From: Speluncibacter jeojiensis
GTDB lineage: Bacteria; Actinomycetota; Actinomycetes; Mycobacteriales; Mycobacteriaceae
Reading direction: 5' to 3'
Assembly (NCBI RefSeq): GCF_029589495.1
Contig: NZ_JAAIVF010000001.1
Span: 1,054,001-1,118,000, forward strand
DNA: 64,000 nucleotides
The notes beneath the pieces were generated by a model. It worked only from the letters and a program-made list of their open reading frames with translations. It was not told the DNA's origin and ran no database searches. This document shows, one piece after another, positions 1 to 64,000 of this stretch (its first letter is position 1; every line of letters begins with the position of its first letter). The translations under genes and the position numbers were made by a program.

Positions 1-2
1 GC

Positions 3-185
3 GAGCACATGCGCCTGCACGTCTCCGCCGGCATCGGAACGTCGCCGTATGCGCCGGCCAGGTTCTGCTGCCGCCCCGAGGCCACCCTGCTCACCCTCGT
101 CGCCAACCAGGATCGGGACCCCGAAAGCGGTCCGGAAACCGGCGCTGAACAGCACGTTTCGCGATCTGAGGCAGGCGTGCGTTAG
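3..185 (+). CDS. C-terminal fragment of an unrecognised protein
   Basis: An open frame enters from the left edge and stops at TAG 183-185, giving about 60 residues. The other two forward frames either stop earlier or translate to Arg/Pro-rich text typical of a wrong frame, so this is the best candidate for the tail of a gene starting outside the window. It begins [16 protein letters not shown] and contains a short hydrophobic stretch (TLLTLVANQ). No domain is recognisable. It ends 34 bases before the tRNA gene. The coding call rests on composition only. Confidence 0.35.
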
Positions 186-219
186 ACTCGCCAAGGTTCG
201 ATTCGCAAGGGTCGAAACC

Positions 220-292
<73 letters not shown>

Positions 293-298
293 CACACA

Positions 299-341
299 GA
301 CCGCCTCCGCTCTGATCTTCAGAGCGGAGGCGGTCTTTTTT
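299..341 (+). terminator. Rho-independent terminator of the tRNA-Pro gene
   Basis: A perfect 15-bp stem (GACCGCCTCCGCTCT, 299-313, pairing with 321-335), a 7-nt loop and a run of six T at 336-341. One of the two cleanest intrinsic terminators in the window. Confidence 0.95.
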
Positions 342-448
342 CATCGACCTTTCACGCATCGACCGTTCCCCCAGTCGGCTCTCAGCGCGGCCACAGCGGT
401 GCTGCATAGCCTTCGGAGATCCCCGCCCCGAAGGAGACGCCGAACGTT

Positions 449-958
449 ATGGGACCGACCACCGTCAACGGGCTCCCCGCCCATGTCCTGTTCGTCCACT
501 TCGTGGTGGTGCTCGTGCCGCTGGCGGCGCTTCTGCTGATCCTGTCCGCGTGCTGGCCCGCGGCCCGCAGGCGACTGGGCGTGCTCACCCCGGCAGTCGC
601 GCTGGTGGCGTTGGTCCTCGTACCGCTCACGACGCATGCCGGCGAGTGGCTCGAGCACCACACCGCGCGGGATCCGCTCGTGCGGGCCCACGCGCACCTC
701 GGGGACACGCTGCTGTACTGGTCCGCTGCGGTGTTCGTCGTGTCCGCCGTGTCGTGGGCGGTGCAGCAGGACCGTTTTCGTGCACGGCTGACCGGGTGGG
801 CGCGCCGGGCGGTGACCGGACGGGGCGTGACCGTCACCGTGGCGGTTCTCGCCGTGCTCGTCGCGGTCGGGTCGGTGGTGCAGGTGTACCGGATCGGCGA
901 CAGCGGCGCGAAGGCCGTCTGGCACGACCAGTCGACGGCCGCGACCGCACCCCGGTGA
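449..958 (+). CDS. DUF2231-like four-helix membrane protein
   Basis: A 169-residue integral membrane protein with about four hydrophobic helices (roughly residues 12-35, 44-62, 85-105 and 124-146). The N-terminal INGLPxHxLxVH-type motif (here NGLPAHVLFVH, His12 and His17) followed by a helix rich in Val and Leu is the signature of DUF2231 membrane proteins. A second His cluster (HAGEWLEHH) follows helix 2; such histidines could bind haem or metal, but this is inference. An AAGGAG at 431-436 supports the ATG at 449. It is a single-gene unit: a terminator lies upstream and 113 bases separate it from the next gene. Function is unknown. Confidence 0.7.
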   Translation: MGPTTVNGLPAHVLFVHFVVVLVPLAALLLILSACWPAARRRLGVLTPAVALVALVLVPLTTHAGEWLEHHTARDPLVRAHAHLGDTLLYWSAAVFVVSAVSWAVQQDRFRARLTGWARRAVTGRGVTVTVAVLAVLVAVGSVVQVYRIGDSGAKAVWHDQSTAATAPR

Positions 959-980
959 CGCCGAGGCGCGGTCACCGCCT

Positions 981-995
981 TTGATAACGAATCAA
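981..995. promoter_or_regulatory. Short inverted repeat upstream of the SPW gene
   Basis: TTGAT-aacga-ATCAA, arms of five bases, in an AT-richer stretch about 77 bases before the SPW-protein start. A possible operator or promoter element; its short length makes chance plausible. Confidence 0.25.
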
Positions 996-1071
996 CCCCT
1001 TTACCTGGGAAATATCATTGATTAGAGAGGGTCTGTTCCGCCTCTCACCGTCTCAAGGAGGTGAGTGCATC

Positions 1072-1500
1072 ATGTCGACAGCGAACCTGCCCATTGAGAA
1101 GCACCCTGACATCGCCGCGCTTCGTGAACACTACGACCAGGCTGCAGGGACTCCGGTTGGACAGTTCACCGATGGTCTGACCTTGCTGGCCGGCCTGTAC
1201 ATGGCCGTGTCGCCCTGGATCATCGGGTTCCACGGCACGACGAACCTGATGATGAGCAACCTCATCGCAGGTCTGGCCGTGGCCGTGCTGGCGATCGGGT
1301 TCAGTTCGGCGCACGGCCGGTTCCACGGGCTCGCGTGGACCGTGCCGGCACTGGGTGTGTGGATGATCATCAGCCCGTGGGTCGTCGTCGGAGTATCCAC
1401 GACCGCCGGAATGATCTGGTCGAACGTCGTCGGCGGCGCCGTCGTGCTGCTGCTGGGGATGGGCGTCGCGGGTATGGGGATGATGCGTATGCGCAAGTGA
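1072..1500 (+). CDS. SPW repeat membrane protein
   Basis: A 142-residue membrane protein with two copies of the SPW repeat: Ser47-Pro48-Trp49 (VSPWIIGF) and Ser101-Pro102-Trp103 (ISPWVVVG). Each starts a pair of transmembrane segments, giving about four helices after a polar N-terminal tail of some 33 residues. The frame opens earlier, but AAGGAGGTGA at 1055-1064 sits correctly before ATG 1072, so that start is chosen. SPW proteins occur in actinobacteria and proteobacteria; their role is not established and some are linked to stress. It stands alone and ends convergent with the dodecin gene. Confidence 0.85.
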   Translation: MSTANLPIEKHPDIAALREHYDQAAGTPVGQFTDGLTLLAGLYMAVSPWIIGFHGTTNLMMSNLIAGLAVAVLAIGFSSAHGRFHGLAWTVPALGVWMIISPWVVVGVSTTAGMIWSNVVGGAVVLLLGMGVAGMGMMRMRK

Positions 1501-1638
1501 GCACGAGTCGCACACGGCCCCGGCCGGCAAGTCCGGTGAGGTGACCGTGTGAGGACAGCGGGGACGGTGCCGGGGCTACCCTCCCCGCTCAGTTCTGCCC
1601 CGGGACTCACGTCCGAAGGCCGGCAGAAAAAAGCCCGA

Positions 1639-1854
1639 TCAGTCCTCGTCGTCGACCCGGAAGCCGACCTTGACGGTCACCTGGATGTGGGCGACGGACC
1701 CGTCGACGACGTGGCCGCGGGTGTGCACCACCTCGAACCACTCGCAGTTGCGGATCGTCGCCGCCGCCCGCGAGACAGCCTTGCGGATGGCGTCGTCGTA
1801 GCCGACGCTCGAGGAGCCGACGACCTCGGTGACCCGGTAGACGTGATCGCTCAT
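1639..1854 (-). CDS. Dodecin family flavin-binding protein
   Basis: 71 residues beginning MSDHVYRVTEVVGSSSVGYD. Dodecins are small dodecameric hollow-sphere proteins that store or buffer flavins. Visible family features are the N-terminal YRVTEVVGSS strand, the AIRKAVSRAAATIRN helix, the flavin-stacking Trp in CEWFEVV and the closing strand VAHIQVTVKVGFR. Length and sequence agree with mycobacterial dodecins (Rv1498A type). The start is fixed by GAGAGGA just upstream on the minus strand. It lies 49 bases downstream of a membrane protein gene on the same strand and may share its transcript. Confidence 0.93.
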   Translation of the reverse strand: MSDHVYRVTEVVGSSSVGYDDAIRKAVSRAAATIRNCEWFEVVHTRGHVVDGSVAHIQVTVKVGFRVDDED

Positions 1855-1903
1855 GGCAAATCCTCTCTCGAGAGGGCCGGGTATTCCGCGAGCGTACGCC
1901 GGA

Positions 1904-2437
1904 TCAGCGTGTCGGCACCGGCGTTTGCGACCGGTCCCCGGCCGCACCGACATCCTTCTGCGCGACCGCGAGAGCCCGCCCGAGGGTGCGCACCGCGAAC
2001 CACACCGCACCCGCCGCGAGCGGCAGGTTCAGGCCCACGCCGAGCCCGATGGCCAGCATCTTGCCGGCGCCCGGCGCGGAGGTGCAGATGTCGAACCAGC
2101 TGTCCATCGCGAGCAGCGCCGCACCGGCGACCGCGGTCAGTGCGCTGCGCGGGTCGTGGCGCCGGATCAGCCATACGGTGGCTGCGGCAAATGCTGCGAT
2201 CCCGAGGTCGAGCCCGATCCACGCGGCGGCCCAGTTGTGCGCCAGTGCGATGGAGGGCAGCGTGTTGCCCAGGTAGCCGACCCACGGCAGCATCCAGGCC
2301 ACCATGCCGCCGGCGATCAGCGCGACGATCCCCTTGAGCCCGAGCCGGCGCAGCCACGCGACCGGCGGCCATTCGCGCACGGCGGAACCACCTGATGCGA
2401 TCACGGACAGGGCGGAACCGGCGGAGAGAGGAGCCAC
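1904..2437 (-). CDS. Conserved actinobacterial membrane protein, function unknown
   Basis: 177 residues with four likely transmembrane helices (about 35-53, 72-90, 100-117 and 126-148). The pattern WxxYLxNTLPS...HNWAAAWIGLD...RRH...LLAMDSWFDICTSAPG recurs in small actinobacterial membrane proteins of unknown role; the acidic DSWFD motif lies at the end of helix 3. The C-terminal tail is short and charged. It is divergent from the two-component operon that starts at about 2606, with a palindrome in the shared upstream region, and precedes the dodecin gene on the same strand. I cannot assign a function. Confidence 0.6.
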   Translation of the reverse strand: MAPLSAGSALSVIASGGSAVREWPPVAWLRRLGLKGIVALIAGGMVAWMLPWVGYLGNTLPSIALAHNWAAAWIGLDLGIAAFAAATVWLIRRHDPRSALTAVAGAALLAMDSWFDICTSAPGAGKMLAIGLGVGLNLPLAAGAVWFAVRTLGRALAVAQKDVGAAGDRSQTPVPTR

Positions 2438-2493
2438 GCCTCCATCGTGCTGGCGACGACCCCCGTTGTCGGCACCGCCAACCCACCAACCGT

Positions 2494-2513
2494 GGGTAGG
2501 GTTTTCCCTACCC
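2494..2513. promoter_or_regulatory. Palindromic operator candidate GGGTAGGG-TTTT-CCCTACCC
   Basis: A perfect inverted repeat with 8-base arms and a TTTT centre, between the divergent membrane gene (start 2437) and the histidine kinase gene (start about 2606). The position and symmetry suit a dimeric LuxR-type response regulator, most simply the one encoded downstream at 3880-4530. Its four-T centre could also form an RNA hairpin, but no T tail follows. Confidence 0.55.
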
Positions 2514-2605
2514 GTCGTCCGTCAACGGTCAAGGAGGCACGTCGCGATCCAATATCGTGGGCCCGAGACCCATCATGGGACGCAGACCGGAGGGCGGTGG
2601 ACGAC

Positions 2606-3892
2606 GTGACCAGCACCCGGTCCCTGCGCATTCCGACCGACCCGGCGCGCGCACCGTTCGCGTCCGAGTTGTGGCTGGCCGCGATCGGGCTGCTCTTCGA
2701 CGCGGTCACCGGCCTGGCGGGGCTGGCACTGTTGCTGCTGTTCGCGCTGTCCCTGCTGCTCTACCCGCTCGTGTACATCGGCCTGCCGCTGCCGGTCTGG
2801 TCCGCGGCACTGCTGCTGCGGCTGAGCCGGTTCCAGCGTCGGCCCATGCTGATCACCCTGGGCGCCGAGATCGGCGAGCCCACCGCGGTCGAGACGGCCG
2901 GCTCAGCACGCGAGCGGGCGCACACGGCGCTGACCGCACGGACGCTGTGGCGCAGCGTCGGGTACTGGGCGCTGCGGATCCCGTTGACCGTGCTCACCGT
3001 CGGCGGCGTGGTCGCGTTGCTCGCCGGGCCGATCGCGCTGGCCGCGTTGCCCGGCTACTGGCGCAACTACCCCACCCGGTCCGCGGACTTCGGCCCGGTG
3101 ACCATCCACACCTGGTTCGGTACGGCGGTCGCCGCCGCGTGCGCGCTGATCTTCCTGTTCCTGGCCACCCCGGTGCTCATCCGCTGGCTCGCCGACCTCG
3201 ACGTGGTGGCGGCGCGTGCGCTGCTGGCGCCGCAGACCCTCACCGAGCGGGTCGCCGAGCTGACCACCAGCCGCCAGCGTGTGGTCGACTCCGCGGAAGC
3301 CGAGCGGCGCCGCATCGAACGCGACCTGCACGACGGGGCGCAGCAGCGGTTGGTGTCGCTGGCCATGCTGCTGGGCCGGGTGCGGTCCCGGCTCGGCCCC
3401 GACGCCGATCCGGTCACCCGCGAACTGGTCGACCAGGCGCACCGGGAGGCGAAGGCGTCGATCACCGAACTGCGGGACCTGACCCGCGGGCTGCACCCGC
3501 CGGTGCTCACCGACCGCGGACTCGACGCCGCACTGTCCGCGGTGGCCGCCCGCGCGCCCATCCCGGTCTCGATCGAAGTGGCACCCGAGCTCACCGGCGA
3601 GCACCGTCCCCCGGCGACCCTCGAGGCGATCGTGTATTTCGTTGTCGCCGAGGCACTCACGAACGTCGCCAAGCACGCCGGCGCCTCGCACGCGTGGGTC
3701 CGCGTCACGCGCACCCCGGCCCGGCTGCGCGCGGTCATCATCGACGACGGCCGCGGCGGAGCGCATCCGGTTCCCGGCGGCGGGCTGACCGGCATCGCGG
3801 ACCGGCTCAGCGGCATCGACGGCACGCTGCACATCGACAGCCCGGCGACGGGGACGACGACGGTGACCGTGGAGGTGCCGTGCGCATCGTGA
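2606..3892 (+). CDS. NarL-type sensor histidine kinase with N-terminal putative sensor membrane domain
   Basis: About 428 residues. The first 220 hold four hydrophobic segments in the style of the PF13796 putative sensor domain. A HisKA_3 dimerisation helix follows with RRRIERDLHDGAQQRL, His242 being the predicted phosphorylation site. The HATPase_c domain shows the N-box AEALTNVAKHA and G-boxes DDGRGG and GGGLTGIADR. The start is uncertain: GTG 2606 is chosen as nine codons upstream nothing resembles the family, but GTG 2597, right after GGAGGG, is an alternative. It overlaps the response regulator gene by 13 bases, so the two are translationally coupled. The signal is unknown; these kinases often sense membrane or envelope state. 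Confidence 0.88.
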   Translation: MTSTRSLRIPTDPARAPFASELWLAAIGLLFDAVTGLAGLALLLLFALSLLLYPLVYIGLPLPVWSAALLLRLSRFQRRPMLITLGAEIGEPTAVETAGSARERAHTALTARTLWRSVGYWALRIPLTVLTVGGVVALLAGPIALAALPGYWRNYPTRSADFGPVTIHTWFGTAVAAACALIFLFLATPVLIRWLADLDVVAARALLAPQTLTERVAELTTSRQRVVDSAEAERRRIERDLHDGAQQRLVSLAMLLGRVRSRLGPDADPVTRELVDQAHREAKASITELRDLTRGLHPPVLTDRGLDAALSAVAARAPIPVSIEVAPELTGEHRPPATLEAIVYFVVAEALTNVAKHAGASHAWVRVTRTPARLRAVIIDDGRGGAHPVPGGGLTGIADRLSGIDGTLHIDSPATGTTTVTVEVPCAS

Positions 3893-4530
3893 TCGCCGAG
3901 GACTCGGTGCTGCTGCGCGAGGGGGTGCGCAGCCTCCTGATCGAGCAGGGCGCCGAGGTGGTCGCCGCGGTCGGCGACGGCGAACAGTTGCTGCGGTCCG
4001 TCGCGGAGCATCGGCCGGACGTGTGCATCGTCGACGTGCGGATGCCGCCGACCTTCACCGACGAGGGTCTGCGCGCGGCGCTGGTCATCCGGCGGCAGTG
4101 GCCGGACATCGGGGTGCTGGTGCTGTCGCAGTACGTCGAGGAGCGCTACGCGACCGAGTTGATCGGCGACAGCTCGCAGGGCGTCGGCTACCTGCTCAAG
4201 GACCGGGTCGCCGACGTCGAGGAGTTCTACGAGGCCGTGACCCGGGTCGCCGACGCGGGCACCGCGATCGACCCGGACGTGATCAGTCAGCTGCTGGCCC
4301 GCAGCCGCCGCCAGGACCCCCTCGCCACGCTCAGCCCCCGCGAGCGCGAGGTCCTCGCCGCGATGGCCCGCGGAATGTCCAACGCGGGCATCGGATCCGA
4401 GCTGTGCATCGGCTCGGCGGCCGTGGAGAAGCACATCACGAACATCTTCCTGAAGCTCGGACTGAGCACCTCGGGCGGCGAGCACCGTCGGGTGCACGCC
4501 GTGCTGCGGTATCTGGGCGCCGAGTCGTGA
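3880..4530 (+). CDS. NarL/LuxR-type response regulator
   Basis: 216 residues starting at GTG 3880, inside the end of the kinase gene. The receiver domain (1-120) has the acidic pair AEDS near the N-terminus, the phospho-acceptor Asp52 in CIVDVRMPP and Lys in LLKDRV. A LuxR-type HTH (about 145-205) has LSPREREVLAAMARGMSN and EKHITNIFLKL. It is the output partner of the overlapping kinase and may bind the palindrome at 2494-2513. The following gene starts at GTG 4527 within its stop (GTGA), so all three form one operon, and that product is a likely part of the response. Confidence 0.93.
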   Translation: MRIVIAEDSVLLREGVRSLLIEQGAEVVAAVGDGEQLLRSVAEHRPDVCIVDVRMPPTFTDEGLRAALVIRRQWPDIGVLVLSQYVEERYATELIGDSSQGVGYLLKDRVADVEEFYEAVTRVADAGTAIDPDVISQLLARSRRQDPLATLSPREREVLAAMARGMSNAGIGSELCIGSAAVEKHITNIFLKLGLSTSGGEHRRVHAVLRYLGAES

Positions 4531-5318
4531 GCCAAACCGATCCCGTCCGGCATCCCACGCTCGAGACCACCCGCCACCGGGTGCTGCTCGCCGGCGGTCC
4601 GGCGCTGCTGGTGGTGGTGGGCCTGGCCGTCTGGCTGATCGTGGGGGTCCTGCTGTCCGGTCATCGGACCTTCCTGTTCGACGCCACCGTCACCCCCCAC
4701 GGCGACGTGCTGCGCCTGCGTGGGGTCGGCGACGCGACGTTCGTCTCCTCGGACGACGGACGGATCCACGTGCACGCCGGCGGGCGGTACCGCGGCAGTC
4801 CACCCCGCGTCGACCTCGCGGACGGCAACTCGCTGATCACGAGTTCGTGCCCGGAGTCCGCGCTGAGCCGGTGCCGGGTGCGGCTGGAGATCGCCGTGCC
4901 GCCGGACCTGGCACTGCGAGTGCAGTTGGTCACCGGGTCGGTCCTCGTGGAGGGGTTGCGCTCGAACGTGGCCGTCGCGACCGACGACGGCGAGGTCACC
5001 GTCATCGACCCCACCGGTCCGGTGGTCGCCGAGACCGGCAACGGCAACATCACCGTCAGCGGCGCCCGCTCGGCCCAGGTGCGCGCCCGCAGCGCGAGCG
5101 GCGAGGTCGACATGAACTTCGACGCCCCGCCCGACCTCGTCGACGCGCATTCCGGCGGCGGGGACGTGATCGTGCGCATCCACGACCCCCTGCCGTCCGC
5201 GGTGCGCACCGACGCCGAGGGCGGTGTCGCCACCGTGACCGTCCCCGTCGATCCGGCCGCGCCCCGCTCGATCGACGCGGCGACCGCCGATGGTGACATC
5301 ATCGTCAGCGTCCGCTGA
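4527..5318 (+). CDS. DUF4097-like beta-helical surface protein, membrane anchored
   Basis: 263 residues: a short cytosolic N-terminus, one transmembrane helix (about 21-43, VLLAGGPALLVVVGLAVWLIVGVLL) and an extracytoplasmic domain of repeated short beta-strands with the VxTDDGxVTV, AETGNGNITV and RSASGEVDMNF rhythm typical of DUF4097/DUF4098 adhesin-like beta-helices. No enzymatic motif is visible. It starts at GTG 4527 overlapping the regulator stop and is the third gene of the two-component operon, in line with a role in reporting or responding to envelope stress. Two cysteines (CPESALSRC) could form a disulphide outside the cell. Confidence 0.7.
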   Translation: MSQTDPVRHPTLETTRHRVLLAGGPALLVVVGLAVWLIVGVLLSGHRTFLFDATVTPHGDVLRLRGVGDATFVSSDDGRIHVHAGGRYRGSPPRVDLADGNSLITSSCPESALSRCRVRLEIAVPPDLALRVQLVTGSVLVEGLRSNVAVATDDGEVTVIDPTGPVVAETGNGNITVSGARSAQVRARSASGEVDMNFDAPPDLVDAHSGGGDVIVRIHDPLPSAVRTDAEGGVATVTVPVDPAAPRSIDAATADGDIIVSVR

Positions 5319-5333
5319 CCAGGAGGTGCCCCC

Positions 5334-6539
5334 ATGCCGGTTCATCAGTGGCCCGACGACGATCCGAGCCGCAACGAGGTCCGTTCGGCTGCAAGCATGT
5401 TCGAGCAGGCGGTGGACCTGATCAGCCATCCGGTCCAGGACGCGCACCGCGCGCTGGCCGACCGCGTGTTCGGCGCTCTGGGTTCACTCCGGCGCCTCGG
5501 GCCGGTGGCCGCGCCGGCACGCGCCGCGCACGACAGCCTCGCCGAACTCACCTACGCCGGGGTGCGGGCGGGCGCGACGGCGTTGACCGGGATGATCAGC
5601 ACGGCCGCCGAGGTCCTGCCCGAGGACGCGGTGTCCTACGCGGATGCCGAGAGTTCGATCATCGTCGGCACGATCCACGGGGTCGTCGACGGCGATCCGA
5701 GCGAGAGTGAGGACGAGGCAGAAGCCGAGACGGAGTCGGCGGCAGAGGCAGAGGGCGCGCCCGTGCTCGGAACGCACCAGCACCTGCGCCGTTTCGGCTC
5801 GTCGACGGTGCTGCTCACCGACGGCGCCCCAGTGACCGACCACGCGGTGGTCCTGGTGCACGCGCTCGGCGCGACCGAGCAGGCGTGGTGGTACCGCACC
5901 GGCGGCTCGGGCACGGTGGTCGCGGGCCTGGCCGAGCTGGGGTGCACGCCGGTGATCCTGCGCCTGGATCCGGCGCGGTCGGTCGCCGACAACGGCCGCG
6001 AGCTGTCCCGGATGCTCGCCGCACTGGTCGCCGGGTGGCCGGGTCCGGGGACCGTGCCGCCGCGACGGATCGACCTCGTCGGGCATTCGATCGGCGGACT
6101 GGTGGTCCGGCACGCCTGTGCTGCAACGGAATCCGACCTGTGGCTGCCGCTGGTACGGACGGCGTGCTATCTCGGCACGCCCCATCTGGGCGCGCCGGTG
6201 AACCGGGGCTCCCGGCAACTGGCCGAGGCGTTGAAGATGGCTCCCGAGGGCCGGACCATGGGCGAGTTCGCCGGGCTGCGCCACACCGTCGACGATGCCC
6301 TACGCCACGGCACCGACCTACCGCTGACGGAAGGGGTTCGGCATGTCGGCGTGGTCGCCACGCTGGCCGAGGACCCGGAGTGCTGGTGGGCCGACCGCCT
6401 CGGTGACGGCCTGGTGAGCATGCGTAGCGCGCGCGGTCCGCTCGCCGAGACCGTGGTGCTGCCCGACACCGGCCACCTGCGACTGCTCGAACACCGACGG
6501 GTCGCAGAGTTGTTGCGGGAGTTGACCTCCGACGAGTGA
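5334..6539 (+). CDS. Alpha/beta hydrolase, lipase or PGAP1-like esterase
   Basis: 401 residues. The N-terminal 160 hold a helical region and an acidic Glu/Ser/Ala-rich linker (about 120-143). The catalytic domain then begins VVLVHALGATEQAWW (oxyanion region) and has the nucleophile elbow GHSIGG with Ser252. A late Asp (EDPECWWADRLGDGLVS) and His in PDTGHLRLLEH complete a plausible Ser-Asp-His triad. No signal peptide is seen, so it is probably cytosolic or peripheral. An AGGAGG just upstream fixes ATG 5334, 15 bases after the preceding gene, so it may belong to the same operon. The substrate is unknown; esters of lipids are the usual targets. Confidence 0.8.
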   Translation: MPVHQWPDDDPSRNEVRSAASMFEQAVDLISHPVQDAHRALADRVFGALGSLRRLGPVAAPARAAHDSLAELTYAGVRAGATALTGMISTAAEVLPEDAVSYADAESSIIVGTIHGVVDGDPSESEDEAEAETESAAEAEGAPVLGTHQHLRRFGSSTVLLTDGAPVTDHAVVLVHALGATEQAWWYRTGGSGTVVAGLAELGCTPVILRLDPARSVADNGRELSRMLAALVAGWPGPGTVPPRRIDLVGHSIGGLVVRHACAATESDLWLPLVRTACYLGTPHLGAPVNRGSRQLAEALKMAPEGRTMGEFAGLRHTVDDALRHGTDLPLTEGVRHVGVVATLAEDPECWWADRLGDGLVSMRSARGPLAETVVLPDTGHLRLLEHRRVAELLRELTSDE

Positions 6540-6590
6540 GCGGCGGACTGCCGCAGCAGACCGCCCGCCCATGAGGACAGCTCGGGCGAC

Positions 6591-7016
6591 TCAGACGGTC
6601 GCGGTGACGGTCACGTCGACATTGCCGCTGGTGGCGCGCGAGTACGGGCACATCTGGTGCGACTTCTCCATGACCTCGTCGGCCTGAGTCTGGGTCAGTC
6701 CGGGCAGCGTCCCGGTGATGGTGCCGGCGAGGCCGAAGTTCCCCGTCTCGTCCTGGCCGATGCCGACGTCCACCTTCACGGTGTCACCGGAGAGCGTCAG
6801 GCCCATGTCCTTGGCCACGTTGCGCACCGCCTGGTGGAAGCAGGCCGCCCAGCCCGCCGAGAACAGCTGCTCGGGGTTGGTCGCACCGCCCGGGCCGCCC
6901 ATCTCCTTCGGGAACTTGACGTCGAAGTCCAGGCGACCGTCGGAGGAGGCGACGTGACCGTTGCGGCCGTCACCGGTGGAGGTCGACGTGGCGGTGTACG
7001 CGACATTCAGGCTCAT
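6591..7016 (-). CDS. ohr: Organic hydroperoxide resistance protein Ohr
   Basis: 141 residues of the Ohr/OsmC family, thiol peroxidases that reduce organic and fatty acid hydroperoxides to alcohols. Both redox cysteines are present at the usual places: Cys59 in [11 protein letters not shown] and Cys123 in [13 protein letters not shown]. Length and the opening [16 protein letters not shown] match Ohr rather than the shorter OsmC. AAGGAG precedes the ATG. The start overlaps the stop of the Fur-type regulator gene by four bases (ATGA), so the two are translationally coupled. Ohr is usually controlled by the MarR-type OhrR; a Fur-type partner is unusual. Confidence 0.93.
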
Positions 7017-7477
7017 TCGGAACTCCTTGTGTTCGTTGGGTTGACGTTCATCGGAGCGGATCGGCAGGAGGGGCACAGTCCCCAGAACACGACCTCGGCC
7101 TCGTCCACGAGGTAGCCGTGCGTGTCCGACGGGTCCAGGCACGGCGCGTGCCCGACGACGCAGTCGACATCGGTGACGGCGCCGCAGGACCGGCAGACCA
7201 GGTGATGGTGGTTGTCGCCGGTGCGGGCCTCGAACCGGGCCGGCGACCCGGCCGGCTCGATCCGGCGCAGGATTCCCGCCCCGACACAGGCCTTGAGCAC
7301 GTCGTACACGGCCTGCGTGGAGACGGAGCCGAGCTCCCGCCGGACATCGGTGGCGACGCGATCCGCGTCCGAATGCGGGTGCGCGGCGACGACCTTCAGG
7401 ACCGCGAGCCGCGGCGCGGTCACCCGCAGTCCCGCAGCGCGCAGCAGCACCCGGGGATCACCGTCGCTGTCGTGCAT
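7013..7477 (-). CDS. Fur-family transcriptional regulator, FurA/PerR type
   Basis: 154 residues from ATG 7477. The N-terminal winged helix has [19 protein letters not shown] and [23 protein letters not shown]. The dimerisation half has the metal-binding run [12 protein letters not shown], then [11 protein letters not shown] and a C-terminal CPSC pair. This resembles mycobacterial FurA, an iron/peroxide-responsive repressor normally next to katG. Here the downstream partner is ohr, overlapped by four bases. The frame opens earlier, but this ATG lies seven bases after a sigma-A-like -10 box, which suggests a leaderless message. The regulator probably represses its own promoter and ohr. Confidence 0.9.
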
Positions 7478-7484
7478 GACTCCC

Positions 7485-7512
7485 AGTATGCGCTTTGTCT
7501 GGAGTCGGTCAA
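7485..7512 (-). promoter_or_regulatory. Predicted sigma-A promoter of the fur-ohr operon, leaderless
   Basis: On the minus strand, TTGACC (7512-7507), a 16-base spacer and CATACT (7490-7485). Only seven bases separate the -10 box from ATG 7477, so transcription would start at or next to the start codon, and no ribosome binding site is seen. The flanking AT-rich sequence is where an autoregulating Fur protein would be expected to bind. Confidence 0.6.
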
Positions 7513-7638
7513 GATAAAGCGGCCGATCCGGGGCCCGGGAGATGATCACGGGTGGTTAGAATGCCTTGGCTCGGCGCCTACGGGGAGGCGCGCAGGAAGA
7601 ACCGGCGCGCGCCGGACTGAGGGGAGCGTGGTTCAGCA

Positions 7639-9261
7639 GTGTATCGACGGGCGTTTCTCAAGTCCGCCGGCGCCGGTGTCGCCGCGGCCGCGCTGGCCCA
7701 GGCGTTCGGGTCGTCGCGACCGGCGCAGGCGTTGCCGATCGGCATCGACAGTTACCGCCGGATGGTGCCGGAGTTGTTCGCGCCGCCGCCGCTGCCGCCC
7801 GCCCACTCCGAGGTGATCGTCGTCGGCTCCGGCTTCGGCGCCTCCGCCGCCGCGCTGCGGCTCGCGCAGGCCGGTCAGCAGGTGACCGTGCTCGAACGCG
7901 GCCTGCGCTGGCCGCGCAGCCCGTGGCGGGAGATCTTCACCACCGACATGCTGGCCGACGGCCGGGCGCTCTATCACCGCACCCACTTCACCAACCCGAC
8001 CGGACTCCCGGTCCTGTGCGACGACTTCGCCGGCGTCCTCGACGTCACCGACTACCCCGGGCTGTCAGTCTGGCGCGGCGCCGCCGTCGGCGGCGGGTCG
8101 ATCGTGTTCACCGGAGTGATGATCGCGCCGGAGCGGCGGTTCTTCGAGCAGGTCTTCGGCGGCCGCCTCGGCTACGACGAGATGGCCTCGCGTTGGTACC
8201 CGAAGGTGCGCGCGCAGCTGCGGCTGAGTCCGGTGCCGGGAGATCTGTACGGCCGGCCGGAGTTCGCTCATTCGCGCCGCTGGGACGCCGATGCGCGGGC
8301 CGCCGGCTACCGGCCGATGGCGGTCGACGGCATCTGGAACTGGAACGTGGTCCGCGACGAGGCCGCGGGACGCGCCCGCCGCTCGGCGCTGGCCGGCGAG
8401 AGCGACTTCGGAAACTCCGACGGCGCGAAGTACGACCTGAACCAGAACTATCTGCCGGCCGCCGAGGCGACCGGGCGCGCGCGGATCTGCCACGGCCACA
8501 CGGTGCGTGCCATCGGCCGTGAGGCCGACGGACGGTACTGGCTGCGGGTCGACCAGCGCGACCCGGCCGGCGCGGTGGTGCGCAGTTCCACGATCACCTG
8601 CGACCGCCTGGTGCTCGGCGCCGGCTCGATCGGCACCACCGAGTTGCTGGTCCGCGCGCGGGACACCGGCTCGTTGCCGGCGCTCGACGAACGGGTCGGG
8701 CGCGGCTGGGGCACCAACGGCGACGCCGCGATGGTCCGCAGCTTCGCGCCGAACGAGGACTTCCTGGGTGACCAGGCCGCACCGTGCGCGTCGCGGGTCG
8801 TCGACGATTCGGGGCTGCCGGTGAGCATGGAGAACTGGTTCGTGGCCGGGCTGTCGAAGGACATCGCGATGCTCGCCTCGCTGGGCATGACGATGGACCC
8901 GGCCCGCGGGTCGTTCCACTACGACCGCCGGACCGACCGGGTGGTGCTCGACTGGCCTGGGGCGCGTGCCGGTGTGGATGCCCTGCGCCGCATGCAGAAC
9001 CGGATGGCCGCGGCCGGGCACACCGTCCCCGGCGCCGGTCCGATGGCACCGGACATCAACACCTCGTTCACCGCGCACCCGCTCGGTGGTGCGGTGCTGG
9101 GAGACGTGACCGACGGCTTCGGCCGGGTCAAGGGCTACCGCGGCCTGTACGTCATGGACGGCGCGCTGATCCCGGGCAGCACCGGCACGGTCAACCCGTC
9201 GCTGACGATCACCGCACTGGCGGAACGCAACATCGCGCAGGTCATCTCGGCCGGAGGCTGA
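7639..9261 (+). CDS. Cholesterol-oxidase-family GMC oxidoreductase, Tat-exported
   Basis: 540 residues starting at GTG 7639. The N-terminus carries a Tat signal (YRRAFLKSAGAG followed by an Ala-rich hydrophobic run to AQA). The Rossmann FAD motif is VVGSGFGASAAALRLAQAG, then the ERG loop. The C-terminus matches bacterial class I cholesterol oxidases: GWGTNGD, HPLGG with His480, a partly conserved NPSLT with Asn519, and GLYVMDGALIPGS. Such enzymes oxidise 3-beta-hydroxysterols with O2 and isomerise them to 4-en-3-ones, outside the cell. Other sterol-like alcohols are possible substrates. The last ten codons are duplicated as a relic at 10932-10961. Confidence 0.85.
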   Translation: MYRRAFLKSAGAGVAAAALAQAFGSSRPAQALPIGIDSYRRMVPELFAPPPLPPAHSEVIVVGSGFGASAAALRLAQAGQQVTVLERGLRWPRSPWREIFTTDMLADGRALYHRTHFTNPTGLPVLCDDFAGVLDVTDYPGLSVWRGAAVGGGSIVFTGVMIAPERRFFEQVFGGRLGYDEMASRWYPKVRAQLRLSPVPGDLYGRPEFAHSRRWDADARAAGYRPMAVDGIWNWNVVRDEAAGRARRSALAGESDFGNSDGAKYDLNQNYLPAAEATGRARICHGHTVRAIGREADGRYWLRVDQRDPAGAVVRSSTITCDRLVLGAGSIGTTELLVRARDTGSLPALDERVGRGWGTNGDAAMVRSFAPNEDFLGDQAAPCASRVVDDSGLPVSMENWFVAGLSKDIAMLASLGMTMDPARGSFHYDRRTDRVVLDWPGARAGVDALRRMQNRMAAAGHTVPGAGPMAPDINTSFTAHPLGGAVLGDVTDGFGRVKGYRGLYVMDGALIPGSTGTVNPSLTITALAERNIAQVISAGG

Positions 9262-9303
9262 ACCGCCGGCCCGACCGCACCTGGCGGACGTCGGGGGCGG
9301 CGC

Positions 9304-9828
9304 TCAGCGCGCCCGCAGGGCCAGGACCAGAGCGGTCGCACCACCGAACGCGGCCAGTGTGCGGGCGTGGTTCCAGGCCATCCACGCCGAGTAGAAGTGC
9401 GACCAGACCGCGCCTGCGCCGGGGCTGTCCGGGTCGACCTTCATCAACTCGTCGTTGTGGGGGACGTGGTATCCGACCAGGATGAGCACGCTGATCAGGT
9501 AGAGCACGCAGCCGGCGATCTGCCATGCGGTCGCCGCGTCGTGGCGCTTGATCCCCGCGACCATCGCGAGCACGCACACGATGGCGGTGCCGAACAGCAC
9601 CAGCATCAACAGCGGACTGCTCGGGGCGGCCCTGTTGATCGAGTTCATCGCGCTGATCGCCTGCGGCGGCGACTGCTTTCGCAGTCCGGGCATGACGAAC
9701 GTCGAGAACGCGAGGTACACACCGGCGCTCAGGGCTGCACCGATCGCTGCGGCGGCCGTCAATCCGCGGGACAAGTTCTCGATCACCGGGCTTCTCCGTC
9801 CGCGTCGGGTACGAGTTGTCGTCGTCAT
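9304..9828 (-). CDS. DUF1772 (anthrone-oxygenase-like) membrane protein
   Basis: 174 residues with four transmembrane helices (about 21-42, 75-94, 103-123 and 150-170). The order FSTFVMPGLRKQSPPQAISAMNSINRAA, then PHNDEL and the final helix pair with SAWMAWNHARTLAAFGG is the DUF1772 pattern; the family includes fungal anthrone oxygenases, but bacterial roles are unproven. It is divergent from an AraC regulator, with only 74 bases between the two starts, which suggests direct control. It ends convergent with the cholesterol-oxidase-like gene. Confidence 0.8.
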   Translation of the reverse strand: MTTTTRTRRGRRSPVIENLSRGLTAAAAIGAALSAGVYLAFSTFVMPGLRKQSPPQAISAMNSINRAAPSSPLLMLVLFGTAIVCVLAMVAGIKRHDAATAWQIAGCVLYLISVLILVGYHVPHNDELMKVDPDSPGAGAVWSHFYSAWMAWNHARTLAAFGGATALVLALRAR

Positions 9829-9902
9829 GGAAACGAGTCAACCGGCGCACGGCAACACTCTCCATAGCCGAAGCGCTCAACAGCATTCGTTATCGTCTAC
9901 GC

Positions 9903-10865
9903 ATGGACGCACTGGTCGGCTTCCTCGACGGACCGCGCGCCCGCGGCGCGTTCCTGCTCCGCTCGGTACTGGATCCGCCGTGGTCCCTGTGGATCAAAGA
10001 CGAAGCGCCGCTGACGATCGCAGCAGTGGTGCGCGGCACGGCGTGGGTGCGCTACGAGGGCGACGATCCGCGGCCGCTGCACCCCGGCGATGTGGCGATC
10101 ATGCGCGGACCGGACCACTACATCGTCGCCGACTCACCGGACACGGCCCCGCAGGTGATCATCGGTCCCGGGCAGGTGTGCACCACTGTCGAGGGCGTGA
10201 CCGTCGCCGAGTCGATGAGTCAGGGTGTGCGGACGTGGGGCAACACCGCGCAGGGCGCGACGGTCATGTTGACCGGCACCTACTCCGGCGACGGCGTGAT
10301 CAGCCGGCGTCTGGTCGACGTGCTGCCCCGGCTGATCGTGATGTGTGACGGCCAGTGGGACTGCCCGGTCATCCCACTGCTCGCCGACGAGATCGGCAAG
10401 GACGAACCCGGTCAGGAGGCGGTGCTCGACCGGTTGCTGGACCTGCTCGTCGTCGCGGCGCTGCGTGCCTGGCTCTCCCGGCCTGATGCGGATGCCCCCG
10501 CCTGGTACCGCGCGCACGCCGATCCGGTCGCCGGACGCGCGCTGCGCCTGCTGCAGAACAACCCCGAGCAACCGTGGACCGTCGCCGCGCTGGCCGGCGA
10601 GGTCGGCGTCTCCCGGGCGGCGTTGGCACGGCGCTTCAGCACCTTGGTCGGCGAGCCGCCGATGGCCTTCCTGACGGGGTGGCGCCTCACCCTCGCGGCC
10701 GATCTGCTGTTGGAGCCGAACGCCACGGTCGCCTCGGTCGCCCGAAAGGTGGGATACGGCAGCCCGTTCACGTTCAGCACGGCGTTCAAGCGGCATCACG
10801 GCTGCAGCCCGCAGACACATCGGTCCACGCGACTGGACGATTTCCGCGTACCCGCGAGTTCCTGA
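9903..10865 (+). CDS. AraC-family regulator with N-terminal cupin domain
   Basis: 320 residues. Residues 1-180 form the cupin-type ligand domain (SVLDPPWSLWIKDEAPLTI, HPGDVAIMRGPDHYIVAD). The C-terminal 100 residues are two AraC helix-turn-helix motifs: WTVAALAGEVGVSRAALARRFS and ATVASVARKVGYGSPFTFSTAFKRHHGCSPQTHR. It is divergent from the DUF1772 gene, its probable target. The frame opens 29 codons earlier, but that would run through the divergent gene's start; ATG 9903 gives the family's normal N-terminus. No clear ribosome binding site precedes it, so a leaderless message is possible. Confidence 0.88.
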   Translation: MDALVGFLDGPRARGAFLLRSVLDPPWSLWIKDEAPLTIAAVVRGTAWVRYEGDDPRPLHPGDVAIMRGPDHYIVADSPDTAPQVIIGPGQVCTTVEGVTVAESMSQGVRTWGNTAQGATVMLTGTYSGDGVISRRLVDVLPRLIVMCDGQWDCPVIPLLADEIGKDEPGQEAVLDRLLDLLVVAALRAWLSRPDADAPAWYRAHADPVAGRALRLLQNNPEQPWTVAALAGEVGVSRAALARRFSTLVGEPPMAFLTGWRLTLAADLLLEPNATVASVARKVGYGSPFTFSTAFKRHHGCSPQTHRSTRLDDFRVPASS

Positions 10866-10883
10866 GGTTCGCTTCCACGCACG

Positions 10884-10918
10884 CGAGCCGCCGACCGGGC
10901 TGTCCGGTCGGCGGCTCG
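10884..10918. terminator. GC-rich 15-bp hairpin, copy A
   Basis: CGAGCCGCCGACCGG (10884-10898), loop GCTGT, then its exact complement (10904-10918). There is no T run, as is common for actinobacterial terminators. It follows the AraC gene by 18 bases. The same two arms recur at 24679-24713 with a different loop. Confidence 0.7.
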
Positions 10919-10931
10919 TCCGCTGTTCGTA

Positions 10932-10961
10932 ATCGCGCAGGTGATCTCGGCCGGCGGCTGA
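10932..10961 (+). pseudogene. Ten-codon relic of a GMC/cholesterol-oxidase C-terminus
   Basis: Reads ATC GCG CAG GTG ATC TCG GCC GGC GGC TGA (IAQVISAGG-stop), the same as the last ten codons of the cholesterol-oxidase-like gene at 9232-9261 except for two silent changes. No open frame precedes it. It looks like the 3' stub left after deletion or rearrangement of a second oxidase copy. Confidence 0.6.
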
Positions 10962-10992
10962 GCGCACGGGATGAAGGGTGTTCAAAGCTTCA

Positions 10993-11021
10993 TTGAACAT
11001 CGTTCATTCTGTGGTTACAGT
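10993..11021 (+). promoter_or_regulatory. Promoter and operator of the iclR gene, near copy of the cysQ promoter
   Basis: TTGAAC (10993-10998), 17-base spacer, TACAGT (11016-11021), then six bases to ATG 11028, so the message is probably leaderless. The -35 box lies in an imperfect palindrome TGAACATCGTTCA (10994-11006). The stretch from CATTGAAC to CAGTCAC matches the one upstream of the CysQ-like gene at 15352-15384 with only two differences. Confidence 0.7.
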
Positions 11022-11027
11022 CACATC

Positions 11028-11942
11028 ATGACCACCGACGCCGCTGACCAGCATGTGGCGGCCACCCACGCGACGACAGGTCCGGCCTCCGCGGTCTGTT
11101 CAGTGGCGCCCCCGGCGCTGTCGGCCTGCCCTACGGGTCGTGATCTTCCCAAGTCGATGCTGGAACGGATGACGCTGATCCTCGATGCGTTCGATCGACC
11201 CTCGACACGGCTGACCCTCAAGCAGATCGCAGATCGGACCCGGCTTCCGCAGTCGACAACGCACCGCATACTCGACCAGCTGATATATCTGCACTGGATC
11301 AACCACGGCTCTTTCGGCTACACCCCGGGCCGGCGCGCGCTCGGCCTGGGCGGGCACGACGCCAAGCCCTGTGAGATCGGCGAGATCCGCAAGGCCGCCG
11401 CGCCGCACCTGCACGAGTTGCACCTGCGCACAGGCGCCGCTGTACACCTGGCCGTTCTGGACGGCCCAGACGAGATCTACCTCGACAAGATCGGCGGCAG
11501 ATTCGCGGCGTCGCTGGCCTCGCGCGTCGGCGGGCGCAACCCCGCCCACATCACCACCGGCGGACGCGCGATGCTCGCAGGACTCGATCCACAGCACATC
11601 GACACGTTGGTTCACGACAATCTGCGACGGCCCAGCAACCCGCGCGATTGGACACTGGGCGGCCTACACAAGGAACTCGACCAGATCCGGCGGCGCCGCG
11701 GACTCTCGATCGACCACACCGGCACCATGAATTTCGCCAGCGTCGCAATGGCGATAAGTGGATCTGATGGCCCGGTGGCGGCGATCTGCCTCTGCCCCGA
11801 ATCGAGCCATGCGACCCTCGGGCACGTCGCGCCGCTCCTCGTCGAGGCTGTCCGGCAGACGTCCCTCGAGCTGTACCCACAGGACGCGGATCAGCCGGCC
11901 GCCCCGAACATAAAGATCAGCAATACTTCTCATGCGACGTAG
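11028..11942 (+). CDS. IclR-family transcriptional regulator
   Basis: 304 residues. After a variable 40-residue N-terminus, a winged helix (about 45-110) shows MLERMTLILDAFDRPSTRLTLKQIADRTRLPQSTTHRILDQL, a typical IclR HTH. The effector-binding domain follows (AAAPHLHELHLRTGAAVHLAVLDGPDEIYLDKIGG, then TTGGRAMLA). It is the first gene of the sulfonation block and shares a near-identical promoter/operator with the CysQ operon, so both are probably switched together. Its own targets may be the MFS and SDR genes that face it. The ligand is unknown; IclR proteins often sense aromatic or small organic acids. Confidence 0.9.
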   Translation: MTTDAADQHVAATHATTGPASAVCSVAPPALSACPTGRDLPKSMLERMTLILDAFDRPSTRLTLKQIADRTRLPQSTTHRILDQLIYLHWINHGSFGYTPGRRALGLGGHDAKPCEIGEIRKAAAPHLHELHLRTGAAVHLAVLDGPDEIYLDKIGGRFAASLASRVGGRNPAHITTGGRAMLAGLDPQHIDTLVHDNLRRPSNPRDWTLGGLHKELDQIRRRRGLSIDHTGTMNFASVAMAISGSDGPVAAICLCPESSHATLGHVAPLLVEAVRQTSLELYPQDADQPAAPNIKISNTSHAT

Positions 11943-12046
11943 CTGATCGACCTCGTTGGCCTGCAGTCGTGTCCGTCTGCGCTGGAAGTGATCGGAAGGC
12001 GCCGCCGTCCACCGGGCTGTTCCACGAGGCACTGGCGCCTTCCGGT

Positions 12047-12886
12047 TCAGGCGGTGACACGGGCGGCGTTGCCCGCATCAACTGGCAGAACGGTGCCGCT
12101 GACGTGCGCCGCGGCCTCGGCGGTGAAGAACAGCACCGCCCGGGTGATCTCGGCCGGGTCCAGCCAGGCGACGGGCTGCGCGTGCAGGCCTCGCATGATG
12201 TGCTCGATGTCGTCGGGCCCGGGGTTGTCGAGATCGGGACGCAGGTGCCGGTAGAGGGCGTCGTTGTGCAGCATCCCGGTGGCGATGTTGCCGGGCGCGA
12301 TCGCGTTGACGGTGATCCCGTGCCCGGCAAGGTCGAGGGCGGCGCTCTTGGTCAAACCGATCACCCCCCACTTGGAGGCGCTGTACGCGGCCATGTTGGT
12401 GTTCCCCGCGCGGCCGAGCATCGAGGAGATCGTCACGATCCGGCCGTAACCACGGTCGATCATGCCGGGGGCGACGGCGGCGAGGGTGTTGAACACACCG
12501 GTGAGGTTGGTGCCGACCACCTCGTTCCACATCTCGGTGCTGGTGGCCTGCACCGGCGCCGCCGCGGACACGCCCGCGTTGGCGATCGCGATATCGATGC
12601 GGCCGAACTCGGCGGTGGCCTGGGCGACCACCGCGTCCAGCGCCGCCCGGTCCGCGACGTCGGCCCGGGTCGCCAGGCAGCGTCCGCCGGCGGCCTCGAC
12701 GAGACGCACAGTCTCGGCGAAGTCCTCCTTGGTCGCCATCGGGTGGCCGATCACCTCGCGGTCCTCGCACCGGTCGACGAGCACCACGTCCGCGCCGCGC
12801 TCGGCGTACGCGACCGCGTGGGAGCGGCCCTGGCCTCGTGCTCCGCCGGTGATCAGCGCTACCCGGCCGGTGAATTCGTCCTTCAT
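12047..12886 (-). CDS. Mycofactocin-type SDR oxidoreductase
   Basis: 279 residues. The NAD motif TGGARGQGRSHA followed by AERGADVVLVDRC and a longer loop before the second Rossmann half is the signature of the SDR family whose nicotinamide is non-exchangeable and re-oxidised through mycofactocin. The catalytic Ser lies in TISSMLGRAGN and Tyr/Lys in YSASKWG; NAG and NAIAPG motifs are normal. It probably oxidises a secondary alcohol such as a terpenoid or sterol-like compound. GGAAGGG precedes ATG 12886. It lies 53 bases downstream of the MFS gene on the same strand, forming a transport-plus-oxidation pair facing the iclR gene. Confidence 0.87.
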   Translation of the reverse strand: MKDEFTGRVALITGGARGQGRSHAVAYAERGADVVLVDRCEDREVIGHPMATKEDFAETVRLVEAAGGRCLATRADVADRAALDAVVAQATAEFGRIDIAIANAGVSAAAPVQATSTEMWNEVVGTNLTGVFNTLAAVAPGMIDRGYGRIVTISSMLGRAGNTNMAAYSASKWGVIGLTKSAALDLAGHGITVNAIAPGNIATGMLHNDALYRHLRPDLDNPGPDDIEHIMRGLHAQPVAWLDPAEITRAVLFFTAEAAAHVSGTVLPVDAGNAARVTA

Positions 12887-12939
12887 GACTTGCCCTTCCG
12901 TTCATTCATGCGGTGACACTTTCGGCTTTGGTGGCCCGG

Positions 12940-14427
12940 CTAGGCCGCCATCGTGTGGTCGGCGGGGGTCGAGGTTGTGGTCTCCTCTTCCAGGCCGCCC
13001 TGGGCGGGCCGGCGGCCGTGCCTCATGAGCACGGCCACGATCAGGCCGACCACACCGACGGCGATCGCGACGTAATACCCCTGGGTCAGGGCCGCGTCCT
13101 TGTACAGCACCGCGTGGGAGGTGGGAACCACCATGAGCACGTGCTGGGACATCACCACGCCGGTGACGGCGGAGGCGATGCCGCTGGCGAGCAGTGCGGT
13201 CATGCCCGCGATCGTGTTACCGATGCCGCCCTGCTGCTTCGGCAGGGCGTCCTGCACGAGGTTGCCGTTCGAGGAGTTGAGGAAGCCGACCGCGAAGCCG
13301 GCAAAGAAGCTGACCACGCCGATCTGCCACTGCACGGTGAGCAGTGTGGACATCGCGAACATGATGCCGAGGAACAGCACCGCGGAGGTGATCAGCACGT
13401 AGCGGGCGCCGATCTTCTTGGACAGGTAGCCGCCGAGCGGGCCGGCGAACATGCCGACGAGGCCCAGCGGGAAGGTCCAGATCGCGAAGTCGATCGCGGA
13501 CAGTCCGGCGCCGTAGGAGATGCCCGGCATGTGCGGCATCTCCAGCATGGTCGGGCGGATGACGGCGTCGGCACTCTGCATGTAGGACACGCAGGCGACG
13601 GCGAGGACGGTCGGACCGAACTTGCGGCCGAACAGGATCTTCAGGTCGATGACGGGGTTCGGGGTGATCCGCTGCCAGATCACGAAGCCGACCAGCATCA
13701 CCGCGCCGAGCGCGAACAGACCGAGCGTGCCGGCGGACCCCCAGCCCCAGTCGGCGCCCTCGGTCAGGGCCAGCAGCAGCACGCCGATCCCGGGGCCGAG
13801 CAGGACGACGCCCAGGTAGTCGACGGGCCGGTCGACGCGCACGTCGCTCTCGGGCACGACCGCGATGTACACGGGCATCAGCACGATCACGTAGATCGCC
13901 ATGAACCAGAAGATCGACTGCGAGCCGAAACTGTCGATGAGCCAACCGGCGATGAACGGTCCGGCGACGGCGGACATGCCGATGCCGGTCACCACGGCGC
14001 CGAGCGCGACCGGGACGGTCTCGCGCGGGATGATGTCGCGGACCAGGCCGTAGGAGATGCCGACGATGCCGACCAGCGAGCCCTGCAGCGCGCGGCCCAC
14101 CAGCAGCATCGAGAAACTGCCGGCGACGGCAGCGAGGACGCTGCCGATCACGAAGATCACCGCCAGCGCGATGATCGTGTTCTTCTTGCCCCACCTGTCG
14201 GAGGCCTTGCCGACCAGCGGTTGGATGGTGGCGCCCACCAGCGAGACGATGGTGAACACCCAGGCGACATTCAGGGTTTGGAACTGCTGGGCGAGGTGCG
14301 GCAGGTCCGGGAGCACCAGCATGAACTCGAACGTCGCGATCTCGGATAGCAGGATGATCACCGCGAGAACGGCGATGATCCGGGACTTGGGTACCGGCCC
14401 GTGGGCCGGATTGAGGTTGAGCGCCAT
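12940..14427 (-). CDS. MFS drug/solute transporter, DHA2-like 14-helix type
   Basis: 495 residues with about 14 hydrophobic segments. The loop between helices 2 and 3 has GKASDRWGKKN, the MFS motif A region, and VTGIGMSAVAGPFIAGWL resembles motif C of proton antiporters. It probably moves a small organic molecule; direction cannot be read from the sequence. GAAGGAAG precedes ATG 14427. It appears to be the first gene of a two-gene unit with the mycofactocin-type SDR and lies 230 bases downstream of the TetR gene on the same strand. Confidence 0.87.
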   Translation of the reverse strand: MALNLNPAHGPVPKSRIIAVLAVIILLSEIATFEFMLVLPDLPHLAQQFQTLNVAWVFTIVSLVGATIQPLVGKASDRWGKKNTIIALAVIFVIGSVLAAVAGSFSMLLVGRALQGSLVGIVGISYGLVRDIIPRETVPVALGAVVTGIGMSAVAGPFIAGWLIDSFGSQSIFWFMAIYVIVLMPVYIAVVPESDVRVDRPVDYLGVVLLGPGIGVLLLALTEGADWGWGSAGTLGLFALGAVMLVGFVIWQRITPNPVIDLKILFGRKFGPTVLAVACVSYMQSADAVIRPTMLEMPHMPGISYGAGLSAIDFAIWTFPLGLVGMFAGPLGGYLSKKIGARYVLITSAVLFLGIMFAMSTLLTVQWQIGVVSFFAGFAVGFLNSSNGNLVQDALPKQQGGIGNTIAGMTALLASGIASAVTGVVMSQHVLMVVPTSHAVLYKDAALTQGYYVAIAVGVVGLIVAVLMRHGRRPAQGGLEEETTTSTPADHTMAA

Positions 14428-14516
14428 CGTCTTCCTTCAGAGGCAGGGGCGCGTCGCCACGGTTTCGAACGTGACGGGCACGCAGGGGAGCTTCGAGGTG
14501 ACCGGAGTCGAAGTGG

Positions 14517-14534
14517 ACGTGACGCTAATCACGT
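14517..14534. promoter_or_regulatory. Inverted repeat ACGTGA-cgctaa-TCACGT upstream of the MFS gene
   Basis: Six-base perfect arms about 90 bases before the MFS start codon, with a related half-site GAACGTGACG nearby at 14467-14476. It lies in the only upstream region available to the MFS-SDR unit, so it is an operator candidate for the IclR or TetR protein of the block. Confidence 0.4.
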
Positions 14535-14635
14535 TCCGCCAGCGACAAGCGCAGCCACTCTCGATCAGTGGGACCCGGCCCCTTTCCGCCGGGCACCGCT
14601 GTCGCGATCGGCGAAGCTGTGCAGCAATTCCCCTG

Positions 14636-14656
14636 GACGCCAATATTTTTGGCGTC
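14636..14656. terminator. Hairpin GACGCCAA-TATTT-TTGGCGTC after the TetR gene
   Basis: Perfect 8-base arms with a 5-base AT centre, one base after the tetR stop on the minus strand. No T run follows, so it could be a weak terminator or an operator. It separates the TetR gene from the MFS-SDR pair. Confidence 0.5.
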
Positions 14657-14657
14657 T

Positions 14658-15284
14658 CTATGCGGCGACGCCCGGCGCGGTGATCCCGCGTGTGATCACG
14701 GTGGCGGAGAACTCGGCGAACTCCGTCGGATCGAGATCCGGCGCCCACTTGTTGACGATGGTGTCGCACACGCCCATCACTCCCGACAGGACGAAACGGA
14801 GGAGCGCCGGATCGTCGAGCAGCCTCCGGCCCTCCGCCTCCGCGGCCTCCAGAAGGGCCCGGCGCAGTTCCGCGTTGTACCGCTCCGCGGTCACGCGCAG
14901 TTCGCGGACGGAGTCGCGTTCGGACCGGGCGCCGCGCTCGATGTCACGCCAGGTTGCGGTCATGCGCCCGACGCGCGCCCACTGCCGCGCCGCGTGCGGG
15001 ATGACCGCCGCGATCAGCGATGCGACGCCGCCGTCACGGGGCAGCGCGGCCACAAAGGCTGCGGACTCGACCTGGCTCTCGTTGAGCAGCGCGATGAAGA
15101 TCTCCTGCTTGTCCGCGAAGTACTGGTAGATCAGGCCCGTACTGGTGCCGGAACGCTGGGCGACCGATCTGATCGTGAGCGCGGAGTAGCCCCCCTCGTC
15201 CAGCAGGGCGGCCGCCGCATCCAAGGTGCGGCGGCGCCGCGCCTCCGCATCGCCGTAGATCGATTTGCCGTTCGATTCGCTCAC
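14658..15284 (-). CDS. TetR-family transcriptional regulator
   Basis: 208 residues from GTG 15284. The N-terminal HTH is clear: RRRRTLDAAAALLDEGGYSALTIRSVAQRSGTSTGLIYQYFADKQEIFIALL. The C-terminal ligand domain is all-helical with no assignable ligand. It is divergent from the CysQ-led operon, with a large symmetrical operator between them (15330-15370), so it most likely represses the sulfonation operon and, through the related site at 10994, the iclR gene. The frame stays open far upstream, but that part runs antisense through the CysQ gene and is not coding. Confidence 0.9.
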   Translation of the reverse strand: MSESNGKSIYGDAEARRRRTLDAAAALLDEGGYSALTIRSVAQRSGTSTGLIYQYFADKQEIFIALLNESQVESAAFVAALPRDGGVASLIAAVIPHAARQWARVGRMTATWRDIERGARSERDSVRELRVTAERYNAELRRALLEAAEAEGRRLLDDPALLRFVLSGVMGVCDTIVNKWAPDLDPTEFAEFSATVITRGITAPGVAA

Positions 15285-15329
15285 TGCGTCACCGTATCCG
15301 TCCAGCTCAGGACCGGCCCGCCCGCTCCA

Positions 15330-15370
15330 GAATGAACAATGTTCGATTTGACATTGAACATTGTTCATTC
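15330..15370. promoter_or_regulatory. Double operator between tetR and the CysQ operon
   Basis: GAATGAACAATGTTC (15330-15344) and its exact reverse complement (15356-15370), separated by 11 bases. Each arm holds a smaller palindrome of the form GAACA-w-TGTTC, so this looks like two dimer sites. The right site covers the -35 box of the CysQ promoter, which suits a repressor. A degenerate third copy lies in the iclR promoter. Confidence 0.75.
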
Positions 15371-15382
15371 TGTGGCTACAGT
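15354..15382 (+). promoter_or_regulatory. Predicted promoter of the CysQ-led operon, leaderless
   Basis: TTGAAC (15354-15359), 17-base spacer, TACAGT (15377-15382), then seven bases to ATG 15390. The -35 box is inside the right operator arm. No ribosome binding site is visible. Confidence 0.65.
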
Positions 15383-15389
15383 CACTCCC

Positions 15390-16181
15390 ATGACCAACGA
15401 CACCGCACTCTCGCCGGAGCGGCGCCCGATCCCCGCGACGCATCGCGACAGCCAGGCAGCTGCCGAAATCGCGACCGCGGCAGGCCGGTTGCTCCTCCAG
15501 CACCGTCGCCGGCTCGACTCCACAGGTGTCGATCCCGCCGAGATCCGGGCCGCCGGAGATCGGCTCAGCCACGAGTACCTCATCGGTGTCCTCGGTGAGC
15601 GGTTCCCCGGCGACGCCGTGCTCTCCGAGGAAGGCGCCGACGATCTCGCCCGGCTCGACGCCGACCGGGTCTGGATCGTCGACCCGCTCGACGGCACCCG
15701 CGAGTTCGGCGAGCCGGGCCGTGCCGACTGGGCTGTCCACGTCGCGCTCGTCGAGAACGGAGTGCTGACCGCCGGCGCCGTCGCGATGCCTGCGCTCGGC
15801 ACCACCTACTCGACCGCGGAGGTGACCGCACCCGCCCGGCCGCTGCCCCGGACCCCGCGCGTCGTCGTGAGCCGTACCCGCAGGCCCGAGCCGGTGATGG
15901 CGATGGCCACCGCGCTCGGCGCGGACCTGATCGAAATGGGCTCGGCCGGCGCGAAGGCGATGGCCGTGGTCCGCGGCGACGCCGACATCTACGCCCATGC
16001 CGGCGGACAGTACGAGTGGGACTCCGCAGCCCCCGTCGCCGTCGCACGCGCTGCCGGACTTCATGTTTCACGTATCGACGGATCCGAACCCATCTACAAC
16101 CAGGAAAACCCCTGGCTCCCCGACCTACTGATCTGCCGCCCCGAACTGGCAGACGACGCACTGGAGGCCCTTCGGCGATGA
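15390..16181 (+). CDS. cysQ: CysQ-like 3'-phosphoadenosine 5'-phosphate phosphatase
   Basis: 263 residues of the inositol monophosphatase superfamily. The metal-binding residues are present: Glu80-Glu81 in SEEGAD, Asp98 in [12 protein letters not shown], and Asp211 in YEWDSAAP. Enzymes of this type hydrolyse PAP (the product left after sulfotransfer from PAPS) to AMP, or PAPS to APS. Inositol phosphate activity is also possible, but the position directly before cysD and cysNC makes PAP the likely substrate. Its stop overlaps the cysD start (ATGA). It is the first gene of a nine-gene run and starts right after the predicted promoter. Confidence 0.85.
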
Positions 16182-17098
16182 GCAGTCCCACCACCACAAA
16201 GTCACTGACCCACCTCGAACGGCTCGAGGCGGAAAGCATCCACATCATGAGGGAGGCTGTCGCCGAGAGCGAGAACCCCGTCATGCTGTACTCCGTCGGC
16301 AAGGACAGCGCGGTGATGCTGCACCTCGCGCGCAAGGCCTTCTACCCGTCGAAGCTGCCGTTCCCGCTGCTCCATGTCGACACCACGTGGAAGTTCCGCG
16401 AAATGTACAAGCTGCGCGAGGAGACCGCGGGCGCGGGCGACCTCGACCTGATCGTGTACCGGAACCCCGAATGCATCGAGAAGGGGATCAACCCGTTCAC
16501 GCACGGATCCGCGACGCACACCCACATGTGGAAGACCGAGGGGCTCAAGCAGGCCCTCGACCTCTACAAGTTCGACGCCGCCTTCGGTGGGGCCAGGCGC
16601 GACGAGGAGAAATCCCGCGCCAAGGAGCGGGTCTTCTCGATCCGCTCGGCCGAGCACCGCTGGGATCCCAAGCAGCAACGCCCGGAGCTGTGGCGGATGT
16701 ACAACGTCCGCAAGTCGCCCGGCGAGAGCCTGCGCGTCTTCCCGCTGTCGAACTGGACCGAACTCGATGTGTGGGAATACATCCGGCAGGAGAACATCCC
16801 GATCGTCCCGCTCTACTTCGCCGCGAAGCGACCCGTCGTCGAGCGTGACGGCGCACTGATCATGGTCGACGACGACCGGATGCCGCTGCTGCCCGGCGAG
16901 GTGCCCGAGCTCAAGAGCGTGCGGTTCCGCACCCTCGGCTGCTACCCGCTGACCGGTGCGGTCGAGTCCACCGCCGAGTCGCTGACCGACATCATCCAGG
17001 AAATGTTGCTGACCACCACCTCCGAGCGCCAGGGTCGCGTGATCGACCACGACAGCAGCGCGTCGATGGAGAAGAAGAAGCAGGAGGGTTACTTCTGA
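16178..17098 (+). CDS. cysD: Sulfate adenylyltransferase subunit 2 (CysD)
   Basis: 306 residues. CysD transfers AMP from ATP to sulfate to make APS, driven by GTP hydrolysis in CysN. The ATP pyrophosphatase loop is SVGKDS (39-44), in the normal CysD form. Also seen are [38 protein letters not shown] and the C-terminal [11 protein letters not shown]. Length is standard. The ATG overlaps the CysQ stop by four bases and its own stop shares one base with the cysNC start (TGATG), so the three are tightly coupled. No cysH lies here, so its product is not obviously going into assimilation. Confidence 0.96.
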
Positions 17099-18999
17099 TG
17101 ACAAGCCCGTCCAATCTGATTGCCGACGACATCGAGCAGTACCTCGCCCGGCATGCGAACAAGTCCATGCTCCGCTTCATCACCTGCGGCAGCGTCGACG
17201 ACGGCAAGTCCACCCTGATCGGCCGGCTGCTCTACGAGTCGAAGCTGGTCTTCGAGGACCAGCTGACCGCGCTCGAGGCCGACTCGCGCAAGAGCGGCAC
17301 CCAGGGCGAGGGGCTCGACTTCGCGCTGCTGGTCGACGGCTTGGCCGCCGAGCGTGAGCAGGGCATCACCATCGACGTCGCCTACCGCTACTTCTCCACC
17401 GAACAGCGCAAGTTCGTCGTCGCCGACACCCCGGGCCACGAGCAGTACACCCGCAACATGGTCACCGGCGCGTCCACCGCGGACCTCGCGGTGATCCTGA
17501 TCGACGCCCGCAAGGGTGTGCTGACCCAGACTCGTCGGCACTCGTACCTGGTTTCGCTGCTGGGCATCCGTAACGTGGTGCTCGCGGTGAACAAGCTCGA
17601 CCTGGTCGACTACTCCCAACAGGTCTTCGACGAGATCGTCGAGGAGTACACGGGATTCGCGGACGAGATCGGCCTCGGCAGTGTCGTCGCCATCCCGATT
17701 TCCGCGTACATGGGCGACAACCTCACCGACCGGAGCCCCAACACCCCCTGGTACCAGGGCCCGACGCTGATCGAGCACCTCGAAACCGTCGAGATCTCCG
17801 AGGAACTCACCGGCGGCCCCTTCCGGATGCCCGTGCAGTGGGTGAACCGGCCGGACCTCGACTTCCGCGGCTTCTCCGGACAGATCGTCGGCGGCGTCGT
17901 GCGGCCGGGAGACCGGGTGCGAGTCCTGCCCAGCGGCAAGGAATCCACCGTCGCGCGGATCGTCACGATGGACGGCGACCTGGACGAGGCCGTCGCCGGG
18001 CAGTCCGTGACGATCACCCTCGCCGACGAGATCGATGTCAGCCGCGGCGACGTGCTCGCGGTGGCGGACGCGTTGCCCGGGGTGGCGGACCAATTCGAGG
18101 CACACGTGGTCTGGATGGGCGAGCACGAGATGCTGCCCGAGCGCCCGTACCTCTGCCAGATCGGCACGATGACCGTGCAGGCTCGGATCACCAAGCCCAA
18201 GCACAAGATCAACGTCAACACCCTTGAGCACACCGCGACGAACACGCTCGCGCTCAACGAGATCGGCGTGTGCAACATCAGCTTCGACCGGCCGGTGCCG
18301 TTCGACGCGTACACCGCCAACCGGGACACCGGCGGCTTCATCCTGATCGACCGGCTCACCAACACCACCGTCGGCGCCGGCATGATCGCGCACTCGCTGC
18401 GGCGCTCCGACAACATCCACTGGCAAGCCGTGGACGTGAACGAGCAGGCGCGGGCGACGCTCAAGGGTCATCGCCCGCAGGTGCTGTGGTTCACCGGACT
18501 CTCCGGCTCGGGCAAGTCCACGATCGCCAACGAACTCGAGCGGCAACTCTATGCACTGGGGTGCCACACCTACCTGCTCGACGGCGACAACGTCCGGCAC
18601 GGTCTCAACCGCGACCTCGGATTCACCGAGGCGGACCGAGTGGAGAACATCCGCCGCGTCACCGAGGTCGCCCGACTGATGGCCGACGCCGGTCTGATCG
18701 TCATCGCGTCGTTCATCTCGCCGTTCCGTGCCGAGCGTGACGCGGCCCGCGAGCTGGTCGGGACCGACCGGTTCTGCGAGGTGTTCGTCGACACCCCGAT
18801 CGATGTCGCCGAGCAACGGGATCCGAAGGGCCTCTACAAGAAGGCGCGTCGCGGAGAGCTCGCCAACTTCACCGGCGTCGACTCCCCGTACGAGGCACCG
18901 GAGCAGCCCGAACTGCGAATCGACACGACGACGACCGCTCCCGACGAGGCCGGCCGGCGGATCATCGAGCACCTGCGCGAGCGCGGCGTCATCGCCTGA
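17098..18999 (+). CDS. cysNC: Bifunctional CysN/CysC: ATP sulfurylase GTPase subunit fused to APS kinase
   Basis: 633 residues. The N-terminal GTPase (about 1-440) has the P-loop GSVDDGKS (31-38), [12 protein letters not shown] and NKLDLVD. The C-terminal APS kinase (from about 460) has the P-loop GLSGSGKS starting at residue 467, then [25 protein letters not shown] and [17 protein letters not shown]. With CysD it makes APS, and its kinase domain phosphorylates APS to PAPS, the universal sulfonate donor. The fusion is typical of actinobacteria. The intact kinase domain shows that the operon's product is PAPS, matching the sulfotransferase downstream. Confidence 0.96.
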
Positions 19000-19044
19000 C
19001 TGCGCTTCCCGAGTACCACCCACTCATGACGGAAGGAGCGTTTC

Positions 19045-19404
19045 TTGCCCACTCGAGACGAAATCTGTTCGGCGCTGGAGTCGTACGTGAAGCACCTCGG
19101 AAACCACGATGTGGATCAACTGGTGTCGCTGTTCGCGGACGACGCGGTGCAGCACGAGCCGCTCGGTGTGCGGACCTACCGCGGCATCGACGAGATCCGC
19201 GGGTTCGACACCGAGAATGCGAAGGTGGCGTTCACGGTGAGCCGGTACTCGCCGATCACCGTCACCGGGCGGTTCGCGGCGATGCAGCTCCGTGTGCAGC
19301 TCGAGGGCGTGCCCGACTTCCTGTCCACCGACCTGTTCGAGTTCGACGAGGACGGCAAGATCGTCTCGCTCAGCGTCGTCCTGGACCCCCAGGCACAGGC
19401 GTGA
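19045..19404 (+). CDS. SnoaL/ketosteroid-isomerase-like protein
   Basis: 119 residues from TTG 19045; GGAAGGAG at 19031-19038 fixes this start. The NTF2/KSI fold pattern is clear: YVKHLGNHDVDQLVSLFADDA, then G..EIRGF and STDLFEFDEDGKI. Aligned by eye with bacterial delta-5-3-ketosteroid isomerase, the oxyanion Tyr is Tyr14, the second acid is Asp96, and the catalytic base Asp is replaced by Glu38 (HEPLG in place of EDPxG). It may be an isomerase or a binding protein for a steroid-like or polycyclic substrate; this is inference. It lies between cysNC and the SDR, overlapping the latter's possible GTG start. Confidence 0.75.
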   Translation: MPTRDEICSALESYVKHLGNHDVDQLVSLFADDAVQHEPLGVRTYRGIDEIRGFDTENAKVAFTVSRYSPITVTGRFAAMQLRVQLEGVPDFLSTDLFEFDEDGKIVSLSVVLDPQAQA

Positions 19405-19430
19405 CGGCGGGCCTCCGAGCAGCGCCGGTG

Positions 19431-20213
19431 ATGCCGGCGCTGCTCGACGGGAAGGTCGTGGTCGTCTCCGGGGTCGGAACGGGGCTGGGGCGCTCGGTGG
19501 CCGTCCGCGGCGCGTTGGCCGGTGCCAGGGTCGTCCTGGCTGCGCGGACCGAGTCGCGACTGACGGAGGTCGCCGAGGAGATCAAGGCGCTGGGCGGTAC
19601 CGCACTGTCGGTGCCGACCGACCTGACCGACGACGCGTCGGTGGCCCATCTCGTCGAGTCGGCGCTGGCCGAGTTCGGGACGGTGGACACGGTGGTGCAC
19701 AACGCGTTTGTGCAGCCACCGCTCGAGCGGCTGCTCGACGCCGAGGTCGAGACGGTCCGGCAGGGCTTCGACATCAACCTGCTGGCGTCGCTCAACCTCA
19801 CCCGGAAACTCGCGCCGGCGCTGGAACGGTCGCAAGGGTCGGTCGTGATGATCAACTCGATGGTGTTGCGGAACCAGCTGCCGCACTTCGGGGCCTACCG
19901 GATGATGAAGGCCGGGCTGCTCGCCCTCGCCCGCAGCCTCTCGGTCGAGATGGGACCGATGGGAGTACGGGTGAATTCGGTTGCACCTGGGTATATCTGG
20001 GCCGAGCGTGTCAAACGGATGGTCGAGAAGCAGGCCGCGCAGCGCGGCGTCGACCCGTCCGAGGTCTACGCCGAGATCGCGGCCGGCACCGATCTGCGTC
20101 GACTGCCCGAACCCGACGACATCGCGAACGCGGTGCTGTTCCTCGCCTCCGACCTCGCTCGCGCGATCACCGGGCAGTGCCTGGACGTCAACTGCGGTCA
20201 CGCGCACCACTGA
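19431..20213 (+). CDS. SDR oxidoreductase of the Rv3530c type
   Basis: 260 residues from ATG 19431 (MPALLDGKVVVVSGVGTGLG). The Rossmann motif is SGVGTGLG, the catalytic Ser is in VVMINSM, and Tyr/Lys in GAYRMMK. The C-terminal GQCLDVNCGHAHH and VNSVAPGYIWAE resemble the M. tuberculosis Rv3530c group, where the gene also neighbours a sulfotransferase. GTG 19401, overlapping the upstream stop, would add ten residues and is a real alternative because it gives translational coupling. It probably interconverts an alcohol and ketone on the molecule that is sulfonated. Confidence 0.85.
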   Translation: MPALLDGKVVVVSGVGTGLGRSVAVRGALAGARVVLAARTESRLTEVAEEIKALGGTALSVPTDLTDDASVAHLVESALAEFGTVDTVVHNAFVQPPLERLLDAEVETVRQGFDINLLASLNLTRKLAPALERSQGSVVMINSMVLRNQLPHFGAYRMMKAGLLALARSLSVEMGPMGVRVNSVAPGYIWAERVKRMVEKQAAQRGVDPSEVYAEIAAGTDLRRLPEPDDIANAVLFLASDLARAITGQCLDVNCGHAHH

Positions 20214-20235
20214 TCCACTCTCACAAGGACAACGG

Positions 20236-21381
20236 ATGACACACGATTACGACGGCATCGGTTCCCTCGAGGACCTGCACCAGGCCGCGCGCAAACGCAG
20301 CGGGTACGACGACTTCGGCAGTGACGACTATCTCGAGGGGCTGCGGGTGCTGCTCGAGTCGTTCGAGCAGGAGGCCGACCTCACCCCCCAGGGGAAGGTG
20401 ATCGCCCGCAAGATGATCATCGGAGCGCTCGCGGGGCGCCTGGCGAGCGAGGCCGGGTTCGCGAAATACCCTGAGCATGTGGACGTTCCGATCGAACGTC
20501 CGATCTTCGTGGTCGGATTGACCCGGACCGGTAGCACCGCGCTGCACCGGCTGCTCGGCGCCGACCCGGCACATCAGGGTGCCGAGATGTGGCTCGCCGA
20601 GACCCCGCAGCCGCGTCCCGCTCGCGACAAGTGGTCGGAGAACAAGGATTTCGTGCGCTCTGACGCCTTCTACCGAGCCCGTCAGCGCGACGAGGCGAAC
20701 CTGATGAAGGTGCACTTCATGGGATCGGAGGAGGTCGAGGAATGCTGGCGCCTGCTGCAGCAGACGATGCTCTCGACCGCGTTCGAGACCGTCGCGTACC
20801 TCCCGAGCTACTCTCGGTGGCTGGCGGAGCAGGACTGGACCGACACCTATGCGCGGTACAAGAAGAACCTGCAGCTGATCGGACTGAACGATCCGGCTCG
20901 GCGGTGGGTGCTCAAGAGCCCCAGCCACGTTTTTGCGATCGACGAGATCATGACGGTCTTCCCCGACGCCCTGTTCGTCCGGACGTTCCGCGATCCGCAG
21001 ACGTCGATGGCGTCCACCTTCAGCCTTGTGGAGCAGGGCGGACACGGCATGTCGAAGGCATTCGACCGCGAAGCGATCGGGCGCACCCAGCTCGATCTCT
21101 GGTCGCGGGGCAATGCGCAGTTCAACGCGGCCCGTGCCCGTAACAACCCGGATCAGTTCATCGACGTCGACTACCAGGACTTCATCTCCGATGCGGTCGG
21201 CACCGTCGAGCAGATCTATTCGAAGTTCGACATGCCCTTCACGGACGCGGCTCGCACCGCGGTGGAGGTGTCACACCAGGCCAGCCTCGCCGACCATCGC
21301 CGTCCGTCGCACACCTATGCGCTCGAGGACTTCGGGGTGACCACCGCCGAGGTGGATGCGAAGTTCGCCGCCACCGTCTGA
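20236..21381 (+). CDS. PAPS-dependent sulfotransferase, Sulfotransfer_3 family
   Basis: 381 residues. The 5'-phosphosulfate loop is VVGLTRTGSTALHRLLG (Gly94-Thr101) and the 3'-phosphate motif is RTFRDPQTSMAS, with Arg252 and Ser257 placed as expected. KSPSH (227-231) is typical of this bacterial family. It moves the sulfuryl group from PAPS to a hydroxyl (or amine) of an unknown acceptor. It resembles M. tuberculosis Rv3529c. No signal peptide, so it acts in the cytosol, where the upstream CysDNC supplies PAPS and the CysQ-like enzyme removes PAP. The start follows AAGGAC. It is the core gene of the cassette. Confidence 0.9.
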   Translation: MTHDYDGIGSLEDLHQAARKRSGYDDFGSDDYLEGLRVLLESFEQEADLTPQGKVIARKMIIGALAGRLASEAGFAKYPEHVDVPIERPIFVVGLTRTGSTALHRLLGADPAHQGAEMWLAETPQPRPARDKWSENKDFVRSDAFYRARQRDEANLMKVHFMGSEEVEECWRLLQQTMLSTAFETVAYLPSYSRWLAEQDWTDTYARYKKNLQLIGLNDPARRWVLKSPSHVFAIDEIMTVFPDALFVRTFRDPQTSMASTFSLVEQGGHGMSKAFDREAIGRTQLDLWSRGNAQFNAARARNNPDQFIDVDYQDFISDAVGTVEQIYSKFDMPFTDAARTAVEVSHQASLADHRRPSHTYALEDFGVTTAEVDAKFAATV

Positions 21382-21416
21382 GCACTCGAAACACCAACCA
21401 GAACAGGGATACTCAA

Positions 21417-22478
21417 ATGAGCGCAACGTGGGAGAAGTTCTGCACCGACCTGCTCGAGGTCGGGAAGATCCTCGAGGACGACATCGTCCCCCAGGACTCG
21501 CTGACGCAGGCCGAGGGCGTCCGGTACCTGAGCCGGCTGCTGCGCTACGCGACGATCAACTGCGTCGAGTACACCGATCCGCGGTGGCCGCAGTTCACCT
21601 CGGCGCCCAACCCGAACATGATGACGAAGATCGGCGCCGACAACCCGGACAACATCTACATGCGCGCCAACATCTCCGGGAAGTTCACGTACCGGATCAC
21701 CGGAACCCGGGGCACGATCCCGTTGATCACCTTCGGCTCCCGCGTCAACCGCTACCACATCGACGGCACCATGCTGCAGACCGGCGACCTGCACATCCAC
21801 GACGTCGAGGTCGACGAGAACGGCCGCTTCCAGTTCATCGCGAGCGTCGACGAGCCCGCCGACGGGGCGTGGCTGCCACTGGCGCCGGACAGCAACCTCA
21901 TCTCCGTGCGGCAGACCTACGGGGACCGCCGTGCCGAGGTGCCCGGCGAGCTGTCCATCGAATGCCTCGATCCCGACGGCGAGTTCGTTGCGCTGACCGA
22001 GGACGAGATGGGGCAGCGGCTCGACCGCTCGATCGGCATGCTGAAGGGCTCGGCGGCCACGTTCCTCGAGTGGTCGCGCGACTTCATGCCGCAGCCCAAC
22101 GAGATCTTCGACCGCGGGCAGGAGCAGTTCCAGAAGGCGGGCGGCGATCCGACGATCTTCTACCTCCACGGCTACTGGAAGCTCGCCGAGGACGAGGCGT
22201 GGGTCATCGAGACCGAGGTCCCGAACTGCGAGTACTTCAACTTCGTGCTGCAGAACTTCTGGGTGGAATCGCTCGACTACAACCGGACGAACATTTACAT
22301 CAACAACCACACCGCGAAGCTCAACGACGACGGCACCCTGACGATCGTGGTGGCGGCCAAGGATCCCGGCTACGGCAACTGGATCGACACCGATTCGCAC
22401 GCGGAGGGGACGTGGGCGATGCGCTGGATCAAGGCGGACTCGCACCCGATTCCGACGTCGAAGATCGTGAAGATCTAA
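21417..22478 (+). CDS. DUF1214 domain protein, copy 1
   Basis: 353 residues. The C-terminal third carries the DUF1214 pattern: EAWVIETEVPNCEYFNFVLQ, then SLDYNRTN, NNHTAKLNDDGTLTIVVA and DPGYGNWIDTDSHAEGTWAMRW. The N-terminal part has DNPDNIYMRANISGK and a beta-rich middle. No signal peptide or membrane segment. The family is found near steroid and polycyclic degradation genes in mycobacteria (Rv3531c-like), but no activity is established. It follows the sulfotransferase by 35 bases. A close paralogue lies at 23553-24638, separated only by the permease gene. Confidence 0.8.
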   Translation: MSATWEKFCTDLLEVGKILEDDIVPQDSLTQAEGVRYLSRLLRYATINCVEYTDPRWPQFTSAPNPNMMTKIGADNPDNIYMRANISGKFTYRITGTRGTIPLITFGSRVNRYHIDGTMLQTGDLHIHDVEVDENGRFQFIASVDEPADGAWLPLAPDSNLISVRQTYGDRRAEVPGELSIECLDPDGEFVALTEDEMGQRLDRSIGMLKGSAATFLEWSRDFMPQPNEIFDRGQEQFQKAGGDPTIFYLHGYWKLAEDEAWVIETEVPNCEYFNFVLQNFWVESLDYNRTNIYINNHTAKLNDDGTLTIVVAAKDPGYGNWIDTDSHAEGTWAMRWIKADSHPIPTSKIVKI

Positions 22479-22548
22479 GGCAAACGCCCCGCGCCGCCCG
22501 GACGCCGCCGCGCCAATCCTGATCAACGTCTCGAAGCCGGAGCCCTCT

Positions 22549-23457
22549 GTGGTCAACTTGCTGATCTTCGCCCTCGTGGGTGCGGGCGCCCAGTTGGTCG
22601 GCGGCGTTCTCGGCATGGCGTTCGGCGTCACTGCGACAACACTGCTGATGCTCAGCGGCGTCGGCCCGGCACATGCCAGCGCCACCGTGCATCTGGCCGA
22701 GATCGGGACTTCGCTGGCATCCGGTATCGCGCACTGGCGCTTTCGCACCATCGACTGCGGCCTTGTCCTCAAACTCGGGGTGCCCGGCGCGATCGGGGCC
22801 GTCCTCGGCGCGGGCGCGTTGTCGAGACTGTCGACCGAGTCGGCAATTCCGGTGACCGCCACTGCCCTGATCGCCGTCGGAATCTATGTGCTGCTGAAGT
22901 CCTCGCTGCGACCCGCAGAAGCCCGGACACCATCGGGCTCGTCACATTCCGTGGCGCTGCTCACCCCGCTCGGGTTGTTCGGCGGCCTGCTCGACGCCAC
23001 CGGCGGCGGAGGATGGGGTCCGGTGGCGACCAGCACGCTGCTGTCGTGCGGAAAGGTCGACCCTCGCACTGTCGTCGGCTCGGTCAACACCTCCAAGTTT
23101 CTGGTCGCGGTGTCGGCCAGCGCCGGATTCATGCTCAATCAGGGTCGCGGGTTCTGGAACAACCTGCCGGTGGCGATCGGACTCTCGGTGGGAGGCGTGA
23201 TCGCTGCCCCGATCGCAGCATGGCTGGTCAGCCGAGTCTCGACGGTGACACTGGGCACCGTGGCCGGCGGAGTGATCATCGCGACCAATGCACAAAAGCT
23301 CTTCGCGGTCTACTGCGTTCCAGCCGCCATCGCGGGCTTTGCCTATGCGCTGATCGTCTGCGTTTCGGCGGCTCTGCTCTCTGTTGCCTGGCGACGCTCC
23401 AGGCCGCGAGTCGCCGTGCCAGAGCGGGCGCGAGACGTGGAAGTGCTTCACAAGTAG
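22549..23457 (+). CDS. TauE/SafE (TSUP) family permease
   Basis: 302 residues with about eight transmembrane helices in two repeated halves. The halves begin GAGAQLVGGVLGMAFGVTATTLLMLSG and LFGGLLDATGGGGWGPVATSTLL, the internal-repeat motifs of the family. TSUP proteins move sulfite, sulfate, sulfonates or related anions. Within this operon, plausible jobs are sulfate supply for PAPS, sulfite/sulfate export, or export of the sulfonated product. The GTG start is preceded by GGAG at 22539-22542. It sits between the two DUF1214 genes. Confidence 0.85.
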   Translation: MVNLLIFALVGAGAQLVGGVLGMAFGVTATTLLMLSGVGPAHASATVHLAEIGTSLASGIAHWRFRTIDCGLVLKLGVPGAIGAVLGAGALSRLSTESAIPVTATALIAVGIYVLLKSSLRPAEARTPSGSSHSVALLTPLGLFGGLLDATGGGGWGPVATSTLLSCGKVDPRTVVGSVNTSKFLVAVSASAGFMLNQGRGFWNNLPVAIGLSVGGVIAAPIAAWLVSRVSTVTLGTVAGGVIIATNAQKLFAVYCVPAAIAGFAYALIVCVSAALLSVAWRRSRPRVAVPERARDVEVLHK

Positions 23458-23552
23458 AGATTCTCAGCGGAGAAGTGATGCGGATTCCGCCCACGACCAC
23501 GCCCGTTCGTCGGTCGCAATGCGCACAGTAATCGACAAGAAGGAGAACCGAG

Positions 23553-24638
23553 ATGACCACCGACAACGAGCCGACCACCAGCAAGGTGTGGAACGAGTTC
23601 TGCGATCGTCTGCGTGAGGCCGGCCAGGGGCTGATCGATGCCGCCGCTCCGCAGGACACACTGACCCAGGACGAAGGCGTCCGTTACCTGCTCCGGCTGC
23701 TGCGCTACTCGTCCCTGAACAACATCGAGTACTCCGACCCGATGTACCCGGAATTCACCTACGCACTCGACCCCAACGTCAAGTGCAAGATCGGCGCAGA
23801 CAACCCCGACAACATTTACATGAGCGCGCGAATCTCCGGCAAGCACCGCTACCGGATCAGCGGTAGCCGAGGCACCGTGCCGTTGATCACGTTCGGTTCC
23901 AAGGCCAGCCGCTACCACCTCGACGGCACGATGGCCTCGACCGGCGAAATCTCGACCGACGAGATCCCTGTCGACGCGGACGGCAACTTCAGTTTCATCG
24001 CCAGCGTGGATCGGCCCGCGGAAGGAGCCTGGCTCCCCCTCGCCGCCGACACCAACGGTCTCGTCGGCCGTCAGTCGTTCCAGGATCGCAGCACCGAGAT
24101 CCCTGCCCAGGTCCGGATCGAACTCATCGACGAAGCACCCCAGCCCGCCCCGATCGACACCGATGCCTTCGCGCGGCAGCTGAAGCTGACCACCGCCTTC
24201 GTGAAGGGCACCGCGGCAACCTTCGCGAAATGGACGAAGATGTTCATGACGCGGCCCAATGAGCTGCCCGACTGGGGCCAGGACCACTTCCAGAACGCCG
24301 GCGGCGACCCGACCATCTTCTACCTGCACGGCTACTGGAAGCTCGCCGAAGACGAGGCATGGGTCATCGAAACAGAGGTGCCCGACTGCGAATACTGGAA
24401 CTTCGTGCTGCAGAACTGGTGGATGGAATCGCTGGACCACGACCGGATGAACACCTACATCAACAACCACACCGCCGAGCTCAACGACGACGGCACCCTG
24501 ACGATCGTCGTCGCCGCCAAGGACCCCGGCTTCGGCAACTGGATCTCCACCGCCTTCCACGACGAGGGCACCGCACTCATGCGCTGGGTCGGGGCGGACA
24601 ACCACCCGCTGCCGTCCTGCAAAGTGGTCAAGCTGTAG
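23553..24638 (+). CDS. DUF1214 domain protein, copy 2
   Basis: 361 residues, clearly paralogous to the product of 21417-22478 over its whole length: shared runs include KIGADNPDNIYM, GGDPTIFYLHGYWKLAEDEA and NDDGTLTIVVAAKDPG. AAGGAG lies a few bases before ATG 23553. Both copies are intact, so the duplication has probably been kept for function, for example as two subunits or two related substrates. It is the last gene of the operon; a 15-bp hairpin follows 40 bases after its stop. Confidence 0.8.
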   Translation: MTTDNEPTTSKVWNEFCDRLREAGQGLIDAAAPQDTLTQDEGVRYLLRLLRYSSLNNIEYSDPMYPEFTYALDPNVKCKIGADNPDNIYMSARISGKHRYRISGSRGTVPLITFGSKASRYHLDGTMASTGEISTDEIPVDADGNFSFIASVDRPAEGAWLPLAADTNGLVGRQSFQDRSTEIPAQVRIELIDEAPQPAPIDTDAFARQLKLTTAFVKGTAATFAKWTKMFMTRPNELPDWGQDHFQNAGGDPTIFYLHGYWKLAEDEAWVIETEVPDCEYWNFVLQNWWMESLDHDRMNTYINNHTAELNDDGTLTIVVAAKDPGFGNWISTAFHDEGTALMRWVGADNHPLPSCKVVKL

Positions 24639-24678
24639 CGACCCTCGCCGCAGGAACTCGAAGCGAATCGAATCGATA

Positions 24679-24713
24679 CGAGCCGCCGACCGGATGGACC
24701 GGTCGGCGGCTCG
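24679..24713. terminator. GC-rich 15-bp hairpin, copy B, end of the sulfonation operon
   Basis: CGAGCCGCCGACCGG (24679-24693), loop ATGGA, exact complement (24699-24713). The arms are identical to copy A at 10884-10918. It lies between the convergent DUF1214 and catalase genes and probably ends transcription from both sides. Confidence 0.75.
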
Positions 24714-24742
24714 TGTGCATCGAAAACCGTTGCGCGAGTGAC

Positions 24743-26188
24743 CTATCCCAGCGCCTCGATAGCCTTCGCCACCCCTGCGCCGTACGCGGGGTCCGCCTTC
24801 GCGCAGTGGTCGATGTGCCGCTGCTGGATCTCCTTCGGCACCCCGGCGAGGTTGCGCGCGGTGTTGTCGAACAGTGCCTGCTGCTGCTCCGGCGACATCA
24901 GGCGGAACAAGTTGCCGGGCTGTTCGTAGTAGTTGTCGTCGTCGGCGCGGGCGTCCCAGCGGTCGGCCGCACCCGAGAGCGCCAAGGCCGGATCCCGGTA
25001 GGCCGACTGCTCGGCCCACTTGCCGTAGCTGTTCGGCTCGTAGGCGAGGGTGGCCCCGGCATTGCCGTCGACACGCATTGCGCCGTCGCGGTGGAAGCTG
25101 TTGACCGGACAGCGGGGGGCGTTGACCGGGATCTGGTGATGGTTCACACCGAGGCGGTACCGCTGCGCGTCACCGTAGGAGAACAACCGGCCCTGCAGCA
25201 TCTTGTCCGGCGAGAAGCCGATTCCCGGAACGACATTCGCCGGGGTGAACGCGGCCTGCTCCACATCGGCGAAGTAGTTGTCGGGGTTGCGGTTGAGTTC
25301 CCACTCGCCGACCTCGATCAGCGGGTAGTCGCCCTTCGGCCACACCTTGGTCAGGTCGAACGGGTGGTAGGGCACCTTCGCGGCGTCGGCCTCGGGCATG
25401 ACCTGCACGCACAGCTTCCACTTCGGGAAGTCGCCACGCTCGATGGCCTCGAACAGGTCGCGCTGCGAACTCTCCCTGTCGTCCGCGACGACCGCGGCCG
25501 CCTCGGCGTCGGTGAGGTTCTTGATGCCCTGTTGGCACACGTGGTGGAACTTGACCCAGAATCGCTCACCCTCGGCGTTGACGAAACTGAAGGTGTGCGA
25601 ACCGAATCCGTGCATGTGCCGATAGCCGTCGGGCAGCCCCCGGTCGCTCATCACGATGGTGACCTGGTGCAAGGCCTCGGGCAGCGAGGACCAGAAGTCC
25701 CAGTTGCTGGTGGCGCTGCGCATGTTCGTGCGCGGATCGCGCTTGACCGCGTGGTTGAGGTCCGGGAACTTGAGCGGATCGCGGAAGAAGAACACCGGCG
25801 TGTTGTTGCCGACGAGGTCCCAGTTGCCCTCTTCGGTGTAGAACTTCACCGCGAAGCCGCGGATGTCACGTTCGGCGTCCGCCGCACCGCGCTCGCCGGC
25901 CACGGTGGAGAACCGCGCGAACATCTCGGTCTTCTTGCCGACCTCCGAGAAGATCTTCGCCTTGGTGTAACGGGTGATGTCGTTCGTGACCGTGAACGTA
26001 CCGAACGCGCCGGATCCCTTGGCGTGCATGCGCCGCTCCGGGATCACTTCACGATCGAAGTGCGCGAGCTTCTCGAGGAACCAGACGTCCTGCAGCAGCA
26101 TCGGCCCACGCGGGCCCGCGGTCTCGACATTTTGGTTGTCCGGCACCGGCGCGCCGGCGACGGTGGTGAGCTTGTCGTCCTGACTCAT
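24743..26188 (-). CDS. katA: Monofunctional haem catalase
   Basis: 481 residues, the usual length of small-subunit catalases, which dismutate H2O2. Visible hallmarks are the distal His in [13 protein letters not shown], Asn in [40 protein letters not shown] and the proximal haem ligand Tyr in [14 protein letters not shown]. The start ATG 26188 follows GGAAGGGATCG. The upstream region is AT-rich with repeated TTGA/TCAA words (about 26313-26337), where a peroxide or iron regulator might act; this is a guess. It stands as a single gene. Confidence 0.95.
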
Positions 26189-26362
26189 GAATCGATCCCT
26201 TCCGTAGTGCCTGACGAGGAAGTTCCGGGTCGGCCTTGGCCGCCTTGACCATCCTGCACCGGATACCCATCGGGTGCAGTCGATCGCCGTGGCCCACCCA
26301 GAACACCACACATTCTGGATTGAATCAAGATATTGAGTTGTTCAACTGAAGTTCGCGGGGTG

Positions 26363-27322
26363 TCAGCCGATCGGCGTCCCGGTGAACGGCGAGACCACCA
26401 TGCACGGCACCGGCCGCGGGTGCTGCGGGTCGAGCGCGTTGAGGACGTAGCCGGCAGCGACCGGGGACGCACCCATCGCGGCGTGCTCGGAGTAGTCGGT
26501 CGGGCAGTGGTCCTGGACGACGATGTTGGTGACGTTCGGTCCGGGCACCAAGCCCGCGGTGTAGGGAACCACGAGCTCGTCGTACTTGGTGGCGATGTTC
26601 GTGTAGGTCACGCCCGGCACGTACGGCGAGCCGCCTTCGTTGATCTTGGCGATGTAGTCGCTGCCCGCGGCCATCTCCAGGCAGGAGGCACAGACCTTGC
26701 CGAACGTCTGCTGCTGCATCTGGGTCAGGCCGAACCGCTTGGTGATCTCCACACTCTCGGCCGCGAACGCCGCGTGGTTGCCGCGCCACAGCGGCGTGAG
26801 CGCGACGTACTTGTCGACCTTGGGCGCCCCGCCCAGGAACTTGACGTAGTAGTCGGGCATCAGCGTGCCGGTCGAATGCGAGACGATGTCGACCTTGTCG
26901 GCGCCGGTGGAGGCCAGGACCCGGTCGACGAACACCGACAGCTGCTGCGCGCCCACCTCCATCGGCGTGAGTGCGCCCATGGTGCTCAGCGGCCAGGACA
27001 GGCCGGGCAGCGTGCCCCAGGTGATCGAGTAGACGCAGTACCCCTCGTTCTTCAGCAGCGGGACATAGGTGGTCCAGTTGCTCTGCCGGTTGGCGAGCAG
27101 CCCGTGCACCAACACGACCGGCTGCGGATGCTCGGCGGTCGGCTTGCAGGACCAGTCGTTCGACCCCGGCAGAGAGCCGCCCGGATCGGCGGCCTCCGCC
27201 CCGATGCCGTCATAGAAGTTGTGCGGAACCGGCAGCGGCGCAGCGGCCGCCCCGGTCGATGCGATCAGTGCGACCATCGCCGATGCGATGGCCACGACGA
27301 CGGCGGCCAGTGACCTTCTCAT
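26363..27322 (-). CDS. Secreted triacylglycerol lipase-like alpha/beta hydrolase
   Basis: 319 residues with a Sec signal peptide (MRRSLAAVVVAIASAMVALIASTGAAAA). The mature enzyme starts its hydrolase core at QPVVLVHGLLAN (oxyanion turn) and has the nucleophile elbow SHSTG with Ser150. Asp and His of the triad fall near the C-terminus (VVQDHCPTDYSEHAAM). Three cysteine pairs suggest disulphides outside the cell. It resembles secreted actinobacterial lipases of the LipA/EstA type. The substrate is likely lipid esters; exact specificity is unknown. It is divergent from the FGE gene, with 96 bases between the starts. Confidence 0.85.
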   Translation of the reverse strand: MRRSLAAVVVAIASAMVALIASTGAAAAPLPVPHNFYDGIGAEAADPGGSLPGSNDWSCKPTAEHPQPVVLVHGLLANRQSNWTTYVPLLKNEGYCVYSITWGTLPGLSWPLSTMGALTPMEVGAQQLSVFVDRVLASTGADKVDIVSHSTGTLMPDYYVKFLGGAPKVDKYVALTPLWRGNHAAFAAESVEITKRFGLTQMQQQTFGKVCASCLEMAAGSDYIAKINEGGSPYVPGVTYTNIATKYDELVVPYTAGLVPGPNVTNIVVQDHCPTDYSEHAAMGASPVAAGYVLNALDPQHPRPVPCMVVSPFTGTPIG

Positions 27323-27418
27323 GAATCCCCCGCGCTCACATGTGCGTTTTGAACGGGTGCCAAGGTAGCAGTGACGCGCGTCTCGCGGGACCGTTCGGCG
27401 CATGGCAAGCTCGGTCGC

Positions 27419-28372
27419 ATGACGACCGACACCCGCACCCTCACCAAGGGCATGACCCGGATCGACGGGGACACCTTCTGGATGGGGTCCGAGGACTTCT
27501 ACCCGGAGGAGCGCCCGGTGCACCAGGTGGGCGTGGACGGGTTCTGGATCGACACCCACCAGGTGACGGTCGCGCAGTTCCGCCGGTTCGTGAAGGACAC
27601 CGGCCACGTCAGCACCGCGGAGACCGCGCCCGATCCCGCCGACTATCCGGGCGCAGATCCGGCGCTGCTGGTGCCGGGATCGTTGGTGTTCACCCCGCCG
27701 CCGGGGCGGGTCCCGCTCGACGACTACACCCGGTGGTGGTCGTTCGTGCCCGGGGCCGACTGGCGGCACCCCGAGGGCCCCGACAGCAATGTCGGTGGGC
27801 GCGAACATCATCCGGTCACCCAGGTGTCCTATTCGGACGCCCTGGCCTATGCCCGGTGGGCGGGCAAGGACCTGGCGACCGAGGCCGAATGGGAGTTCGC
27901 CGCCCGCGGCGGGCTCGACCGCAAGGCCTACGTGTGGGGCGATCACGACTCGCCCCCGGGCAAACGCCCCCTCGCCAACGTCTGGCAGGGCGAGTTCCCC
28001 TGGCAGAACCTCGCTTTGGACGGGTATGAGGGCACCGCACCGGTCGGCAAGTTTCCGCCCAACGGATACGGCCTGTACGACATGGCCGGCAACGTGTGGG
28101 AGTGGACGAGCGACTTCCACACCGGCGACCACAGCACCAGTGGCAAGAACATCGCCCCCGCGCACTCCTGCTGTATCCCCCGCAATCCGCGGGTGACGAC
28201 CGCGTCGGTGGTCGAGGGTGAGCCCCGCCCGCGGCGGGTGATCAAGGGCGGTTCGCACCTGTGCGCGCCGAACTACTGCCTGCGCTACCGTCCGGCCGCA
28301 CGCCAGGGTGAGACCGAGGAGACCTCGACGTGTCACATCGGATTCCGGTGCGTGGTGCGGGACCGGTCCTGA
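27419..28372 (+). CDS. Formylglycine-generating enzyme (sulfatase-modifying factor)
   Basis: 317 residues. FGE oxidises a Cys in the CxPxR motif of nascent sulfatases to formylglycine, the catalytic aldehyde. The copper-binding active-site pair is present: Cys282 and Cys287 in GGSHLCAPNYCLRYRPAAR. Other FGE marks are MGSEDFYPEERPVH, TEAEWEFAARGG, GNVWEWT and the closing CHIGFRCV. It is very like M. tuberculosis Rv0712. The start chosen is ATG 27419; GTG 27371 would add 16 residues. No sulfatase is adjacent, but one with a matching CSPSR motif lies at 41544-43169. Confidence 0.93.
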   Translation: MTTDTRTLTKGMTRIDGDTFWMGSEDFYPEERPVHQVGVDGFWIDTHQVTVAQFRRFVKDTGHVSTAETAPDPADYPGADPALLVPGSLVFTPPPGRVPLDDYTRWWSFVPGADWRHPEGPDSNVGGREHHPVTQVSYSDALAYARWAGKDLATEAEWEFAARGGLDRKAYVWGDHDSPPGKRPLANVWQGEFPWQNLALDGYEGTAPVGKFPPNGYGLYDMAGNVWEWTSDFHTGDHSTSGKNIAPAHSCCIPRNPRVTTASVVEGEPRPRRVIKGGSHLCAPNYCLRYRPAARQGETEETSTCHIGFRCVVRDRS

Positions 28373-28407
28373 TCCCCTGCTCGGACGCCGATCGACGACC
28401 GCGAGCG

Positions 28408-28806
28408 TCAGCGCGTCGCCACCGGGACGATCGCACCACGGGCGACGGTGTGCTGTTGGATGATCGACTCGACGTCGCCCGCGTCAGCCGACGCCGGGAC
28501 CGGAAGCACCGGCCGATCCAGCGCGCTGACGGTGATGACGTGGTGGTGCGTGCCGGCGCCCGCCGGCGGCGCCGCACCCACATTGCCCGCCACCCCGCTG
28601 CTCCCCCGCAGCTGCCGAGCACCCGGAGGTAGCGCCGTACCATCGGGCGCCCCTGCGCCGGAGCGCAGTCCGGTCACGGAAGCGGGAATGTCCACGACCG
28701 CCCAATGCCAGTACCCGCGACCGTTGCCGGCGTCGCGGTCGAAAACGCTCACCGCGGAGCCCGCGGTACCGGCGGGCGCACCCGACCAGGACAACTGACG
28801 AAACAT
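28408..28806 (-). pseudogene. N-terminally truncated PEBP (YbhB/YbcL-type) gene
   Basis: The sequence from QLSWSGAPAGT through VFDRDAG, YWHWAVVDIP, PPGARQLRGSSGVAGNVGAAPPAG and HHVITVSALD to the end is a phosphatidylethanolamine-binding protein of the Raf-kinase-inhibitor-like group. The first 40 or so residues (normally ending GxxxSPxLSW) are missing: upstream of QLSW the frame reads unrelated text. The C-terminal signature is also eroded (QQHTVARGAIV). ATG 28806 could give a 132-residue product, but this is best seen as a decaying gene. It is convergent with the FGE gene. Confidence 0.6.
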
Positions 28807-28923
28807 TCTGTCCGTCAACGCTCGACGGCCGGCGCAACTGCACGCGCCGCAATCACCCACTCATTGCAGTACACGACGCGCGCCGAGTCAACGCCGTGGA
28901 AGAGTTCGGGCCCGCCCGAAAAC

Positions 28924-28970
28924 GACCCCGGCCAGGTGCAGGACGCGAGGTCGTGCACCTGGCCGGGGTC
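28924..28970 (-). terminator. Long-stem terminator of the secreted repeat-protein gene
   Basis: A perfect 17-bp inverted repeat (GACCCCGGCCAGGTGCA, 28924-28940, with 28954-28970) and a 13-base loop, eight bases after the minus-strand stop at 28978. GTTTTC follows on the minus strand as a weak T run. Confidence 0.8.
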
Positions 28971-28977
28971 GGTCGGT

Positions 28978-29379
28978 CTAACTGCTGCCGAACAGCCCGC
29001 TGAGCGGATTGCCTGTGGACGGCTGCTGCAGATTCGGCGGGAGCAGGTTCTGCCACGGCGCGCCCTGGTTGTTCTGCCACGGCGCGCCCTGGTTGTTCTG
29101 CCACGGCGCGCCCTGGTTGTTCTGCCACCACTGCGCCGGGCCATTGTTCTGCGGGCCCTGCCACGGACCCTGGTTGCCCTGGTGATCGCCGTGATGGTCG
29201 CGATCGTTCTGGTGGTTCTGGATACCCTGCCAGTTCTGGTCCGCCTGGACCGTGCCGGGAACCGTTGCGGCGAACGCCGGTGCGGCGAACGCCAGCATGG
29301 GCGCCGCGGCGAGCGCCGAAGCGACCGCGATCTTCGCACTGAGGCGCCGGGGGCGCCGTATGCCGGAAATCTTCCTCAT
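28978..29379 (-). CDS. Secreted Trp/Gln/Asn-rich repeat protein
   Basis: 133 residues. A Sec signal peptide (RLSAKIAVASALAAAPMLAFAAPAFA, cut near AFA-AT) is followed by a low-complexity region: His/Asp-rich (NHQNDRDHHGDHQGNQ) and then three tandem copies of the eight-residue unit WQNNQGAP, encoded by near-identical 24-base repeats at about 29057-29133. The C-terminus is Leu/Pro-rich. The chosen ATG 29379 places the signal peptide correctly. No family is recognised; it may be a cell-wall or matrix protein. It lies in a cluster of small orphan genes. Confidence 0.65.
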   Translation of the reverse strand: MRKISGIRRPRRLSAKIAVASALAAAPMLAFAAPAFAATVPGTVQADQNWQGIQNHQNDRDHHGDHQGNQGPWQGPQNNGPAQWWQNNQGAPWQNNQGAPWQNNQGAPWQNLLPPNLQQPSTGNPLSGLFGSS

Positions 29380-29556
29380 CTCGAGCCTTCCTCTCTGCCG
29401 GCGGCGCGCGTCCGCCGGCATCGACGGGCCGGCGATTCGCCGGACCCATCGCCATGGGCTGGTCGATCGTCGGTACCACCTGATTCCACGCCCGGTAGCT
29501 AGGTGTGGACTGTCACCGACCTGGCAGTAGACCACCAGAACGGGGCTGTTCGACGC

Positions 29557-29691
29557 TCAGGCGCTCGCCGAACTGCCGAGGTTGAAGCCGAAGCCCGGGG
29601 CCGGAGCCGGCGGGGCGGGGGCGTAGACGGGGCCGCCGAATCCGTGGTGGTCGAACATGCGGTGGAAGTGGTTGAACGGGTCGTTCCACAT
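29557..29691 (-). CDS. 44-residue orphan protein, tandem copy 1
   Basis: Starts MWNDPFNHFHRMFDHHGFGG, has a Pro/Ala-rich middle and ends GFGFNLGSSASA. AAGGAG lies 12 bases before the ATG. A second gene of exactly the same length at 29901-30035 has the same ends (MWNDPFNHFH and FGSSASA), differing mainly in the middle, so selection on both is likely. There is no signal peptide or membrane helix. The His- and aromatic-rich head could bind metal or a membrane surface. No known family comes to mind. Confidence 0.7.
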   Translation of the reverse strand: MWNDPFNHFHRMFDHHGFGGPVYAPAPPAPAPGFGFNLGSSASA

Positions 29692-29900
29692 ATCTGATTG
29701 CTCCTTCGAGTGATTCGATCTGACGTATTCGAAAGTAGCGACGGAATAGTCGCTTTGAAAGCTGCTGCGCCACAGTCATATTGCGTTGATAACTGTCGCG
29801 AAGACTTCACAGCATCACACTGCGGCACCGCTGTGGCACCGGTCACGCGAGCGGCCACCGGGGGCACGGCGCGACGCTGAGGCCGCCGGCGCTCAGGCGC

Positions 29901-30035
29901 TCAGGCGCTCGCGGAACTGCCGAAGCCGAACCCGAGGCCCGGCGCCTGAGCCGGCTGCGCCGGCGGGAAAGCCGTTCCGCCCCAGCCGTGCTGGTTGATG
30001 ACGTGGTGGAAGTGGTTGAAAGGGTCGTTCCACAT
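29901..30035 (-). CDS. 44-residue orphan protein, tandem copy 2
   Basis: Starts MWNDPFNHFHHVINQHGWGG, continues with a Pro/Ala/Gln-rich stretch and ends GFGFGSSASA, the same length as its neighbour at 29557-29691. AAGGAG lies nine bases before the ATG. The upstream 100 bases also resemble those of copy 1: both have GTCAGATCGAATC close to the ribosome binding site and a GACTGTG...GCAGCA element further up, so gene and promoter were duplicated together. Function unknown. Confidence 0.7.
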   Translation of the reverse strand: MWNDPFNHFHHVINQHGWGGTAFPPAQPAQAPGLGFGFGSSASA

Positions 30036-30121
30036 GATGTGCTCCTTGCTCGATTCGATCTGACATCCAACACGCTACGAGCGGAATGATCGCAGTGAAA
30101 GCAATTGCTGCACAGTCATAT

Positions 30122-30439
30122 TCAACTGACATGAGCGAGAAAGACTTCACAGGAACACCCGCCGCCCGAGCGACGAACCGGGCGGCGGCCGGGTTCCTGG
30201 ATCACCACGGTGAGTACCGCCGTCAGCAGCAGGGTCGACACTCCGACGACCGCGACCAGCACGACGTTCTTCGCAATGAGGATGCGGGCGACACTCCCGT
30301 CGTGCGTCAACTCCGTCCGCACCCGGGCCGCATCGAGCCCGAGACTGTTGGCGGTAGTGACGTCCGCGAGGATGAACGTCGCGAAGTACGTACCCACCAG
30401 CGCAACCGAGTCGTGATGATGAGAGTCATTGCTGCTCAA
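30122..30439 (-). pseudogene. Fragment resembling an ABC-2 type permease
   Basis: About 80 residues (VALVGTYFATFILADVTTANSLGLDAARVRTELTHDG, then ARILIAKNVVLVAVVGVSTLLLTAVLTVV) look like part of a multi-helix ABC exporter permease: a short helix, a soluble loop with LGLDAARVRTEL and a second helix. The rest of a permease is absent and the tail (RRPVRRSGGGCSCE) is out of character, so this is probably a remnant. No start signal is convincing. Confidence 0.35.
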
Positions 30440-30551
30440 TGTGTCCCATAACAGGCGTCACACCGACCGCCCAGCGCCCTCACGCCGCGCATACAGAGCA
30501 CACGCAGACGATTCATAGCTTGCTCATGAGTGGAGCTGCGTCAATGGTGGC

Positions 30552-32582
30552 GTGAACCAGACAAGCGTGGCCGTCGCAGACATCCCCACACCGGTCGACC
30601 AGAATCCGCCGCCTCCGCGCCGCCTGGGCCTGTCGCGGCGTGGGTGGGAACGAGCCGGCCTGGTCCTACTCCTCGCCGGCACCGCCGTCACCTACCTGTG
30701 GAACATCACCGTCAACGGCATGGGCAACCAGTTCTACGCCGCCGCCGCCCAAGCCGGCTCCACCAACTGGGAAGCACTCCTGTTCGGCTCCCTCGACACC
30801 GGCAACTTCATCACCGTCGACAAACCACCCCTGTCCCAATGGGTCATGGGCCTCTCCGGCCAGATCTTCGGCTTCTCCTCCGCCAGCATGCTCATCCCCC
30901 AAGCACTCATGGCCGTCGCCGCCGTCGCCCTCCTCTACGGCGCCATCACCCGCATCGCCGGACGCGGAGCCGGCCTGCTCGCCGGCACCGCCCTCGCCCT
31001 GACCCCCGTCGCCGCCCTGATGTTCCGCTTCAACAACCCCGACGCCGTCATGGTCCTGGCCATGACCGCCGCCGCCTACGCCACCCTCCGCGCCCTACCC
31101 AAAGCCTCCGCGAAATGGATCGCCCTCGCCGGCGTCGCCCTCGGCCTCGCGTTCCTCGCCAAAATGCTCGAAGGCCTCATGGTCCTGCCCGCCCTCGGCC
31201 TCGCCTACCTCATCGTCGCCCCCACCACACTCGGCAAACGCCTCCTACACCTCCTCGGCGCCGCCGCCGCCCTCACCGCCGCCTCCGGCTGGTACATCCT
31301 GATCACCCTCCTCTGGCCCGCCGCCACCCGCCCCTACCTCGCCGGATCCACCGACAACAACTTCATGAACCTCGTCCTCGGCTACAACGGCTTCGCCCGC
31401 GTGCTCGGCCGCAACCACGGCGGCGGACACGGAGCGCCCGGCGGGACGCACGGCGCAACCGGCGGCGCCCACGGCGCATGGGCCGGCGCGGCCAGGGATC
31501 AAGCCGCTGCCCACGCCGGTCCCGGCGGGCACGGCTTCGGCGGATTCGGCGGCCAGGTCAGCGGGCTTCCCCGCCTGTTCAGCGGCGAGTTCGGCTTCGA
31601 GATCGGCTGGCTGATCCCGGCCGCCCTGCTGGCGTTGGTGCTGGTGCTGGTCGCCCGACGGCACGCTCCCCGCACCGATCTGGTGCGCGGCGCGGCGATC
31701 GTGTTCGGCGGCTGGATCGTCGTCGACGGCCTGGTGCTCAGTTACATGAGCGGCATGGTGCATCCGTACTACTGCCTGTCGCTCGCACCGGCGGTGGCCG
31801 GGATGTTCGCCATCGGCATCCACGAGATGTGGACCCGCCGCAAGGCGCCGTTCGGCCGCATCGGCCTGGCCGCGCTGATCGCCACCACCGGCGTGTGGGG
31901 CTGGGTCATCCTGGGCCGCAATGCGCAGTGGATGCCCGCCCTGCGGTGGGTCATCGTCGCGGTCGCGCTGATCGCGGCGGCCGCGCTGCTGGTTCCGCGC
32001 GTGCACCGGATCCGGCGTGCGGCCACGGTCGCGATCGCAGCGGGCATCATCGCCTCCCTGGCCGGTCCGGCCGCCTATTCGATCGCCACGATCGGAACGG
32101 CGCACAGCGGCGGCGGACCGACCGTCGGTCCCGTGTCGAGCGCCCGGGGCGGCTTCGGCGGCGGCCATGGCGGGTTCGGGCAGTCCACATCGAACCCGGA
32201 ACTGGACCAGATGCTCGTCTCCGCGACCACCCGCTGGTCGGCGGCCATCGACCGGTCCTCGGCGGCGGCACAGCTCGAACTGGGCAGCGGTACCGCAGTG
32301 ATGGCGATCGGCGGGTTCACCGGCTCCGATCCGACCCCGACACTGAGCCAGTTCATCGCGGACGTGAAGAACCACCAGGTGACCTACTACGTCGTGCAGA
32401 ACGGAGGCGACCGCGGCGCAACTCCGCACGGATCCCAGCGGCCCGCGGCAGGTCACCCTGCAGCCCAGGGCGGGTGGGGCGGCGACTCGCACGCCGACAT
32501 CACCGACTGGGTCACAGCTCACTTCACCGCTCAGCAGGTCGGCTCGGCCACCGTCTACAACCTGTCGGGATATGCCGGATGA
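30552..32582 (+). CDS. GT39-family (PMT/ArnT-like) membrane glycosyltransferase
   Basis: 676 residues with about 12 transmembrane helices. The loop after helix 1 has GSLDTGNFITVDKPPLSQWVMGLSG, the PMT_2 motif in which an acidic residue and KPP bind the polyprenyl-phosphate sugar. These enzymes transfer sugars from lipid carriers to proteins or envelope glycans outside the membrane. A Gly/His/Ala-rich loop (about 295-340) breaks the helices, and a C-terminal soluble domain ends in QQVGSATVYNLSGYAG. GTG 30552 is the start. The first 860 bases have far more C-ending codons than the rest, as if the gene were a mosaic. A two-component system follows. Confidence 0.82.
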   Translation: MNQTSVAVADIPTPVDQNPPPPRRLGLSRRGWERAGLVLLLAGTAVTYLWNITVNGMGNQFYAAAAQAGSTNWEALLFGSLDTGNFITVDKPPLSQWVMGLSGQIFGFSSASMLIPQALMAVAAVALLYGAITRIAGRGAGLLAGTALALTPVAALMFRFNNPDAVMVLAMTAAAYATLRALPKASAKWIALAGVALGLAFLAKMLEGLMVLPALGLAYLIVAPTTLGKRLLHLLGAAAALTAASGWYILITLLWPAATRPYLAGSTDNNFMNLVLGYNGFARVLGRNHGGGHGAPGGTHGATGGAHGAWAGAARDQAAAHAGPGGHGFGGFGGQVSGLPRLFSGEFGFEIGWLIPAALLALVLVLVARRHAPRTDLVRGAAIVFGGWIVVDGLVLSYMSGMVHPYYCLSLAPAVAGMFAIGIHEMWTRRKAPFGRIGLAALIATTGVWGWVILGRNAQWMPALRWVIVAVALIAAAALLVPRVHRIRRAATVAIAAGIIASLAGPAAYSIATIGTAHSGGGPTVGPVSSARGGFGGGHGGFGQSTSNPELDQMLVSATTRWSAAIDRSSAAAQLELGSGTAVMAIGGFTGSDPTPTLSQFIADVKNHQVTYYVVQNGGDRGATPHGSQRPAAGHPAAQGGWGGDSHADITDWVTAHFTAQQVGSATVYNLSGYAG

Positions 32583-32698
32583 GCGGCCGACCGCACCGCG
32601 AAGACGACATCGGCCCCGTCGGACCCATCTACACAGTTCACAGACAGGACACAGGAACAGCTCATGGAAGACACAGTGCGTCGAGGCATGGTGTATCC

Positions 32699-33481
32699 AT
32701 GACCACCGCCAACCCGCCACTTCGCTCGTCGGCCGCGTCGTCCGGGCCGGCCGCCGCCGCATCGAACCGTCCGGTGTTGCGGCGCCCCGACGGCACCCCG
32801 ATCCGCGTGCTGGTCGTCGACGACGAGCCGGCGCTGGCCGAGCTCGTCTCGATGGCGCTGCGCTACGAGGGCTGGCAGATCCGCACGGCCGGGGACGGCG
32901 CCGAAGCGATCTCCATCGCCCATGAGTTCCGGCCCGATGCGGTCGTGCTGGACGTCATGCTGCCCGACATGAGCGGGCTGGACGTGCTCGCGCGACTGCG
33001 CTCACTCGAGTCGCGCGTACCGGTGCTGCTGCTGACGGCGATGGACTCCACCGAGGACCGCATCGCGGGGTTCACCGCCGGCGGCGACGACTACGTGACC
33101 AAGCCGTTCAGCCTCGAGGAGGTGGTCCTGCGCATGCACGCGCTGCTCCGCCGCACCGGTGTCAGCGCGGACACCGACGGCGCGCAGATCGTCGTCGGGG
33201 ACCTCATGCTCGACGAAGACAGCCACGAGGTCTCGCGGGCCGGGGAGTACATCGAGCTCACGTCCACCGAGTTCGCGCTGCTGCGCTACCTGATGCGCAA
33301 TCCGCGGCGCGTGCTGTCCAAGGCCCAGATCCTCGACCGCGTGTGGGACTACGACTTCGGTGGGCGCTCCAACGTCGTCGAGCTGTACATCTCGTATCTT
33401 CGCAAGAAGATCGACAGCGGTCGTGCACCGATGATCCACACCGTCCGCGGCGCCGGATATGTCCTCAAGCCTGCCGGCTGA
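32699..33481 (+). CDS. OmpR-type response regulator
   Basis: 260 residues. After a Ser/Ala-rich 35-residue head, the receiver domain has VVDDEP, the phospho-acceptor Asp85 in VVLDVMLPDMSG, Thr in LLLTAMD and Lys in YVTKPF. The winged-helix domain has LTSTEFALLRYLMRNPRRVLSKAQILDRVWDYDFGGRSNVVELYISYLRKKI and ends HTVRGAGYVL. It resembles the TrcR/MprA-like branch of actinobacterial regulators. The histidine kinase gene starts 23 bases before its stop, so the pair is coupled. The GT39 gene upstream is probably co-transcribed or a target. Confidence 0.92.
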   Translation: MTTANPPLRSSAASSGPAAAASNRPVLRRPDGTPIRVLVVDDEPALAELVSMALRYEGWQIRTAGDGAEAISIAHEFRPDAVVLDVMLPDMSGLDVLARLRSLESRVPVLLLTAMDSTEDRIAGFTAGGDDYVTKPFSLEEVVLRMHALLRRTGVSADTDGAQIVVGDLMLDEDSHEVSRAGEYIELTSTEFALLRYLMRNPRRVLSKAQILDRVWDYDFGGRSNVVELYISYLRKKIDSGRAPMIHTVRGAGYVLKPAG

Positions 33482-34979
33482 CCGGCCCCGCCGATGGTCG
33501 CCGCGGCGGTGGTCGCTGCGGGCACGGCTGGTGATCGGCGTGGTGGCCCTGCTGCTGATCGTCTGCACCGCGGTCGGTATCACGACCCAGCTGGCGTTGC
33601 GCCAGTATCTGATTCGGCAGCTCGACACCTCGCTCACCGACGCCGGTCACCGGTCGGCCATGATCGCCGAAAGGCCGCCGCCGCCCCCGGGCCGCTGGGT
33701 GCACCCCGGTCCCGGACCCGACTTCCTCGACGCGCCCGGTCAGCCTCCGGGCACCATCGCCGCGATCATCACGGACGGGAACGTCGACGCCGGGACGCTC
33801 ACGAAGACCGGCGCGCGGGCCGCGTTGACCTCAACGGCCAAGGGCCAGTTGGCCGAGCTGCCGGTCGACGGCCGGCCCCACACGCTCGACGTCGACGGTC
33901 TCGGCCAGTACCGGGTGCTCGCGATGCGTACCTGGGAGGGGCACGAGATCATCACCGGTCTGTCGCTGGCCAGTGTGAACGCGACGCTGCTGCGCGTGCT
34001 GGTGACGTTCGTCGTCGTCGCCGCGGCCGCGCTGGTGCTGGCGACGGTCGCCGGACTGTGGGTCATCCGGCGCGCACTGCAGCCGCTGTACCGGGTCGCC
34101 ACCACCGCACGCGCGATCGCCGACATGCCACTGCACGAGGGCGAGGTGCGTCTTCCGGTGCGGGTGCCGGACATGGACACCAACCCGCGCACCGAGGTCG
34201 GGCAGATGGGCGGCGCGATCAACGGCATGCTCGAACACATTGCGCGCGCGTTGAAATCGCGGCAGGCGAGCGAGACCCGGGTGCGCCAGTTCGTCGCCGA
34301 CGCGAGCCACGAGCTGCGTACCCCGCTGACCTCGATCCGCGGCTACACCGAACTCGCCCAACGGGCGGGCGGTGAGGTGCCCGACGAGGTCGCGCACGCG
34401 ATGAGCCGGGTTGCCTCCGAATCGAATCGGATGAGCACACTGGTCGAGGACCTGTTGCTGCTGGCCCGGCTGGACTCCGGTCGGCCGCTGGAGGCAGAGC
34501 CGGTCGACCTGTGTCCGCTGATCGTCGACACGGTCAGCGACGCGCACGTGGCCGGTCCGGATCATCATTGGAACCTGGAACTTCCGGAGGATCCGGTGTA
34601 CGTCCTGGGCGACCCCGCCCGGCTGCAGCAGGTGCTGGTGAATCTTCTTGCCAACGCGCGCAATCACACCGGGCCGGGAACGAGCGTGACCACGGCGCTG
34701 CGCAGCGAGGGCGGCACATCGGTCCTGACCGTGTCCGACGACGGACCGGGGATCCCGGAGGCGCTGCTGCCGGACATCTTCGAGCGGTTCGCCCGCGGCG
34801 ACAGCTCGCGCTCACGCAGGGCGGGCAGCACCGGACTCGGCCTGTCGATCGTCGACGCGGTGGTCAAGGCGCATCACGGCACCATCGACGTGCAGAGCAT
34901 TCCGGGGCGAACAGCGTTCACCGTGCGGCTCCCACTGTGTGCGCAGCCTGCCGGTGTACAGGAACTCCCCACTTCCTGA
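33459..34979 (+). CDS. OmpR-partner sensor histidine kinase
   Basis: 506 residues. One transmembrane helix (about 27-48), an extracytoplasmic sensor domain of about 130 residues with a Pro-rich patch, a second helix (about 180-202), a HAMP linker, the HisKA helix with ADASHELRTPLTSIRGY (His284 phosphorylated) and an ATPase domain with LLANARNHT, DDGPGIP and STGLGLSIVDAVV. This layout is that of TrcS-like kinases. ATG 33459 overlaps the regulator gene by 23 bases. The stop lies five bases from that of a convergent secreted-protein gene. Confidence 0.93.
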   Translation: MSSSLPADRPRRWSPRRWSLRARLVIGVVALLLIVCTAVGITTQLALRQYLIRQLDTSLTDAGHRSAMIAERPPPPPGRWVHPGPGPDFLDAPGQPPGTIAAIITDGNVDAGTLTKTGARAALTSTAKGQLAELPVDGRPHTLDVDGLGQYRVLAMRTWEGHEIITGLSLASVNATLLRVLVTFVVVAAAALVLATVAGLWVIRRALQPLYRVATTARAIADMPLHEGEVRLPVRVPDMDTNPRTEVGQMGGAINGMLEHIARALKSRQASETRVRQFVADASHELRTPLTSIRGYTELAQRAGGEVPDEVAHAMSRVASESNRMSTLVEDLLLLARLDSGRPLEAEPVDLCPLIVDTVSDAHVAGPDHHWNLELPEDPVYVLGDPARLQQVLVNLLANARNHTGPGTSVTTALRSEGGTSVLTVSDDGPGIPEALLPDIFERFARGDSSRSRRAGSTGLGLSIVDAVVKAHHGTIDVQSIPGRTAFTVRLPLCAQPAGVQELPTS

Positions 34980-34984
34980 GGACT

Positions 34985-35740
34985 TCAGCAACTGCCGGCG
35001 CCGCCGAGCAAGAGTCGCGGCAGCGCACTCATGACGTCGGCCGTCTCGTCGCCGGGTTGGCCGGCGGTCTCCGCGGAGACGGTGAAGCCGGGACCGTACG
35101 AGGCCGAGGCAACCTGGTTGGGACCGAACGACGACCAACCCCACTTCGTCCCGATGACGCCCGGCAGGTGCACGGTTCCCCAGTTCTGCTGTGTCCCATC
35201 GGCGGCGACGGGTGAGGCGGTGGCCATCCAGCCGAGGACCGGCGACGTCGGGTCGGTCTCCTCCTTGTCCATGAGGAACTTCGCCACGTCGGCGGTGCTG
35301 GTCCAGGAGGTGCCCCAGGTCGGGCCTTCGCTGGTGTCCGCCAGTCCGTATTCGGCGGCTTCTGCATTGATGGCATTGGGATACTTTGCCGCCATCTGGT
35401 CGGCGGCGTTGTCGTCGGAGTACCGGATCATGTGTTCGGCGAGCGCGCGGTCCTGAGCCGATCCGTCACCGTGCCGCAGTGCGTAGTCGGCGATGTACAG
35501 CTTGACGATCGACAGGCCCGTCCGGGCCACGTGCTCGTTGGCGCTGCCCAGTTCCAGGCCGGGGATCGGGGACTGGAAGGTGATCGAGGTCCGCGTCGGG
35601 ACTCCGCAGACCGCGGCAGCGAGCGTGCGGGGCACCGACGGCGCGGGGGCGGGCGCGGCCCCGGCCGGGGCCGCGAAGACGGTCAGGGCAGTCAGGGCAC
35701 CTGCGGTGACGGTCGTGCCGAGAACGATTGAACGGTTCAT
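34985..35740 (-). CDS. Secreted beta-lactamase-fold protein
   Basis: 251 residues with a Sec signal peptide (VLGTTVTAGALTALTVFAAPAGAAPA). The mature part shows penicillin-binding motifs: Ser77-Ile-Val-Lys80 (SxxK), Ser108-Asp-Asp-Asn111 (close to the SDN motif) and TKWGW in place of KTG. This suggests a serine hydrolase or binding protein of the class A beta-lactamase fold, known in mycobacteria as secreted or lipoprotein-like members of unsure activity. The mature protein has cysteines near each end. The frame opens earlier, but the signal peptide defines ATG 35740. It is convergent with the kinase gene. Confidence 0.7.
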   Translation of the reverse strand: MNRSIVLGTTVTAGALTALTVFAAPAGAAPAPAPSVPRTLAAAVCGVPTRTSITFQSPIPGLELGSANEHVARTGLSIVKLYIADYALRHGDGSAQDRALAEHMIRYSDDNAADQMAAKYPNAINAEAAEYGLADTSEGPTWGTSWTSTADVAKFLMDKEETDPTSPVLGWMATASPVAADGTQQNWGTVHLPGVIGTKWGWSSFGPNQVASASYGPGFTVSAETAGQPGDETADVMSALPRLLLGGAGSC

Positions 35741-36070
35741 TCGCCGAGCCTCCAGGTGGCCTAGTCCATGTGTGATATGAAGTTCGGCCGACCCGACAGC
35801 CGAGCACGCCTCAGCTAACACGACGAGACTGTGAATGCGCTGCAGATTCGATTGCTGCACAGTTGCATCAAAGCGGTCACCCATGACGCGCAAAGGGTTC
35901 CCCGGGGCGGAGCGGCATTCGTCTGCCCGTCCCGAACCTATGAAAGCTATGGTTGCGGTACCAAGCCAATGTGAATGCACCACATCGTCTTTCGAAGTTC
36001 GCAGCGCGATGGTTTGCTCGGTCAGGTCAGCGCGAGAGTCGGGCTGCACCTGATGATCCAAGGAGTACCC
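35741..36070. promoter_or_regulatory. 330-base divergent intergenic region
   Basis: Upstream of both the secreted beta-lactamase-like gene (minus) and a 41-residue gene (plus). No longer gene is convincing. At 35853-35863 it has GCTGCACAGTT, related to the GCTGC...CACAGTC element upstream of the two 44-residue genes (29761-29777 and 30106-30117). A shared regulator is possible, but the motif is short. Confidence 0.35.
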
Positions 36071-36196
36071 ATGACCGGATCGACGTTCATCGACGGCATC
36101 CTGGGCGCAATCGCCACCCTGTTCAACGCCGGTTCGTCGGCAGGATCGTCGCTCATCAGCTCACCCTCCGCGGCGATCAGCAACCCTTCTGACTGA
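36071..36196 (+). CDS. 41-residue small hydrophobic protein
   Basis: Begins MTGSTFIDGILGAIATLFNA and ends in a Ser/Ala-rich tail. Residues 6-20 would form an amphipathic or membrane-inserting helix. AAGGAG at 36059-36064 with good spacing to the ATG supports translation. No family is recognised; the size and shape recall small channel- or surface-active peptides of mycolata, which is only an analogy. Confidence 0.5.
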   Translation: MTGSTFIDGILGAIATLFNAGSSAGSSLISSPSAAISNPSD

Positions 36197-36499
36197 CACC
36201 CGTAGAGCGGCGACGGCAACCACATCCGGGAGCCGTCCGGCCGCCGGCACAAAACCTGACGGGGACTGCCCGACGCGCGCCACAATGGACGCGGCGTCGG
36301 GCGGCCCCCGCTCGCCGTGTCAGGTCGACGCGGCGCATCAGGCCCCCCGCACGAATCAGCCCGGCGCGGTTCTGGGCGTGTAGTCGACGTCGCCGTCACC
36401 TGCGCGTTCCGGCGCACCCCAACTCCGCCATCAACGCCAACTTGCGTTCCGCGACCACCGCCTCGATCGAGATCGATCCCCACGGCACAGCACTCACCC
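36197..36499. other. Intergenic stretch with no visible gene
   Basis: 303 bases between the 41-residue gene and the stop of the TetR gene. Open frames here continue antisense through the TetR gene and lack ribosome binding sites. I see no strong hairpin, promoter or repeat. Confidence 0.5.
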
Positions 36500-37090
36500 C
36501 TACGGCGCGCAGATCCGGCGCACCGCCTCGCCGACCACCGTGCGGCGACGGGCCAGCTCGGACTGCCCCTCGACGAGGTTGCAGTCGGCGCCCGGCGCAC
36601 TCACCCAGCCCATCACGACCGCGAACACCATGGTGGCAAGGTCGAGCGGTTCCCATTGCGGCGCAATGAGTCCCCGGTCCTGCGCGTCCCCGATGGCCTC
36701 GATGCGCGCCTCGGCCGCCCGCTCGCCGAGGCGGTGCATACGCTCACCGTCGCCCTGCAGCTGACCCCACAGCAGCATCCGCTGGATCTCCGGCTCGGAC
36801 ACGAAGTGGTCGAACAGTCGCATCGCGTACTCCGGCACATCCTCCGCGTCGAACGGAACCTCGTCGAGGAACCGGTCCAGGCTCTCCTCGAGCACGGCAT
36901 CGAACAGCGCCTGCTTGTCGCCGAAGTAGGCGTACATGCGCTCCTTGCTGGCCCGTGCCTCCGACGCGATCCGGTCGATCCGCGCCCCGCCGAGGCCGTA
37001 TGCCGCGAACTCGTCCCGCGCCGCGGTCAGGATGCGGCGCCGGGTCGCCTCCCCCCGGGAGGTGCCGGCCTTGGCGGTGTCGGTGCGCAT
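36500..37090 (-). CDS. TetR-family regulator of the adjacent MFS gene
   Basis: 196 residues. The HTH is GEATRRRILTAARDEFAAYGLGGARIDRIASEARASKERMYAYFGDKQALF, with the less common KERMYAYF recognition-helix ending. The C-terminal domain resembles TetR_C families of efflux repressors. It is divergent from an EmrB/QacA-type exporter, with a good palindrome in the 124 bases between the starts, so it most likely represses that exporter and itself and is released by the exported compound. Confidence 0.92.
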   Translation of the reverse strand: MRTDTAKAGTSRGEATRRRILTAARDEFAAYGLGGARIDRIASEARASKERMYAYFGDKQALFDAVLEESLDRFLDEVPFDAEDVPEYAMRLFDHFVSEPEIQRMLLWGQLQGDGERMHRLGERAAEARIEAIGDAQDRGLIAPQWEPLDLATMVFAVVMGWVSAPGADCNLVEGQSELARRRTVVGEAVRRICAP

Positions 37091-37130
37091 GGGGCCAGGC
37101 TAACCCCTTGCGACAACGAGACCTGCATCA

Positions 37131-37150
37131 CAAACAAACTGTTTTGTTTG
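37131..37150. promoter_or_regulatory. TetR operator CAAACAAA-ctgt-TTTGTTTG
   Basis: A 20-base AT-rich palindrome with perfect 8-base arms, 41 bases upstream of the tetR start and 65 upstream of the MFS start. Its contrast with the GC-rich surroundings and its place make it the likely binding site of the adjacent TetR. Confidence 0.75.
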
Positions 37151-37214
37151 ACTTGCCCGTGACACCGAGTTCACCCTTTTACCGTTCACCGATCACATCC
37201 GGGGAAGTACACAC

Positions 37215-38819
37215 ATGGCGATTCAGACGACAGCCCCCGCCCAGCCTGAAGCGGGCCCTGCAAATCCCAATCACGCCCGCCGTTGGCTGGTGCTGTGCAT
37301 CGTCGCGCTCGCACAGTTGACCGTCGTGCTCGACGGCACCATCGTGACCATCGCGCTGCCCCAGGCCCAGGAGGACCTCGGCATCAGCGACGTCGACCGG
37401 CAGTGGGCCATCACCGCGTACGCCCTGGCCTTCGGCGCGTTGCTGCTGCTCGGCGGCCGGATCGCCGACTACTGGGGCCGCAAACGCTCGTTCATGGTCG
37501 GGATGGCCGGCTTCGCCGTCGCCTCCGGGATCGGCGGCCTCGCCCAGAACGGCATCGAACTGTTCGCGGCCCGCGCCGGTCAGGGTGTGTTCGCCGCACT
37601 GCTCGCCCCGGCCGCGCTGGCGATCGTCACGACCACGTTCGTCGAGGAGAAGGAACGAGCCAAGGCGTTTGCGGTGTTCGGCGCGATCTCCGGTGGTGGC
37701 GCCGCCATCGGCCTGCTGCTCGGCGGCATCCTCACCGAGTACCTCACCTGGCGCTGGTGCCTGCTGGTCAACGTGCCCGTCGCGGTCCTCGCCATCGCCG
37801 CAGCCGCCGCGGTGATGAGGGAGTCCCGCGCACACGGCGACACCAGCTACGACCTGCCCGGCGCGGTGCTGATCACGCTCGGCCTCGGCTCGCTGGTCTA
37901 CGGCTTCGCGCAGGCCGAGCACGGCTGGACCACCGCCTCGACCCTCGGCTTCATCATCGCCGGACTCGTGCTGCTCGCGGTCTTCGTGGCGGTCGAGGCA
38001 CGCTCCGCCAATCCGATTCTGCCGCTGGCCATTCCCCTGCACCGCGACCGCGGGGCCGCCTACATCGGGTCCGCCCTGGTCGGCGCCGCACTGCTGGGCG
38101 GCATGCTCTACCTGACGATCTACACACAACTCGTGCTCGGCTTCAGCCCCGTCGTCTCGGGCCTGTCCTTCCTGCCGATGACGGTCGCGATCGTCATCGC
38201 GGCCGGGGTGTCCTCGCAGCTCGGCACGCGGATCGGGCCGAAGCCGCTGATGGCGGCCGGCCCGGTCATCGCCGCGGCGGGCCTGCTGTGGACGACGCAA
38301 CTCGACATCCACAGCTCGTACGTCACCGGCGTGCTGCCCGGACTGCTGCTGTTCGGGTTCGGACTGGGACTGCTGATGGTCCAGATGCAGAACGTCGCGC
38401 TCGTCGGGGTCGCCGACCACGATGCCGGTGCCGCCAGCGCGCTGGCCAACGCCACGGTCCAGATCGGCGGCGCGCTGGGTACCGCGCTGTTCACCACCAT
38501 CTACGTCGCCGCGAAAGACGCCTTCCGCGCGGCGAATCCGATGCCGACCCCGCCGGCCGGCTTCCCGACCGGCATGATCCCGACCGACCTGGCAACCGCG
38601 AAGCCCCCTTCGGCCGCGCAGCTGTCGATGCTGCCGGAGTCGTTCCGCGACTTCCTCGATCAGCTCAAGGACTACTTCTTCTCCACCGAGGTGTCCGGCT
38701 ACGTGCACACCTTCGCGTGGGCTGCGGTACTGGTCGCGCTCATCTGCCCGGTGGTGCTGGTCCTGGTGCGCGCCAAGCGCTCCGACGTCCCCGCGGAGGG
38801 GCCCGTCCACCTCGGATGA
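37215..38819 (+). CDS. EmrB/QacA-type MFS multidrug exporter, DHA2 family
   Basis: 534 residues with 14 predicted helices. Motif D1 appears in helix 1 (LTVVLDGTIVTIALPQAQEDLG), motif A as GGRIADYWGRKRSF and motif C as GAISGGGAAIGLLLGGILTEYLTWRW. A large periplasmic loop with PTPPAGFPTGMIPTDL precedes the last helix. Such proteins use the proton gradient to pump out drugs or hydrophobic cations. The start ATG 37215 follows a GGGGAAG. Control by the divergent TetR is likely. Confidence 0.93.
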   Translation: MAIQTTAPAQPEAGPANPNHARRWLVLCIVALAQLTVVLDGTIVTIALPQAQEDLGISDVDRQWAITAYALAFGALLLLGGRIADYWGRKRSFMVGMAGFAVASGIGGLAQNGIELFAARAGQGVFAALLAPAALAIVTTTFVEEKERAKAFAVFGAISGGGAAIGLLLGGILTEYLTWRWCLLVNVPVAVLAIAAAAAVMRESRAHGDTSYDLPGAVLITLGLGSLVYGFAQAEHGWTTASTLGFIIAGLVLLAVFVAVEARSANPILPLAIPLHRDRGAAYIGSALVGAALLGGMLYLTIYTQLVLGFSPVVSGLSFLPMTVAIVIAAGVSSQLGTRIGPKPLMAAGPVIAAAGLLWTTQLDIHSSYVTGVLPGLLLFGFGLGLLMVQMQNVALVGVADHDAGAASALANATVQIGGALGTALFTTIYVAAKDAFRAANPMPTPPAGFPTGMIPTDLATAKPPSAAQLSMLPESFRDFLDQLKDYFFSTEVSGYVHTFAWAAVLVALICPVVLVLVRAKRSDVPAEGPVHLG

Positions 38820-38877
38820 TCGAGGCCGGGCGACGAATCCGGGAGGCAGCCGGACCCGGACGTGATTCCATGGAGGC

Positions 38878-40431
38878 GTGACCGCCGCGGCACGGGGCCG
38901 ACCGCGCGATTCCGGCATGGGATCGCGATGGCTCCCCCGTGTGGGGATCCTCGTCCTCGGAACCCTGCCGCTACTGGCCTTCCCCGAACTGAATCTCGGC
39001 ATGCTCGCCTGGGTCGTGCTGGTCCCCGTTCTGCTGCTGATCCGGTCCGCCCAGACGAACCGGGAGGCCGCAGTGCGCGGATTCCTGGCCGGATTCGGGT
39101 TCCTCGCCGCAAACGAGTACTGGCTGGCGCCGAACCTGACCTTCTTCTTCCCGTTCGCGGTGGGGCTGCTGGCGCTGCTCTGGATCCCGTGGGCGCTGTT
39201 GACCCGGCCGCTGCTGCGAAACCCGGTCACACTCGGACGGTCGCTGCTCGCGCTGATCGCGGTCCCCGCAGGTTGGGTGCTGATCGAGACGGTGCGGTCC
39301 TGGCAGTGGCTGGGCGGGCCGTGGTCACTGCTCGGCGCGACGCAGTGGCAACACCCGATGCTGCTGGGCCTGGCCGGGCTCGGCGGCATCTGGCTGATCG
39401 GGTTCGCGATCGTCGCAGCCAACACCGCCGTCTGCCTGCTGATCGTCGGCGGCACCCCGGTGCGTTGCCTCGGCCTGGCCGCCGCCGTCGTCGCGGTCGG
39501 CGCCGGACCGCTCTGGTACGCGACGCGTCCCGCACCCGCCGGCCCCGGCAGCATGACCGTCGCGTTGGTCCAGCCGGGCATCGGCGCGGTGCACGACGAC
39601 CTGCTCGGCGCGCAGGAGCGGATCACCCGCTCGCTCGGCACCCACGTGGATCTGGCGGTATGGGCCGAGAGCAGCGTCAGCGCCGACCTCCCCCGCCGTC
39701 CCGACGTGCTCGGCCGGCTGACCGCGCTGTCCCAGGACATCGGCGCGCCCCTGCTCGTCGACGTCGATGCGCGGATCGGCACCGGGGACGCCATCGCGAA
39801 GACGTCGATGCTCGTCGACGCACACGGCATCCGGGCCACGTATCAGAAGACGCGGCTGGTGCCGTTCGGCGAGTATGTACCGTTCCGGAACCAGCTGGGC
39901 TGGCTCAGCCGGATCACCGCGGCCGCGGGGCAGAACCGCCAGCCCGGTCACCGCCTGGTCGTCATGGACGTCGACGGCGTCCGCATCGGGCCGCTGACCT
40001 CGTTCGAGGAGACCTTTCCCGACCTGGCGCGCCACCAGGCGCGGGCCGGCGCGCAGCTGATCGTGTACCAGTCCTCGACGGCGACCTTCCAGGGCAGTTG
40101 GGCCCCGGCGCAACTCGCCTCCTTCGGCGCGGTACGCGCGGCCGAGACCGGGCGCCCGGTGGTACAGGCCGCGCTGACCGGGGTCTCCGCGGCCTTCGAC
40201 GCCCACGGGCGAAAGATCGGCTGGCTGGCCGCGGATCGTCATGGTGCACTGGTGGTCTCGGTCCCATTGGCCGGTTCTGCCACGGTCTATGACAGGTGGG
40301 GCGAGTACGTGCCGGCCACGTGCGCCGTCATCGTCGCGGCGACCGCGCTGGGCCTGAGCCTGCTGCGGCGGCCGCCTCGGGGTCAGCCCGCGGATGCCGC
40401 CCGTCCGCTGGAGCGGCAGGCCGCGACGTAG
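38878..40431 (+). CDS. Apolipoprotein N-acyltransferase homologue with catalytic Cys replaced by Ser
   Basis: 517 residues: about seven transmembrane helices and a nitrilase-fold domain (from about 220). Lnt adds the third acyl chain to the N-terminal Cys of lipoproteins. The catalytic Glu264 (AVWAESS) and Lys324 (YQKTRLVPFGEYVPF) are present, but the third residue is Ser375 in LTSFEETFPD, where active Lnt has Cys (ICYE-like). From memory, a similar Cys-to-Ser change occurs in a second Lnt homologue of M. bovis BCG. It may be inactive or do another acyl or amide reaction. GTG 38878 is used; ATG 38917 is an alternative. Its 3' end overlaps the convergent patatin gene by 49 bases. Confidence 0.85.
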   Translation: MTAAARGRPRDSGMGSRWLPRVGILVLGTLPLLAFPELNLGMLAWVVLVPVLLLIRSAQTNREAAVRGFLAGFGFLAANEYWLAPNLTFFFPFAVGLLALLWIPWALLTRPLLRNPVTLGRSLLALIAVPAGWVLIETVRSWQWLGGPWSLLGATQWQHPMLLGLAGLGGIWLIGFAIVAANTAVCLLIVGGTPVRCLGLAAAVVAVGAGPLWYATRPAPAGPGSMTVALVQPGIGAVHDDLLGAQERITRSLGTHVDLAVWAESSVSADLPRRPDVLGRLTALSQDIGAPLLVDVDARIGTGDAIAKTSMLVDAHGIRATYQKTRLVPFGEYVPFRNQLGWLSRITAAAGQNRQPGHRLVVMDVDGVRIGPLTSFEETFPDLARHQARAGAQLIVYQSSTATFQGSWAPAQLASFGAVRAAETGRPVVQAALTGVSAAFDAHGRKIGWLAADRHGALVVSVPLAGSATVYDRWGEYVPATCAVIVAATALGLSLLRRPPRGQPADAARPLERQAAT

Positions 40432-41360
40432 TCCGCAAAGTTCCAGGTCTTGAGGAAGTCCTGCGCCGCAACGGTTCCCGTCTGGTACAGCTGTTCCAGC
40501 TGCGCCCGGGTGATCGCGAAGTCGATGGGGCTGATCCCCTGCGCCGGCACGAAGATGGTGCGCCGCACCGTGCACGGGTCGTCCACATACGCCGAATCCT
40601 GGTTGCCGATCAGCGTCTCGAGTGCGGCCAGCGCCAGCGACAGCGGGCCGTGCACGGTATGTGTCGGCGGGATGCCCGGCCGTGCGCTCAACCGGATCCC
40701 GAAGGTCGGCCATTGCGGCGACACGCTGTCCGGGCGGTCGAACAGCTTCACCGGGAAGTCGGCGAGCAGACCGCCGTCGACCCAGGTCGCCCCGTTCACC
40801 CGGACGGGCCGGAAGAAGAACGGTACCGCGGCGGATGCCCGCACCGCCCGCGCGATCGGGAACTCGTCTGGTCGCAGCCCGTAGGCGGGCAGATCCCACG
40901 GGATACGGACCATCCGGCGGCGCGACAGGTCACTGGCCACCACGACCAGCGACCAGGCGAACTGCGTCTGCGGGTCGTCGGTGCGCAGATCGCCGAAGGT
41001 CCGCACCCCCAGTTCCCCGAGGATCCGGCCCAGCAACTTCTCGAGGTACTCGCCCTCGTGCAGCCCGTCGGAGGTCAGCAACGACAGCGGCCCGCCGACC
41101 ACCGGCACCCGGCCGAGCAGGCTGCTGTCGGCGAACTTGCGGTAGTCGAGCCCGTACACGATCTCGCGCAGCCGCGACATCGGCTGACCCGACCGCTGCA
41201 GCGCCGCCACCAGCGACGCGACGATCGCCCCCGCGCTGGCCCCGGCCGCGCGGGGGAAGTGATAGCCCGCGGCGGACAGCGTCTCCACGGCACCGACCAA
41301 CCCGATGCCGCGGACCCCACCGCCCTCGCAGACCAGATCTGCTCGCAGTTCTGCCGCCAC
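40383..41360 (-). CDS. Patatin-like phospholipase
   Basis: 325 residues. The oxyanion loop is EGGGVRGIGLVGA, the nucleophile elbow GASAG has Ser42, and the catalytic Asp195 is in WVDGG; this Ser-Asp dyad is the patatin active site. The enzymes hydrolyse acyl chains from phospholipids or other lipids. There is no signal peptide. Length is typical of actinobacterial patatins. The C-terminus overlaps the end of the Lnt-like gene on the other strand. Confidence 0.92.
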   Translation of the reverse strand: MAAELRADLVCEGGGVRGIGLVGAVETLSAAGYHFPRAAGASAGAIVASLVAALQRSGQPMSRLREIVYGLDYRKFADSSLLGRVPVVGGPLSLLTSDGLHEGEYLEKLLGRILGELGVRTFGDLRTDDPQTQFAWSLVVVASDLSRRRMVRIPWDLPAYGLRPDEFPIARAVRASAAVPFFFRPVRVNGATWVDGGLLADFPVKLFDRPDSVSPQWPTFGIRLSARPGIPPTHTVHGPLSLALAALETLIGNQDSAYVDDPCTVRRTIFVPAQGISPIDFAITRAQLEQLYQTGTVAAQDFLKTWNFADYVAACRSSGRAASAG

Positions 41361-41543
41361 AGTCCGACGATAGGCCGACCGGTCGGTTTAGGTCGGCAAC
41401 GTGTTCCGGAGGTGACCGCTGTGAGACCCACTCGTGAGGTTCACACCCTGCCGTCCCGTCTCGGTGTCACCGAATTCCGCCCGCCTCGGCCGCGCGCTGC
41501 GGGACAATCGACGAACCCGAAGCCCTGCGGGGAGGCGATCGGC

Positions 41544-43169
41544 TTGACCACACGGGACGCACCGCACGCACACCTCGGCGAGGTGCCGCGCAGAACCTTC
41601 CTCGGCGGCGCGGGCGCGCTACTTCTCGCGGGGACCGCATCGGCCCACGCGCCTCTTGCCGACGCGTCGCCGAACCCCGCCGGGCCGCAGCGCCGACCGA
41701 ACATCATCGTCCTCATCACCGATCAGGAACGTCAGCCGATGTACTGGCCGTCGGGCTGGCCGGAGGCCAACCTGCCCAATCGGCAACGCCTGGCCGACAC
41801 CGGCCTGACCTTCACCCGATCGTTCTGCAACACCTCGATGTGCTCGCCCAGCCGCAGCACCTTCTTCACCAGCCTGTATCCCGCGCAGCACGGGGTGACG
41901 TCCACGCTGACCGAGGGCGGGACACTGTCGCCGACCGAACCGCAGTTGCCGCTCGACCTGCCGAACCTGGCCACGGTGCTGGCGTCGGCCGGTTACGACG
42001 TGCAGTACCGCGGAAAGTGGCACATGAGCAAGGACGTCGGTGGGGGCGAGCCGACCAGCGCCGACCTGGCCGGCTACGGTTTCCACGGCTGGATCCCACC
42101 CGATTACGGCGGCGACACCAAGCCCGAACATTTCGGCGGCGGCTGCGCCGACCACGATTCGGCTGTGGCCGCCCAGGCCGCGCAGTACCTGCACACGGTC
42201 GACACCGGGGGTTCACCGTTCGCACTGGTCGTCTCGTTCGCCAACCCGCACGACATCCTCGCGTATCCGCTGACCTGGAACGCACAGGCGGGCGACTGCG
42301 ACAACTACGGCATCGACGCGCCCGGCTGCTTCCGACAGGGCATCGATCTGCCGCCGACGCTCGGCGAGCGACTGGCCCTGGCGCACAAGCCGACCGCCCA
42401 GGTGCAGTCCCAGGTGCTGCTGAACGGGTTGGGGCCGTTGCTCGGCGAGGACGCCCTGCGCAATTACGTCAATTTCTACGCGTTCACCCAGAAGGTGGTC
42501 GACGCCCACATCGGGACCGTGCTCGACGCCGTCGAGTCACGTCCTGGATTGAGGGCGGACACGCTGATCATCCGGATCGCCGACCACGGCGAGATGGGCT
42601 TGTCCCACGGCGGGCTCCGCCAGAAGATCTTCAACGCGTACGAGGAGACGGTCCGGGTACCGCTGGTGTTCAGCAACCCGCGACTGTTCCCCACACCGGT
42701 CCGCACACCGGCCCTGGCGTCGCTGATCGACGTCGTGCCGACGCTGGCCGCACTCGTGCAGGCACCGAACCCGGCGCAGTGGAGGCTGCTCGGGACCGAC
42801 CTGTCGCCCGTCATCGCGGACGCCGCGGCCCACCCGCAGTCGCCGACCGCCCGTGTGCAGGACAGCGTGCTGTTCACCTTCGACGACGTCAACTGCGGCA
42901 ACCCCAACGGCCAGGGCATCGTCACCCCGCCCAACCGGATCCGCGCGATCCGCGAGGACCGCTGGATGTACGCCGCCTACTTCGACCCCTCGGGTGCGGT
43001 GCCCGCCCAATTCGAGCTCTACGACCTGCAGTCCGACCCCACCGAGGTCGACAACCTGGCCGATCCGCTGAACGCCGGGCACCACAACCCGCAGCAGACC
43101 GCGATCATGCACGAGCGATTGGTGGAACGGCTCCGGGCGACCGGCACCATGCCGGCGCGCGGCCTGTAG
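41544..43169 (+). CDS. Tat-exported formylglycine-type sulfatase
   Basis: 541 residues from TTG 41544, which has GGGGAGG (41529-41535) in front. A Tat signal (PRRTFLGGAGALLLAGTASA) leads to the sulfatase fold. The residue converted to formylglycine is Cys100 in SMCSPSRSTF (CxPSR). Metal ligands include ITDQER near the N-terminus and ADHGEMG; KWHMSK supplies active-site Lys and His. It hydrolyses a sulfate ester outside the cell or at the wall; the substrate is unknown. Maturation needs an FGE, and one is encoded at 27419-28372; folding and oxidation would precede Tat export. Confidence 0.92.
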   Translation: MTTRDAPHAHLGEVPRRTFLGGAGALLLAGTASAHAPLADASPNPAGPQRRPNIIVLITDQERQPMYWPSGWPEANLPNRQRLADTGLTFTRSFCNTSMCSPSRSTFFTSLYPAQHGVTSTLTEGGTLSPTEPQLPLDLPNLATVLASAGYDVQYRGKWHMSKDVGGGEPTSADLAGYGFHGWIPPDYGGDTKPEHFGGGCADHDSAVAAQAAQYLHTVDTGGSPFALVVSFANPHDILAYPLTWNAQAGDCDNYGIDAPGCFRQGIDLPPTLGERLALAHKPTAQVQSQVLLNGLGPLLGEDALRNYVNFYAFTQKVVDAHIGTVLDAVESRPGLRADTLIIRIADHGEMGLSHGGLRQKIFNAYEETVRVPLVFSNPRLFPTPVRTPALASLIDVVPTLAALVQAPNPAQWRLLGTDLSPVIADAAAHPQSPTARVQDSVLFTFDDVNCGNPNGQGIVTPPNRIRAIREDRWMYAAYFDPSGAVPAQFELYDLQSDPTEVDNLADPLNAGHHNPQQTAIMHERLVERLRATGTMPARGL

Positions 43170-43374
43170 GCCCGGGCGCCGCCGTCAGCCTCGTACGGCA
43201 CCGTCGTCGGGCACGTCTTGCTCGCGACCCAGAGTTCCAACACTTGCGACACTTCGAACATTTGGAACTTTGGGCAGCCGACGACCCCCAGCTACCGGCG
43301 GGTCATGCCGTGGATCGGCCCGCCGGATTCCACCCCGTCGGATTCCACGACGAACGCGGCATTCCGAGGAGCGC

Positions 43375-44106
43375 TCAGCGGCCCTGGAACGCCGGGGCGC
43401 GCTTCTCCGCGCGGGCGCGCCGCGCCTCCTTGACGTCCTCGCTGGACCAGGCACTGCAGAACGCCATGAACTGGTCGTCGGTCGGCTCGTCGTGGCTGTG
43501 GTCGTCGTTGAGCACCAGCTTGAGGTGACGCATGGTCAGCGGCGCCAGACCCGCGAGTTCCGCCGCCCACTGCTGGGCCGCGGCGAGGTCGGCGCCGCGA
43601 TTGGCCAGGCCCACCGCAAGCGCCCGCTCGGCGCCGATTCGCTCGGCCCCCAGCAGGATCGACCGGGCGAACCCGCCGCCGACCAGCGCCGACAGCCGCT
43701 TGATCGACCAGTTGTCCAGCGCCAGGCCGACTCTCGCGACCGGCACCTCAAAGCTGCCCTCCGGCGCCACGGCCCGCAGGTCGCACGCCAGCGCGAGCTG
43801 GCAGCCCGCACCGACCGCGGGGCCGTTGATGGCGGCGATCACCGGCATCGGCGCGGACTCGATGGCGCGCAGCATGTTCACCAGCGCCTCGGGGAAGCTC
43901 GCCGCGTAGGCGTCGCCGGACAGGTCCGCTCCGGCGCAGAACGCGGTGCCCGCGCCGGTGATGACGACGGCGCGCGCATCACCGGTGATCGCCTCCGCGA
44001 TGCCCTCGCGAATGCCGTTGCACAACTCGGTGTTCAGCGCATTGCGCTTCTCGTGCCGCTGCAGTTCCAGCGTGACGACGGCATTCTCCCGACTGACGCC
44101 GATCAT
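43375..44106 (-). CDS. echA6: EchA6-like enoyl-CoA hydratase/isomerase family protein
   Basis: 243 residues, the exact length of M. tuberculosis EchA6, with the same runs: MIG at the start, TGAGTAFCAGADLSGDA, INGPAVGAGCQLALACDLR, GLALDNWSIKRLS and the end EKRAPAFQG. The second oxyanion Gly is in PAVGAG. EchA6 lacks normal hydratase residues and is thought to shuttle acyl-CoA to the FAS-II/mycolate route; it is a drug target in mycobacteria. Its presence supports a mycolic-acid-producing host. It stands alone, followed by a 205-base gap with no gene. Confidence 0.88.
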   Translation of the reverse strand: MIGVSRENAVVTLELQRHEKRNALNTELCNGIREGIAEAITGDARAVVITGAGTAFCAGADLSGDAYAASFPEALVNMLRAIESAPMPVIAAINGPAVGAGCQLALACDLRAVAPEGSFEVPVARVGLALDNWSIKRLSALVGGGFARSILLGAERIGAERALAVGLANRGADLAAAQQWAAELAGLAPLTMRHLKLVLNDDHSHDEPTDDQFMAFCSAWSSEDVKEARRARAEKRAPAFQGR

Positions 44107-44176
44107 CGGCTTCCTTTCCGAAGTTGGAGGGCGAGTGGCTCTCCGATAGACAGACTGTCCGACTCGGCAGGTGCCG

Positions 44177-46476
<2,300 letters not shown>

Positions 46477-46604
46477 GCTGGGATACCTCCAACTCGGGGA
46501 ACAAATACACAAGGTCCAGAATGCAACCCTACCGGTCGCAGATCGGCCGCCGCCGCCCGGCGGTGACCGGTCACAGACAACACTGTGGGCATACGCTCGA
46601 AAGC

Positions 46605-47219
46605 GTGTCCGCGAACCCCAACCGACCTGCCGATCCGAACGTCGAGTTGCACCCGCTGATCGCCGCGCGCTGGAGTCCGCGCAACCTCGATCCCACCGCC
46701 GGCGTGAGCGAAGCCGAACTGCTGTCCGCTCTCGAGGCCGGCCGGGTCGCGGCGTCCTGGGGCGGCACCTTCCCGGTGCGCTTCGTCGCCGGGATGCGCG
46801 GCGACGAGACCTTCACCGCCCTCACCGACCTGCTGACCGAGGGCAACCGGGCCTGGGCGCACGCGGCCGGCGCCCTGGTGCTCGGCGCCGCGCAGTCCCG
46901 CAACGCCAAGGGCGACCTCGAGTACGCGATGTTCGACCTGGGGTTGGCCACCGCGCAGGTGAGCCTGCAGGCAGTCGCGCACGGGATGGTCGCGCACCCG
47001 ATGGCCGGATTCGACGCCGACGCTGCCCGCACGCAGTTCGCGATCCCGGACGAGTTCCGCCCGGCGGTCGTCATCGCGCTCGGTCACCTCGGCGCCGGCG
47101 AGCACCCGGACGAGGCGATCCGTGAGTCCGATGCGCGGCCCCGCCGCCGGCCGGCGCTGGCCGAGATGGCGTTCGCCGGCACCTGGGGCCGACCGTTCGG
47201 CGCGGCACCCCGGGAGTGA
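46605..47219 (+). CDS. Nitroreductase-family flavoprotein
   Basis: 204 residues from GTG 46605. The FMN-binding N-terminus [39 protein letters not shown] is typical of the family, as is the late [12 protein letters not shown]. Such enzymes reduce nitro groups, quinones or flavins with NAD(P)H. The frame extends upstream, but GTG 46605 gives the expected N-terminus. The next gene starts inside its stop codon (GTGA), so it is coupled to the FUSC-type exporter, and the pair might deal with an aromatic compound. Confidence 0.88.
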
Positions 47220-48928
47220 CCGCGCTGCACCTGCCCGCCCCCGCCCCGCCGCGGGCGGTGCTGTTCGGCTTCCCGCCCGTCGGCAAGCGCTGGCCCGGTG
47301 CGGTACGCGCCGCGCTGGCGCTCGGGATCCCGGCGTCGATCGTCGCCGCGCTGGGCTACCACCAGCAGGCGCTCACCGTGGCCATCGGCGCCTTCGCGGT
47401 GCTCTACGGCGAGGGCAAGGCCTACCGCGCCAGGTGGAAGGTGGTGACGATCGCCGCCGTCGCACTGGCCGGTTCGGCGTGGTTCGGCGCCCTGGTCGGC
47501 CGGCCGGTGCACCGCGCGATCGCCGAGGGGCACACCCACTTCCTCCTGCTGTGGGTGGTCGTCGCGATGACGACGGTCGGGCTGGCCGCCGCCTACGCGG
47601 CCGATGCCCTGCGGCTCGGACCGCCGGGTGGCTTCTTCTTCATCCTGGCGACCGAGATCGGCTCGCTGATCGCCGGATCCGGCATGCCGCCCGCGGAGAT
47701 CGCCGGCTGGGGCGCGGTCGGCGGGGCGAGCTCGCTGATCGTGTCGATGTCCGGGTTGCTGCGCGATCCGCGCGCCCCCGAGCGGGCCGCGGTGGCCGCC
47801 GCCGGATCCGCCGTCGACGCCTATGCCACCGCCGACCGGTCCTCCGCCACCGCCCCGCGGGCGCGGCACCTGGCCTCCCTGAAACTGCAGGCCGCCTGGC
47901 ACTGCCTCGACGACGGCGGGCTGCTCGACGGGTCGAGGGAACGGCGCCGGCACCGCAGCGATCACCCGCTGGTGGGGCAACTCGGGGCCACCCAGGTGCG
48001 GTTGTCGGCCGCACTGAGCGCGGACCCGACCGTCGACCCGGACTCGGACCTCGACGACATCCGGCCGCTGGTCCCGATGCCGCGGCCGGGCATCCGCTAC
48101 CGCCTGGTGCGGTCGCTGCACCCGAACTCCCATGCGTGGACCGCCGCCCTGCGGCTGCTGGTCGCCTGCCTGATCGCGGGCACGGTCGCCGTCGCGATCG
48201 GTAGCAAACGGCCCGACTGGGCGGTCATCGCGGCCGCACTGGTGCTGCACCAGGGGCCCGACCGCATCATGGGCACGTATCGCGGGGTGCACCGCATCGT
48301 CGGTACCGCGCTCGGCCTGCTGCTGTTCGCGGCGCTGTACGAGCTCGACCCGACCGGCCTGTGGCTGATCCTGCTGCTCGCCGCGCTGCAGTTCATGGTC
48401 GAGATGCTCGTCGCGCGCAACTACGGGATCGCGGTCGTGTTCATCACCCCGCTGGCGCTGCTGATGGGCGGCTCGGCCACCCTCGCCGCGTCGCCCGCCT
48501 CCGCGATGGGCGAGCGTCTGGTCGAGACCGCGGTCGGCGTGTGCGTCGCGCTCGCGGTGCTGTGGACGGTGGACCGACGCTCGCACCGCCGAATCCTGCG
48601 GTGGGTCGACGGGCGGGTCGCGCAGCTGATCGCCGCGACCGCCCGTCGGCTCGACGGTGCACCGGCCGGCGCACCCGCGGTCCTCGAACTGCGCCGGGAT
48701 CTCGAGTTCGAGCTGGCCGGGTCGGCGATGGCCGGGGTCGACGCCGCGCACAACGATCCGGCCTGGACCGCGCCGCGCTGGCCGGCGCACAGCGAGTTGC
48801 ACCACCTGGGTTACGACGTGCTGGGCGGGCTGTGGGCGCTGCCGCCGGACGGCCGCCCGGACACCGCCACGACCGCACAGTGGTCGCGCCGCCTGAACGC
48901 CCTCGCCGAGGCCCGCGCCCGGATGTGA
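47216..48928 (+). CDS. FUSC-family membrane protein, aromatic acid exporter-like
   Basis: 570 residues with two blocks of five to six helices (about 27-180 and 310-450) separated by a soluble region, then a C-terminal cytosolic tail. The second block has [37 protein letters not shown], the FUSC signature. Members export aromatic carboxylates or related stress compounds. Start GTG 47216 overlaps the nitroreductase stop. The opposite strand also stays open throughout, but that product is Arg/Pro/Gly-rich and not credible. Confidence 0.85.
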
Positions 48929-48999
48929 CGTGGCCCGGTCCGAGTGCCCTTTGCGGCGCGCGGTGGCAGGATCGGGACGAGGGCTACCGAAGGGGACCG

Positions 49000-50022
49000 A
49001 TGGATGCCGCACCACCCGAGCACATGCGGGCCTGGCGCGTGCACCACCCCGCACCGATCCACTCGGATCCGCTGATCCTCGAGCGCATCCCGGTCCCCCG
49101 ACCGGAGGCGGGCGAAGTGCTGGTCCGGGTGCTGGCATGCGGAGTGTGCCGCACCGATCTGCACGTGTCCGAGGGCGATCTGCCGGTGCACCGCCCCGGT
49201 GTCGTGCCGGGGCACGAGATCGTCGGCGAGGTGGTCGAGGTCGGCGGGGAAGTCACCGCGCACGCCGTCGGCGACCGCGTCGGGATCCCGTGGTTGCGAT
49301 CGAGTTGCGGACGGTGCCGCGTCTGCCGGCGCGGCGACGAGAACCTCTGTGAGTCCTCGACCTACACCGGCTGGGACTCCGACGGCGGCTATGCAGAATT
49401 CGCCTGCGCACCAGCCGCATTCATGCTGCCGCTCCCCGACGGCTACACCGACGCCGAGCTGGCCCCGCTGCTGTGCGCGGGCATCATCGGGTTCCGCGCG
49501 CTGCGCTGCGCGGAATTGCCCACGGGAGGCGCGCTGGGCATCTACGGGTTCGGCGCCAGCGCGCACCTGGCCGCCCAGGTGGCGATGGCCGACGGGGCGC
49601 AGGTGCACGTGATGACGCGCAGCGTCGATGCCCGGCGGCTGGCGCTCGAGCTCGGCGCCGCCTCCGTTCAGGGCGCCACCGATCCACCACCGGTGCCGCT
49701 GGACGCCGCGATCCTGTTCGCCCCCGTCGGCGACCTGGTGCCGCCGGCCCTCGAGGCGCTGGATGCGGGCGCCACGCTGTCGATCGCGGGCATCCACCTC
49801 AGCGACGTCCCGCCGCTGAACTATCAGCGACACCTGTTCCGCGAGCGACGGATTCGCAGCGTCACCGCCAACACCCGGGCGGACGCCCGCGACTTTCTCG
49901 ACATCGCCGCGCGCCACCGGCTCCAGGTCACCGCGACGCCGCATCCGCTCGACCGAGCGCTCGAGACCTTGCAAGGCCTGGCCGACGACAGGGTGACCGG
50001 AGCCGCCGTCCTGATCCCCTGA
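49000..50022 (+). CDS. Zinc-dependent alcohol dehydrogenase, AdhA type
   Basis: 340 residues. MDR fold with catalytic zinc ligands in [10 protein letters not shown] and PGHEIVG, and the four structural-zinc cysteines in [15 protein letters not shown]. The NAD site [16 protein letters not shown] follows. [12 protein letters not shown] and the [20 protein letters not shown] stretch are typical of the zinc-binding alcohol dehydrogenase group of actinobacteria (Rv1862-like). AGGGG precedes ATG 49000. The likely reaction is primary alcohol/aldehyde interconversion. It lies 71 bases after the FUSC gene and 50 before the stress protein gene, possibly one transcript. Confidence 0.92.
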
Positions 50023-50072
50023 CCGAAACCCCACCGACCGAGTGAAAGTCCCGAAAGAGAAAGGCGCACAAC

Positions 50073-50954
50073 ATGCTCATCAATCCTCCCGTAGTCGTCG
50101 GCGTCGACGGCTCGGACACCTCCAAGGCCGCCGTCGCCTGGGCCGCACAGTCTGCGGCCCTGCGCGATGCCCCGCTGCAGCTGGTCAGCGCGATGGCGGT
50201 GCCGGTCGCGTACGCGGGCGGGATCGGGGTGCCGCAGAGCTTCTTCGACGCGCAGCAGGAGGAGGCCACCCGCGTGCTCGAGGAGGCCACGAAGATCGCG
50301 ATCGAGACAGCGGGCGAGGGCAAGCTGACGGTGCTGACCGAACGCCGCAACGGCTCTGCCATCGCGGGCATGCTCGACTGGTCGGAGCACGCGCGCGCGA
50401 TCGTGCTCGGTTCGCGCGGACTCGGCGAGGTCAGCGGCGGCCTGCTCGGCTCGGTCACCTCCTCGGTCGCCACGCACGCCGCCTGTCCGGTGGTGGTGAT
50501 CCGCGAGGCCGCGCCGGTGTCGGCGACGGCCCCGGTGGTCGTCGGTGTGGACGGCACCCGCAACAGCGAACCCGCCATCGAGGCTGCTTTCGAGGAGGCC
50601 TCGTTCCGCGGCGCCCCGCTGACCGCGGTCCACTCGTGGTCCGACTTCCCGGTGGTGAATCCCTTCGGGGCCGAGGACGAGATCCCGTGGGACCAGATCG
50701 AGACCGCCGAGCAGGCCGCGCTGTCGGAGTCGCTCGCCGGGATGCAGGAGCGCTTCCCCGACGTCGCCGTGACCCGGGTCGTCGTCAAGGATCGCCCGGT
50801 ACAGGCGCTCTTCGATGCCGCGACGGACGCCCAGCTCGTGGTCGTCGGCAGCCGGGGTCGTGGCGGGTTCCGCGGCATGCTGCTCGGATCGACGAGCCGT
50901 GCGCTGCTGCACTCGGTCGACGTGCCGCTGATGATCGTGCGCGATCACCGCTGA
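50073..50954 (+). CDS. Tandem-domain universal stress protein
   Basis: 293 residues made of two Usp domains (about 1-145 and 150-293). Each starts with VVVGVDGS or VVVGVDGT and ends in the ATP-binding pattern G-2x-G-9x-G-S/T: GSRGLGEVSGGLLGSVTS and GSRGRGGFRGMLLGSTSR. ATP-binding tandem Usp proteins in mycobacteria serve in hypoxia and dormancy adaptation. The start is ATG 50073. A strong hairpin lies just after the stop. Confidence 0.95.
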   Translation: MLINPPVVVGVDGSDTSKAAVAWAAQSAALRDAPLQLVSAMAVPVAYAGGIGVPQSFFDAQQEEATRVLEEATKIAIETAGEGKLTVLTERRNGSAIAGMLDWSEHARAIVLGSRGLGEVSGGLLGSVTSSVATHAACPVVVIREAAPVSATAPVVVGVDGTRNSEPAIEAAFEEASFRGAPLTAVHSWSDFPVVNPFGAEDEIPWDQIETAEQAALSESLAGMQERFPDVAVTRVVVKDRPVQALFDAATDAQLVVVGSRGRGGFRGMLLGSTSRALLHSVDVPLMIVRDHR

Positions 50955-50966
50955 GCGAACAGTCGG

Positions 50967-50994
50967 GCGGGGCCGCCGATGTCGGCGGCCCCGC
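50967..50994. terminator. Bidirectional GC-rich hairpin between usp and the aldehyde dehydrogenase
   Basis: GCGGGGCCGCCGA (50967-50979) is an exact complement of 50982-50994. It lies between convergent stops at 50954 and 51009 and lacks a T run. Confidence 0.7.
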
Positions 50995-51008
50995 ACCGGC
51001 GGTCCGGA

Positions 51009-52724
51009 CTATCCGCGCAGCGCCGAGGCGAAGATCGCCGGCAGCTTCGACCACGCCGGGGCACCGGCGAAGCCGGTCAGCAGCCGCCCGGTCGTCGCGG
51101 CGGTGCGGTTGTCGACGAACCACGGCGGCTTCGGCGAGATCGCGAACTCGCCGTGCATCAGCGACCGCGGCGATGGCCGGAACGGCCCCCGCACCACGGT
51201 CCGTTCCGGGCTGTCGATCAGCAAGGCGTTGTGCACCACACCGATTCCGCTCTGCACGTCGTCGAGCGTATGTCCGGGGAACGCGCCCCAGGTGGCGTTC
51301 GCGGTGAGGTACCCGACGCCGGTCCACGCGTTGACCGCGATCGTGCCGTAGCGCAGTCCCTCGAGCATCGAATCGAAGCGCTCGCCGAACTCCGAGATCG
51401 TCGCGGGGTGGGCGATGATGTTGATACCCAGTGTGCCGACGAACTGGTCGTTGGCAACCTCGATGGCCCGGATCGCGAACTCGGCTCCGTCCGCGTCGAC
51501 GTCGATCACCCCGAGCACCGGCGCGAAATACTCAGTCTGCAGCAACGGCTTTCGGTCGTCCGGATCGGTGACCAGCACACGGCCCCCCTCTGGACCGAGA
51601 CGCTGCGCATCCGGATAGGTCTGTGTCGCGCTCTCCACGCGCGCAGCGCTTCCCGGATAGTAGGCCGCCCTGGCAGGCGCGCGGTCGACGGCGCCGCGCA
51701 GCGCTTCGAGGAACTCGTCGCGCTGCGCCCACCGCGAGGACAGCACGACCACCTGAGCGGCGATGCAGTTGTACCCGCCGTTGTGCAGGCGTTGAGTCGC
51801 GACGTGCTCGGCCTGGAACTCGATGTCGGCGCGGCTCCACCGTCCCGGGAGCACGATCGTCGGCGAGACGCCGCCGAGTTCGCTGGTGATCTGTTTGTCC
51901 AGCACCGGTTCACCTGCGGCCTTGCGGCGCACTCCCTCCTCGCCGGGGCCCCACACGATCGCGTCGTGGGTCAGCGCGCTGCCGGTCATGTGCACGTGAT
52001 CGACCAGTTCGTGCCGCACCAGGTATGCGCCGACGTCGGCGCCGCCGGTGAGCAACCGGACCGCACCGACCTCGATGAGCGGCTCGAGGACCTTGGACAG
52101 CACCGGCAACAGCGGGTCGGTGATCGGGTTCAGCTTGAGTGCGACCACGCGATTGTGCGCGATGAGTTCGTACAACGTGTCCAGCGGTGCGATCGAGGTG
52201 ATGTTGCCCGCGCCGAGCACCACGCCGACGCCGTTGGTCCGAGCGGGATCGAGTTGCGCGAGTCCCGCCTGCCTCCGTGCCGTGTCGGCGTCGACGCCCG
52301 GCTCCAGCCAGACCTCGGCGCTGAAACCGCTGAGCAGCAACTTGTCGTAGACGCCGGCGGGCAACACCTTGACCGCGGTGCGGCCGCCGGGCGCAGCGCC
52401 GAAGGAGACGCCGTCCAATGGGCTACGGCCTGCTTCCAGCGCCGCCAGGCTGGCGGACAGCGCCGCCGTACCGGTCGCCACCGGGTACGGGCCGGATATC
52501 CATTCCTCGCCGACGAGCGGGGAGTTCCGGTCGAGTCCCTTGATCCCGATCGCCGCGTCGACCCACTCCGCCGCGTGGGACACGGTGAGTTCGTGGACGC
52601 GTTCGAGCAAGCGGCGGCGCTCGGCGAGTGACATCCCCGCCCACGCCTTCTCGCCTTCGACGAGTTCGGCAAGCGCCTGATCTACGGCAGGAGCGACTCC
52701 GGCGGGCGGGATTTCGTTCGTCAC
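51009..52724 (-). CDS. Aldehyde dehydrogenase family protein
   Basis: 571 residues, longer than the usual 480-500 of the family. The catalytic Cys320 lies in NGGYNCIAAQ and Glu282 in TSELGG; both are placed as in active enzymes. VGVVLGAGNITSIAPLDTLYEL is the cofactor-binding region. It would oxidise an aldehyde to the acid with NAD(P). It faces away from the PucR gene, and a TTGTG/CACAA dyad 100 bases upstream of its start resembles sites near the pucR-MFS promoters. With the alkylsulfatase operon it fits the aldehyde to fatty acid step. Confidence 0.85.
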   Translation of the reverse strand: MTNEIPPAGVAPAVDQALAELVEGEKAWAGMSLAERRRLLERVHELTVSHAAEWVDAAIGIKGLDRNSPLVGEEWISGPYPVATGTAALSASLAALEAGRSPLDGVSFGAAPGGRTAVKVLPAGVYDKLLLSGFSAEVWLEPGVDADTARRQAGLAQLDPARTNGVGVVLGAGNITSIAPLDTLYELIAHNRVVALKLNPITDPLLPVLSKVLEPLIEVGAVRLLTGGADVGAYLVRHELVDHVHMTGSALTHDAIVWGPGEEGVRRKAAGEPVLDKQITSELGGVSPTIVLPGRWSRADIEFQAEHVATQRLHNGGYNCIAAQVVVLSSRWAQRDEFLEALRGAVDRAPARAAYYPGSAARVESATQTYPDAQRLGPEGGRVLVTDPDDRKPLLQTEYFAPVLGVIDVDADGAEFAIRAIEVANDQFVGTLGINIIAHPATISEFGERFDSMLEGLRYGTIAVNAWTGVGYLTANATWGAFPGHTLDDVQSGIGVVHNALLIDSPERTVVRGPFRPSPRSLMHGEFAISPKPPWFVDNRTAATTGRLLTGFAGAPAWSKLPAIFASALRG

Positions 52725-52823
52725 GGTGACAGCCTCCGATACGACAAGTGTTTGACATCACAATTCTGCGCCGGTGTCTCCCCGCTGTGGGCTGTGTGCG
52801 CGGAAGGGATTTCGTCGAGAGGC

Positions 52824-52839
52824 TTGTGCGACCACACAA
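52824..52839. promoter_or_regulatory. Dyad TTGTG-cgacca-CACAA upstream of the aldehyde dehydrogenase
   Basis: Perfect 5-base arms in the 117 bases between the pucR stop and the aldehyde dehydrogenase start. Related TGTG/CACA dyads occur at 54094-54107 and 54178-54188 in the pucR-MFS gap, so it may be an operator of the PucR-type regulator. Confidence 0.5.
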
Positions 52840-52841
52840 TC

Positions 52842-54071
52842 TCAGTCCGCGAGGTGGTGGGCCGCCCGCCTGATCTCCAGCGCTGCCCCGAGTCGCATGA
52901 TCGAGGTGACGTCGTTCGGGTCCATACCGAGCAGTTCCTCGATTCTGTTGATCCTGTTGTTGACCGTGTTCGGGTGGACATGCAGATCACGCGCAGTCGG
53001 CGCCCGGTCGAGGTTGTGCGCGTAGTAACTCTCCAGGGTTTCGAGCAGTTCCGGATGCGGCTCGAGCGGCGCCAGGATCATCAGCAGGTGATCACTGCCG
53101 GCGGTCCGCCGGGTGAGTTGGTAGCTCAGCGCCACATCCTCTATCCGGTACAGCCCCGCGGGGCTACGCTCCGCCACCGCCAGATCGAGGATGTCCTGGG
53201 CGAGCGCGCTGCTCGCCGGGAGGGAGTCGGTCTCGGCATAGCCGACCAGGCCGGCGGTGACCGCAACCCCGGCCGCCGCACCGATCCGGTCGATCAGTGC
53301 CGCAGCAACCTGCGCAGCACGCCGGGGGCTCTCACCATCCCACGGAATCAGGATCTGCCCACCTTCGGGTTCGAGCAGTGCCAAGACCTGTTCGGTGCCA
53401 CCACCGACCAGGACCCGGTGGACCTGTCGGAGTTTGCGGCGGCCCGCGACCGCACGCCTGGTCGCGTCGTCGCCGCGTTCGTCGGCGAGTTCCGCGAAGG
53501 CCACGGCCAGTACCGCATATCGCCTGGCCAGTCGGACCCCGAAGCGTTCCGCTTCCTCGGTCGCGTTCTGCCCACTGAGCAACAGTCGCGCCAGGAGATG
53601 GTCGGCACCGCGATCCTCACTGCTGATCACCGCCATCTCCGCCTGATAGGAATCGACGACGGCACGGACCATCACCTCGTGCAGGTCGAAATAGCCGAGC
53701 ATGAGGTATCGCAGACCCTCGACGTCCGCCTCACCGGCCTCCTCCCCGCATGCCTGGAGGAACATGCGGCCGCCGTAGTGCCAGTTGTGTAGGACCAATG
53801 ACAGCGGGACACCTTCGGCGGCGCGTTGCGCTCCCCTGCTCCGCGCACCCTTGAGGTCCGGCTCCCGGAGCGGCTCGTGCTCGCGCAACGAGCGAACCAC
53901 CAGTGCCAGGTAGTGCCGGACCGTCGCCGGCACTTCCTGCTCACGAATGCCCACCGGAAGGTGGCCCGCAGAGGGTCCGACCGCGCCGGCCCTGGCCACC
54001 GCATCGAAGCGCTTGTAGACCCGATCGAGGATCGCCAACGCCGATCGAGGGACCGGTCCGTCGCCACTCAT
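52842..54071 (-). CDS. PucR/CdaR-type transcriptional regulator
   Basis: 409 residues from ATG 54071. The N-terminal and middle regions are helical and GGDEF-like in outline (LRQVHRVLVGGGTEQVLALLEPEGGQILIPW); the C-terminal HTH_30 is clear: LLETLESYYAHNLDRAPTARDLHVHPNTVNNRINRIEELLGMDP. These regulators usually activate catabolic genes in response to the substrate. It sits between the aldehyde dehydrogenase gene and the divergent MFS-ligase-sulfatase-alcohol dehydrogenase operon, which it probably controls. An in-frame ATG at 54140 would add 23 residues. Confidence 0.9.
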   Translation of the reverse strand: MSGDGPVPRSALAILDRVYKRFDAVARAGAVGPSAGHLPVGIREQEVPATVRHYLALVVRSLREHEPLREPDLKGARSRGAQRAAEGVPLSLVLHNWHYGGRMFLQACGEEAGEADVEGLRYLMLGYFDLHEVMVRAVVDSYQAEMAVISSEDRGADHLLARLLLSGQNATEEAERFGVRLARRYAVLAVAFAELADERGDDATRRAVAGRRKLRQVHRVLVGGGTEQVLALLEPEGGQILIPWDGESPRRAAQVAAALIDRIGAAAGVAVTAGLVGYAETDSLPASSALAQDILDLAVAERSPAGLYRIEDVALSYQLTRRTAGSDHLLMILAPLEPHPELLETLESYYAHNLDRAPTARDLHVHPNTVNNRINRIEELLGMDPNDVTSIMRLGAALEIRRAAHHLAD

Positions 54072-54093
54072 CGTTCCCGCCTTCGCCGCAGAT

Positions 54094-54188
54094 TGTGCTC
54101 CCGCACACCCTCCAGGCGTCGGTTTGTGCGAAATCGCCATTGCCGGCCTGGTGGGCCCATCCTACGGTGGAATCCAGCACAACGTGTG
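54094..54188. promoter_or_regulatory. pucR-MFS intergenic control region with repeated TGTG/CACA dyads
   Basis: Holds TGTGC-tccc-GCACA (54094-54107), a half-site TTTGTGCG (54123-54130) and CACA-acg-TGTG (54178-54188). The divergent pucR (54071) and MFS (54287) starts lie on either side. The recurring words also appear before the aldehyde dehydrogenase gene. Confidence 0.45.
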
Positions 54189-54286
54189 GCTCATATCACA
54201 GTCACGTGCCGGTTGTAATCGATCGGACACTGCTCACCACCGTTCGTTCCTTGCGCGGCCCCTTGCGCCCGAAAACAGGAGCACTC

Positions 54287-55654
54287 ATGTCCCAAACCAA
54301 CATCGCTGCCCCATCGGACGCGGCGTCTCCCGCACCGTCGGCCCGACAGTCCGGCGTCTCGCGGTCGCGCGGATGGACCGTGACCGCACTTCTGCTCGCG
54401 CTGATGATGATCAATTTCGGCGACAAGGCCGTCCTGGGACTCGCCGCGAACGACATCCGTCACGAGTTCGGGCTGAGCGCCGCGCAATACGGCACCATCG
54501 CCAGCGGATTCTTCCTGCTGTTCAGCATCTCCGCGCTCGCCGTCGGGTTCATCGCCGACCGGTTCGCGACCAAACCGGTGTTGCTCGTGCTCGCCGTCGT
54601 CTGGGCGGTCGCGCTGCTGCCGGTTCTGGGCGCGGCGGGATTCGGTGTCCTGCTGGCATCCCGGATCGTGCTCGGCGCCGCGGAAGGCCCGGCATTCGGC
54701 GTCGCCAATCATGCCGTGCAGAAGTGGTTCGTCGACGCCGACCGCAACGTCCCCGCGGCGCTGCTCAGCCTCGGCCCGGCACTCGGGGTGATGGTCGCGG
54801 CACCGACACTGACCTGGCTGATGGTGCATCACGGCTGGCGATCGATGTTCGTCGCACTGATCGTGGCCGGCGTGGTGTGGGCGGTCGTCTGGGCAGTGGC
54901 AGGCAGGGAGGGCCCACTCGGTGCGCACTCGCATGGCACTGCCGAACCAGCATCTGCTGAGGGTGTCGAGGACGTACCCGCGGTCTCGGCCCTCCGGGTG
55001 CTGTCGACCGGGACATGGATCGGTTGCTCGATCGCCGTGTTCGCCGCCTACTGGTCCCTGTCCCTGGTCGTCTCCTGGCTCCCGCCGTATCTGACGAACG
55101 GTGCGGGGTACAGCAAGTCGCAGACCGGCCTGCTCACCGCCCTCCCGTGGGTGGCCGGCGCGGTCGCGGTCGTCGCGCAGGGTGTCGTCACCCAGCGGTT
55201 GATGAAGCGCGGCGTCTCGGCCAGATGGGCACGCGGCGCACTGGGGGGCGGCGTCGTGATCGCCGCGGGCGTCTGCACCTGGGCATTCGTCCACGTGCCC
55301 AACGGCCCCATGAAGCTGGCCCTGATGGCGTTGGGGCTGGGTATCTCCGGCGTGATCTTCACGGTCGCCACCACCGCGTGCGGACAGATCTCACCGGCAC
55401 GGTCCCGCGGTGCCGTGCTCGGCGCGTTCGTCGCGGTCTATTCCCTGGCCGGTGTCGCTGCGCCGTTCGTGACCGGCCGACTCGTCGGCGACGCCGGTTC
55501 GGCCCCGATCCACGGCTACGACACGGTCTTCATGCTCACCGGGATCATCCTCGTCGTCGGCGGCATCGCCGCGGTCGCGTTGATCAGACCCGAACGCGAT
55601 GCAGCCCGCCTGAGGACCCGCGCAACCACCTCTTCTCGGCACTGCGCCAACTGA
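54287..55654 (+). CDS. MFS permease of the alkyl sulfate module
   Basis: 455 residues with 12 predicted helices. Helix 1 has MMINFGDKAVLGLAANDIRHEFGLS, and GFIADRFATKPV is motif A; the RIVLGAAEGPAFGVANHAVQKWF stretch matches the anion:cation symporter (ACS) group, which takes up organic anions. An alkyl sulfate or similar amphiphilic anion is a sensible substrate given the sulfatase downstream. AGGAG precedes ATG 54287. It is the first of four to five genes spaced by 4-86 bases. Confidence 0.87.
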   Translation: MSQTNIAAPSDAASPAPSARQSGVSRSRGWTVTALLLALMMINFGDKAVLGLAANDIRHEFGLSAAQYGTIASGFFLLFSISALAVGFIADRFATKPVLLVLAVVWAVALLPVLGAAGFGVLLASRIVLGAAEGPAFGVANHAVQKWFVDADRNVPAALLSLGPALGVMVAAPTLTWLMVHHGWRSMFVALIVAGVVWAVVWAVAGREGPLGAHSHGTAEPASAEGVEDVPAVSALRVLSTGTWIGCSIAVFAAYWSLSLVVSWLPPYLTNGAGYSKSQTGLLTALPWVAGAVAVVAQGVVTQRLMKRGVSARWARGALGGGVVIAAGVCTWAFVHVPNGPMKLALMALGLGISGVIFTVATTACGQISPARSRGAVLGAFVAVYSLAGVAAPFVTGRLVGDAGSAPIHGYDTVFMLTGIILVVGGIAAVALIRPERDAARLRTRATTSSRHCAN

Positions 55655-55676
55655 TTTCGAACAGGAGAACTCCAGC

Positions 55677-57224
55677 ATGCTCAATCTCGCCGTGATCCTC
55701 GAGGACAGCGCGCGCGAGGCGCCGGACCACATTGCCATCGTCGCGGCCGGTACCCGGATGACCTACCGGGAACTCGATCAGGCCGCCAACCGGGTCGCCC
55801 ACCTGCTGCGCTCGCTCGGGCTCGAACCCGGCGACCGTGTCGTCATGCAATGCCCGAACGTGCCGGACTTCCCGGTCGTCTACTTCGGGATCCTCAAGGC
55901 CGGCTGTGTCGTCGTACCCGTCAACGTCCTGCTGAGATCCCGCGAGATCGCCTACCACCTTCGCGACTCGAACGCCAAGGCGTTCTTCGCGTTCGAGGAC
56001 CCGTTTGGATCCGATGCCTGGGATGCGTTTGCGGCGAACGAGTCCTGTGAGCGTTTCTTCCAGTTGGGCACGTCCACGCCCGGTCGTGGAGTCTCCACTG
56101 CGCTCTGGTCCGCACTCGACTGTCATTCGCCCACATTCGAATCCGCGTCGACAGCAGCCGACGACACCGCCGTCATCCTCTATACCAGCGGCACCACAGG
56201 GCAGCCGAAGGGCGCTCAACTCACCCACGCGAACATGCTGCAGAACGCCCAGGTTGCCAGCCGGTTGTTCGGGAGCGAAGACCACGACGTCTACTTGGCC
56301 GCTCTGCCGCTGTTCCACGTCTTCGGCCTGACCTGCCAGTTGAACACGGCCCTGCTGGGCGGGGCGAGCGTCGTGCTGCAACCTCGCTTCGAGCCCGGCG
56401 AGACGCTGGTGCTCATGCTGCGCGAGAGGGTGACCGTCTTCGCCGGCGTGCCGACCATGTACCTGGCACTGCTCGCGCACGCCGCCCGGTCCGACCCTTC
56501 CGATCTCGATCAGTTGGCGCGCCACCTTCGCATGGCCAACTCCGGCGGGTCCGCGCTGCCGCTGGAGGTGCTGCGCCAGTTCAAGGATCGCTTCGGCGTG
56601 CAGATCCTCGAGGGCTACGGCCTGTCCGAGACCAGTCCCATCGCCACCTTCAACCGGACCGACCGGCCCACCAAGCCGGGGTCGGTCGGCCTCCCGATCT
56701 GGGGAGTCCAGGTCAAGGTCGTCGACCAGGACGGGCACGAGGTGCGGGACGGGGAACTCGGCGAGATCGTGATCCGCGGCCACAACGTGATGAAGGGCTA
56801 TCACGATCGCCCCGACGAGACGGCGGCTGCGATGCGTGGCGGCTGGTTTCACACCGGTGACATCGGGCGGCGGGACGACGACGGCTACTTCTACGTCGTC
56901 GACCGCGCCAAGGACATGATCATCCGCGGCGGCTACAACATCTATCCGCGGGAACTCGAAGAGGTGCTGATGACTCACCCCGCGGTGAGCATGGTTGCGG
57001 TGGTGGGTGTTCCGCATCCCACCCACGGCGAGGAGGTCAAGGCCTTCATCGTTCCCTCCGCGGGCGCCGACACCACCGAGGACGCGTTGGTCCAGTGGTG
57101 CCGGGCGAACATGGCCGCCTACAAGTACCCGCGCTTGCTCGAATTCCGTGAATCCCTCCCGCTCTCGGGTACCGGGAAGGTCCTCAAGCGCGAACTGATC
57201 TCCGCTGCAGCGGAAAGGAACTGA
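55677..57224 (+). CDS. Fatty acyl-CoA ligase (AMP-forming)
   Basis: 515 residues. The adenylate-forming signature starts at Tyr169 (YTSGTTGQPKGA), followed by GYGLSETSP, HTGDIGRRDDDGYFYVVDRAKDMIIRGGYNIYP and the catalytic Lys in SGTGKVLKREL. It activates a carboxylic acid to its CoA thioester with ATP. In this operon the acid would be the fatty acid formed from the alkyl chain. AGGAG lies before ATG 55677; only four bases separate its stop from the alkylsulfatase start. Confidence 0.93.
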   Translation: MLNLAVILEDSAREAPDHIAIVAAGTRMTYRELDQAANRVAHLLRSLGLEPGDRVVMQCPNVPDFPVVYFGILKAGCVVVPVNVLLRSREIAYHLRDSNAKAFFAFEDPFGSDAWDAFAANESCERFFQLGTSTPGRGVSTALWSALDCHSPTFESASTAADDTAVILYTSGTTGQPKGAQLTHANMLQNAQVASRLFGSEDHDVYLAALPLFHVFGLTCQLNTALLGGASVVLQPRFEPGETLVLMLRERVTVFAGVPTMYLALLAHAARSDPSDLDQLARHLRMANSGGSALPLEVLRQFKDRFGVQILEGYGLSETSPIATFNRTDRPTKPGSVGLPIWGVQVKVVDQDGHEVRDGELGEIVIRGHNVMKGYHDRPDETAAAMRGGWFHTGDIGRRDDDGYFYVVDRAKDMIIRGGYNIYPRELEEVLMTHPAVSMVAVVGVPHPTHGEEVKAFIVPSAGADTTEDALVQWCRANMAAYKYPRLLEFRESLPLSGTGKVLKRELISAAAERN

Positions 57225-57228
57225 CCCC

Positions 57229-59124
57229 ATGTCGATCGAGCCCAAACCGGCCACCTCCGCCACGGTCGAGGCCAATCTCGCCGTACTCGGCGCGCTCCCC
57301 TTCGCGGACACCGAGAGCTTCGAGGACGCTCGGCGCGGCTTCGTCACCACCCTCGATCCGCCGGTCATCACCGGTCCTGACGGCCGGGTCGTGTGGGACC
57401 TGCGGCCCTATGCGTTCCTCGACGCCGCCGCACCGAGCACTGTGAATCCGAGCCTGTGGCGGATGGCGCAGTTGAACTTGCAGCACGGCCTGTTCCGCGT
57501 CTGCGAGCGCGTGCATCAGATCCGCGGCTTCGACATCGCCAACATGACGATCGTCGAGGGCGAGACCGGGTACATCGTGATCGACCCGCTGCTGAGTACC
57601 GAAGCGGTGGATGCCGGGATGTCGCTGGTACGAGAACACCTCGGCGACAAGCCCGTCACCTCGGTCGTCATCACCCACAGCCACGCCGATCACTACGGCG
57701 GCGTCAAGGCAGTGGTGACCGACGAGCAGGCACGTACCGGCCAGGTGCGGGTCGTGGCTCCCGTCGGTTTTCTCGATCACGCGGTGAGCGAGAACGTGAA
57801 CGCCGGAACGGCGATGTCCCGTCGCGCCCAGTACATGTACGGTGTCGGCATCGCCCCGGGAGCGCGGGGGCAGATGACCTGCGGGCTGGGGATCGGCCTG
57901 ACAAACGGCACGACGACACTGATCGCCCCCACCGACCTCATCACCGAATCCGGCCAGGAACTGGTGCTCGACGGAGTGCGGTTCGTCTTCCAGTACACCC
58001 CGGGCTCCGAAGCGCCGGCCGAGATGAACTTCCACCTGCCGGAGTTGCGAGCGCTGTGCATGGCGGAGAACGTCTCGCACAACATGCACAACCTGTATAC
58101 GTTGCGCGGAGCGGAGATTCGCGACGCCGCCGCCTGGAGCAACTACATTCACGAGTCGATCGAGTTGTTCGCCGACGACACCGACGTGATGTTCATCGGC
58201 CATCACTGGCCGGTGTGGGGACGCGAGAAGATCGTCGAGTTCCTCGCACAGCAGCGCGACCTGTACCGCTACATCCACGACGAGACGCTGCGCCTGGCCG
58301 CGCACGGGCGCACCGCCGTCGAGATAGCCGAACGCATCGAGCTGCCACAGTCGCTGGCCACGTTCTGGGCCAACCGCGGCTATTACGGTTCGCTCAACCA
58401 CAACGTCAAGGCCGTCTACCAGAAGTATCTCGGCTGGTTCGACGGCAACCCAGCGAACCTGCATCCGCACGAGCCGGCCGAGTCCGGACGCCGCTACGTC
58501 GACTTCATGGGCGGTCCGGACGCGGTGCTGAGCAAGGCACGCAGGTCGTTCGACGACGGCGACTACCGCTGGGTCGCACAGGTCGTCGGGCACGTGGTGT
58601 TCGCCGACCCCGGCAACCGCGAGGCCCGCGAGTTGCAGGCCGACGCATTCGAACAGCTCGGGTACCAGTCCGAGTCCGCACCCTGGCGCAACTTCTACCT
58701 CAGCGGCGCCCAGGAGCTGCGTCACGGAGTGCAGAAGCTGCCCACCACCACCGTCGCGCCGGACGTCGTACGTGCGATGACCACCGACATGCTGCTGGAC
58801 TACCTGTCCATCCGACTCAACGGGCCCAAGGCATATGAACAGTCATTCAGCGTGTTGTTCACCGTGACCGACACCGGGGAGCAACGGCTGATCCGGCTGA
58901 CCAACGGAGTCCTGGTGCGGAGCACACTCATCCCCGATCACGGCTACTCGGCGCACGTGCGACTGCCGAAGGCAACGCTCGCCGGTCTGGCCCTCGGCAC
59001 CGCCGACCTACGAGCCGCCGAATCCGCCGGGACGCTGACCGTCACCGGTGACATCGACTCGTCCGCTGCACTTTTCGAGCTCTGCGACAAATTCGAACAG
59101 TCCTTCGCCATCGTCACCCCCTGA
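57229..59124 (+). CDS. SDS-type linear primary alkylsulfatase, class III
   Basis: 631 residues, the length of SdsA1/BDS1 enzymes. An N-terminal metallo-beta-lactamase domain carries THSHADHYGG (His150, His152, Asp154, His155), the di-zinc site, with further ligands in MCMAENVSHNMHN and FIGHHWP. A dimerisation/helical domain and a C-terminal SCP2-like domain (MLLDYLSIRLNGPKA onward) follow. Class III sulfatases hydrolyse primary alkyl sulfates such as SDS to alcohol and sulfate. No signal peptide is seen, so it acts in the cytosol, needing uptake by the MFS protein. The alcohol dehydrogenase follows. Confidence 0.93.
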   Translation: MSIEPKPATSATVEANLAVLGALPFADTESFEDARRGFVTTLDPPVITGPDGRVVWDLRPYAFLDAAAPSTVNPSLWRMAQLNLQHGLFRVCERVHQIRGFDIANMTIVEGETGYIVIDPLLSTEAVDAGMSLVREHLGDKPVTSVVITHSHADHYGGVKAVVTDEQARTGQVRVVAPVGFLDHAVSENVNAGTAMSRRAQYMYGVGIAPGARGQMTCGLGIGLTNGTTTLIAPTDLITESGQELVLDGVRFVFQYTPGSEAPAEMNFHLPELRALCMAENVSHNMHNLYTLRGAEIRDAAAWSNYIHESIELFADDTDVMFIGHHWPVWGREKIVEFLAQQRDLYRYIHDETLRLAAHGRTAVEIAERIELPQSLATFWANRGYYGSLNHNVKAVYQKYLGWFDGNPANLHPHEPAESGRRYVDFMGGPDAVLSKARRSFDDGDYRWVAQVVGHVVFADPGNREARELQADAFEQLGYQSESAPWRNFYLSGAQELRHGVQKLPTTTVAPDVVRAMTTDMLLDYLSIRLNGPKAYEQSFSVLFTVTDTGEQRLIRLTNGVLVRSTLIPDHGYSAHVRLPKATLAGLALGTADLRAAESAGTLTVTGDIDSSAALFELCDKFEQSFAIVTP

Positions 59125-59184
59125 CCCGGCCCACGTATCGCGCAACCCCATCGACAGATCACGCAGAACAAGGAGCAACGATCA

Positions 59185-60312
59185 ATGAAGACCAAGGCAG
59201 CAGTCCTCAGGACCATCGGCGGCGACTGGGAGATCGAGGAGATCGACCTCGGCGACCCGGTGGCCGGCGAGGTACAGGTCCGGCTCGCCGCGTCGGGTAT
59301 GTGCCATTCGGACCATCACCTGCGCACCGGCGCCAGCCCCGTCGCCAGTTGGCCGGTCCTCGGCGGCCACGAGGGAGCCGGCGTGGTCACCAAGGTGGGT
59401 CCCGGTGTCACCGGGTTTCAGGAAGGCGATCACGTGGTGCTCGCCTTCATCCCCGCCTGCGGCACCTGCCGCCCGTGCTCGAAGGGCCTGCAGAACCTCT
59501 GCGACGAGGGCGCACGCCTGCTGACCGGCTTGGCGATCGCGGACGACACCCATCGCGCGAGCCTGAACGGTGATCCGCTCATGCCGATGTGCCTGCTCGG
59601 CACCTTCGCCCCCTACGTCACCGTCAACCAGGCCTCTGTCATCAAGATCGAGAAGGACATCCCGCTGGACAAGGCCGCTCTGCTGGGCTGCGGCGTGGCC
59701 ACCGGTTGGGGCTCGGCCACCGCGATCGGCGGGACCAAGGTCGGCGACACCGTGGTGGTCGTCGGTATCGGCGGCGTGGGCATCAACGCGGTTCAGGGCG
59801 CCGCCGCCGCCGGTGCCCGTCACGTGGTGGCGGTCGACCCGGTGGAGTTCAAGCGCACCAAGGCCCTCGAACTCGGCGCCACACACGCCTTCGCATCGAT
59901 CGAGGAAGCCCTCGAACCCGTGCGCGAGCTGACGTGGGGCCTGATGGCCGATGTCACCGTGATCACCGTCGGCGACATCCAGGGCGAGATCATCCAGCCG
60001 GCGCTGAGCCTCACCGGCAAGGGTGGACAGGTGGTGGTCACCGCCATGGGTGACTTCTCCAAGATGGAGACCACCCTCAACCTGTTCGAGCTGACATTGC
60101 TGCAGAAGCGCGTGCAGGGCGCGATCTTCGGCGGTGTGGGTCCGCGTACCCAGATCCCGCAGCTGCTCAACCACTACCGCAGCGGCGCACTCAAGCTCGA
60201 CGAACTCGTCACCCGAACCTACCGGCTCGAGGAGATCAACCAGGGCTACGACGACATGCTCGCCGGCCGCAACCTACGCGGTGTCATCAAGTACACCGAC
60301 GCCGACTACTGA
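59185..60312 (+). CDS. NDMA-dependent (mycofactocin-linked) alcohol dehydrogenase
   Basis: 375 residues. MDR fold: catalytic zinc at Cys40 in GMCHSDHH and GGHEGAGVV, structural zinc in CGTCRPCSKGLQNLC, NAD motif VVGIGGVGINAVQG. Long insert GARLLTGLAIADDTHRAS and the end LAGRNLRGVIKYT match the NDMA-dependent family, whose tightly bound NADH is re-oxidised by mycofactocin in the cell. It would oxidise the long-chain alcohol released by the sulfatase to the aldehyde. AAGGAG lies before ATG 59185. A 36-residue gene follows. Confidence 0.92.
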   Translation: MKTKAAVLRTIGGDWEIEEIDLGDPVAGEVQVRLAASGMCHSDHHLRTGASPVASWPVLGGHEGAGVVTKVGPGVTGFQEGDHVVLAFIPACGTCRPCSKGLQNLCDEGARLLTGLAIADDTHRASLNGDPLMPMCLLGTFAPYVTVNQASVIKIEKDIPLDKAALLGCGVATGWGSATAIGGTKVGDTVVVVGIGGVGINAVQGAAAAGARHVVAVDPVEFKRTKALELGATHAFASIEEALEPVRELTWGLMADVTVITVGDIQGEIIQPALSLTGKGGQVVVTAMGDFSKMETTLNLFELTLLQKRVQGAIFGGVGPRTQIPQLLNHYRSGALKLDELVTRTYRLEEINQGYDDMLAGRNLRGVIKYTDADY

Positions 60313-60398
60313 ACCGGCACAGCACCACAAGTGCGCCGGCAAGCAGCAGTTCAAGTCCGCAAAGAACTCAGCATCGACAAGACTCAAGGAGCATCGTC

Positions 60399-60509
60399 AT
60401 GGGATCGTCAGCACAGAACCTGACGCAGTACAGCAAGTTGGCCAGTCTCGGGGCGGGCCTGCTCGGCGGCGCAGCCGCCATCATCGGGCTGGTGGCATTG
60501 TCCGCGTAG
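60399..60509 (+). CDS. 36-residue single-helix membrane protein
   Basis: MGSSAQNLTQYSKLASLGAG then a Gly/Ala/Leu-rich helix ending IIGLVALSA. AAGGAG eight bases before the ATG and clean spacing support translation. It lies 86 bases after the alcohol dehydrogenase on the same strand, possibly the last gene of the operon. A small membrane subunit or helper is conceivable; no family is recognised. Confidence 0.6.
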   Translation: MGSSAQNLTQYSKLASLGAGLLGGAAAIIGLVALSA

Positions 60510-60563
60510 CAGGTTGGGGGTGGGGCGGCCGGTGGCGCCCCACCCCTGTGGGCCGGCCCCGTC

Positions 60564-60981
60564 TCATCGGACGAGACCACCCACGTTGTGCACGACGGTC
60601 ACATCCGCGTGCCAGGGCAGAATCGCGTCCGCTGATCGTTGGAGGTCGGCGAGCGGTGGAAGATCGGCTGGACCGAGAACCGTGACAGTGATCTCGTCGC
60701 CCTGGATCGTGGTGTCGAGTACCTCGGCGCCTTGCGGCCAACAAGTCCATCAGCGTCGGCGAAGTACGCCCGGACACCTGCGAGTTGGTCAGCACGTTGG
60801 CCGGATTCGGTAGGACTTGCGCGACGACATACCCCAGGACAACGACCAGAACCACTCCGGCCACCACGTAGCCGAGACTGTGAATGACGAGTCGACCTCT
60901 GCCCGTGGCTATTCCGAGACCCACACCGAGGATCCGACTGTTTGGACCGTCGATCTCCGGATGCCAGGTCGAATCGTTCAT
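60564..60981 (-). pseudogene. Membrane protein gene with a single frameshift
   Basis: The first part (from ATG 60981) reads as a one-helix membrane protein: HSLGYVVAGVVLVVVLGYVVAQVLPNPANVL, then SGRTSPTLMDLLAA. Near 60725-60740 the sense moves to another frame and continues convincingly as GAEVLDTTIQGDEITVTVLG, then PADLPPLADLQRSADAILPWHADVTVVHNV to a stop at 60564. The span is 418 bases, one more than 139 codons, so one extra base explains it. It is a recent mutation or an assembly error; the corrected protein would have 138 residues with a helix and an outer domain. Confidence 0.65.
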
Positions 60982-61050
60982 CGAGTTCGTCGAGGCTCCG
61001 GCGTTGCCCCACCGGTACCGGAGTGTGCAAGCCGGTCTCCGATCAGTCCG

Positions 61051-62310
61051 TCATGAACCAGCAGTGCGCGTCGTGCCACCGATCTCATCGAGCTCGGCGC
61101 GCCGTACATCGATCGCCTCCCACCGCGACTCGGGCGCGATCGTCCGAATGTGCTCGAGCAGTTCCTCGAGACGCTGTCGCACACTGCGGGCCGCATCCAC
61201 CACGTCGAACAGTTCGTCGACGGCACTGTGCAGATAGTCATCCCAGGTCGGCGGCTCGAATACCAACCGCGCCACCAGGTTCTCGTCCTGGAGCACACCG
61301 ACTCCCAGATCCCGCACGGCCAGGGCACGCAGCAGTGACTCGATCTCGTCGATCGCCTGGATCGCCGAGTACGGGTCGTTGACCGCCGGCGAAAGCGCCC
61401 TCAGCGCAATATCGTTCAGCAGCCGGAACGCGAAGGTCGGATCCTGGTCGAAAGTCCGCTCACGACCGACCTCGAACAGCTCGGCCATTCCCTCCAGCGG
61501 GGCTCTGTCACTCGCGCCGTATATACGCAGGAAAACCGCCCCCTCGCGCAGGAGTTCACCGGGCGCGACCAGTAGCCGGGCGTGCGCGTCCTCGACGGCA
61601 AGCCGGCTCAGCAGCTCCGGGAAATCGACCTGCCGCAGTCTAGTGGTGCGGCGCTCCCAGCGCACCTCACGGCACAGGTCGGATTCCGGCTGCAACTGCG
61701 GCGGGCGAGCGGCCCCGACCGGCCTAACATACAGCGCGTCGACGACCTCCCGGCCGCGTGCGGCAACATCTTCCAGTATCGGCGCCAGCTGAACCGCCCT
61801 GATCGCGGTGACCTGCACCGCCCGTAGCAACACCAATCCCGCCACCACCAGGGTGATCACCAGAGCAGGCACGACCAGCGACACCGTCTGCCGCCCGAAC
61901 ACCAACGCCGCGGCGACCACCGCGTTGACGAGTACGCCCAGCAGGAAGCCGAACAGGTGCGCCACCAGCAGGTTGTCCCGAAACAGATTCAGTCGCGGCG
62001 ACTGGGCTGTGACGGTGAACTGGATGACCAAGAACAGCAACGAGATGACGATGCCGATGAGCGTGAGCAACCCGCCGGCAACCGCACCGAGCAGTTGTAC
62101 CACCGGGGCCGCCGCCACCATCGGACCGCGGCCGATGTCCACGACCCCGACCGCAAGGCCGGCGCCGACACAGATGTAGGCCGCGGTGATGATGCTCGTG
62201 TGAAATCGACGGCGACGCCGCAAAGCCCGCACTTCCGGTCGATTCCGGAGGAGATAGCGGCCGGCACCGCCTCCGTTTTCATGCCCCCGACGCCGACGTT
62301 TGCCGGTCAT
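61051..62310 (-). CDS. DUF2254 family membrane protein
   Basis: 419 residues. Four transmembrane helices in the first 175 residues (about 40-60, 72-98, 118-140 and 145-165) and a large cytosolic domain with TFAFRLLNDIALRALSPAVNDPYSAIQAIDEIESLLRALAVRDLG, the DUF2254 signature. Function is unknown; the fold suggests a channel-like or regulatory membrane protein. It precedes the frameshifted gene by 69 bases and follows the SHOCT gene by 12, so all four minus-strand genes are likely one transcript. Confidence 0.88.
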   Translation of the reverse strand: MTGKRRRRGHENGGGAGRYLLRNRPEVRALRRRRRFHTSIITAAYICVGAGLAVGVVDIGRGPMVAAAPVVQLLGAVAGGLLTLIGIVISLLFLVIQFTVTAQSPRLNLFRDNLLVAHLFGFLLGVLVNAVVAAALVFGRQTVSLVVPALVITLVVAGLVLLRAVQVTAIRAVQLAPILEDVAARGREVVDALYVRPVGAARPPQLQPESDLCREVRWERRTTRLRQVDFPELLSRLAVEDAHARLLVAPGELLREGAVFLRIYGASDRAPLEGMAELFEVGRERTFDQDPTFAFRLLNDIALRALSPAVNDPYSAIQAIDEIESLLRALAVRDLGVGVLQDENLVARLVFEPPTWDDYLHSAVDELFDVVDAARSVRQRLEELLEHIRTIAPESRWEAIDVRRAELDEIGGTTRTAGS

Positions 62311-62322
62311 GACCGTTGTCGC

Positions 62323-62649
62323 TCAGCTCAGCAGTTTTGCCTTTGCCGCCGCGAACTCGTCGTCCGTCAGTGCCCCGGAGTCGTGCAGTTGCTGCAGTTG
62401 CTGCAGCTTGGCGATCAGATCCTCGCCACCGGGGGACGGCGTCGCCGGTTGCGGTGCCGCCGATTGCTGGGCATAGGTCTCCTGCTGGGCGTACTGCTGT
62501 TCTGCGTAGGCCTGCTGTTCGGCGGCACGCTGCTGCGACCGGCGGTTGACGGCGTTGGCCGTGGCACTGGCCGTACCCGCCACCACCGCGGTCCGAGCGA
62601 CCGTTCCGAGAAGGCCCGGCCGCCCGATTCGTCCGGCTCTGAACACCAT
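62323..62649 (-). CDS. SHOCT-domain protein
   Basis: 108 residues. A basic/hydrophobic N-terminus (GRPGLLGTVARTAVVAGTASATANAVNRR), a Gln/Ala/Tyr-rich linker with repeated YAEQQYAQQ words and a C-terminal SHOCT helix pair, EDLIAKLQQLQQLHDSGALTDDEFAAAKAKLL. SHOCT domains are short oligomerisation or nucleic-acid-associated helices. The gene is 13 bases after the DUF6325-type gene, a pairing common in actinobacteria. Confidence 0.88.
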   Translation of the reverse strand: MVFRAGRIGRPGLLGTVARTAVVAGTASATANAVNRRSQQRAAEQQAYAEQQYAQQETYAQQSAAPQPATPSPGGEDLIAKLQQLQQLHDSGALTDDEFAAAKAKLLS

Positions 62650-62662
62650 GTCGTTCTCCTGT

Positions 62663-63097
62663 CTAGAGTGCGGCCTCGACCGCTTCTTGCAGCACGTCCC
62701 GTGGCACCTGGATGTGGAGCGCGACCTCGCCGCCCTGTTGCCGGACCCGAAGAGCCAATCGCCGCGCCCACGTCTCCTCGTAGACGATCAGCGCCGCCGA
62801 GGTTCCCGGCTCGAGGGACTCGCGGACGACTTCCAGATCGTCGTCGCTGACGAGTGCCTTCGCATCGAGCGCGAGTTCCGCGAGCCCGACGCCGGCGAGG
62901 TCTTCGTCGACGTCGACCTGCGTGACGTTTCCGTTCTCGTCCTTGGCCAGGTAGACCAGGTCGAGCAGTGTCACCTGTCCGTGCGCGACGAGGTCCCTGA
63001 TCTCCTCGACCGTCGCCCGGTCGATACTCGTCCCAGGGAAGGTCAGCACCACCAACTCAACCGGTCCGAGTTCGTTCCATCCAGTCGTCGTAGTCAC
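62663..63097 (-). CDS. DUF6325 (DUF1269-like) family protein
   Basis: 144 residues: GPVELVVLTFPGTSIDRATVEEIRDLVAHGQVTLLDLVYLAKDENGNVTQVDVDED, then SLEPGTSAALIVYEETWARRLALRVRQQGGEVALHIQVPRD. This ferredoxin-like small protein family is found beside SHOCT genes; it has no known activity but is often linked to stress. No membrane helix or signal peptide. Start ATG 63097; the promoter region is the short gap to the terminator at 63176. Confidence 0.8.
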   Translation of the reverse strand: MTTTTGWNELGPVELVVLTFPGTSIDRATVEEIRDLVAHGQVTLLDLVYLAKDENGNVTQVDVDEDLAGVGLAELALDAKALVSDDDLEVVRESLEPGTSAALIVYEETWARRLALRVRQQGGEVALHIQVPRDVLQEAVEAAL

Positions 63098-63175
63098 CGT
63101 CGATGCCGCCCTTCCATCATCGAATCACCCGCGTCCACCGATCATCATGTGAAGTCATCTCCCTCGGGCGCAAGG

Positions 63176-63213
63176 AAAAACGGGAAGGTCACCCGCAACG
63201 GGTGACCTTCCCG
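63176..63213 (-). terminator. Rho-independent terminator of the AI-2E-family transporter gene
   Basis: CGGGAAGGTCACCCG (63181-63195), loop CAA, exact complement (63199-63213), then TTTTT on the minus strand (63180-63176). It starts seven bases after the transporter stop. Confidence 0.95.
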
Positions 63214-63219
63214 GGGTGA

Positions 63220-64000
63220 TCACTCCTCGGCTTCGTCCTCCGTGGCCGCCGCCGTGTCCGCGGTTGTCTCCGGTTGCATCGCCGCGGGATCGGGATCGCC
63301 GTCGGCGGCGTCCTGGATGGGCGTGTCTTTCGCCGGCGGACCGCCCGAGATCATGCCGCTCAGCCACCGGGCCGACGGGTCGATGTCGATCAGCAGGGCC
63401 TTGACGAACAACGACAGCGGGACCGCCAGGATCGCCCCCAGCGGACCGAGCACCCACGACCAGAACACCAGCGACAGAAAGGTCAACGTCACCGACAAAC
63501 CGACAGCGTCACCCACGAACTTCGGCTGGATCACCGACTGGATGACGACGTTGAGCACGCTGTAGACGACGATCACCCACAGCATCAGCGACGGCCCCCC
63601 GTCGAGCAGCGCGAGCAGTGCCGGCGGCGCGAGCCCGATGACGAAGCCGATGTTGGGGATGTAGTTGGTGATGAACGCCAGCAGCCCCCACAGGATCGGC
63701 AACGGGACGCCCAATGCCCACAGCGCGATTCCGTCGAGGACCGCCACGATCAATCCGAACACCGTCGAGACCACGAGGTAGCTGCGTACGCCCGCGCCGA
63801 AGGACGTCAGCCCCTCGATGATGTGTGGACGTTGCCCGGCCGCGACGCTCATCTGGTCGACGAATCCGGTCGCATCGACCGCCATGAACAGCAGGAGCGC
63901 CAGCAGGAACACCAGATACGAACCCGCACCGAGCAGTCCGCTCGTCAGATCTACGACGAGGTGCAGCAGCCGCTGCGGATCGATGTGCGCGAGCAGGTCC
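63220..64000 (-). CDS. AI-2E family (PerM-like) transporter, C-terminal part
   Basis: The gene starts beyond the right edge; 260 residues are visible, from DLLAHIDPQRLLHLVVDLTS to a Glu/Asp-rich tail. About five helices remain, with the family hallmark PLPILWGLLAFITNYIPNIGFVIGLAPPALLALL and the closing helix FWSWVLGPLGAILAVPLSLFVKALLIDIDP. Members export small molecules or act as sodium/proton antiporters; AI-2 transport is shown for few. The acidic C-terminal tail (about 40 residues) is not part of the core fold. A strong terminator follows. Confidence 0.9.
   Translation of the reverse strand, partial: DLLAHIDPQRLLHLVVDLTSGLLGAGSYLVFLLALLLFMAVDATGFVDQMSVAAGQRPHIIEGLTSFGAGVRSYLVVSTVFGLIVAVLDGIALWALGVPLPILWGLLAFITNYIPNIGFVIGLAPPALLALLDGGPSLMLWVIVVYSVLNVVIQSVIQPKFVGDAVGLSVTLTFLSLVFWSWVLGPLGAILAVPLSLFVKALLIDIDPSARWLSGMISGGPPAKDTPIQDAADGDPDPAAMQPETTADTAAATEDEAEE

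Follow-up and report, generated by a model that had tools for sequence, protein, structure and literature searches.

The window, that is, the whole stretch of 64,000 nucleotides from Speluncibacter jeojiensis that we analysed, contains six intact genes (positions 51009–60312) that probably make up an inducible module for breaking down primary alkyl sulfates of medium to long chain length, leading from the alkyl sulfate to acyl-CoA and coupled to mycofactocin. An earlier note had named a permease, an alkylsulfatase, an NDMA-type alcohol dehydrogenase (NDMA-ADH), an aldehyde dehydrogenase (ALDH), an acyl-CoA ligase and a PucR-type regulator, and all are present with intact frames (Table 1). It had also claimed that every step from alkyl sulfate to acyl-CoA is covered; each step has a family-level match, and the pathway interpretation is supported at the level of sequence. 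What we observe is the gene content, the zinc ligands of the sulfatase, the ALDH motif, the mycofactocin (mft) genes of the genome, a clade-specific linkage of permease and regulator to the sulfatase, and the recurrence of the combination. From these we infer the substrate, the direction of transport, the order of steps, the electron route, regulation, induction and dependence on mycofactocin.

In the proposed route, the MFS permease would import the alkyl sulfate anion, which a cytoplasmic type III sulfatase would hydrolyze, releasing sulfate and a primary alcohol. This alcohol would be oxidized by the NDMA-type enzyme on its bound NAD, and the electrons would go to mycofactocin, from which MftG would pass them to respiration. 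The ALDH would convert the aldehyde to the acid, the ligase would activate the acid to acyl-CoA for beta-oxidation, and the PucR-type protein would control the divergent promoter.

Table 1. Features of the locus, with positions in the window
Feature	Position	Strand	Basis
Divergent aldehyde dehydrogenase, 571 aa	51009..52724	-	PF00171; aldehyde to acid predicted
PucR-type transcriptional regulator, 432 aa	52842..54140	-	PF13556 (HTH_30)
Intergenic region between regulator and permease	54141..54286	.	By position; probable control region
MFS permease, organic-anion symporter type	54287..55654	+	PF07690; alkyl sulfate uptake predicted
AMP-forming acyl-CoA ligase, 515 aa	55677..57224	+	PF00501, PF13193, NF004837
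Type III (zinc metallo-beta-lactamase fold) alkylsulfatase, 631 aa	57229..59124	+	PF14863, PF14864, PF00753
Zn-containing NDMA-type (mycofactocin-associated) alcohol dehydrogenase, 375 aa	59185..60312	+	TIGR03989
36-aa ORF with hydrophobic stretch, behind AAGGAG	60399..60509	+	Read from sequence; possibly not a gene

Layout of the locus

Permease, ligase, sulfatase and NDMA-ADH form a tight row on the plus strand, with gaps of 22, 4 and 60 bp. On the minus strand, the regulator and the ALDH are spaced 117 bp apart, and the regulator and permease genes diverge across 146 bp. The listed open reading frame of the permease spans 53903–55654, and its real start is likely to be the ATG at 54287. A weak imperfect palindrome at 54198–54213 is the only one found in the intergenic region, a search of that region detected no sigma-70-like promoter, and a search for operators and terminators at the locus gave nothing above chance. 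The right end that the earlier note gave to the locus (60509) is the end of the 36-aa frame 3' of the NDMA-ADH, which has no clear homologue among the matches listed.

The permease matches PF07690 (154.1 bits) and, below the cut-off of 395, TIGR00893 (166.5 bits). The ligase is best fitted by the long-chain fatty acid model NF004837 (487.3 bits; cut-off 476) and also matches PF00501 and PF13193. In the regulator, the C-terminal HTH_30 domain is clear (75.6 bits, E = 2.6e-21), and the middle GGDEF-like domain PF17853 is a weak match at 22.1 bits against a cut-off of 24.5.

The alkylsulfatase and its neighbourhoods

The domain set of a type III alkylsulfatase (the family of SdsA1, SdsAP, YjcS and Pisa1) is complete (PF00753 (MBL); PF14863, 224.2 bits; PF14864, 109.6 bits), and the protein matches PDB entry 4nur over 627 residues (E = 1.7e-214) as well as 2cfu, 4pdx and 2yhe; on this homology we regard the fold as settled. 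All seven zinc ligands, mapped through the SdsAP numbering in excerpts of PMC5426288, are present (H150, H152, D154, H155, E261, E280 and H325) and are kept in 104 of 104 aligned sequences. Activity on alkyl sulfates is a prediction from sequence.

The sulfatase belongs to a small clade, here clade A, which was recovered in two trees. In the first (57 of 104 sequences), it grouped with eight others at an SH-aLRT support of 100; in the second (45 of 107 sequences, with L198 and L059 added), it grouped with nine at 94, and this group was joined at 98 by the Streptomyces sequence L059. We counted L059 among the 50 other loci, and none of the tested neighbours lies beside its sulfatase. L064, which is 60% identical over 444 residues, falls outside the clade.

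Pocket residues Y204 and G221 match those of primary alkylsulfatases as given in the same excerpts (PMC5426288). We rejected this pair as proof of primary specificity because it does not discriminate: the Tyr occurs in 58 and the Gly in 92 of 95 sequences outside clade A. It is possible, though doubtful, that the true substrate is another organosulfate (for example, branched, ether or laureth-type, or a natural sulfated lipid), handled by the same chemistry with a different specificity. Nine clade A sequences are invariant at positions 115, 224, 329 and 358, where the 95 others seldom share the residue, and the complete or partial type I sulfatase gene at L149 and L198, together with an FGE at L198, hints at mixed sulfate esters; the pocket Tyr and Gly and the long-chain fit of the ligase argue instead for primary alkyl sulfates.

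No signal peptide was seen by eye in the sulfatase. It begins at the point where the mature SdsAP chain begins in the solved structure, and an extension of its open frame could add no more than about 10 codons (641); export is therefore unlikely, and the route would need an importer. This argument is indirect, because the second alkylsulfatase of the genome (C1:1124858-1126732) also has no signal peptide by eye and yet has no MFS match nearby. We excluded that enzyme as a part of the system, as it has another position in the tree and other neighbours.

The same kinds of neighbour recur around clade A sulfatases and are rare around other alkylsulfatases, more than expected by chance. Near the nine other clade A sulfatases we found MFS at eight, ligase at six, PucR at five, ALDH at four and NDMA-ADH at three, compared with 0, 2, 0, 2 and 1, respectively, near 50 alkylsulfatases outside the clade, using a query panel (from the window, L149, L152, L155, L198 and L086) that favours clade A matches. 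L198 was added to the counted loci later, its annotation having been seen first; without it, at 6 kb, the counts are 7/8 for MFS, 4/8 for PucR, 5/8 for ligase and 2/8 for NDMA-ADH in clade A, and 0, 0, 2 and 1 among 49 other loci. A flank of at least 5 kb on each side was required of the other loci, which removed 29 of them; no such limit applied to clade A. The clade A loci are not independent: there is close similarity among L007, L148 and L150, the NDMA-ADHs (91%) and ALDHs (85%) of L149 and L198 are nearly identical, and the Fisher values ignore this kinship. An NDMA-ADH is absent within 8 kb at six of the nine (at L007 the right side covers only 1.4 kb). Among the hosts of clade A clusters is Gordonia hankookensis (L008), with sulfatase and MFS. 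The core of the set is PucR, MFS and sulfatase, to which the oxidation genes appear to have been recruited separately.

Near-complete counterparts occur at L152, which belongs to another genus, and at L198, which lies on a plasmid of Rhodococcus sp. AH-ZY2 (NZ_CP126457.1, typed as conjugative in PLSDB). Both carry other ALDHs and ligases, and L198 also has an NDMA-ADH of another branch. Within about 15 kb, the plasmid has sulfatase, PucR, MFS, NDMA-ADH, ALDH and AMP-binding genes, as annotated by pipeline only. Its clade A sulfatase (64%), PucR (42%) and MFS (46%) resemble those of the window, whereas its NDMA-ADH is only 51% identical and its ALDH is of another branch; it has in addition a Fis-type regulator, the FGE and two DUF202 genes. 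Recurrence of the combination with differing parts is what would be expected if selection keeps the pathway.

Oxidation enzymes and mycofactocin

The NDMA-ADH exceeds the TIGR03989 cut-off (599.7 bits against 440), in agreement with the mycofactocin-linked family to which the earlier note had assigned it. The genome encodes mftA, mftB, mftC, mftD, mftF, mftR and MftG, the genes for which that note had advised a search, which makes a mycofactocin-dependent alcohol step plausible. Presence of mftA extends to 11 of 11 genomes examined, a set that does not include the host of plasmid L198. The substrate named for mycofactocin-dependent alcohol oxidation in the excerpts available is ethanol (TIGR03989, PMC3023750; MftG, PMC11778925). 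According to an excerpt on MftR, the binding of lauroyl-CoA by this regulator is about ten times weaker than that of oleoyl-CoA (PMC8728441), which means that C12 sulfates might fail to induce mft. Word searches of the literature found no paper that joins mycofactocin-dependent alcohol oxidation with alkylsulfatases. To our knowledge, few physiological substrates of mycofactocin-dependent dehydrogenases have been described.

The ALDH is divergent: PF00171 (Aldedh) matches at 76.6 bits over part of the protein (residues 187–347), PDB profiles give weak matches to ALDHs (best E = 1.3e-9), and 20 NCBIfam subfamily models match, none near its own cut-off. All 12 aligned homologues share E282-L-G-G and C320; from the alignment, we take E282 and C320 to be the general-base glutamate and the catalytic cysteine. 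An ELGG glutamate motif favours a hydrolytic type of ALDH, and because it is kept we set aside a CoA-acylating enzyme that bypasses the ligase.

Relatives of this ALDH lie in a PucR–ALDH–GMC operon, with the GMC-type alcohol oxidoreductase kept in 27 of 29 loci and a different PucR in 24 of 29. Such company suits a role on alcohol-derived aldehydes; it also means that the tie of the ALDH to the sulfatase rests on position. That GMC is absent from the genome, in which the best match is MftG at 37%. The locus might thus comprise two unrelated units, PucR–MFS–ligase–sulfatase–NDMA-ADH and an orphan ALDH left from a lost PucR–ALDH–GMC operon, a reading that the 117-bp gap would also fit. We consider it rather unlikely, given that the ALDH lies directly behind a sulfatase-type PucR on the same strand, where it fills an otherwise missing step, and that an ALDH is near the set in L152 and L198 too. 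The window PucR is 37–39% identical to four PucRs beside clade A sulfatases and 21–24% identical to four beside ALDH–GMC pairs, and the two kinds split at 100/100 in a tree of nine, which argues against its inheritance along with the ALDH.

The nearest relatives of the NDMA-ADH elsewhere are likewise without an adjoining sulfatase: beside those of 74–79% identity (L192, L193, L194, L196 and L197) there is no sulfatase, MFS or PucR match. The sulfatase-linked NDMA-ADHs of the window and L152 might be a single co-inherited pair; they share a group with stand-alone ones, in which the branching has no firm order. Because NDMA-ADH relatives stand without a sulfatase and the ALDH is found elsewhere with PucR and GMC, the two enzymes appear not to have been co-inherited with the sulfatase, and their placement could reflect chance or a general role in alcohol metabolism. 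Alternatively, the locus could serve to scavenge sulfate or to remove a toxic surfactant, with the carbon left to general alcohol and aldehyde enzymes that are merely next door and whose relatives elsewhere are encoded away from sulfatases. Beside the sulfatase there is just an MFS at L147, and just a PucR and an MFS at L007 (right flank 1.4 kb). We find this alternative improbable: a ligase, an NDMA-ADH and an ALDH again accompany the clade A sulfatase at L152 and L198, the ALDHs being dissimilar, and the ligase and NDMA-ADH of the window sit inside the same plus-strand row as the sulfatase.

Known systems and significance

A compact operon from SDS to acyl-CoA is already known from Psychrobacter, and the window cluster is a variant with different parts. 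The SLF module slfRCHSL, on plasmid pP62BP1 of Psychrobacter sp. DAB_AL62B, has proven SDS degradation and similarly groups a regulator with an alkylsulfatase, an alcohol dehydrogenase, an aldehyde oxidoreductase and a fatty acid-CoA synthetase in a compact cluster (PMC10779009, in excerpt). Its regulator is of the AraC/XylS type rather than PucR, the order of slfCHSL differs from that of the window, and hydrolysis is taken to occur outside the cell, whereas the window sulfatase is probably cytoplasmic; neither the word permease nor mycofactocin occurs in the paper (PMC10779009). The host also belongs to a different phylum from the actinobacterium studied here. By analogy, the window cluster would work like the SLF module without being a member of it, following the same pathway logic.

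In Pseudomonas aeruginosa, LaoABCR with SdsA1 oxidizes alcohol and aldehyde once SDS has been hydrolyzed, as we propose here (excerpts of PMC10779009, PMC6107682, PMC7318663 and PMC13291428). Unlike in the window, Pseudomonas sulfatase genes tend to sit elsewhere in the genome (PMC10779009), and the LaoABCR regulator differs from the PucR. With described mycofactocin-dependent alcohol oxidation (TIGR03989), the window shares the dehydrogenase family and the cofactor genes (PMC3023750 and PMC11778925, in excerpt).

With this locus, SDS catabolism would have an actinobacterial version that is probably cytoplasmic and dependent on an importer; the existence of a counterpart on a plasmid, typed as conjugative, bears on surfactant biodegradation. 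The cluster names a probable substrate class for a mycofactocin-dependent dehydrogenase, surfactant-derived fatty alcohols, and so opens the question of its physiological substrate to direct testing. As a tentative extension that we would not yet favour, Rhodococcus-like actinobacteria may share a catabolic island for alkyl sulfates that is carried in part on plasmids and has been put together more than once, in which varied NDMA-ADHs, ALDHs and ligases are set on the PucR–MFS–sulfatase core, alcohol electrons enter the mycofactocin pool and not NADH, and acyl-CoA may lift MftR repression of mycofactocin synthesis. If true, this relief of MftR would be a feed-forward link from detergent catabolism to cofactor supply.

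Gene content and predicted enzymes of the cluster

The permease, alkylsulfatase, NDMA-type alcohol dehydrogenase (NDMA-ADH), aldehyde dehydrogenase (ALDH), acyl-CoA ligase and PucR-type regulator that the earlier note had claimed are all present in the host genome (G000, 4.87 Mb; window at C1:1054001–1118000), and all six frames read intact from the sequence. That note placed the end of the cluster at 60509, which is the end of a 36-aa hydrophobic ORF with no clear relative among the matches listed.

Genes of the predicted alkyl sulfate cluster and the adjacent small ORF (window coordinates)
Feature	Position	Strand	Spacing or context
ALDH	51009–52724	-	117 bp from PucR
PucR-type regulator	52842–54140	-	146 bp from divergent MFS
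MFS permease	ATG 54287 to 55654	+	22 bp before ligase
Acyl-CoA ligase	55677–57224	+	4 bp before alkylsulfatase
Alkylsulfatase	57229–59124	+	60 bp before NDMA-ADH
NDMA-ADH	59185–60312	+	last of four + strand genes
36-aa hydrophobic ORF	60399–60509	+	AAGGAG ahead; directly 3' of ADH

The alkylsulfatase carries domains PF00753, PF14863 and PF14864 (Pfam profiles) and aligns over its full length with type III alkylsulfatases of known structure (4nur, E = 1.7e-214; 4pdx, 2cfu and 2yhe); its best matches are from Rhodococcus and Gordonia. When residues were mapped on a 104-sequence alignment (SdsAP numbering, from the accessible part of PMC5426288), the seven zinc ligands were complete in 104/104 sequences, this one included. 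It also has both the Tyr and the Gly of the primary-substrate pocket, which is consistent with specificity for primary alkyl sulfates but not proof of it, because both residues are common outside clade A, the group formed by the window enzyme and its nearest relatives (Tyr in 58/95 sequences, Gly in 92/95). The N terminus coincides with the start of the solved SdsAP chain, and the open frame upstream leaves room for only about 10 codons, which points to a probably cytoplasmic enzyme that would need an importer.

The ligase scores 487.3 against the long-chain fatty acid CoA ligase model NF004837, above the cut-off of 476, and the model nearest to the permease is TIGR00893 (166.5, below the cut-off of 395). 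The ALDH is, by its sequence, a divergent family member: the Aldedh domain spans residues 187–347 only (Pfam profile) and no NCBIfam subfamily model reached its cut-off. Its ELGG glutamate and C320 are invariant in 12/12 homologues.

A proposed mycofactocin-linked route to acyl-CoA

The alcohol dehydrogenase is of the claimed NDMA type (TIGR03989, 599.7 bits, cut-off 440), a family that, according to the accessible part of PMC3023750, occurs exclusively in genomes with mycofactocin. A search of the genome for mft genes, suggested earlier, was positive: G000 encodes mftA, mftB (111.3 bits, cut-off 33), mftC, mftD, mftF and mftR (276.1 bits), together with MftG (610.3 bits), and five TIGR03989 members above cut-off.

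Families and gene context together suggest every step, from substrate through regulation. The MFS permease would import the alkyl sulfate, which would be hydrolysed in the cytoplasm; the alcohol would be oxidized to the aldehyde on enzyme-bound NAD, with electrons passing to mycofactocin and MftG; and the aldehyde would be converted to the acid and then to acyl-CoA. Given that Mycobacterium smegmatis MftR binds long-chain acyl-CoAs (Kd ~1.4 µM for oleoyl-CoA, 2–4 µM for saturated C14–C18) and lauroyl-CoA about tenfold more weakly, according to the accessible part of PMC8728441, a feed-forward loop via MftR is possible for longer chains and would be weak for C12.

Clade A and repeated recruitment of oxidation genes

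Alkylsulfatase matches occur in 161/301 family genomes, and matches at least 60% identical to the window enzyme in only eight, including G000. One tree (57 of the 104 sequences) unites the window enzyme, those of the seven other genomes at this level and that of Gordonia rhizosphera with SH-aLRT 100; a second (45 sequences; window enzyme plus nine, support 94) places a plasmid copy, L198, inside the clade beside L149, from genome G212. Within 8 kb of the nine other clade A genes we found MFS at 8, ligase at 6, PucR at 5, ALDH at 4 and NDMA-ADH at 3 loci, whereas the 50 other alkylsulfatase loci that were left after 29 with short flanks had been excluded gave 0, 2, 0, 2 and 1; the contrast is descriptive, because the window and close loci supplied the panel and the loci compared are themselves kin.

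A locus in another genus (L152, genome G126) has MFS, sulfatase, NDMA-ADH (579.4 bits), ALDH (nearest model Rv0768, 469.1, below the cut-off of 775), PucR and ligase. L198, on the Rhodococcus sp. AH-ZY2 plasmid NZ_CP126457.1 (typed as conjugative), carries ALDH, NDMA-ADH (552.7 bits), a Fis-type regulator, PucR, a sulfatase 64% like the window's, MFS, a formylglycine-generating enzyme (FGE), two DUF202 genes and an AMP-binding gene. The ADH and ALDH of L149 are 91% and 85% like those of L198; both ADHs are ~51% like the window ADH, and the L149 ADH sits on a different branch. The L198 ALDH is 40% identical to the L152 ALDH and 30% (over 233 residues) to the window ALDH, and the latter two do not match each other at E 1e-5. 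A PucR–MFS–sulfatase core is thus common to several loci, with oxidation genes recruited more than once; this repeated recruitment of the same functions is the best evidence for the pathway.

In L149 a type I sulfatase (1735–4074) adjoins the NDMA-ADH, and L198 has, with its FGE (11426–12361), a 100-residue match (73%) to that sulfatase, perhaps a remnant. Small proteins directly 3' of two clade A sulfatases (L148:10445–10825; L150:8344–8742) are ~46–54% like the first annotated DUF202 gene of the AH-ZY2 plasmid (L198:12411–13090).

The closest relatives of the window ALDH (71–81% identical) have a GMC oxidoreductase alongside in 27/29 loci and a different PucR in 24/29 (L118–L146). This PucR–ALDH–GMC operon is conserved in the host family (L118–L146, L154–L165), and G000 retains its ALDH without the GMC; the best match in G000 to the missing partner is MftG (37%). 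The window PucR branches with sulfatase-side PucRs (37–39% identical), apart from ALDH-side ones (21–24%), with support 100/100. This can fairly be read as an ALDH bereft of its GMC partner that now lies beside an NDMA-ADH able to carry out the same alcohol step.

The closest relatives of the window ADH (75–79% identical) are from other genera. No sulfatase match occurred in the 1.5-kb flanks of 14 such loci (L176–L189), and no sulfatase, MFS, PucR or ALDH match above 150 residues in five longer stretches (L192, L193, L194, L196, L197). Elsewhere in G000 (C18, L195:7461–11304), tandem NDMA-type ADH genes, 60% and 64% like the window ADH, precede an ALDH gene whose product matches the L152 ALDH at 55%. 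A Rhodococcus sp. DMU1 plasmid (L199) provides a further catabolic setting of this ADH group: an NDMA-ADH 73% like the window ADH, then ALDH, alpha/beta hydrolase and FAD oxidoreductase, with a mycofactocin-coupled SDR close by.

About 7 kb past the window end, a four-gene row (C1, L086:7843–14751) holds the second alkylsulfatase-like gene of G000 together with genes for an epimerase, a 671-aa protein that matches no Pfam family and a GT2 glycosyltransferase. Pfam gives the epimerase as Epimerase only; from a motif, we take it to be SqdB-like. The same four genes occur on a Rhodococcus qingshengii plasmid (L200; 75%, 51% and 60%) and, within 8 kb, in none of the other 48 alkylsulfatase loci compared. 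This row may be a locus for a glycan that is sulfated or of the sulfoquinovose type.

Relation to known systems

The four enzyme functions (sulfatase, alcohol and aldehyde oxidation, CoA ligation) also stand together in a single operon in the Psychrobacter SLF module, with SDS degradation demonstrated, according to the accessible part of PMC10779009, and Pseudomonas aeruginosa is reported, at second hand, to use SdsA1 with LaoABCR. Within the open literature, which excludes most subscription papers, no paper was found that joins mycofactocin with alkylsulfatase (or alkyl sulfatase), or NDMA-dependent alcohol dehydrogenase with sulfatase; sulfatase mentions in the accessible part of PMC3023750 concern radical SAM maturases. 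An alkyl sulfate catabolic cluster as such is already known; this one would be a variant with a testable link to mycofactocin.
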